Both the position numbers and the translations under genes were made by a program. From Bacteroidota bacterium (GTDB lineage Bacteria > Bacteroidota > Bacteroidia > J057): a DNA stretch of 34,983 nucleotides. The stretch is from NCBI GenBank assembly GCA_013298365.1, contig JAAFHL010000008.1:1-34983 (forward strand), read 5' to 3'. Below, in pieces: positions 1 through 34,983 of this stretch (its first letter is position 1; every line of letters begins with the position of its first letter). Below the pieces are notes generated by a model. The model saw only the letters and a program-made list of their open reading frames with translations, did not search any database and was not told where the DNA came from.

Positions 1-306
1 AATGCAAATACGGAAGGTGTTTTCTTCAACTACCGTATCAGGATTGAGCAATAAAATGTATTTTCCTGTTGAAATGCGAATACCTTGGTTATTTGCCTTA
101 GAAAAACCAGGATTATCTTTGTTGGCTATAAGGGTAATTTCGGGCAGAAATTTTTCTTGCAACATTTGGACACTTCCATCTACGGAATTATTATCTACTA
201 CAATTACTTCACTTTCAATGCCTTGCAAGGCTTTTCGTACAGACAAAAGGCACTGCTCCAAAAAGTGCTTTACATTGTAATTGACGATAATAATGGAAAG
301 AATCAT
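1..306 (-). CDS. Family 2 glycosyltransferase, N-terminal part (truncated by window edge)
   Basis: Minus-strand reading from ATG at 306..304 gives MILSIIIVNYNVKHFLEQCLLSVRKALQGIESEVIVVDNNSVDGS...GFSKANNQGIRISTGKYILLLNPDT, a classic GT2 N-terminus (VNYN, VDNNS, LLNPDT); not in the ORF track because it runs off the edge. Confidence 0.93.
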   Translation of the reverse strand, partial: MILSIIIVNYNVKHFLEQCLLSVRKALQGIESEVIVVDNNSVDGSVQMLQEKFLPEITLIANKDNPGFSKANNQGIRISTGKYILLLNPDTVVEENTFRICI

Positions 307-509
307 GTTATATGATAAGCAGTTGAAAGTTAAAAGTGGAGAGTGGATAGTTAGATAAACTTCGGAAAATCAATGGAGTCTGTTCACTACTATATTTTTT
401 GCTAAATGATTGATAATCAATAATTTAAATTTTTTTTTAGCTTTTTTCTCACTCATACTTAATTGAAATACTTTCAAATACGTTTTTTCAGTAAAACGCA
501 TTTGTAAGA

Positions 510-517
510 CAAAGGTA
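510..517 (-). promoter_or_regulatory. Bacteroidota -7 element (TACCTTTG) upstream of GT2 gene
   Basis: CAAAGGTA on + = TACCTTTG on -, matches TAnnTTTG; no clear TTTG -33 partner. Confidence 0.4.
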
Positions 518-842
518 AGCATATTTCTCAACTCTACTACCTTTTGTGTTTTCTTGCTTAAAATTCCTTAGTAAATTTGGGTATATTTATTCCGTATTTT
601 CTTCTTCTCCTAAATAATTATGTAACACTCACTATCTTTGGGAAAGATAATGAGCGCATCAATGCTTTAAAGAAAGCATATCGTTTTTCAGGTATTTCTA
701 CTATGATTTGCATATATCTGGCTGAATTTTGTTTGTATTACTATCTTAACACGCATTTGAGCGAGAAATGGGAATTTAGCCCCCAATCACAAGCCCTTGA
801 TTGTTAATTTATTATGATAGTTGTTTTAGCGCATATTCTTTC

Positions 843-1220
843 TCATTCTCTCAAAAAACCTTCTGAATACTTCTTGTTTTTTGCATATAAATTATTGCAA
901 TCTTCACGAGTTCGCACAAAAATAAAATCAACAAGCCCTGCGCAATTTTCTGTTTCCACTGATTCAAAACGACAAATTTGCGCTTCCTTCACTTCGTCTG
1001 TACAACATGGATATAGCTTGTAGATAATACGGACTTGTAGCTTTGTATGAAAACCTATTTTTCTATAGCCCTCCCAATTCCCTTTGAGCAACTCTCTCAT
1101 TTCTGGTGTTTGCACAATTCTACCTATCCAATAAGCTATTTCTTTTTTCAGTTCGTGATTGTTTTTGAAAAACTTTGCATCTTTTTCAAACGAACTTTGT
1201 ATTTTCAGGCGATAAGGCAT
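843..1220 (-). CDS. RelE/ParE-like type II toxin
   Basis: 125 aa; YRLKIQSSFEKDAKFFKN...GNWEGYRKIGFHTKLQVRIIYKLYP resembles the RelE/ParE fold; extended C-terminus ...DFIFVRTREDCNNLYAKNKK; adjacent small upstream ORF. Confidence 0.7.
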   Translation of the reverse strand: MPYRLKIQSSFEKDAKFFKNNHELKKEIAYWIGRIVQTPEMRELLKGNWEGYRKIGFHTKLQVRIIYKLYPCCTDEVKEAQICRFESVETENCAGLVDFIFVRTREDCNNLYAKNKKYSEGFLRE

Positions 1221-1222
1221 AA

Positions 1223-1438
1223 CTATTCAAACAAATTTAATATTTCTTTTTCGCTTACGATGCGCCCTTCTCCTTTGTCAGTTTCCTTTTGTGCCATTTC
1301 TACCCAAAAAGCTTGATAGGCTTCGCTGTTTTCGTCTATTTCTCCCAGCACTGATACCGCTTGCAATGCACCTAAGCGATATAGCAAGCCTATCACTTTT
1401 TGCGCAAACCAGTTATTTGTCTCAATTTGATAGGTCAT
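1223..1438 (-). CDS. Small putative antitoxin partner of RelE-like toxin
   Basis: 71 aa acidic ORF, 2 nt upstream of toxin start in the same orientation; call rests on gene context. Confidence 0.55.
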   Translation of the reverse strand: MTYQIETNNWFAQKVIGLLYRLGALQAVSVLGEIDENSEAYQAFWVEMAQKETDKGEGRIVSEKEILNLFE

Positions 1439-1492
1439 ATACTTTTATTATTAAGTTATAGTATTCACTAAAAAACAATCCTTTATATTTGA

Positions 1493-1564
1493 GCGAGAAA
1501 CGGGATTCGAACCCGCGACCTTCAGTTTGGGAAACTGATGCTCTACCAACTGAGCTATTCTCGC
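1493..1564 (-). tRNA. tRNA-Gly (anticodon CCC)
   Basis: Full cloverleaf on - strand: GCGAGAA / TTCTCGC acceptor, GCTC-AGTTGGTA-GAGC D arm, TCAGT-TTCCCAA-ACTGA anticodon arm, GCGGG-TTCGAAT-CCCGT T arm. Confidence 0.95.
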
Positions 1565-1575
1565 TTTTTGATATG

Positions 1576-1583
1576 CAAATATA
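1576..1583 (-). promoter_or_regulatory. -7 element (TATATTTG) just upstream of tRNA-Gly
   Basis: CAAATATA on +; TAnnTTTG match about 12 nt from the mature tRNA 5' end. Confidence 0.45.
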
Positions 1584-1612
1584 CCTATTTTTACCTATCG
1601 AAAAATATTTTT

Positions 1613-2512
1613 TCACGAAAAATACCGTTTTTTTCGCTCATTAAGCGCATTTTCTACTTTTTTCTGAAAATGATTGGGATGATGTTTAGACACATATTTT
1701 CTAGTTTTGAGTGCTGTTTCAAAATCTTTTTCGCCCATGCTGCCAAATTTTTTGCGCCTATAATGTAAGGTGATACGCATACAAGCATCGTCTATATAGT
1801 CGCCAATTTTTGTGTCAAATATATATTCTAAAATACTTTTCAGCCAATTTTTATGATGAAAAGGAACATTTTCAATTTCTCTTAATGGAAAATGCGGAAA
1901 AAAATCACGATACCATTGATTTTGTTCCATCAAAGGTGCGTAATATTCTTTACCAAAAGTGGGAATGAGTGTGCTAAGTTCTGTGGCGGTAAATTGGTTT
2001 TTGTCTTCAATTTCTATATTTTCGGTATCTATAAAGTAATTTACACAGAAATATTTATGAGAGTTAAATAAGAAAATTTTGCGAAATAAGATGAGCAGAG
2101 TACGAGCAAGCCAAAGTCTTTTGGGTTGAGTAAGGATAAAATAATCTATGTCTCCATCAGAATCAAGCACATTTTTGGAAATAGAACCCGACAAAAATAC
2201 CGCCCGAATATAGGGGAAACTGCCAATAAATTGCGAGATTCGCCTTGCTTTTGGTAGCATTTGTGTGGCTCTTTTATTGTTTTCTAGTCGCTTTTGAATC
2301 CAATCACTTTTCTTTTCTAAGGAATAAAATCCTTTTTCAACATGAATATGCTTATCTTCAACTAATTGATTAACAATATTTTGTGTATCTTCTTTTGAAA
2401 TATTTTTTATTTTGGAGCGCAGAAATAACTCCTCTATGGTAAGAGGATATGAAAAGATATCATAATACATCAACGTGTATAGAATGTCTTTTTCTATCTC
2501 GGTAAAAGGCAT
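1613..2512 (-). CDS. Nucleotidyltransferase-domain protein (KNTase/MNT-like)
   Basis: 299 aa with FLSGSISKNVLDSDGDIDYFI (GS...DxD nucleotidyltransferase motif). Confidence 0.7.
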   Translation of the reverse strand: MPFTEIEKDILYTLMYYDIFSYPLTIEELFLRSKIKNISKEDTQNIVNQLVEDKHIHVEKGFYSLEKKSDWIQKRLENNKRATQMLPKARRISQFIGSFPYIRAVFLSGSISKNVLDSDGDIDYFILTQPKRLWLARTLLILFRKIFLFNSHKYFCVNYFIDTENIEIEDKNQFTATELSTLIPTFGKEYYAPLMEQNQWYRDFFPHFPLREIENVPFHHKNWLKSILEYIFDTKIGDYIDDACMRITLHYRRKKFGSMGEKDFETALKTRKYVSKHHPNHFQKKVENALNERKKRYFS

Positions 2513-2725
2513 GTATATAAATGGAAAGTGAAGTTATTAAGTAGTTGAAAATTGATAGTTGGTTTAAATAACTAACGATTGAATATTTAAACATAAAAAT
2601 TCTCTGAACTAATTTAGTAAAGCTACTTACTACTATTTTATTTTACAGATATGCATAATTTCTCACAGATTTTCGCAAATTTGATGTTGATTAGCCTTCC
2701 TCTGCAAGAAGTTAAACAATTACAA

Positions 2726-5239
2726 TTATTCTTTCTTAAACGTTTGGCTACATAAAGCTTTACCACTATTATCCAAGGCACTTTCCATAAACCAAATTTT
2801 ACGATATTTACCATCAGCCCATTCATTGATAAAATTATCGTAATAAGGGCTGCCAGGGTTGCCCGATTGCCCGCCAGGATAAATGCCATACGCCTCGATT
2901 TCTTTGCCCAAAGAAACCACCATGCGCCAAGAAGGACCCCAATTTGGACCTACCGCATTTAGCACATTTTTGTGTCCATTTGCGGGAATATCATATCTCC
3001 CCAAGGGCCGCAAAACACGAGTCAAGTGGCGAATTGCCGTAGCTCTTGCGACATGCCATTGCCAGTTTTCGGGCTGCGGCGAAAGTCTTTTGAGCGAGTC
3101 TAAAGCAAATACAAAGGCTTGATTTACAATGAATTTTCTATTTTCTTGTGTATCTTTTGTGGCTACGTTGTCAAAAAATTTGAACCTTGCGCTATCTCTT
3201 ACCAAAACGATAGTTGCAGCCATAGAAGGTCTATCATACGCCAAAAGTCCCTTTTCAGTAAAATCATCTTCCCAAATACCTTTGTGAATATAGTACCACC
3301 AAGCCTCAAAAATAGAAGGTCCAGTAGCATTTTTTTCGTACATATAATCCCATTTTTTCACCATCTCCCAAGCCGTTTTTGCTTCTCCCTTCAAACGTGT
3401 GGTATCTAATTCTGCCAAAAGGGTAGGTAAAATATCCGAAGCTGCAACCCCATAATTGTCAAGTTGCAAGTTTTTCATGTCGTCAATGCTGATATTTTTG
3501 AGGCTATCCAAACGCTGATTCAATCTTCTATTGCGAAAATATTCATATAAACCGCTTGTATAATAAGGATAACTTTCATCGGTAGGGTGCTGATTAACAG
3601 AGCCTACATAGCCTCTTTGCGGATTAAATACATGCGGGTTTTGTGCCTGTGGAATATACCCTCTCCAAGCTTGCGCACTGTCTGCGGCATCTAAGACAAA
3701 AATCCCTTGCTCTTTATAACGATTCGGGAATTTGCCTTGTTGCCAAATCGCTATATCGCCTTTTCTGCTCGCAAAAACAAAATTCTGCCCTGGGGATTGA
3801 TAGGTTGAAATCGCAGCCTCATAGTCGGCATAATTATGGGCTTTGTTGAGTTTTAGAAAAGTCAAAGCCTCATTAGAAGCCTCATGTGCTGTCCATTTCA
3901 ATGCCAAAGGACCTTGTGGCGATTCGTCATACAAAATAGGACCTAAATGCGTATAATAAATGGTATCTATTATATCATCTTCCCCTTTTACATGATAAAT
4001 TTCGACTTTTTTCTCCACTTTTTGCCAAGTACTACCTACCTTATATTCATTTTTGGATTCATTTTTGAAGGTGATTTTATACAAATCCCAAACATCTCTT
4101 TCCGAATTTGTTACCCCCCAAGAAATAGAATCGTTGAAGCCAATGACAATGCCTGGCGCACCTGGCAAAGAAACCCCATACGTATTAGCCTCGGGCGTAT
4201 GGATTTGCAATTCGTACCAAATCGAAGGCAAATTTAAGCCCAAATGTGGGTCATTGCACAAAATAGGCGAACCCGAAGCGGTTTTACTCCCTGCAACTGC
4301 CCAGTTATTGCTACCCAAACCTTCTTCGGGCGTTTCCATCAAAGGCGTGTAGGGCGCATTTTCGCCAATGAGTTTCCCATCTAAAATATAGCTGCCACCT
4401 GCACTTTTGGGTTTAGATTTTGATTTATGTTTCTGAAAAGTTCCTTTTTTGGGGGCATCACCCTTTTTTATCTCAAAAGCCTCATTCTTAAAATCAAAAG
4501 CAGTGCCTTCGGGAACAATTGTAGCTTGTGGAAAAGCCCTTTCAGGATACATCAATGCATATAAATCTTTGTTATATGCTTTTACGACTTCGGAATGTGG
4601 AATGTCAAGGCTACGGCTTGTGAGCATATTTGCCATATATTTGAGCAAAAGTGCCGTTTTGAGGGGATTCCAATTCTCGGGACGATAGTTTAATAATTTG
4701 TACTCTAAGGGCAAATCTTTGTCAGACAAGGTAGCAATATACGCATTTATGCCTGCTGTATAAGCGTTTACTGCCTTCAAGACTTCGGGCGATTTTTGCA
4801 TCTCTGCCCAAGATTTTTCCGCACCAAAATTCAAGCCTTTTTTGCGCATTTCTTTGTCTAATTTCAAGACAGCACCATTTGGTCCCAGCCCAATTACCTC
4901 TGAAAGTCGCCCTGCTGCAGCAATTGTTTGGAACTCCATTTGCCAAAGTCGGTCTCTTGCCGTTACATAGCCTTGTATGTAGGCGGCATCTTCCACATTT
5001 TCTGCAAAAATGTGCGGCACTCTTGCCTCATCTATTACCACTTGTACAGGTGCATTCAGCCCATTTAGCACTTCTTTTTCCGCAAAAAGGCTTTCTTTTT
5101 TCTCGGCATTTGCCCAAAAACCTTCCCAAGGACTAAAAAAAGTCAAAGGGCGGAAAGTGATTTTGCCCATAGGGGTATTGATGCCCCACAAAAGCAGGAG
5201 GGTAGCCATAAGAGAGAGGACGAATTTGAGCCAGCGCAT
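2726..5239 (-). CDS. Penicillin acylase (penicillin amidase) family Ntn-hydrolase
   Basis: 837 aa; N-terminal hydrophobic anchor; GLGSNNWAVAGSKTASGSPILCNDPHLGLNLPSIWYELQ contains the catalytic Ser context (G-SNNW); GGQSGNPGSPYYDNFINEWADGKY near C-terminus. Confidence 0.95.
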   Translation of the reverse strand: MRWLKFVLSLMATLLLLWGINTPMGKITFRPLTFFSPWEGFWANAEKKESLFAEKEVLNGLNAPVQVVIDEARVPHIFAENVEDAAYIQGYVTARDRLWQMEFQTIAAAGRLSEVIGLGPNGAVLKLDKEMRKKGLNFGAEKSWAEMQKSPEVLKAVNAYTAGINAYIATLSDKDLPLEYKLLNYRPENWNPLKTALLLKYMANMLTSRSLDIPHSEVVKAYNKDLYALMYPERAFPQATIVPEGTAFDFKNEAFEIKKGDAPKKGTFQKHKSKSKPKSAGGSYILDGKLIGENAPYTPLMETPEEGLGSNNWAVAGSKTASGSPILCNDPHLGLNLPSIWYELQIHTPEANTYGVSLPGAPGIVIGFNDSISWGVTNSERDVWDLYKITFKNESKNEYKVGSTWQKVEKKVEIYHVKGEDDIIDTIYYTHLGPILYDESPQGPLALKWTAHEASNEALTFLKLNKAHNYADYEAAISTYQSPGQNFVFASRKGDIAIWQQGKFPNRYKEQGIFVLDAADSAQAWRGYIPQAQNPHVFNPQRGYVGSVNQHPTDESYPYYTSGLYEYFRNRRLNQRLDSLKNISIDDMKNLQLDNYGVAASDILPTLLAELDTTRLKGEAKTAWEMVKKWDYMYEKNATGPSIFEAWWYYIHKGIWEDDFTEKGLLAYDRPSMAATIVLVRDSARFKFFDNVATKDTQENRKFIVNQAFVFALDSLKRLSPQPENWQWHVARATAIRHLTRVLRPLGRYDIPANGHKNVLNAVGPNWGPSWRMVVSLGKEIEAYGIYPGGQSGNPGSPYYDNFINEWADGKYRKIWFMESALDNSGKALCSQTFKKE

Positions 5240-5448
5240 AGTAATATATCGGAAATTACGGATTACCGTAGTAATTCGTGAGATGTGTATGTGTGTTTGA
5301 TATGAAATAAGGGAGCAAGTTTACAAAAAAAAAATGAGAATATGAGAATTACGAATAATATCTTATCTGTTGTTATTTTTAACTATTTGATTATTAGTGT
5401 TTTTAGTAACGAAAAATAAATAAACGGATAATCTGTCTAGAAATTTAC

Positions 5449-5507
5449 GCAAAGTCGCAAAGGTATTAAGGCGCAAAGACAACACTATTAATCCTTTGCG
5501 GCTTTGC
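5449..5507. repeat. Imperfect inverted repeat of the 'GCAAAGTCGCAAAG' type
   Basis: GCAAAGTCGCAAAGG (5449-5463) pairs with CCTTTGCGGCTTTGC (5493-5507), one mismatch; additional GGCGCAAAG inside. Confidence 0.7.
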
Positions 5508-5617
5508 TCCTTTTTTTCTTTGCGAGAATATTATATAGGTATTTATTTTTCATTCATTAGGAAAATAAAAGCAAGTATTTTGCGGAATTTTTTAGTTTTG
5601 CTTTTTGTTTGTTTTGA

Positions 5618-7495
5618 CTATTTATAAGAAACTACTACCACCTCAAAATGGTCAAAATCGCTTTTAGGTGCATCAAATCCACAAGTTGTATAAAAAAGTC
5701 GAGTTTGTCCTGTGTTAAGTTTTGCATCACTGTCGGTAAAAACATATCTTTCGCACTTATCCAAGAGTTTCCCGTTTTTTCCGTAGTAATAAATGCCCAA
5801 TTCCAACTGTTTTAAGCTATAATTGCCCACATTTGATATTTCATATTCCAATTTATGATAGGATTTTCCTTGCTTAAACCCTTCTGAAATATTGTCAAAT
5901 CGAGATTTTATCGCCAATTTATAGTTTTCATTTGGTTCGTTTTGCCATTTTAAGGGCAGTTCTTTTGATTTAATACTATTCCCTGACACATTATTTTTTT
6001 CAATCATCTCCACTTTTATTTTCACTTTTTTCCAAGGTTTCGTTGCCGCTTTTTCTTCATATATCAAGACATGAATGGGAATCAAATCGCCACTTCTGTA
6101 AATAATTTCATCACTTTGGGATATGGGAGAATAGGTTTCTGTGTGCATCAATGTCTCATTTTCATCAAAAAAAGCCATCTGCAAAGAGATTCTGCTCACT
6201 TCTATTTTATCTAATTTCAAATAGCCATTTACCGCACATGAAAAAGAATTATCGTAAGGATTAAACGTAAGTTCCTGCCAATCAGGGACTAAGCCCTTTG
6301 TATTTGCATCTTCCGCCCATTCTACCGTCAATTTATTGGCAGAAACTGGCGTATAATCGGCTACCCTTGATGACTTACGAGGCGATTTTGCCTTGCTTTT
6401 GGAATAGAAATTAACAACGGCAAAAAATATACCCAAAAAGACAATTACCGCCACCACTTTTGACCATATAGGTGGATTTTTCTCCTTTTCAAGTGGTTGT
6501 GGTTTAGATGACTGTGGTTCAACTACTTGTGTTTTAGCAAGTTTTTCTTTTTGCGTTTGAATAGGCGTATTAAGCGGCTGATTTGCTTGATTTTCACTCA
6601 TATCTCGCTTATTTTGCCCTCCAACACCCAGCGCATCTAACCATTCCGCTATGCTTTGAAAACGATTTTCACTTTTCAACGCCATCGCTTTTATGATTGC
6701 CTCATTTGTTCTATCCGAAATATCGGGATTGATTTGTTTGGGCGAAACATAGCCATTTACTGCAATTTCTGCCAAAGTTTGTGGGTGTTTTTGAGTCAAA
6801 CAAAAATATAAAGTTGCGCCCAAGGCATAAATATCCATAGAAGCTGTCTTTTTCCCCTCCTCCGTCATCTGCTCTGGCGCACTATAACCTGGCGTTGCCA
6901 TCGTGGTATGATAGGTCGTTTTTCCCTCTTGAAAACTGCGTGCAATCCCAAAATCTATCAAATAAGGTTTCCAATTATCGCCCACCAAAATATTATGCGG
7001 CTTTATGTCCCTGTGCAAAATGCCCAATTCATGCACTTTTTTGAGCGAAAGACTCACTTTTTCTATCATCTCTATTGCCAAATATTCAGGCATTTTGTCT
7101 TTTAGCCTTCGATATTCATACACCAAATCCAACAATGGCTGGGCAGCAATGTATTCCATCGCAAAATAAACCGTGTTATTCTCCTCAAAAAAATCAAAAA
7201 CATGCACAATTCCCTCTATATTTTTGAGTTTTACAAGGGTTTTCGCCTCGTCCAAAAAACGGTCTTTATATAGCAAAAATTCATCAGACGAAATTAGCGG
7301 TTTTACCGTTAAAGCCTCATTTTCACGCATACAAGCCTGATAAAGAAAGAGTTCCTTTACCACAACTAAGCCCATTAAGACATGTTCACACAAATACGTA
7401 ATCCCAAACCCCCCTTGCCCTAAGCTTTTTTTTACAATAAATTTGCCATTTTGTAGCTTTGTATGTTGCGGAAGTGCGTAGTTTTCGTTTGCCAT
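5618..7495 (-). CDS. Serine/threonine protein kinase with one TM helix and extracytoplasmic C-terminal domain
   Basis: Start preferred at MANENYALPQHTKL (7495). GQGGFGITY, VVKE, HRDIKPHNILV, DFG, SAPEQ motifs; TM VVAVIVFLGIFFAVVNFY. Confidence 0.92.
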   Translation of the reverse strand: MANENYALPQHTKLQNGKFIVKKSLGQGGFGITYLCEHVLMGLVVVKELFLYQACMRENEALTVKPLISSDEFLLYKDRFLDEAKTLVKLKNIEGIVHVFDFFEENNTVYFAMEYIAAQPLLDLVYEYRRLKDKMPEYLAIEMIEKVSLSLKKVHELGILHRDIKPHNILVGDNWKPYLIDFGIARSFQEGKTTYHTTMATPGYSAPEQMTEEGKKTASMDIYALGATLYFCLTQKHPQTLAEIAVNGYVSPKQINPDISDRTNEAIIKAMALKSENRFQSIAEWLDALGVGGQNKRDMSENQANQPLNTPIQTQKEKLAKTQVVEPQSSKPQPLEKEKNPPIWSKVVAVIVFLGIFFAVVNFYSKSKAKSPRKSSRVADYTPVSANKLTVEWAEDANTKGLVPDWQELTFNPYDNSFSCAVNGYLKLDKIEVSRISLQMAFFDENETLMHTETYSPISQSDEIIYRSGDLIPIHVLIYEEKAATKPWKKVKIKVEMIEKNNVSGNSIKSKELPLKWQNEPNENYKLAIKSRFDNISEGFKQGKSYHKLEYEISNVGNYSLKQLELGIYYYGKNGKLLDKCERYVFTDSDAKLNTGQTRLFYTTCGFDAPKSDFDHFEVVVVSYK

Positions 7496-7584
7496 AAATA
7501 AATTTCTGTTTTGTTTACAAAAATAGCAGTTTTTTTTTATTCGTGGAGATAAATTGCAAATATGTACCCGATAACTAATAGTAA

Positions 7585-7616
7585 TTTGCCATTTCAACGA
7601 TTTATGTATATATTTG
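7585..7616 (+). promoter_or_regulatory. Bacteroidota-type promoter TTTG-N20-TATATTTG
   Basis: TTTG 7585-7588, TATATTTG 7609-7616, followed by ATG at 7640. Confidence 0.65.
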
Positions 7617-7639
7617 CATCAACTTTAGCAGATAGCAAT

Positions 7640-8227
7640 ATGGCATACAGTCATTTTACATACGAAAAAATAAAAAACGATTTGGGCATTATACTTCATA
7701 ATACCCATTTATTTCCACAACTATTGCCAATAATCCCCAGTAAGAGTTTATTGGAAACATTAGAAAGCATGGAAGAGTTGGCTTTTTTTAGCGAAAAATC
7801 TCGTTCAGAAGCCATTATTTTTCCCATTTTAGTAGAAGTATGGAAAAAAAACAATAAAAATTTTGGCATTTATTCTGGCTCTGATTTAACCGCAGATAAC
7901 GAAAAAGGACTAAGTGGCGAATGTGATTTTATTTTCGGCAAGGGAGAACAAGGATTAGCCTTAGATAGCCCCCTTTTTTGCATGATAGAAGCAAAAGACC
8001 AAGACATAAAAAAAGCTATACCTCAATGTATTGCGCAAATGGAAGGCGCAAGATTATACAACGTGCAGCATAAAAAAAATATGCCTATAATATGGGGCTG
8101 TGTAACTACAGGCGAAATTTGGTTGTTTTTAAAATTAGAAAATGGTGTGGCTTACATTGACATAAAACGATATGCACTTGCCAAATTAGAGGAAGTCATG
8201 GGCATTTTACAGTATATTGTGAGCTAA
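7640..8227 (+). CDS. Putative PD-(D/E)XK-superfamily protein of unknown function
   Basis: MAYSHFTYEKIKNDLGI...; GECDFIFGKG...FCMIEAKDQDIKKAIPQCIAQMEGA resembles a D-(x)n-ExK nuclease core. Start at 7640 because the upstream ORF extension overlaps the promoter. Confidence 0.55.
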   Translation: MAYSHFTYEKIKNDLGIILHNTHLFPQLLPIIPSKSLLETLESMEELAFFSEKSRSEAIIFPILVEVWKKNNKNFGIYSGSDLTADNEKGLSGECDFIFGKGEQGLALDSPLFCMIEAKDQDIKKAIPQCIAQMEGARLYNVQHKKNMPIIWGCVTTGEIWLFLKLENGVAYIDIKRYALAKLEEVMGILQYIVS

Positions 8228-8335
8228 AAAATCTTGTTTTATTTCAATGGAAATCGCTAATTTTGCCCTCAAATCTGCGTTTTCTGTTTAGTGAACATAG
8301 TCGAACTATGTTTATGTCTGCAAGAAATTACAAAT

Positions 8336-9289
8336 ATGCAACATATCGAATTTATAAATACGCTTCGTACAGAACTACAACAAGCCATCGTAGGGCAAGA
8401 ATATATGGTGGAAAGGCTGCTTTTGGGCTTGCTTGCGGGGGGACATATTTTGTTGGAAGGCGTACCAGGGTTGGCTAAAACATTGGCTATCAAGTCTATG
8501 GCTTCGGGCATCAATGCCAAATTTAGTCGTATTCAATTTACGCCTGACTTGCTACCTGCCGATTTGACGGGAACCATGATTTACAACCCGAAAACCATGG
8601 AGTTTAGTGTAAAAAAGGGACCTATTTTTGCTAATTTTGTCTTAGCCGATGAAATCAATCGTGCGCCAGCCAAAGTACAAAGTGCCTTGCTTGAAGCCAT
8701 GCAAGAACGCCAAGTAACGATTGGGGAAAATACTTTTGCACTTCCTTCGCCTTTTTTGGTTTTGGCAACCCAAAATCCCATTGAACAAGAAGGCACATAT
8801 CGTTTGCCGGAGGCACAAGCAGACCGTTTTATGCTAAAATGTGTCATTTCTTATCCTTCTATGGAAGAAGAAAGGCTGATTATTCGCCAAAATACGGGCA
8901 ATACAAATGCTGCGATTCGTGCAGTAGTGAGCCTTGAAGAGATTATGGCAGCACGCAATAGCGTGAGGGAAATTTATGTTTCCGAAAAAATAGAAAAATA
9001 CATTTTGGACATTGTATTTGCCACAAGAGACCCTGAATTGGCTCGCTTGAAAAAACTAAAACCTCTGATTCAATATGGTGGCTCGCCTCGTGCGTCTATC
9101 AATTTGGCTTTGGCAGCAAAGGCTTTTGCTTTTTTGCACAGCAGAGAATATGTGATTCCCGAAGATATACGTGCGATTGTGCATGATGTGTTGCGCCATA
9201 GAATTGGGCTAACTTATGAGGCAGAAGCCGAAAATGTGAAGGTAGAAGATATTATTTCAGAGATATTGACAATGGTACAAGTTCCTTAA
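8336..9289 (+). CDS. MoxR-family AAA+ ATPase
   Basis: LLLGLLAGGHILLEGVPGLAKT, FTPDLLPADLTG, LADEINRAPAKVQSALLEAMQERQVTIG, LATQNPIEQEGTYRLPEAQADRFMLK. Confidence 0.96.
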   Translation: MQHIEFINTLRTELQQAIVGQEYMVERLLLGLLAGGHILLEGVPGLAKTLAIKSMASGINAKFSRIQFTPDLLPADLTGTMIYNPKTMEFSVKKGPIFANFVLADEINRAPAKVQSALLEAMQERQVTIGENTFALPSPFLVLATQNPIEQEGTYRLPEAQADRFMLKCVISYPSMEEERLIIRQNTGNTNAAIRAVVSLEEIMAARNSVREIYVSEKIEKYILDIVFATRDPELARLKKLKPLIQYGGSPRASINLALAAKAFAFLHSREYVIPEDIRAIVHDVLRHRIGLTYEAEAENVKVEDIISEILTMVQVP

Positions 9290-9292
9290 AAT

Positions 9293-9883
9293 ATGCTCAT
9301 TATTTTTGTCAAAAATCCGGTTATTCATGAAGTAAAAACACGTCTTGCCGCAGAAATTGGGGCAGAGAATGCGGTTTTTGTTTACCAAAAATTGATTGAA
9401 TATACTGCAACAGTCGTCTCAAAAATAGACGTTCCCAAGCTTGTTTTTTATGGAAATGAAATGCCTGACAAAGATATTTGGGCAGAAATGGGCTATGAAA
9501 GACAGGCGCAAATAGGCAAAGACTTGGGCGAAAGAATGGAAAATGCGTTTGCTTGGGCTTTTGCAGAGGGGCATAAAAAATGTGTGATTATTGGCAGTGA
9601 TTGTGCGGAATTAAGGGCAGAAATATTGGAAGAAGCCTTTTTTTCGTTGGAAAAAAAAGACTTTGTTATAGGCGAAGCCGAAGATGGTGGCTACTATTTA
9701 CTGGGCATGAAAAAGCTGTTTTCTCCCCTTTTTCGGGGTAAAATGTGGAGTACAAATAATGTGTTTAAGGAAGCTCTTTTTGAAATACAGAAAGGCGTAT
9801 TTTCCTTACATTTACTACCAAAATTGAATGATATTGATACCTTGGAAGACTTAAACAATTCGCCATTCAAGCACTCTTTTTAG
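9293..9883 (+). CDS. TIGR04282/DUF2064 family glycosyltransferase-like protein
   Basis: MLIIFVKNPVIHEVKTRLAAEIG...GKDLGERMENAF...IIGSDCAEL...GEAEDGGYYLLGMKK: family hallmarks; 3 nt after moxR stop. Confidence 0.88.
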   Translation: MLIIFVKNPVIHEVKTRLAAEIGAENAVFVYQKLIEYTATVVSKIDVPKLVFYGNEMPDKDIWAEMGYERQAQIGKDLGERMENAFAWAFAEGHKKCVIIGSDCAELRAEILEEAFFSLEKKDFVIGEAEDGGYYLLGMKKLFSPLFRGKMWSTNNVFKEALFEIQKGVFSLHLLPKLNDIDTLEDLNNSPFKHSF

Positions 9884-9963
9884 CCATTCATTGCTTTTTT
9901 TTGGCAGATAAGGACACATTTACATATCTTGCACCGTTATTCGTTTTGAAAACTATTTCTTAT

Positions 9964-12900
9964 ATGCAAAATTTACACAAAATTAGTTTATTTACCGTTT
10001 GCCTTCTGAGTTTTTTCTTTGCAAAGGCGCAAATCGTAATTAATGAATACTCTTGTTCAAACAGCACAAACTATGCTGATGCAAATGGCGACTTCTATGA
10101 TTGGTTAGAGTTGTACAATGCAGGTGCTGTAGCCGTAAACCTTTCTGGCTACTATCTTTCAGATGATGCCGCAAATCCTACGAAATGGATTATTCCTGTA
10201 GGGGCTAACATCAATGCAGGTGGACGTTTAGTCTTTTTTGCCTCAAATCTTGATGGATTTATTGCAGGGCAGTATCACACCAATTTCAAATTGACACAAA
10301 CTAATTTGGAAGACCTTGTATTAGCTGACCCAAGTGCCGTAATTATTGACCAAGTAGTGCTAAATCCTACTCGCCGCAATCACTCTCGGGCAAGGCTTAC
10401 AGATGGAGCTGCCGCATGGGGGGTTTCTACGCCTACTACCCCTAACGCAGCAAATGCGGGTGTTTTTGATGATTATGTGCCAAAACCTACCTTTGGGCTT
10501 GCGCCAGGTTTTTATCCTGCGGCACAAAATGTAACCCTTGCTTGTTCTGACCCTTTGGCAGAAATTCGCTACACAACTGATGGCTCTTTGCCCGCAGCAA
10601 CTTCGACTTTATATGCAGGTCCTATCAATGTAGCAACAACTACACTCATTCGAGCAAGGACTTTCCGTACTACGGGCAATTTCGCACCCAGTTTTCCTGA
10701 AAACAATACTTATTTCATCAATGAAAATCATAGCTTGCCTGTAATATCTGTGGGCGGTACATACAATACTTTGTTTAGCACTTCGCAAGATATTCAAAGT
10801 ACTTTTGAATTATTTGATGGAACACCTGCACATGTTTTTCTGCATGAAGGCGATGGCGAAATGAGAAGACATGGAAATGACTCTTGGGCTTTTCCCCAAA
10901 AAGGAATCCGTTTTCACACACAAGATGAATATGGCTATGCTAATAATATTCCTGTTCAATTATTTGATGATACCCCTCGTGATAAATATGATGTACTTAT
11001 CATAAAAGCTGCGGGTTCGGATAACTATCCTGCTGCCTTCGATGATGTAGGTGCGGTAAGTACACATTTGAGAGATGGCTATAATCAAACTTTGACACAA
11101 AAATATGACTTGAACATGGATGTGCGCCGATTCAAATCTTGCGTATTGTATATAAATGGACAGTATTGGGGCTTGTATGAATATCGTGATAGGGTAGATT
11201 CGGACTATACAGATTATTACTACAATCAAGGAGAAAATAATGTAGATGTTTTGAAATTTTGGGGCGGTTTGACCATTGAAAATGGAACAGATACAGGTTG
11301 GGTAAATATTTTTAACTTTATTACGAACAACAATATGAATGTTCCTAATAATTACGCCATTGCCATTGACCAATTTGATGTAATGAGTTTGATAGATTAT
11401 TTTATCCTAAATACCTATACCGTAAATACAGACTGGTTGAATTGGAATACCATGTGGTGGAGAGGGAATAAAAATACAGCAACTACGCCAAAGGTAAAAT
11501 GGAAATATGCTTTGTGGGACATGGATAATACCTTTAACTTGGGGCAGGGGGCGTGGAATTATACGGGGGTAGATGATGTAACGGCAAATGCCGACCCTTG
11601 TGATGTAGAAAATCAGTTCCAAAATTCAAGCCCGAATGTAGGACATGTGCAGATTTTTAATGCACTTTGGGCAAATCAAAATTTTAAAGATTTATATATC
11701 AATCGCTATGCAGATTTGAGCAATACCGCTTTTAACTGTGATAGCATGTTGGCACATTTACAAGCAATGGTAGATGTAATGCAGCCCGAAATGCCACAGC
11801 ATTTTGCTCGTTGGGGCGGCTCTATGACACAGTGGAATGAGCATTTGGATTCTATGCGTAGTTTTATGCTGCAAAGATGTGCAACATTAGATAGTGGAAT
11901 GATAGATTGTTATCAAGTTACAGGGCCGTTTCCGATTACGGTACAAACAAATCCACCTGGTGCAGGTATCATTCAAGTAAATACCATTACGCCTAACCTG
12001 CCTTATACAGGCGACTATTATGGTGGGGTAAATGTTTCCTTCAAACAAACTCCCATAGGTTGCTATGTATTTGACCATTGGGAAGTTATTACAGATACGC
12101 TTGGACCGAATCCCAATTCAGATAGTATAGGCGTTTTTATGGATACGGCAATTATCGTCATTGCCCATTATATTTCCAATGGCATTGTAGATGTAGATGA
12201 TACTACATTCTGTCAGCCTACACCGATTACGATGACGGCTTGCGGAACAACTTATACATGGACAACAAGCACAAATCCGATTCCTTTCAGCAATGCAAAT
12301 TCGGTAACGGTTACACCACTTACCACGACTACATATTATATCAATACCAACCAAGGTGCAGATACGGTAACAGTAACAGTGAGTACAACCCCAAATTTCC
12401 AACTGCCGCCTGATGGCTTGATTTGCGACCAAAATCCTGTTGTACTAAATCCTACGGTGTTGCCAAATGCGCCAGGCATGGTTTATACATGGCAAGACAA
12501 TTCTAATGGTACAACTTTTAATGTTACCACAAGTGGAACATACATTTTGACCGTAAATAATAATGGCTGTTCATATTCAGATACAACCGTTCTCACGCTT
12601 TCTACTACGCCTAATGTAAACTTTGGAGTCGATAAACTATTCTGTGATGGCACAAGTAGTTTGCTATTAGATGCAGGTACATATCCAGGTGCAACGTATC
12701 AATGGCAAAATAACAGTGCTGCTTCTACGTTCAATGCAACGGCAGATGGCACATATTCTGTGGTAGTAAATAACAATGGCTGTATTGACGGAGATACCGT
12801 TAATATTGTATTTTCGATTACACCAAACGTAAATCTTGGCAAAGACTCTTTGTATTGTGATGGTACAGGCAGTGTATTATTGAATGCAGGTAACTATCCT

Positions 12901-13962
12901 AATGCAACCTATCAATGGCAAGATGGCAGTATTTCAAGCACTTATAATGTGGTAAATACTGGTCAATATTTTGTAACCGTAAATAACAAAGGTTGTATTG
13001 ACGGTGATACCGTCAATTTTATCCTAAGTGTAACACCTGTGTTTGATTTTGGACCAGATTTATTGCTTTGCGATTCCGACCCTATTTTGCTTAGTACAGG
13101 CAACTATCCTAATGCAACGCATTTGTGGCAAAACGGCAGTACCTTAGATACATTTCTGGTTACACAAACAGGTTTGTATTATGTTTTGGTGGACAATCAA
13201 GGCTGTAAAGCATCAGATAGTGTGCATCTATTCTTAGGCAAATCACCTGTTATCAATTTGGGAACAGATAGAACGATTTGTCCTGATGAAACCATTCGTT
13301 TGGGTGCGGAAATTTCGGGCGTAGAAGCAACCTGGCAAGATGGCTCTCATTATTTACAGTATTATGCCAATACACCTGGCATTTATATGGTAGAGTTAGA
13401 AGATGCAGCAGGTTGTACGGGCAGAGATACAATTGTGTTACTTTCAAGTCCTTTGCTCACATTTGACTTAGGCGAAGATAAATCTTTCTGTTATGGCGAT
13501 TCGCTTACAATAGTGCCACCTGTACCGAATAATTCTACTTATACATGGAATACAGGGCTAAAAGATTTGCCACTTGTGGTCAAAGAAAAAGGGGAATATA
13601 GCATAGAAGTGTATAATGATGGCTGTAATGTTTCTGATGAAATGCGGGTAGAAGTCTTGAACTGCATTACTTGCCAAGTGTATGTGCCAAGTGCTTTTTC
13701 GCCCAATAATGGAGACGATATCAATAATTTGTTCTTTGTAAGTTCAAACTGTCCTTTCGGCAGCAAATATGAATTGATTATTAGTAACAGAAATGGCAGC
13801 ACAATCGCTGCTTATACCAACTATAACGACAAATGGGACGGCAAAATAAAAGGACAACATGCACCTGAAGGCGTGTATATGTATCACCTCAAATGCACTG
13901 TGATAGATGAGGGCAATGAGCGTGATGTACAAAAAGCAGGTACAATTACGGTGATAAGATAA
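9964..13962 (+). CDS. Secreted CotH-kinase family protein: lamin-tail + chitobiase-like + CotH + six Ig-like repeats + gliding/T9SS type B C-terminal domain
   Basis: Signal peptide MQNLHKISLFTVCLLSFFFAKAQ; IVINEYSCSNSTNYADANGDFYDWLELYN (LTD); PGFYPAAQNVTLACSDPLAEIRYTTDGSLP (CHB_HEX_C-like); CotH core QKYDLNMDVRRFKSCVLYINGQYWGLYEYRDR and KWKYALWDMDNTFN; CHU_C end VYVPSAFSPNNGDDINNLF...KWDGKIKGQHAPEGVYMYHL. Confidence 0.93.
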   Translation: MQNLHKISLFTVCLLSFFFAKAQIVINEYSCSNSTNYADANGDFYDWLELYNAGAVAVNLSGYYLSDDAANPTKWIIPVGANINAGGRLVFFASNLDGFIAGQYHTNFKLTQTNLEDLVLADPSAVIIDQVVLNPTRRNHSRARLTDGAAAWGVSTPTTPNAANAGVFDDYVPKPTFGLAPGFYPAAQNVTLACSDPLAEIRYTTDGSLPAATSTLYAGPINVATTTLIRARTFRTTGNFAPSFPENNTYFINENHSLPVISVGGTYNTLFSTSQDIQSTFELFDGTPAHVFLHEGDGEMRRHGNDSWAFPQKGIRFHTQDEYGYANNIPVQLFDDTPRDKYDVLIIKAAGSDNYPAAFDDVGAVSTHLRDGYNQTLTQKYDLNMDVRRFKSCVLYINGQYWGLYEYRDRVDSDYTDYYYNQGENNVDVLKFWGGLTIENGTDTGWVNIFNFITNNNMNVPNNYAIAIDQFDVMSLIDYFILNTYTVNTDWLNWNTMWWRGNKNTATTPKVKWKYALWDMDNTFNLGQGAWNYTGVDDVTANADPCDVENQFQNSSPNVGHVQIFNALWANQNFKDLYINRYADLSNTAFNCDSMLAHLQAMVDVMQPEMPQHFARWGGSMTQWNEHLDSMRSFMLQRCATLDSGMIDCYQVTGPFPITVQTNPPGAGIIQVNTITPNLPYTGDYYGGVNVSFKQTPIGCYVFDHWEVITDTLGPNPNSDSIGVFMDTAIIVIAHYISNGIVDVDDTTFCQPTPITMTACGTTYTWTTSTNPIPFSNANSVTVTPLTTTTYYINTNQGADTVTVTVSTTPNFQLPPDGLICDQNPVVLNPTVLPNAPGMVYTWQDNSNGTTFNVTTSGTYILTVNNNGCSYSDTTVLTLSTTPNVNFGVDKLFCDGTSSLLLDAGTYPGATYQWQNNSAASTFNATADGTYSVVVNNNGCIDGDTVNIVFSITPNVNLGKDSLYCDGTGSVLLNAGNYPNATYQWQDGSISSTYNVVNTGQYFVTVNNKGCIDGDTVNFILSVTPVFDFGPDLLLCDSDPILLSTGNYPNATHLWQNGSTLDTFLVTQTGLYYVLVDNQGCKASDSVHLFLGKSPVINLGTDRTICPDETIRLGAEISGVEATWQDGSHYLQYYANTPGIYMVELEDAAGCTGRDTIVLLSSPLLTFDLGEDKSFCYGDSLTIVPPVPNNSTYTWNTGLKDLPLVVKEKGEYSIEVYNDGCNVSDEMRVEVLNCITCQVYVPSAFSPNNGDDINNLFFVSSNCPFGSKYELIISNRNGSTIAAYTNYNDKWDGKIKGQHAPEGVYMYHLKCTVIDEGNERDVQKAGTITVIR
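12382..13665 (+). repeat. Six in-frame ~70-aa protein repeats
   Basis: Recurring pattern 'TPNVNxGxDxLxCDG...L.AGxYPxATYxWQdgS.ssTFxVt.tGxYxVxVnNxGCxdgDTV' from STTPNFQ to VEVLNC. Confidence 0.85.
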
Positions 13963-13980
13963 TTGCGAATGGCGTTCAGT

Positions 13981-14006
13981 AGCGGCGATTCTCCAGAATC
14001 GCTGCT
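13981..14006. repeat. Near-perfect palindrome with 2-nt centre (REP-like)
   Basis: AGCGGCGATTCT-CC-AGAATCGCTGCT; 12-bp arms with one G/T mismatch. Degenerate related palindrome at 14086-14109. Confidence 0.7.
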
Positions 14007-14150
14007 AACAGAGAAGGAGCTAAGTGTGTTACCTAACACAATAAAAGGCTTTTCGGGCAGATAAAATAAGTTTTATGGCTTAGTAACTGCGATGCTGGAA
14101 AATCGTAGTACGGTAAGAAAAATACGCAACTTACATTGCTTATAAAATAG

Positions 14151-14188
14151 AGAAGTCGCAGGTAATGATTTATCTGCGACTTCTTTTT
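14151..14188 (+). terminator. Intrinsic terminator (possibly bidirectional)
   Basis: AGAAGTCGCAG / CTGCGACTTCT perfect 11-bp stem followed by TTTT; lies between convergent cotH-like and gldE-like genes. Confidence 0.85.
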
Positions 14189-14210
14189 GTGAATAGCTAC
14201 CACCTTTTTC

Positions 14211-15587
14211 TTATTTAACCGCCATAATCGTTACTAATACCGACTCTATTCGGCTATGACTTACGGCTTCTATCTTAAACTCAAAAGCGGGTTGTGTCAA
14301 TTCGCAAATAACGATATCGCCCACAGAAGGCAACTTTTCATTGAGCAACAAAATAAGTCCACCTAAGCTATTGATATTTTCATCTTCCCGCACTTTTTCA
14401 AACACATCTTCATCTAATCCCAATACCCTGCCTACATCATTGAGCAAAGTACTTGCTTCAAAACGATAATGGGTTTCATCTATACGCTGAAAAGTAGCAT
14501 CTTCTGTATCAAATTCATCACGAATTTCCCCAAAAATCTCATCAGTTATATCCTCCAAGGTTACCATGCCCGCTGTTCCGCCATATTCATCTACAACAAT
14601 GGCAAGATGATAGCGTTTTTGCTTAAACTCCTCTAACAATTTATCTATTTTTTTGCCCTCAGGTACAAAATATGCAGGTCGAATAAGCTGTTGCCATTCA
14701 GGATTTGCCTCTTGTAAAGGCAATAGTGGCAACAAATCTTTTATATATAAAACGCCTTTTATCTCATCTAAACTTTCCTCATACACAGGGATTCGAGAAA
14801 ACTCATTCTCATTAATAAATCGTACAATCTCTTGAAAATCAGAATTATAAGACAAAGCAACAATTTTGGTGCGAGTTATCATCACATTATTTACCGCAGT
14901 ATTACGAAAATTTAATACGCCCCTCAAAATTTCTCGCCCATCTTCCTTATTTTTCACAGGTTCTGGCATCAAATCTATTGCCTCCATGAGGTCATCAATA
15001 GACGCATTTTCTTGTTTGGGTTGAAAACGTCTGTCAATAAACTTGGTCGTATTGATGAGTAGATTGGTCAAAGGGCTATAAAATTTCATCAAAACATACA
15101 TAGGCGTATGAAATAATGCAATGATTTGTAGCTTATGACGGGAAGCATATACTTTGGGAACTATTTCCGCAAAAAGCAACAAAAAAGTCGAAATTACAGA
15201 TAAATCAATCACCGTTTCTTGCCATTCACTCAAGCCAAAATGCTCGGCAATCGAATGTAACATATAGGTTGCTATCAAAATAGCAAAAATATTAACGAAA
15301 TTATTTGTAATTAAAACGGTAGCAATCAATTGTTTGTGGTTATGAATCATCCACCAAATTTTTTTGCCTGTGGGAGAATCATCTTCTTTAAAAGCATCAC
15401 TTTCTGATTTAGAAAGTGAAAAAAAGGCAACTTCAGACGAAGATGCAAAAAATGCTCCACCTAATAATAATAAAAACAATATGGCATTTACCAATAATGG
15501 TATCCATTCTATATCGCCCGTTGGAGCGTGAATTTGTAACAATATACTCAGAGGGTCTGCGTCCACAAGTGTAAAATTTAAAACCAT
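14211..15587 (-). CDS. gldE: GldE-like gliding-motility-associated CNNM/CBS/CorC_HlyC membrane protein
   Basis: 458 aa; DUF21/CNNM TM region (FFASSSEVAFFSLSKSE), CBS pair (MITRTKIVALSYN...EYGGTAGMVTLEDITDEIFGEIRDEFD), CorC_HlyC C-terminus. Confidence 0.8.
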   Translation of the reverse strand: MVLNFTLVDADPLSILLQIHAPTGDIEWIPLLVNAILFLLLLGGAFFASSSEVAFFSLSKSESDAFKEDDSPTGKKIWWMIHNHKQLIATVLITNNFVNIFAILIATYMLHSIAEHFGLSEWQETVIDLSVISTFLLLFAEIVPKVYASRHKLQIIALFHTPMYVLMKFYSPLTNLLINTTKFIDRRFQPKQENASIDDLMEAIDLMPEPVKNKEDGREILRGVLNFRNTAVNNVMITRTKIVALSYNSDFQEIVRFINENEFSRIPVYEESLDEIKGVLYIKDLLPLLPLQEANPEWQQLIRPAYFVPEGKKIDKLLEEFKQKRYHLAIVVDEYGGTAGMVTLEDITDEIFGEIRDEFDTEDATFQRIDETHYRFEASTLLNDVGRVLGLDEDVFEKVREDENINSLGGLILLLNEKLPSVGDIVICELTQPAFEFKIEAVSHSRIESVLVTIMAVK

Positions 15588-15627
15588 GCTTTTGGCTTAT
15601 CAGCTACAAAGCAATTTATTATGGGGG

Positions 15628-15660
15628 CAAATATACGATATTTTGGAAAAAATATACAAA
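15628..15660 (-). promoter_or_regulatory. Promoter TTTG-N21-TATATTTG for gldE-like gene
   Basis: CAAATATA 15628-15635 and CAAA 15657-15660 on + strand. Confidence 0.6.
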
Positions 15661-15750
15661 TTTTTGAAAAAGTCTTATTTATCTTCCTATTTTTGGCGCA
15701 TAATTATTGTCTTTTACAAAAAATGAAATATAGGTAGCACTATTTTTCGC

Positions 15751-15758
15751 TACCTTTG
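15751..15758 (+). promoter_or_regulatory. -7 element TACCTTTG upstream of MFS gene
   Basis: TAnnTTTG match 51 nt before ATG 15809. Confidence 0.45.
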
Positions 15759-15808
15759 CGTGTCAATTTTGACTTCCTATTTATCATCACATAAACACGT
15801 TTATTAAT

Positions 15809-17107
15809 ATGGATACACACAAACCCTTGATTTCTCATGCCTTAAATACAACCGTCATTGTGGCAGGTCTGGGCTACTTTGTAGATATTTATGACCTACA
15901 ATTATTCAATATTATAGGCAAGGAAAGTATCAAGAGTGCTGCAGGTTTGAATATTTCAGACGAGAAAATGATAACTCATCTTTTTGACAATGTACTTTTT
16001 CAATGGCAAATGGCGGGTATGTTGGTGGGTGGGCTTTTATGGGGAATTTGGGGCGATAAAAAAGGGCGCAAATCTATTTTATTTGGCTCTATTTTACTCT
16101 ATTCACTGGCAAATTTGGCAAACGCCTTTGTTACAAGCCTCCCTGCTTATGAGGCTGTCCGTTTTTTGGCGGGACTTGGACTTGCTGGCGAACTTGGTGC
16201 AGCGATTACCTTAGTTTCCGAAGTAATGACCAAAGAAAATCGAGGCTATGGCACAATGATTATTGTCGTATTAGGTGCTTTAGGGGCAGTTTTTGCTGCA
16301 TTTATCAGCAAAATGCAGCTTACTTTATTTGGCTTAGAAACCTGGCAAATTGCATACATAATCGGCGGAAGTTTGGGTTTACTGCTTTTACTTTTGCGTT
16401 TTGGCACATTTGAATCAGGCATGTTTGAAAAAACTCAAGGAGAAGACATTGAAAAAGGTAATTTTTTCATGCTTTTCAACCAAAAAGAACGTTTTCTGAA
16501 ATACCTCTCTTGTATTCTGGTAGGCTTACCCGTTTGGTACACAATAGGTATTCTCATCAAGTTTTCTAATTCTAAATTTGTTCCCATAATTGGTATTTTA
16601 GAAGGAAAAATAGAAGCAACTTATCCCATTATGTTTGCATACATTGGCTTATCCGTAGGTGATTTATTGAGTGGCTTGATGAGTCAATGGTTTAAAAGCA
16701 GGAAAAAAGTGGTGGTAGGTTTTTTAATCGCCAATTTTATATTAGCCTGCATTTTCGTATGTATGAGAGATATATCTGCCCATTTTTTCTACTTCTTTTG
16801 CTTTCTACTGGGTTCAGCCACAGGCTATTGGGCTTTATTTGTAACCATTGCTTCCGAGCAATTTGGTACTAATATTCGTGCAACAGCGACTTCTACCGTT
16901 CCCAACTTTGTACGTGGCGCAGTTATTCCTATCACTTGGGGCTTTTCTACTCTGGCTACAAAATGGGAAGTACCCACAGATGGAACAATTTATGGTGCGC
17001 TCATTGTAGGCCTAACCTGTACGATTTTGGCGTTAGTAGGCATTTTCCACCTCAAAGAAACGTATGGCAAAGACTTGAACTATAACGAAATGCAGCATGA
17101 AATATAA
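15809..17107 (+). CDS. MFS transporter
   Basis: 432 aa, ~12 TM; GGLLWGIWGDKKGRKSILFGSILLYSLANL signature (G-D-K-x-G-R-K), second half GDLLSGLMSQWFKSRKK. Confidence 0.92.
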   Translation: MDTHKPLISHALNTTVIVAGLGYFVDIYDLQLFNIIGKESIKSAAGLNISDEKMITHLFDNVLFQWQMAGMLVGGLLWGIWGDKKGRKSILFGSILLYSLANLANAFVTSLPAYEAVRFLAGLGLAGELGAAITLVSEVMTKENRGYGTMIIVVLGALGAVFAAFISKMQLTLFGLETWQIAYIIGGSLGLLLLLLRFGTFESGMFEKTQGEDIEKGNFFMLFNQKERFLKYLSCILVGLPVWYTIGILIKFSNSKFVPIIGILEGKIEATYPIMFAYIGLSVGDLLSGLMSQWFKSRKKVVVGFLIANFILACIFVCMRDISAHFFYFFCFLLGSATGYWALFVTIASEQFGTNIRATATSTVPNFVRGAVIPITWGFSTLATKWEVPTDGTIYGALIVGLTCTILALVGIFHLKETYGKDLNYNEMQHEI

Positions 17108-17200
17108 AAAATGATTCTACTTACATTAGATTTTCATAAAAAAACAAGAAATGATTGATTTTATCGCTACTTTTGCCACAATTTTTTCAACCATTATGTG

Positions 17201-17294
17201 GTTTATCGTTCAAACAGGATAAACGTTCCATTCTGTAAGAATCCGCAGACAAGGATTTAATAGCATAGTTTTCTGGATTCTTACAGAATGGAAC
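17201..17294 (+). repeat. Two consecutive inverted repeats in accB leader
   Basis: GTTTATC-N10-GATAAAC (17201-17224) directly abutting a perfect 20-bp inverted repeat GTTCCATTCTGTAAGAATCC (17225-17244) / GGATTCTTACAGAATGGAAC (17275-17294), 30-nt spacer. Confidence 0.85.
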
Positions 17295-17421
17295 ACTTTG
17301 AAAGGTCAATTTATCTCGTTCAAAATATAATTTCTCATGTTGATTGACGATGCAATAGTGTTTTTGATGGAATAAATCATTTTCCCTTTTCATATAATTT
17401 ATAACTCATAATTTGATACAA

Positions 17422-17910
17422 ATGGATTTAAAAGACATACGCGAACTATTACGCTTGGTTAACTCCTTGGATTTGACCGAAGTAGAAATTGCCGAAGGGG
17501 AATTTAAACTCCGTATCGTGCGCAAATCGCCAGAAACGCAAATGGTATTTTCTACTCAAATGATGCAACAGCCACAACAAATGACTGCTGCGCCTTTGCC
17601 TATCGCACAAGTGCCAAGTACGCCTACTGCAACTGAAGCAGCTCCTGCGCCTGTTGTGCCTGTCAGCAATTTGCATACTTTTCGTTCTCCTATGATTGGT
17701 ACGTATTATAGTGCTTCTACCCCCAATGACCCGCCCTTCGTAAAAGTAGGTGATACCGTTTCCAAAGGGCAGAAATTGTGTATTGTAGAAGCCATGAAAT
17801 TATTTAATGACATTGACTGTGATGTAAATGGTAAAATTGTCAAAATTTTATTAGACAATGCCAATCCTGTTGAATATGACCAACCTTTATTTTTGATTGA
17901 AAAAGCATAG
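17422..17910 (+). CDS. accB: Acetyl-CoA carboxylase biotin carboxyl carrier protein
   Basis: MDLKDIRELLRLVNSLDLTEVEIAEGEFKLRI; Ala/Pro-rich linker; EAMKLFND biotinylation site. Confidence 0.97.
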   Translation: MDLKDIRELLRLVNSLDLTEVEIAEGEFKLRIVRKSPETQMVFSTQMMQQPQQMTAAPLPIAQVPSTPTATEAAPAPVVPVSNLHTFRSPMIGTYYSASTPNDPPFVKVGDTVSKGQKLCIVEAMKLFNDIDCDVNGKIVKILLDNANPVEYDQPLFLIEKA

Positions 17911-17912
17911 TA

Positions 17913-18023
17913 CAGTTATCAGTTAGCAGTCATCAGTTATCAAAAATATCTTTTTATTTACTGCTTACTGATAACTGCTTGATAACTGTTCACTGATAAC
18001 TGTTCACTGTTTACTGATAACTG
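17913..18023. repeat. Short repeat cluster (ACTGATAACTG family) in accB-accC gap
   Basis: CAGTTATCAGTTAGCAGT (17913-17930) vs ACTGCTTACTGATAACTG (17960-17977), one mismatch; followed by repeated TTGATAACTGTTCACTGATAACTGTTCACTG...ACTGATAACTG. Confidence 0.85.
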
Positions 18024-18028
18024 ATTTT

Positions 18029-19396
18029 ATGGCTGATAATATAAGAAATATAAAAAAAATCCTCATTGCCAATAGAGGAGAAATTGCCTTACGCATACAA
18101 AGAACTTGTTGCGAAATGGGCATTAAAACAGTTGCCTTGTATTCTACTGCGGACAGAGATAGTTTGCATGTAAGATTTGCAGACGAAGCTGTTTGCATTG
18201 GACCTCCTGCAAGCAAAGATAGTTATTTGAGCATGGCAAATGTGATTTCGGCGGCGGAAATTACGGGCGCAGATGCGATTCACCCTGGCTATGGCTTTTT
18301 GTCAGAAAATGCGGATTTCTCCCAACTTTGCGACCAATATGGCATCAAATTTATTGGACCAAGTGCGGAGGTTATCAATAGCATGGGCGACAAAGCTACC
18401 GCAAAAGCGACCATGCGTAAAGCGGGTGTGCCAGTTGTGCCAGGTTCTGAAGGCATTTTGGCAAGTTATGAAGATGCCCGCAAAGCTGCTGGCGATATAG
18501 GTTATCCTGTTTTGCTCAAAGCTACTGCAGGCGGTGGAGGAAAAGGCATGAGACGTGTAGATAAAGAATCGGAATTGGAAGATGCTTGGAATTCTGCTCG
18601 TGCAGAATCTGGGGCGGCTTTTAATAATCCAAATTTGTATATGGAAAAATACATATTAGAGCCAAGACACATTGAAATTCAAGTAATTGGCGACCAATAT
18701 GGAAATGTTTCTCATCTTTCGGAAAGGGATTGTACCATTCAAAGAAGACATCAAAAATTGGTGGAGGAGTCGCCAAGCCCTGTGCTTAGTGAAGAAACTC
18801 GCCGAAAAATGGGCGAAGCAGCCGTAAAAGCCGCTAAATTTGTGAACTATGAAGGTGCAGGTACGGTAGAATTTATCTATGATAAATTTGGCAATTTCTA
18901 TTTTATGGAAATGAATACCCGTATTCAAGTAGAACACCCTGTTACAGAAGAGATTTTTGATTTTGACTTGGTAAAAGAGCAAATAAAGGTAGCAAGAGGC
19001 GAAAAAGTATCAGGAAAAGCCTATTTTCCACCTGCAAATCGCCATGCACTCGAAGTACGTATAAATGCAGAAGACCCCCGTAACAATTTCCGCCCTTCTG
19101 CGGGAAAAATTACAGAGTTTCACAAGCCGGGTTTTCATAAAGTGAGAGTTGATACACACGCATACGCAGGTTATGTGATTCCGCCTTACTACGATTCCAT
19201 GATTGGAAAAGTTATCGTTTCTGCTTTTTCTCGTGATGAATGTATTGCGAAAATGGATAGAGCTTTAGAAGAGTTTATCATTCAGGGCGTTCATACAACG
19301 ATTCCTTTCCACCGTAAATTAATGAAAGACAAGACTTTCCGTTCTGGCATTTATTCTACGGCTTTCTTAAATGACTTTGATTTTTCAGATATTTAA
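18029..19396 (+). CDS. accC: Acetyl-CoA carboxylase biotin carboxylase subunit
   Basis: [59 protein letters not shown]. Confidence 0.98.
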
Positions 19397-19417
19397 AGTC
19401 TTATTAGGTTCACGCAG

Positions 19418-19450
19418 ATTTTCGCAAATAAACTCATAATTTGCGAAAAT
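19418..19450. terminator. Hairpin between convergent accC and SDR genes
   Basis: ATTTTCGCAAAT-N9-ATTTGCGAAAAT perfect 12-bp stem; no long T-tract, so terminator role is tentative. Confidence 0.5.
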
Positions 19451-19490
19451 TTGCGTTTTCAATCTGTGTTAATCTGCGAGAAACTAAATA

Positions 19491-20213
19491 TCACATCTTA
19501 TGCGCCAACCAATCAGGCATTAAACCCATAATTTTCCCCATAATCCACCAACGAGGCGAGATATAAGCTATTTTTTTCTTCTTTTCGATGGCAGAAAGGA
19601 TATAATCAGCCGCTTCATCTGCTTTTGTCAGCCAAAACATCTTGTCAGGGTCATTTTGAGAAGTCATAAAAGTCTCCACAAAGCCTGGACGAATATCTGT
19701 AACCGCAAAATTGCCCTTTTTATGCACAAAATAGTGCCTTACCCCTTGCAAATATGCCGATAAAAAAGATTTGGTCGCCGAATACACGATTGCCTCCCGA
19801 AATGCTCGGTGCATTGCTACCGAAGATATGCCTACTAAATGCCCTTTTTCTTGTTTTTTGAAAAAATCTATTGCCCAATCGCCCAAAGCCACTGACCCCA
19901 AAGTATTGACCATAATCATTTCCTTATCCGTTTCCCACTTCAAAAAACCATGTCCTACTGCAGAATTAAGCACAAGCATGTCCATTCCGCCCATTTCTGC
20001 CACTAACTCCGCAAGTTGTGTGCGTGCCACTTCCGCCTGCCCAATATCCATGACTTTGACAAAAGATTTGTTTGGCATTTCCGTTTGTAAGCTGTCTAAT
20101 AGCTCTTTTCTACGGGCAGTAATGCCGACTTCATAGCCCGCTTTTGACATTGCAAGGGCTAAGGCTCTGCCGATTCCTGCACTTGCACCTATTATGATTA
20201 CTTTTTTTGACAT
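19491..20213 (-). CDS. SDR family NAD(P)-dependent oxidoreductase
   Basis: 240 aa; IIGASAGIGRALA Rossmann motif, LNSAVG, YSATKSF catalytic YxxxK. Confidence 0.95.
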   Translation of the reverse strand: MSKKVIIIGASAGIGRALALAMSKAGYEVGITARRKELLDSLQTEMPNKSFVKVMDIGQAEVARTQLAELVAEMGGMDMLVLNSAVGHGFLKWETDKEMIMVNTLGSVALGDWAIDFFKKQEKGHLVGISSVAMHRAFREAIVYSATKSFLSAYLQGVRHYFVHKKGNFAVTDIRPGFVETFMTSQNDPDKMFWLTKADEAADYILSAIEKKKKIAYISPRWWIMGKIMGLMPDWLAHKM

Positions 20214-20290
20214 AAACCGTTTTTGTAGCGCAAATTTACCACTTTTAGCTTCATTTCCTCATTTTATTTTGCAGTTGAAAGTCGTTATAT

Positions 20291-20321
20291 TTTGAAAAAC
20301 AGTAAAATTAATGTATTTTTG
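20291..20321 (+). promoter_or_regulatory. Promoter TTTG-N19-TATTTTTG for Rpn-family gene 1
   Basis: TTTG 20291-20294; TATTTTTG 20314-20321; ATG 20332. Confidence 0.6.
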
Positions 20322-20331
20322 CAAAAAAAAG

Positions 20332-21246
20332 ATGATAATCGCAAATCCTATATACGACAGCGTATTCAAATATTTGTTGGAAGATTTGGATATTGCACAA
20401 GCATTGATTTCTACCATTATTGGCGAAGAAATCATTAGTTTAGATGTGAAGCCACAAGAAACCTTGGCGGAAATAGACAGTCATGTCCTTACCATTTTTC
20501 GCTTAGATTTCAAAGCGGTCATAAAAACAAAAGACAATACGCACAAAAAGGTCTTAATAGAATTGCAAAAAGCGAAGCAATTATTCGATATTATGCGTTT
20601 TCGTAGGTATTTGGCAGAAAATTATCAAAAAACCGATGCGCTTGATGATAAAAAAAATGTGCCTTTGCCCATTATTACCATTTACTTTTTGGGCTTTAAC
20701 CTCAAAAAAGGCTACCCCGCAGTTTTCAAAAGTGAGCCACAAATTATTGATGTGGTAACAGGCGAATTAGTACGAAAACCACCGAAAGAGCCTTTTGTAG
20801 AATTGCTTAATCACAACAGTTATACCATTCAAATTCCCGCCGTTAGGGATAATTTGCAAACCCGAATCGAAAAGGTTTTGATGATTTTTAGCCCAAAATA
20901 CAAAACAGACGACAGGCATAAATTGGATTATTTGGGCAAAACAGATGACGAGTTGATTGAAAAAATATTAAATCGTCTGATTCGGGCAGTTGCTGATGAA
21001 CAAGTCCGCAAAAACATGGACGTAGAAGACGAAGTAGAAAATACGATTGCCAATTTATTGAGGGAAAAAGATGTCATTATTGAGGGGAAAAATAAAGCAC
21101 TCGAGGAGAAAGAGAAAACAATTGAGGAGAAAGAGAAAACAATTGAGGCGAAAGAGAAAACAATTGAGGCGAAAGAGAAAAAATTAGCAGAGCAGGAATC
21201 TCTTATTGCAAAATTGCAACAAATGTTGAAAAATAAAGAATTATAG
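20332..21246 (+). CDS. Rpn family recombination-promoting nuclease / PD-(D/E)XK transposase-like, with coiled-coil repeat tail
   Basis: NPIYDSVFKYLLEDLDIAQALISTIIGEEIISLDVKPQE...RLDFKAVIKT...KVLIELQKAK (D-x-ExQ/K core), C-terminal EEKEKTIEEKEKTIEAKEKTIEAKEKK. Confidence 0.88.
   Translation: MIIANPIYDSVFKYLLEDLDIAQALISTIIGEEIISLDVKPQETLAEIDSHVLTIFRLDFKAVIKTKDNTHKKVLIELQKAKQLFDIMRFRRYLAENYQKTDALDDKKNVPLPIITIYFLGFNLKKGYPAVFKSEPQIIDVVTGELVRKPPKEPFVELLNHNSYTIQIPAVRDNLQTRIEKVLMIFSPKYKTDDRHKLDYLGKTDDELIEKILNRLIRAVADEQVRKNMDVEDEVENTIANLLREKDVIIEGKNKALEEKEKTIEEKEKTIEAKEKTIEAKEKKLAEQESLIAKLQQMLKNKEL
21103..21186 (+). repeat. 21-bp in-frame tandem repeat (~4 copies)
   Basis: GAGG(A/C)GAAAGAGAAAACAATT repeated; encodes E(E/A)KEKTI. 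Confidence 0.9.
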
Positions 21247-21276
21247 CACAATTTTCATAAAGTAAATCTTAATAAT

Positions 21277-22152
21277 ATGACACAAAGAATATACATTTTG
21301 CTTTTCATGGTGCTTATCATCGTCTCCGCTTGTGAAGACAAAACACCACCTGTTCCACCCGTAAATGTGCAAGATACGATTCCCACAAGAGACGATAACA
21401 TGGCGTTAGGAAATCCGAGTAATGCTGCAACTGACCCGAGTAGCCCTAGTAACTATTTGATGGTCAAGCCGCAATTTGTACTTTCTTATAATAGTTCAAA
21501 AGGGGAAGCAAATTGGGCAAGTTGGCATTTGAGTCGTGCTTGGAAAGGAACGGCTGCACGTCAAGACGATTTTCGCAAAGACCCCGAATTGCCAAGCAAT
21601 TTCTTCTCTCCAAGCTCAACTTCTTATTCAGGTTCGGGCTATGATAGAGGGCATTTATGTCCTTCTGATGACCGAGACGGCTCTATTGCAGACAATTCGG
21701 CTACCTTTGTTATGACAAATATGATTCCGCAAGCCCCAAATTTGAACCGAATTTCATGGTTAGCCTTAGAAGATTATGGACGAAAATTGGTTACGCAAGG
21801 CAACGAAATGTATATTGTCGCAGGCGGCTATGGCACAGGCGGCGTAGCAAGCAGCACAAGTAGCCTTGTAAACAGCATCAATAATGGGCAAATAGAAGTT
21901 CCTGCCTATACCTGGAAAATTTTGGTAGTATTGCCTGTGGGCAAAAATGACATAAGCAGAATTACCGCAGATACACGTGTAATTGCTGTTGCTATGCCTA
22001 ATCGCTTCGATGTTAATGATTTGTCTTGGGGGAATTATCGAGTTTCCGTAGATGCGTTGGAGCAAAGTACAGGCTTAGATTTTCTTTCGGAAGTTCCTGT
22101 TGGTATTCAAGCAGCCATAGAATCAAAGGTAGATACAGGTCCTACAAATTAA
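21277..22152 (+). CDS. DNA/RNA non-specific endonuclease (NUC1 family), lipoprotein
   Basis: Lipobox-like LIIVSAC; GYDRGHLCPSDDRDGS (DRGH active site), NMIPQAPNLNRISW. Confidence 0.94.
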   Translation: MTQRIYILLFMVLIIVSACEDKTPPVPPVNVQDTIPTRDDNMALGNPSNAATDPSSPSNYLMVKPQFVLSYNSSKGEANWASWHLSRAWKGTAARQDDFRKDPELPSNFFSPSSTSYSGSGYDRGHLCPSDDRDGSIADNSATFVMTNMIPQAPNLNRISWLALEDYGRKLVTQGNEMYIVAGGYGTGGVASSTSSLVNSINNGQIEVPAYTWKILVVLPVGKNDISRITADTRVIAVAMPNRFDVNDLSWGNYRVSVDALEQSTGLDFLSEVPVGIQAAIESKVDTGPTN

Positions 22153-23452
22153 CATCTAATAATTCATGTTGCAAGCGATTTTCAATATTTTCTTGTTGAG
22201 AATCGCTATCAACATCTATTTGAACGCTTAGTATTTTAATCGTAATCACTTCTTTTTCAGCAGATAAGCTATTTTCTATTTCAAAAATAAACGACTTTGG
22301 GCTATCAAAATAGCGATATTGGGGATATATCAACACCATGTCTTTTATACCAAAACGAGTAGCATACGCCAACATTTGATACAAATCGGCGGATTGTATG
22401 TGATAATTTTTGCCTTTTTCAAGGCTTAATTTTTTATATTTAGCATCAATAATTCGTTTTTTAGGAATCAAAATATCGGGTTTCAATTGAAAAGCTGCTT
22501 CATTTGTCAAAAATTTTGTATGCTTTTTTGCTTGGGCAATGACTTTTATTCCTTTTTCTTTGCCTTTTGCTTGCAAAACCCCTGTAACAAAATCCTCAAA
22601 AAGTGATTCCATAGGGAAAAGAAAACAAAAATTACTTTTTTCGCTATCTGTGCCTGAAAATTGCTGCATAGAAAGAAAAAAATAACACATATCTAGTACA
22701 TCTTGTAAAGCATCAAACATTCGCCCAAGTTGTACTTTTTTGCAATCTTCTGCCACACATCTTATGTCTGAAATATCTGAAAGTATAAATAAAATTTCTT
22801 GTAAAACCATTTCATTTTCAGCATTTTGACTCACAGAAAGCAACATTTTTGTAGTAGCTTTTACGATTTGATTAAACAAATTATCATATACAAAAGGTTG
22901 ATAGGTACAGGTGAAAATATGTGGTTTCCCTTGTGCAAATTGTTGAGAAACATAATGAGAAAAGTCAATATTTCCCCTTAAAAAAGTCGTCTCTGTCATA
23001 ACTTCTTCATATTGTTGATAAGGGCTGTTTAACAAAAGAGTTCGGGTATGTTGCGCAAAAAGATGGATAAAAACAGCTAACAAACTATCACAATTACTTG
23101 ATTCAAAAGGTATTTTTTGAAAAGGGAAACGAAACCGCTTACTATAACTCAACCAATACATGAGGTTTTTGATGATATTTTGCTTTTCTGCAAGCGTAGG
23201 AAGATCATTTTTCGTAAATATTTTAGGATAAATTTCTATCCATTCCGACTCAAAATAAATAAAACCCACAAAGTTTCGAGCATTCAAACAATTGCCTTCT
23301 ATTTGTAGAAACTGTTGTTTGCTATTTTCTTTTTTCTGCGTAGAAAAAGCATATTTTGTATGCCAAATAGTATGTAAAAACTCACTTAACTGATTAACAT
23401 TAAGTGAGTTAGTTATTTGTATAGTTTGCCATTCATAAGCAATGTTTTTCAT
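22142..23452 (-). CDS. mcrC: McrC-like subunit of McrBC restriction system
   Basis: 436 aa; FVGFIYFESEWIEIYPKIF, C-terminal nuclease core KPDILIPKKRIIDAKYKKL; partner mcrB nearby. Confidence 0.88.
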   Translation of the reverse strand: MKNIAYEWQTIQITNSLNVNQLSEFLHTIWHTKYAFSTQKKENSKQQFLQIEGNCLNARNFVGFIYFESEWIEIYPKIFTKNDLPTLAEKQNIIKNLMYWLSYSKRFRFPFQKIPFESSNCDSLLAVFIHLFAQHTRTLLLNSPYQQYEEVMTETTFLRGNIDFSHYVSQQFAQGKPHIFTCTYQPFVYDNLFNQIVKATTKMLLSVSQNAENEMVLQEILFILSDISDIRCVAEDCKKVQLGRMFDALQDVLDMCYFFLSMQQFSGTDSEKSNFCFLFPMESLFEDFVTGVLQAKGKEKGIKVIAQAKKHTKFLTNEAAFQLKPDILIPKKRIIDAKYKKLSLEKGKNYHIQSADLYQMLAYATRFGIKDMVLIYPQYRYFDSPKSFIFEIENSLSAEKEVITIKILSVQIDVDSDSQQENIENRLQHELLDVNL

Positions 23453-24516
23453 TACAATAGCCCTTCTTTTGTTGCATTTTCAATAATAGATATTACTTTT
23501 TCTAAGGGTATTTCTAACCATTCAGAAATATCTTCTGCACTTTTTCCTTTCTTATACAAGGAAATTACACTTTTTTCTATTCCTTTTTCTATTCCTTTTT
23601 CCATGCCTTTTTCCATGCCCTTTTCCATGCCCTTTTCCATGCCTTTTTTTAATCCTGCTTCCATTGCCTCATCATAGATATACTCCCTTTCATCGTCTAA
23701 AAAACGTTTGAACATAATCAAATCTTCTGCTTCCGTAGAAATATACGTTAATTCTTCTTTGTCTAAGTTGTTTTTAGCAATAAGACGCATCATTTCCTTA
23801 AAAATATCTTTACGCTGAAATTTCTGAAAATCGTTTTTCTTATTCGTTTTATTGCGTGTCTTCTCCGCAAATTCAAACCAATCATGATATTTGCTAAATT
23901 TCTCTTCTTTGACAATATTTTCTTGAAACATAAATATCAACCGATTTTTACGCAAAAAATCCAAACTTTTATGCTTATTTTCAAGGGTTTTTAAAATTCG
24001 TTCCCGAATTACTTTCAATTCCGTTATATCTTCTTTTTCCCACAATTTATGGTTTTCCAAAAAATCAATCGCAGTTTCTGGCGCAGTTGTATAAGCCACA
24101 AAATGATCGCTAAATTGCAAATCATCATCTACCATCCACACCAAAGTCAGCACAGGCTCCAACTCCTTGTAGTTCTTTCCCTTCGTTTTTGGGGAATTTG
24201 TCTTGACTTCTATTTTCTTTTCAGGCAGCTTTTCTAATTGCAAAACCGTTGATGCACAGTGATATAGATAAAAACGCCTTACAACATCTGGCTTGTACCA
24301 TTGCTGCATGTCTATCACGATGTAAGAGCCTTTTATTTTGCAACGAAAATCAACCTCTACTCGTGCAGATTCATCTGTTAGAAATTTTGACCTTTCTAAC
24401 AAAGTAATTTCTTCGATGGTTACATCTAAAAAATCCTCCAAAAAAGCCTTTGCAATATGTGTATGCGAAAATACTTTTTTGAAAAATCGGTCATAATTTA
24501 GTGGTGCTAAATACAT
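23452..24516 (-). CDS. Rpn family / PD-(D/E)XK nuclease transposase-like protein located between mcrB and mcrC
   Basis: LNYDRFFKKVFSHTHIAKAFLEDFLDVTIEEITLLERSKFL...RVEVDFRCKIKGSYIVIDMQQWYKPDVVRRFYLY; GMEKGMEK repeat; stop overlaps mcrC start (TAATG). Confidence 0.88.
   Translation of the reverse strand: MYLAPLNYDRFFKKVFSHTHIAKAFLEDFLDVTIEEITLLERSKFLTDESARVEVDFRCKIKGSYIVIDMQQWYKPDVVRRFYLYHCASTVLQLEKLPEKKIEVKTNSPKTKGKNYKELEPVLTLVWMVDDDLQFSDHFVAYTTAPETAIDFLENHKLWEKEDITELKVIRERILKTLENKHKSLDFLRKNRLIFMFQENIVKEEKFSKYHDWFEFAEKTRNKTNKKNDFQKFQRKDIFKEMMRLIAKNNLDKEELTYISTEAEDLIMFKRFLDDEREYIYDEAMEAGLKKGMEKGMEKGMEKGMEKGIEKGIEKSVISLYKKGKSAEDISEWLEIPLEKVISIIENATKEGLL
23574..23645 (-). repeat. 12-bp in-frame tandem repeat encoding (GMEK)4(GIEK)2
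   Basis: + strand units CC(T/C)TTTTCCATG / CCTTTTTCTATT. Confidence 0.9.
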
Positions 24517-24544
24517 TTTGACTGAATAATAAGTAAATATTGAG

Positions 24545-24576
24545 CAAAAATAATCATAAAAACAATAAATAGCAAA
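24545..24576 (-). promoter_or_regulatory. Consensus promoter TTTG-N20-TATTTTTG in the mcrB-rpn gap
   Basis: CAAAAATA 24545-24552 and CAAA 24573-24576 on +; the -33 element begins directly after the mcrB stop codon (24577-24579). Confidence 0.65.
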
Positions 24577-25980
24577 TTATTTTACCGTAAAAGTTAAAGA
24601 TTCCCATTCATTTGTGCTAATTTGATAGGGTAAATCGGCTTCATCAAAGGCAATATTCACTATTTTTTTTATCGTAATTCCTTTTTTATCTGTATAAAAA
24701 TACTCTTCCAAAAGCGGAATAATATGATGATTAATTATTTTTGCCCAACTAAAATCTTTTTTCATAAATTCGGAATGTCCTATCAAAAAATCTTTGCCTT
24801 TTCTTGCCAAAATTTCTTTGTTCAAACTTTGCAAAAATATACGCCCCTTTTCATCTACAAAATTTTCATATATCGGCGGCATAAACTCAAAAACAAAACG
24901 GCGGCGTAATGCAATGTCTAACAAGGCAATAGACTTATCAGCAGTATTCATAGTGCCAATGATATAAACATTTTTAGGCACACAAAAAAGGTCGCCAGAA
25001 GGCAAAGTAAGTCGCATTTGATGTTCATTTCCCCACCTTTTGTCATCTTCAATTAGCGTTATCAATTCCCCAAAAACACGAGAGATATTTGCCCGATTAA
25101 TTTCATCTATAATCAATACATGATTTTGCAATGTGTCATGTAATGCCTTAATTGTCAGCTTTTTAAATATGCCTTCTTTTTTCTCAAACTTCAAAATCTT
25201 GGCAGAAACATCAGGCTTTATGCCTTCTACAAAATCCTCATAACCATAGTTTTGATGAAAGGTTACAAAGACAATTTTTCCAGTTTCCAATAAATCATCA
25301 TAGCGTTTCTTTAGCTTTGCATAGTCATTTTTATGGTTTTGAAAGAAAACATTATCGGCTATTTCCACCGCTTTTGAAATGGTAGAATAGGTTTTTCCTG
25401 TTCCCGAAGGACCATACAAAATCTGATTCAAAGGAAACATATTATGCTGATACACAGGCTTTTCTTCTTCAACATGACTTGATACTTCTTCCGTTTTTAT
25501 TTTTTTGTCCATATCTCTTTTCAGACGCAAGGCATAAATGGCATTTTCTCGTTTTTCTGCCCATGCTAATACCCTTAAAATCAAGGCATTAAAATCTATA
25601 TTCGTTATATTTGTTTCAAAAATGGGATTCTCTTGCCAACCTTTTTTCCGCATTTCTTTTAGCACTTCTTCTGGCTGAAAAGTAGCTACCTTATAATTAT
25701 CCTCCCAAAAAACAACTTCTCTTTTGGCATCAAAATAAAAATCTTTATGCGACATAACATACTCAAAATCCTCTTTTTTGTTTTCCTTTTGAGGCGAAAT
25801 AGAAAAATAGGGTACATAATTTTTTTGATAGAAACCTACTTTTATCAAAAATTCGCTTGTATTTTGTTTAAATAGAAAACCTTCTTTTTGCTTGATAAAC
25901 AGCCAATTAGCTATTTCTGTCTTAGTTTCTAAGGCAGAAAAATAATTTTGTAAGGCTTGTATAAATTGGTTTTGATTCAT
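24577..25980 (-). CDS. mcrB: McrB-like AAA+ GTPase with unrecognised N-terminal domain
   Basis: LYGPSGTGKTYSTI, FVTFHQNYGYEDFVEGIKP, LIIDEINRANISRVFGELITLIE, GTMNTADKSIALLDIALRRRF. Confidence 0.93.
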   Translation of the reverse strand: MNQNQFIQALQNYFSALETKTEIANWLFIKQKEGFLFKQNTSEFLIKVGFYQKNYVPYFSISPQKENKKEDFEYVMSHKDFYFDAKREVVFWEDNYKVATFQPEEVLKEMRKKGWQENPIFETNITNIDFNALILRVLAWAEKRENAIYALRLKRDMDKKIKTEEVSSHVEEEKPVYQHNMFPLNQILYGPSGTGKTYSTISKAVEIADNVFFQNHKNDYAKLKKRYDDLLETGKIVFVTFHQNYGYEDFVEGIKPDVSAKILKFEKKEGIFKKLTIKALHDTLQNHVLIIDEINRANISRVFGELITLIEDDKRWGNEHQMRLTLPSGDLFCVPKNVYIIGTMNTADKSIALLDIALRRRFVFEFMPPIYENFVDEKGRIFLQSLNKEILARKGKDFLIGHSEFMKKDFSWAKIINHHIIPLLEEYFYTDKKGITIKKIVNIAFDEADLPYQISTNEWESLTFTVK

Positions 25981-25983
25981 TTT

Positions 25984-26700
25984 TTACACTAAATTCATTA
26001 AATCTACCACTTTCAAAGGTGTTTCAGCCATAAAACCCTCCCCGTATTTTGCGCCAATAATATGACCTGTATTGTGCGCACGACTTTGGAAAAAATCCCA
26101 AAAATCAGGGGTAGAAATATAGGTTTTAGGTTCTGTACTGTTAGGGTCATAAAACTGCGATTTATGCGCTCCCACAGATGCCATTTTCTGCGCATAAAAA
26201 TCGCTAATATCTATCACAAAATCGGGCATAAGATTATGGTCTTGTATGTAATGAAAAAATCGTTTAGGTCGCCAATTTTCTTGTTTCATATCTTGATAAA
26301 CGGTTTCTACTTTGATTAAACCACTCATAAACAGAGCATTGCGTACCAATCTTGCTCCCTTGCCATGGTCGGGATGTCTATCTATAATCGCATTACACAA
26401 GACGATTTCAGGTTGATATTTGCGAATGATTTCGATAACTTTGTATAAATGTACCTCATCTTCTAAGAAAAAACCATCTCTAAAACAGAGATTTTCTCTT
26501 ACATGAACGCCCAGAATATGTGCAGCATGTTCTGATTCCTTGTCTCTAATTTCAGCCGTTCCACGAGAGCCTAATTCGCCTCTTGTAAGGTCAATGATGC
26601 CAACTTTTCTGCCTTCGGACACCAATTTTGCAAGCGTACCGCCACACGACATTTCTACATCATCGGGGTGCGCCCCAAATGCCAATACATCTAATTTCAT
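25984..26700 (-). CDS. bshB1: Bacillithiol biosynthesis deacetylase BshB1 (LmbE/PIG-L family)
   Basis: MKLDVLAFGAHPDDVEMSCGGTLAKL, RGELGSRGT, DRHPDHGKGARLV, FYDPNST. Confidence 0.95.
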   Translation of the reverse strand: MKLDVLAFGAHPDDVEMSCGGTLAKLVSEGRKVGIIDLTRGELGSRGTAEIRDKESEHAAHILGVHVRENLCFRDGFFLEDEVHLYKVIEIIRKYQPEIVLCNAIIDRHPDHGKGARLVRNALFMSGLIKVETVYQDMKQENWRPKRFFHYIQDHNLMPDFVIDISDFYAQKMASVGAHKSQFYDPNSTEPKTYISTPDFWDFFQSRAHNTGHIIGAKYGEGFMAETPLKVVDLMNLV

Positions 26701-26741
26701 TTGCTAAACATTAAGTGAAGAGAATATTTCATTTTTCATGA

Positions 26742-26749
26742 CAAAATTA
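26742..26749 (-). promoter_or_regulatory. -7 element TAATTTTG upstream of bshB1
   Basis: CAAAATTA on +; no convincing -33 element. Confidence 0.35.
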
Positions 26750-26952
26750 AGGAAAATATAGACATAAAAAGGTTCATCTTCAAAATATTGTCTAATTTGT
26801 TGCAGTACATTTTTTCAAGCAAAGAAATAAAATGTTTATTTTTGCGCTTAGTGAACGAAAAAACGGCATTTTGGGGCAGAAAATCTATTTTTTCCCCTTT
26901 ATGAGTAATAATTTCATGCCTTTTTCGACTAAAAACACAAGATTGCTATAAA

Positions 26953-28329
26953 ATGAAAAAGAATAAATATAAAAAGTGGATATGGGCTGCTGTTGCCATT
27001 ATTTTGGTAGGTGCGGGTGCGATGTATGCCAAAAGTAAGCAAAAAAAAGTGCTTACAACGGTGGAAACAACTTTGGCAGAAAAACGAAGCATTTTTGCAA
27101 GAGTTACCGAGTCGGGTACGATTCAGCCTACGGTAGAAGTGCCTGTTGCGCCTGATGTTTCGGGCGAAATTGTAGAATTGTACATCAAAGAAGGGCAATA
27201 TGTCAAAAAAGGACAACTCTTAGCCGTTATTCGCCCTGACAACTATCAGGCGGCTTTGGAGCAATCGCAGGCTGCTGTCAATTCGGCAAACTCCGATTAT
27301 TTGCAAGCGCAAGCAAGCCAGGAGCAAATCAAAGTCAATATTCGTCAAGACTCTATCAGCTTGGCAAGGGTTCGCAAAATGCGTGATGACAAAATCGCTT
27401 CGCAAGTAGATTTTGAGAATGCACAACTCAAATATAACTTATCCCTTTCGCAACTTTCGGCTTCGCAATACACGATTCAAGCTGCGTTTTATCGCATGAA
27501 ATCGAGTGAGGCATCGCTCAAACAAGCACAACAAAACCTCAATCGTACCAATATTTATGCCTCTATGGACGGCACAGTTACTTTGTTAAATGTGGAAGTA
27601 GGACAGCGTGTGGTAGGAACGATGCAAATGGCGGGTACAGAAATGATAAAAATTGCCGATTTGTCGAGTGTAGAAGTTGTGGCGGAAATCAATGAAAATG
27701 AAATTGTAAACATTCATTTAGGCGATTCAGCCTTGGTTGAGGTAGATGCTTTTGCTAATAAAAAATTCTTTGGCAAAGTTACAGATATTGCGTATTCTGC
27801 TTCAAAAACGGGCTTAGGAAGTAGCGATCAGGTTACGAGTTTTCAGGTAAAAGTGAAAATTTTGCCTGCTTCTTATCAAGAAATGATGAAAAGTAAGGGC
27901 GAAATTTCTGCAACATCGGCAAGTCCTTTTCGCCCAGGCATGAGTGCTTTGATGGAAATTTATACAGATAGAGTGATAGATGTGGTTTCTGTACCTTTGC
28001 AAGCCGTTACTTTGCACCACGAACCCAAAAAAGAAGAACAAACGAAAGGTGGATTTGGTCCGCCTGACGATGAAGCTCCTAAATTAGAGGAAGCACAAAA
28101 GCCTAAAAATGATAATGTTCCTAAAAAAGAAGTGGTTTTTGTCTATGAAAATGGAAAAGTGAAAGAAGTTCCTGTAAAAATTGGTATTTCTGATGATGAC
28201 TATATCGAACTGAAAGATGGCGTAAGTGTAGGCGCAAAAATTGTGATTGGTCCTTATTCGGTTTTGACAAAAGAGTTGCAAGATGGCATGGAAGTGCAGG
28301 AAAAAGGCGCAGAGGTAAAAAAAGAATAG
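26953..28329 (+). CDS. Efflux transporter periplasmic adaptor (HlyD/MacA-like)
   Basis: N-terminal TM; VPVAPDVSGEIVELYIKEGQYVKKGQLLAVI; coiled-coil hairpin; NIYASMDGTVTLLNVEVGQRV. Confidence 0.93.
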   Translation: MKKNKYKKWIWAAVAIILVGAGAMYAKSKQKKVLTTVETTLAEKRSIFARVTESGTIQPTVEVPVAPDVSGEIVELYIKEGQYVKKGQLLAVIRPDNYQAALEQSQAAVNSANSDYLQAQASQEQIKVNIRQDSISLARVRKMRDDKIASQVDFENAQLKYNLSLSQLSASQYTIQAAFYRMKSSEASLKQAQQNLNRTNIYASMDGTVTLLNVEVGQRVVGTMQMAGTEMIKIADLSSVEVVAEINENEIVNIHLGDSALVEVDAFANKKFFGKVTDIAYSASKTGLGSSDQVTSFQVKVKILPASYQEMMKSKGEISATSASPFRPGMSALMEIYTDRVIDVVSVPLQAVTLHHEPKKEEQTKGGFGPPDDEAPKLEEAQKPKNDNVPKKEVVFVYENGKVKEVPVKIGISDDDYIELKDGVSVGAKIVIGPYSVLTKELQDGMEVQEKGAEVKKE

Positions 28330-28407
28330 CTTAGTTGCTTGCAAATTTGCCAAAATAAGCAGTAATTTGTCTTTGAAAAATGCAAAACAAACCTAATCCG
28401 TACAAAA

Positions 28408-29082
28408 ATGCCATTTAACAAACACAAAGACAGTATTGCCATCACAATTCCGCATTTTGAGATGAAAAAAAGTGCGGACATTTTTGGCGGCGTAAGTGAG
28501 CCATATATTATTTCTATTGCCATAGACGAGGCGGGGCTGTCTGTTCCTGCCTCAAACATTCATTTCAATACCTTTGCTTTTCCCAATGTTAAAAAACTGC
28601 AACAAGTGAAATTTGGCGGCGTAGGAAGAATGATTTATGGACCACAAAACCCCGGAAAATTTGTTTCTTATAGCATCTTATTCATGGAAAGTGATAGCGA
28701 TGTGCGGGAAACAGGCAAAAATTTGGAAGAAATTTTTGCCTCTCCCGCAGCAAAAGTCGTAACAAATGCACTCGCAGTCGCAAATCCTACCTACGCAGTT
28801 GTTGCAAATGTAGTAGCGCAATTAGGCATTTTGGTGGGCAAAATGATGAAAAAAAACAAAGATGATGAGTTGTTTCGTATAGAAGGTACGCTGTTGCGAG
28901 ACACGAATCCGCCGTATTATATCGGTGATTCGTTTGAATCTTTTAACAAATTTATTGCATGTCCTGTGAATGTGATTCCTTTGGTAGAAGATGAAAGTAA
29001 TGACAGAGGCATTGAGAATGAGCGGCTTTTGGTGTATGGAAATGTCCCACAAACGATGATGATTGAACATGTAAGTAGTTGA
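28408..29082 (+). CDS. Hypothetical protein
   Basis: 224-aa ORF with good spacing and codon pattern; no family recognised. Confidence 0.75.
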   Translation: MPFNKHKDSIAITIPHFEMKKSADIFGGVSEPYIISIAIDEAGLSVPASNIHFNTFAFPNVKKLQQVKFGGVGRMIYGPQNPGKFVSYSILFMESDSDVRETGKNLEEIFASPAAKVVTNALAVANPTYAVVANVVAQLGILVGKMMKKNKDDELFRIEGTLLRDTNPPYYIGDSFESFNKFIACPVNVIPLVEDESNDRGIENERLLVYGNVPQTMMIEHVSS

Positions 29083-29195
29083 AAATTAATAGTTAAAAAT
29101 TAATAATTAAAAATTAATAGTTAGTATAAATTACCAATTACTTAATAGCTTTTCTTTAATAGCATTTTCAAGTAATTATACTTTTCTCTATGGTG

Positions 29196-29213
29196 CTTCG
29201 GCTTTAGCCGAAG
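29196..29213. repeat. Perfect small palindrome, 2-nt centre (REP-like)
   Basis: CTTCGGCT-TT-AGCCGAAG. Confidence 0.7.
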
Positions 29214-29330
29214 AGTATATAAAATATTTGTATTATGGATAATATATATTTTACAACTCATTGATTTTTAAGGGGAAATAAGTCTAATACTAACATATTT
29301 TCTAAACGCATCTAATAAAACTACTTGAAC

Positions 29331-30191
29331 ATGAAAAATTTCTTTTATATCACAGTTATTTTATTCCTATATTCTTGTGGAAAAGTGCAAGAGCCTTCTG
29401 TCAAAACCTTGAAAGAGGTCAATATTTTGGCACAAACCGATTCGACCCTTCAACTTGCGGCTATTTTGGTGATGCACAATCCCAATAGTTTTGAAATTCC
29501 TTTGACACAAGCCGACTATTCTATCTCTATTCATGGAAAAAAAGTAGGGGCTGGTAAAGAAGAAAATTTGCCGCCTTTGACAAAAGAAGGTGATACAGAC
29601 CTAAAACTTAGCCCAACCCTTCAACTTGCGGTATTTTCGGAGCTTATAAGCACTTTGCTAACTGAGCAAGAAACGGAAATTGTGATAGATGGAAAATATT
29701 CTTTTTCGGTTTTGGGACAAAATGTGCCTATTTCTCAAGTCCAAAAAACGAAGGTGAATATCCAAGAATTGATGAGAAAATATATATCTGCCGCCATGCA
29801 AGGCAAGAAAAATGGCATGAAGGTAGAAAATGTAAAAATTGGCAAAGCGGATTTACTCCAAACGCTTGTGCTTGCCGATTTAAAATTTACGAATACGCTC
29901 CCCTTAGATTTTACGATTCAAAAAATGCAGCTTGATATTTTTCCTCCTGAAAAAGAAAAGCAAAATATTAAATTGGGCGAATGGCATTTGAACCAAGTAC
30001 AAAAAATTGTGCATGGTCAAGAAGTAAAAATCCCTATCGAAATAAAGGTATCAAACATGGCACTTTTGACTACTATGCCCGATATTTTGAGCAAAAAAGC
30101 CAATCAGTCGCTTTTTGTGAAAGGAACAGCCGAAGTGATGATGGGAAAAAACACGTTTAATGTGCCGATTGAGCAAATTGTAACATTGTAA
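29331..30191 (+). CDS. LEA type 2 family (WHy-domain) lipoprotein
   Basis: Lipobox LFLYSCG; AAILVMHNPNSFEIPLTQADYSISIHGKKVGAG is the typical LEA_2 signature; second copy TLVLADLKFTNTLPLDFTIQKMQLDIF. Confidence 0.85.
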   Translation: MKNFFYITVILFLYSCGKVQEPSVKTLKEVNILAQTDSTLQLAAILVMHNPNSFEIPLTQADYSISIHGKKVGAGKEENLPPLTKEGDTDLKLSPTLQLAVFSELISTLLTEQETEIVIDGKYSFSVLGQNVPISQVQKTKVNIQELMRKYISAAMQGKKNGMKVENVKIGKADLLQTLVLADLKFTNTLPLDFTIQKMQLDIFPPEKEKQNIKLGEWHLNQVQKIVHGQEVKIPIEIKVSNMALLTTMPDILSKKANQSLFVKGTAEVMMGKNTFNVPIEQIVTL

Positions 30192-30251
30192 AAAAATATT
30201 TTGTTATAATTACATAGTCAAAAATTGTATTTCATTTTTAGATAAAAAAAA

Positions 30252-30284
30252 TTTGGAAAATATGAGAGAACTTTCATAACTTTG
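30252..30284 (+). promoter_or_regulatory. Promoter TTTG-N21-TAACTTTG
   Basis: TTTG 30252-30255; TAACTTTG 30277-30284; ~160 nt upstream of ORF 30443. Confidence 0.6.
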
Positions 30285-30442
30285 CGTGTGAAAGTTCTTG
30301 AAATCATAGATTACAGATATTTCCTTACAACACTTTTAAAAGTATAGTCTAAAAGAATTTCTGATGGCAATTTTTTGCATAAAAAACTATTATACATAAA
30401 ATATCAACTATTTAATTTTTAAACAATCCATATTTATTTTTT

Positions 30443-30904
30443 ATGAACAAAGCCTTATTTTTATTATTTTCGTTCCTCTTTCTATTTGTAGGAACACCCA
30501 GTTTTGCCGGTTCACCACAGCAGCAAAACAATTCTGCGATTACTGAGTGGGTAAAGGAATCTCCTGCACCCAAAGTAAAAAAGAAAAATATTTTCAAAAG
30601 AGTAGCAGATGATGGTAAAACCATAGCAATCATTTCCTACATAACACTTGTTGGCTTTATTATCGCCATTGTCATGCATGGTAGCAACAAAACTTCTTTA
30701 GGAAGTTTTCACTTAGCACAAACAATGGGACTTATCCTTACCGGACTTGTTTGCGGCATTATACCTATCGTGGGGTGGATATGCTCAATTGCGGTATTTA
30801 TAATGTGGATTATGGGACTTATTAGTGCGATAAAAGGGGAAGAGAAACCTGTATTTTTATTAGGAAATCTTTACCAAAAATGGTTTGGTGGATTATTCGA
30901 CTAA
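30443..30904 (+). CDS. Small protein: signal peptide + linker + multi-TM domain
   Basis: MNKALFLLFSFLFLFVGTPSFAG / KVKKKNIFKRV / three TM-like segments. Confidence 0.75.
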   Translation: MNKALFLLFSFLFLFVGTPSFAGSPQQQNNSAITEWVKESPAPKVKKKNIFKRVADDGKTIAIISYITLVGFIIAIVMHGSNKTSLGSFHLAQTMGLILTGLVCGIIPIVGWICSIAVFIMWIMGLISAIKGEEKPVFLLGNLYQKWFGGLFD

Positions 30905-30940
30905 ATAAAATCTGCTACCTTTTTTCGCATATTGTGCAAT

Positions 30941-30972
30941 AAAAAGAGGCTGTTACCAAAAGTAGCAGCCTC
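30941..30972 (-). terminator. Intrinsic terminator of the 31002..31484 gene
   Basis: On -: GAGGCTGCTAC...GTAACAGCCTC followed by TTTTT. Confidence 0.85.
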
Positions 30973-31001
30973 AAATATTTTAGATAACATTAAGATATTG
31001 C

Positions 31002-31484
31002 TTAAAACCAACCCAAACCGCCACCTATACCTAATAGTATATACAATAGAACTAGTAGGAATACCAATAATAGATATCCTACACCTGCCAAAATACCTGT
31101 CCAAGCCCAACCTTTACCTCTTTCTCCGTTCTTTTTGATTTGAATGAGTCCGATAACGCCTAATACGAGTGCAGATAGAGGAATAAGCCAGCCAATAAAT
31201 GGAATAAAGAGACCAATGAGAGAACAAAGCCCTAAAATTCCGCCGATTAAGGCAAAGATATTTACCTTACCGTCTTCTGTACGTAGTATCTTATTCATCG
31301 TATCTTCCAATTTTTTGATAAGAAGAGGCTTAGGAGAAGGAGAGACTACTTGTTTTTGTGGTGAATGCGCAAGCTCAATACTTGCGTTTTGCTTTTTAGT
31401 AAGGGGCGAGGCGTTGCCTGCAAGCCCATAAACAGAGAATAAAAGTGTAAATACACTTAGTAGGAAAAAGTTTAAAAGTTTCAT
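31002..31484 (-). CDS. Small protein: signal peptide + linker + DUF4190-like TM domain
   Basis: MKLLNFFLLSVFTLLFSVYGLAG ...; ALIGGILGLCSLIGLFIPFIGWLIPLSALVLGVIGLIQIKKNGERGKGWAWTGILAGVGYLLL. Confidence 0.82.
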   Translation of the reverse strand: MKLLNFFLLSVFTLLFSVYGLAGNASPLTKKQNASIELAHSPQKQVVSPSPKPLLIKKLEDTMNKILRTEDGKVNIFALIGGILGLCSLIGLFIPFIGWLIPLSALVLGVIGLIQIKKNGERGKGWAWTGILAGVGYLLLVFLLVLLYILLGIGGGLGWF

Positions 31485-31745
31485 AAAATAGTAATTTATT
31501 ATAATGATTCACAAAACTAATGACTATTTTTCAATGTATCAAATATTTTAATTCATTTAATTAAATCAAAATATTTATTATCGTTAGAATACTTGATAAT
31601 TAGGTTATTATATATATATATTTACAATAAAAATATATTATACCGCTATTTTATGGTAAATATAATGATACGTTAAAGGTTTAAGCGTAAAAGGGAATCA
31701 TAAAAAATCAATGCTTTCCCTCAAAATATCTTGAACTATACGCTT

Positions 31746-32117
31746 TTACATTCCCCCAAAAGCAGCCAAAAACTTGTTATTATTCTTGTAATGTATGGGT
31801 TCTGACAACATTCTCACAAAATCCATAAGCGGTAGTAGCAAAAAAAAGCCGCCGAATGTAAAAGCATACGCCATAATAAGCCAAGGACTACCGCCCATTA
31901 CTACCCGATGAACGCCAAGACTGCCTGCTAATACACAAAGAAAAATGGCTAAAACGGTCATACTCTCTGGATTTTTCGCTTTTTTTGTGATACTTTTTGT
32001 AATCGTTTGATGTACAACAGCATTTTTAGCAGTAGGCTGCAAAACACCTGCTTTGACAGGGTTTAGCAAAGTTATTAGACAAAGAAACAGCAAAGAAATA
32101 AATGTTTGTATGGTCAT
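31746..32117 (-). CDS. Small protein: signal peptide + linker + TM2-domain-like region
   Basis: MTIQTFISLLFLCLITLLNPVKAG; ILAIFLCVLAG-type segment VLAIFLCVLAGSLGVHRVVMGG...AYAFTFGGFFLLLPLMDFVRML. Start taken at internal ATG 32117. Confidence 0.78.
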   Translation of the reverse strand: MTIQTFISLLFLCLITLLNPVKAGVLQPTAKNAVVHQTITKSITKKAKNPESMTVLAIFLCVLAGSLGVHRVVMGGSPWLIMAYAFTFGGFFLLLPLMDFVRMLSEPIHYKNNNKFLAAFGGM

Positions 32118-32271
32118 AAAAATGTGTTTTATCTCACAAAAATGCACTTTTTTTCGTAGCTGTCCTAAAAAAAATAAAAAAAACTAAACATTTTTTTTAC
32201 TATCTCAAATAAATCCCTTATATTTGAAGTGAAAATAACTTATATTCATTAACTTATTAAAAATTTCTATT

Positions 32272-32634
32272 ATGACAAAACTTCAAACTTTGGTCTTTTC
32301 ATTGATTACATTCTTGTTTATCAATGTATTAGGTGTAAACACTGTACAAGCAGGCGCACCTATTCCTGTGAATGCAACAAGTACGAGCTTTGCTACCGCA
32401 ACAACTTCTGCACCTGTTACCAAGCAAAAACAAACTGCTCGTAAGCCATTGAGAAAACACGTAGATACGGTAGTTGCAGCTATTGTTGGCTTTTTTATTC
32501 CTTGTTTAGGTCTTTATTTGTATGAAGGAAGCATCACCAAACGTTTTTGGATTGCTTTGGTACTTCAACTTTTGGTGTTTACTTGGCTTATCGCAAGTAT
32601 TTATGCTTTAGTTGTTATCTTAGGTGGTAAATAA
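32272..32634 (+). CDS. Small protein: signal peptide + linker + YqaE/Pmp3-like TM domain
   Basis: MTKLQTLVFSLITFLFINVLGVNTVQAGAP; VDTVVAAIVGFFIPCLGLYLYEGSITKRFWIALVLQLLVFTWLIASIYALVVIL. Confidence 0.8.
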   Translation: MTKLQTLVFSLITFLFINVLGVNTVQAGAPIPVNATSTSFATATTSAPVTKQKQTARKPLRKHVDTVVAAIVGFFIPCLGLYLYEGSITKRFWIALVLQLLVFTWLIASIYALVVILGGK

Positions 32635-32658
32635 GCATTTTTCTCTCAAAAATACATG

Positions 32659-32686
32659 AGGCTGCTCCAAAAGGGCAGCCTTTTTT
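32659..32686 (+). terminator. Intrinsic terminator
   Basis: AGGCTGC...GCAGCCT followed by TTTTTT. Confidence 0.85.
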
Positions 32687-32744
32687 ATACACCCTATTAT
32701 CAAAATAATATTCCATTATCTGCGTTTTAATGTGCAATATGGCA

Positions 32745-32752
32745 TATATTTG
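32745..32752 (+). promoter_or_regulatory. -7 element TATATTTG upstream of PorE-like gene
   Basis: TAnnTTTG match 24 nt before ATG 32776. Confidence 0.4.
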
Positions 32753-32775
32753 TCGTTTTATACTACATTGATAAA

Positions 32776-34687
32776 ATGAAATCATATTTTTTATTGTTAT
32801 TTTTGTTCATTTTGAGTGGCTTAATGGCGCAAAATGAAAAACCTGCGGACTTTGGCATCAAATCCAAAAAAGCCTTGAATTTATATTTGGAAGGACGTGA
32901 ACAGGTACGATATAGAGACCACAAAAAGGCTGCAGAACTTTTTTTGGAAGCGATAAAATTAGAGCCTGATTTTGCGGCGGCAAATTATAGTCTGGGCGAA
33001 GAATATTGGCTATTGCGCAAATATGCCGAATCTTTGCCTTATTTGGAAAAAGTGGCGGCATCGCCTCGTGCGGGCAGTTTTCCTACGATTTATTGCTTGT
33101 TCCAAAGGGGCAAGAGCTTACCTTGATGCGGCAAATAAAAACTATCCAAAAGCCAAGTTTGCAGCGGCAGAAATTAAGCACCCTGTTAAGTTTGTGCCAC
33201 AAAATTTGGGAAGTAGCGTAAATACCGCAGGAGAGGAATATCTTCCTTTTCTAACGGCTGATGACAAAATTTTGTTATTTACCTCACAACGTGCCGAAAA
33301 TTTGGGCGGCTATAATGCAGAGTCTCGTAGTTATATGGAAGATATTTATACTTCCGAATTTAAGGACGCACAATGGACTGAGGCAAAAAGCTTGGGCGCA
33401 CCTATCAATACAGATTTGGACGAGGGGGCGGCAAGTATCACGCAAGATGGGAGAATCGTATTTTTTGCAGCAGATTATCCCAGTGGTTTTGGCGGATACG
33501 ATATTTATTATACCGTTTTGCTCAATGGAAAATGGACTCGTCCCGAAAACTTAGGACCAAATGTTAATTCAAATGCTTGGGATTCGCAACCTTTTTTGTC
33601 GCCTGATGGTAAGACCTTGTATTTTTCTTCTAAACGGATTGGCGGCTTGGGCGGACATGATATTTGGTATTGCAAATGGGACAATCAAAAATGGTTGCCC
33701 GCCAAAAATATCGGGAAACCCATCAATACAGGCGGTGATGAACAATGTCCTTTTATTCATGCTGATGGCGAAACCATGTATTTTGGCTCAAACTTTCACC
33801 CAGGTTTTGGCGAAAACGACCTTTTTGTAACGCAACTTGTCGCAGATTCGGGCTGGATACAACCCAAAAATTTGGGCTATCCTATCAATACCCCTGCCGA
33901 TGAGGGCAATATTTTTGTCAATACAAAAGGAACAAGGGCATTTATCGAATCTCGCAGAGAAGGCGGTTTTGGCGGCATGGATTTGTACGAATTTGGTATG
34001 GACCCCGTCATTCGTCCCAAAATTTCGACTTTTTTGCGAGGTGTAACAAGAGATAGTTTAACAAAAGCCCCGATTGCGGCAAACATAAAACTCATAGATG
34101 TAGCTACAGGCGATACGGTGCGCACCATGACTGCGGGCAAAAATGATGGCAGATTTTTGATGAGTTTGCCGATGAATAAGGAATATGCAGCTTTTGCAGA
34201 AGCAAACGGCTATATGTTTTCAAGTCAAAATTTTTACCTAAAAGATTTGCCTGAATATGTGTATTTTGACATCATTATAGATATGATGCCGATTCCTGCA
34301 AAACCTGCGCTTGCTTCAACGCCTGTATCAACCCCCGAAACCCCTGTGGTAATGGTGCTACGCAATGTGTTTTTTGGTACAGGAAGTTATGAATTAAAAC
34401 CGACTTCTTTTATAGAATTAGCTGTTTTGTTAAACTATTTAGAAAAAAATCCTCGCCTCAAAATTGAGATACAAGGACATACGGATAATATTGGTAATGA
34501 GACAAGTAACTTAGTATTGAGTCAAGAAAGAGCAAATTCTGTGGCTGCCTATCTCATCACAAATGGCATTTCATCTGAACGCATTACGGCTATGGGCTAT
34601 GGCGAAAGTCAGCCGATTTCCACAAATGATACGGCAGAAGGACGTGCGCAAAATAGAAGGACAGCATTTAGAATTGTGGAATTTTAG
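32776..34687 (+). pseudogene. PorE-like protein (signal peptide, TPR, PD40 propeller, carboxypeptidase-regulatory-like, OmpA), frame-disrupted
   Basis: N-terminal part 32776..33126 (MKSYFLLLFLFILSGLMAQ + TPR) ends in LFQRGKSLP-stop; remainder continues in another frame from ~33100 to 34687 (YLDAANKNYPKAKFAAAE..., PD40 repeats 'PFLSPDGKTLYFSSKRIGGLGGHDIW', OmpA 'LKIEIQGHTDNIGNETSNLVLSQERANSVAAYL'). Confidence 0.75.
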
Positions 34688-34716
34688 GCTTGTTTTTGAT
34701 TAATTTTAAGAAAATT

Positions 34717-34762
34717 ATACTTTCATGTATCAAAAAAACGTTTTTTTGATACATGAAAGTAT
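34717..34762. repeat. Perfect 46-bp palindrome
   Basis: ATACTTTCATGTATCAAAAAAAC|GTTTTTTTGATACATGAAAGTAT, self-complementary with no loop. Confidence 0.95.
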
Positions 34763-34803
34763 TTTATGTGTACCTTTATACTCATTTTTAACATTATCTC
34801 AAA

Positions 34804-34983
34804 ATGACAACAATCAACAAACATTTCTTTTTCCTGCTATTAGGATTGGGGTTCACTACTGCAACACAAGCACAAAGTGATGATTACCGCAAAGTGATAA
34901 AGGACATTATGTCGCAATCCGTAGAAGTAGTAGATGAAATCATTGAAGCAGGGCTTGAAGTCGTGCGTTTAGAATATGATTTG
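34804..34983 (+). CDS. Secreted hypothetical protein, N-terminal part (truncated by window end)
   Basis: MTTINKHFFFLLLGLGFTTATQAQSDDYRKVIKDIMSQSVEVVDEIIEAGLEVVRLEYDL; signal-peptide start, open to the window end. Confidence 0.7.
   Translation, partial: MTTINKHFFFLLLGLGFTTATQAQSDDYRKVIKDIMSQSVEVVDEIIEAGLEVVRLEYDL

Follow-up and report, generated by a model that had tools for sequence, protein, structure and literature searches.

Gene organization of the mcrBC locus

The DNA analysed here (the window) is a stretch of 34,983 nt from Bacteroidota bacterium GCA_013298365.1 (contig JAAFHL010000008.1, positions 1 to 34,983, forward strand), and the source genome belongs to the GTDB lineage Bacteria; Bacteroidota; Bacteroidia; J057. 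Three genes follow one another in the same direction on the minus strand: mcrB at 24577-25980, an rpn-like gene at 23452-24516, and mcrC at 22142-23452; the open reading frame check confirmed exactly the positions and the common direction given in the initial annotation. mcrB and rpn are separated by a 60-nt gap without overlap. The rpn stop codon (23454-23452) and the mcrC ATG (23452-23450) have one base in common within the sequence TAATG (23450-23454, minus strand), an overlap that had been noticed earlier and is indeed present. The GC contents of mcrC, rpn, and mcrB are 30.7%, 33.1%, and 31.8%, respectively, against 36.8% for the window.

The gene mcrB encodes an AAA+ GTPase of 467 aa, which matched AAA_5 (E=7e-16) and PRK11331 (E=3e-38) in hmmscan and carries the Walker A (GPSGTGKT), Walker B (LIIDEINRA), and NxxD signature (MNTAD) motifs of McrB-type GTPases. 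Its N-terminal ~180 residues had no Pfam match of note in hmmscan, and its C-terminus extends about as far as those of its homologues in the alignment. The AlphaFold model of McrB, built from single-sequence input, has a pLDDT of 37, too low to be informative.

The nuclease subunit McrC (436 aa) matched PF10117 with E=6e-71, and alignment to homologues showed that the PD-(D/E)XK residues D326...D336-A-K338 are retained and that the homologues begin at the position of the mcrC ATG, which is thus the natural start. The active-site motifs are intact in McrB, McrC, and Rpn. Because these motifs are kept, the mcrC start is natural, and the mcrB C-terminus is about full-length, all three genes are intact. 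The locus shares with McrBC type IV restriction systems, such as McrBC of E. coli, an McrB-type GTPase, a PF10117 McrC, a common direction, a natural mcrC start, and intact motifs. Unlike the usual McrBC, however, the two genes are not adjacent here but parted by rpn.

On the plus strand, a lipoprotein-like Endonuclease_NS gene (21277-22152) is convergent with mcrC and overlaps it by 11 bp, and a second, different PD-(D/E)XK 'transposase-like' gene (PF12784, 20311-21246) lies ~0.9 kb past mcrC.

The gene between mcrB and mcrC

The middle gene encodes a protein of 354 aa, in which residues 9-341 match the Rpn model TIGR01784 end to end with 30.7 bits, below the model cutoff of 52.1; hmmscan gave no Pfam match of note for this copy. 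When the window copy was aligned with 44 relatives, 28 of the 45 sequences matched TIGR01784 at E<=1e-3. The alignment showed complete conservation (45/45) of D56, D/E69, Q71, and R81, and D9 was present in 42 of the 45 sequences. In the window copy these residues read D56...D69-x-Q71 and R81, a PD-(D/E)XK motif with Q replacing K, plus D and R as in RpnA. The same D...[DE]xQ...R motif occurs in E. coli RpnA-E (YhgA-like, TIGR01784/COG5464), where it corresponds in RpnA to D63, E82, Q84, and R94; the RpnA residues tested in a previous study were D11, D63, E82, Q84, and R94 (PMC5350276). Since the TIGR01784 score is under the curated cutoff, we filed the gene as Rpn-like, in a divergent subfamily. 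The Rpn-family name proposed in the initial annotation is right, though it rests on the relatives as well as on the gene's own match.

The C-terminal tail of Rpn is variable and contains 4-residue repeats (G-M/I-E-K; 23569-23646, minus strand) in a predicted helix, followed by a helix-turn-helix-like tail, according to the translation, the paralog alignment, and the AlphaFold model (pLDDT 78, helix 253-322). Previous study showed that Rpn tails differ in such 4-residue repeats (PMC10327210). Foldseek searches with the Rpn model returned only matches with E>=0.036, none of them significant, and many of the top matches were PD-(D/E)XK nucleases (Bax1, MGME1, McrC, XisH, and RecU). Regarding a small C-terminal antitoxin form, no single conserved internal start codon was found among the 45 Rpn sequences, in which an ATG occurs at residues 242/243 in 12 and 17 sequences.

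The subfamily shares with E. coli Rpn a repeat-bearing variable tail, multiple copies, tandem duplicates, and the lack of terminal repeats and target duplications (PMC10327210). It differs in that the window copy scores below the TIGR01784 cutoff and has neither a Pfam match nor a clear conserved antitoxin start.

Arrangement of mcrB, mcrC, and rpn in other genomes

We searched 100 relatives and 396 Bacteroidota genomes for McrC and read 32 loci. mcrB adjoins mcrC in 27 of them (gaps <=16 nt) and is fused to it in one; the others are three solitary mcrC genes and one locus at a contig edge. The earlier statement that mcrB and mcrC are normally adjacent thus holds for 28/32 Bacteroidota loci. 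Adjacency is usual rather than obligatory, as solitary mcrB and mcrC genes also exist. Three genera of a single family (f64: G337, G279, and G459; loci L098, L101, L103, L220, L221, and L222) have a solitary mcrC and a solitary mcrB-like gene at separate places of the genome; the neighbourhoods are partly alike, pointing to an McrBC split of long standing in these genera. In another genome (G067, contig C9, L218:3930-7880), a tandem pair of McrB-like GTPase genes immediately precedes mcrC.

The initial annotation had proposed looking for an rpn gene in the mcrB/mcrC neighbourhoods of Bacteroidota. The rpn profile had zero matches in or near mcrB/mcrC at the 32 McrC loci, and an McrB-based search of 395 genomes of the class revealed further loci, none with rpn. 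Conversely, rpn genes of this subfamily were read at 71 loci from GTDB genomes of several phyla, and none adjoins mcrB or mcrC, short contigs hiding a few of the neighbours. McrC and this rpn type are both missing from the two genomes of the same genus, which are draft assemblies. Identity to the nearest McrC found is 39%, and an initial scan of GTDB contigs for McrC, with a single protein as query, retrieved no relative. No plasmid was found to carry this rpn type, and plasmid McrC matches were all below 60% identity. In a published census of McrBC, Rpn is absent from the main text (PMC11090510). The arrangement is unique in this sample. Adjacent genes in relatives, together with an rpn insertion confined to this genome, had been named beforehand as the outcome contrary to a functional link, and as far as computation can tell this is the outcome observed.

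rpn copies in the host genome

The host genome (5.1 Mb, 630 contigs) contains nine full paralogs of this rpn subfamily and about 20 further TIGR01784 genes, giving a Rpn-family total of about thirty. The nine paralogs stand at 43-58% identity and include two tandem pairs; the window copy has at most 57-58% protein identity to any other copy in the genome. In the tree, five host copies form one group (support 99/94), and the window copy clusters with those on C379 and C557 (support 97/87), whose neighbours include BatA-like and Omp28-like genes. RmuC, aldehyde dehydrogenase, and AlgH-like genes are also among the neighbours of the host paralogs. Of the 36 genes that lie close to related rpn genes on the same strand, most match ordinary families; defence models (mads, HEC-01, and PtuA/GajA/Ari-like ATPases) are matched by a minority, and AAA_21 is present in three.

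Comparison of the host paralogs revealed no common flanks; the coding sequence alone is common to them. The C379 and C557 copies are ~90% alike from 41 nt 5' of the ATG through the stop codon and dissimilar beyond. At another locus (C264, L056:1340-4421), an AAA_15 ATPase gene truncated exactly at the rpn ATG forms an in-frame fusion with rpn, and intact relatives of this ATPase read on with TTHNPAILDGLNL at the point where the rpn ATG begins. The fused rpn is followed by a near-identical second copy, and the lost C-terminal part of the ATPase is not present downstream.

Neither terminal repeats nor a target duplication was detected for rpn. The two junction regions match each other over 8 nt at most, as in shuffles, and no inverted repeats above chance flank the window copy. 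With no terminal inverted repeats and no target-site duplication, rpn does not look like an insertion sequence or autonomous transposon. According to a previous study, rpn genes move horizontally as single genes, without transposon ends or target duplications, and form tandem arrays (PMC10327210). The host pattern agrees with this published behaviour of single-gene dispersal (PMC10327210, PMC5350276).

Promoter and expression

The 60-nt gap between mcrB and rpn contains TTTG-N20-TATTTTTG (24545-24576, minus strand), with its first base right after the mcrB stop codon. We take this to be the -33/-7 promoter pattern of Bacteroidota, which makes it a candidate rpn promoter; the pattern arises in 0.6% of shuffles of the gap. 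The -7 motif (TANNTTTG) precedes 22/28 Bacteroidota rpn genes compared with 22/81 other genes whose upstream region is free (p=3e-6, an optimistic value given related rows). It is absent before three of the nine host copies (C264a, C264b, and C315) and before C25b, the second of a tandem pair, so that the motif is usual, not universal, before this rpn subfamily. rpn seems to travel together with its own promoter. A simple sigma-70 scan gave no more than shuffled sequence did and was dropped in favour of the Bacteroidota motif.

It is likely that mcrC is transcribed from the candidate rpn promoter in addition to read-through, and that its translation begins at TAATG either independently or by reinitiation. 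The overlap implies no more than continued translatability of mcrC; a dependence on rpn does not follow from it.

Origin of the arrangement

We consider it quite probable that a dispersing single-gene rpn cassette landed inside the mcrBC operon and left both mcr genes usable. The intact mcrBC operon, a type IV restriction system, was probably acquired horizontally. The cassette would consist of the coding sequence of a Rpn-type PD-(D/E)XK endonuclease, usually with a short upstream stretch bearing a promoter, and its lineage has multiplied within the host genome. The insertion would have fallen exactly between mcrB and mcrC, damaging neither, and mcrC behind rpn would then be transcribed from the promoter in the gap and translated thanks to the stop/start overlap. 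McrB and McrC would assemble as usual and Rpn would act separately, most likely as a self-inhibited toxic anti-phage nuclease, by analogy with what was described for E. coli Rpn. We infer the insertion rather than see it directly, because no empty site was found and the nearest McrC is so distant. The initial annotation had offered, as one option, a selfish insertion with capture of mcrC translation: an insertion comes near our preferred reading, but the transposon ends are lacking and a dependence of mcrC on rpn is not implied. Two observations count against a chance landing. The junctions are unusually clean, with intact mcr genes and a one-base overlap, and selection for co-expression would give the same picture; in addition, the defence-model matches among rpn neighbours elsewhere are compatible with a defence-related preference.

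The other option of the initial annotation, a third functional McrBC subunit, appears very unlikely, whether Rpn is taken as a regulator, an extra nuclease, or a toxin released on McrBC failure. It draws on the common strand, the short gap upstream and the TAATG overlap downstream, the intact motifs of all three proteins, and the anti-phage activity of E. coli Rpn proteins (PMC10327210). However, the arrangement recurs at none of the McrBC or rpn loci examined and so lacks comparative support, a nuclease is already provided by McrC, the nearest rpn paralogs lie near ordinary genes, and rpn has a candidate promoter of its own. We give equally little credence to its variant as a third component of the operon, such as a DNase toxin linked to McrBC in its expression or release, which would make a two-tier restriction/abortive-infection unit. 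Somewhat less improbable, though still unlikely, is that independent modules are co-expressed and rpn was retained as a useful second anti-phage toxin beside McrBC. The activity of Rpn in E. coli (PMC10327210), the PtuA/GajA/Ari-like and AAA_21 neighbours of related rpn genes, and the overlap that maintains mcrC expression fit such stacking, but rpn neighbours are mostly ordinary genes and no other mcrBC contains rpn. That a repeat-like rpn joined two pieces of a metagenome-like fragmented assembly is hardly credible: the assembly has 630 contigs and rpn is multi-copy, yet the window copy is well diverged from the others, the locus is interior to a 35-kb contig, and mcrB and mcrC stand on either side of rpn in the correct order and direction.

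The finding of a landed rpn cassette is ordinary, and its small novelty is the place of this copy, which splits mcrBC with both genes intact and probably supplies mcrC with a second promoter. It indicates that a two-subunit restriction operon can take up a dispersing rpn gene and remain unbroken; the operon probably survives since the cassette comes with a promoter and the start codon that follows stays usable. In rpn-rich genomes, gene adjacency should not readily be taken as function. Finally, the -7 enrichment and the ATPase gene cut at the rpn ATG help to define the moving unit of the rpn family.
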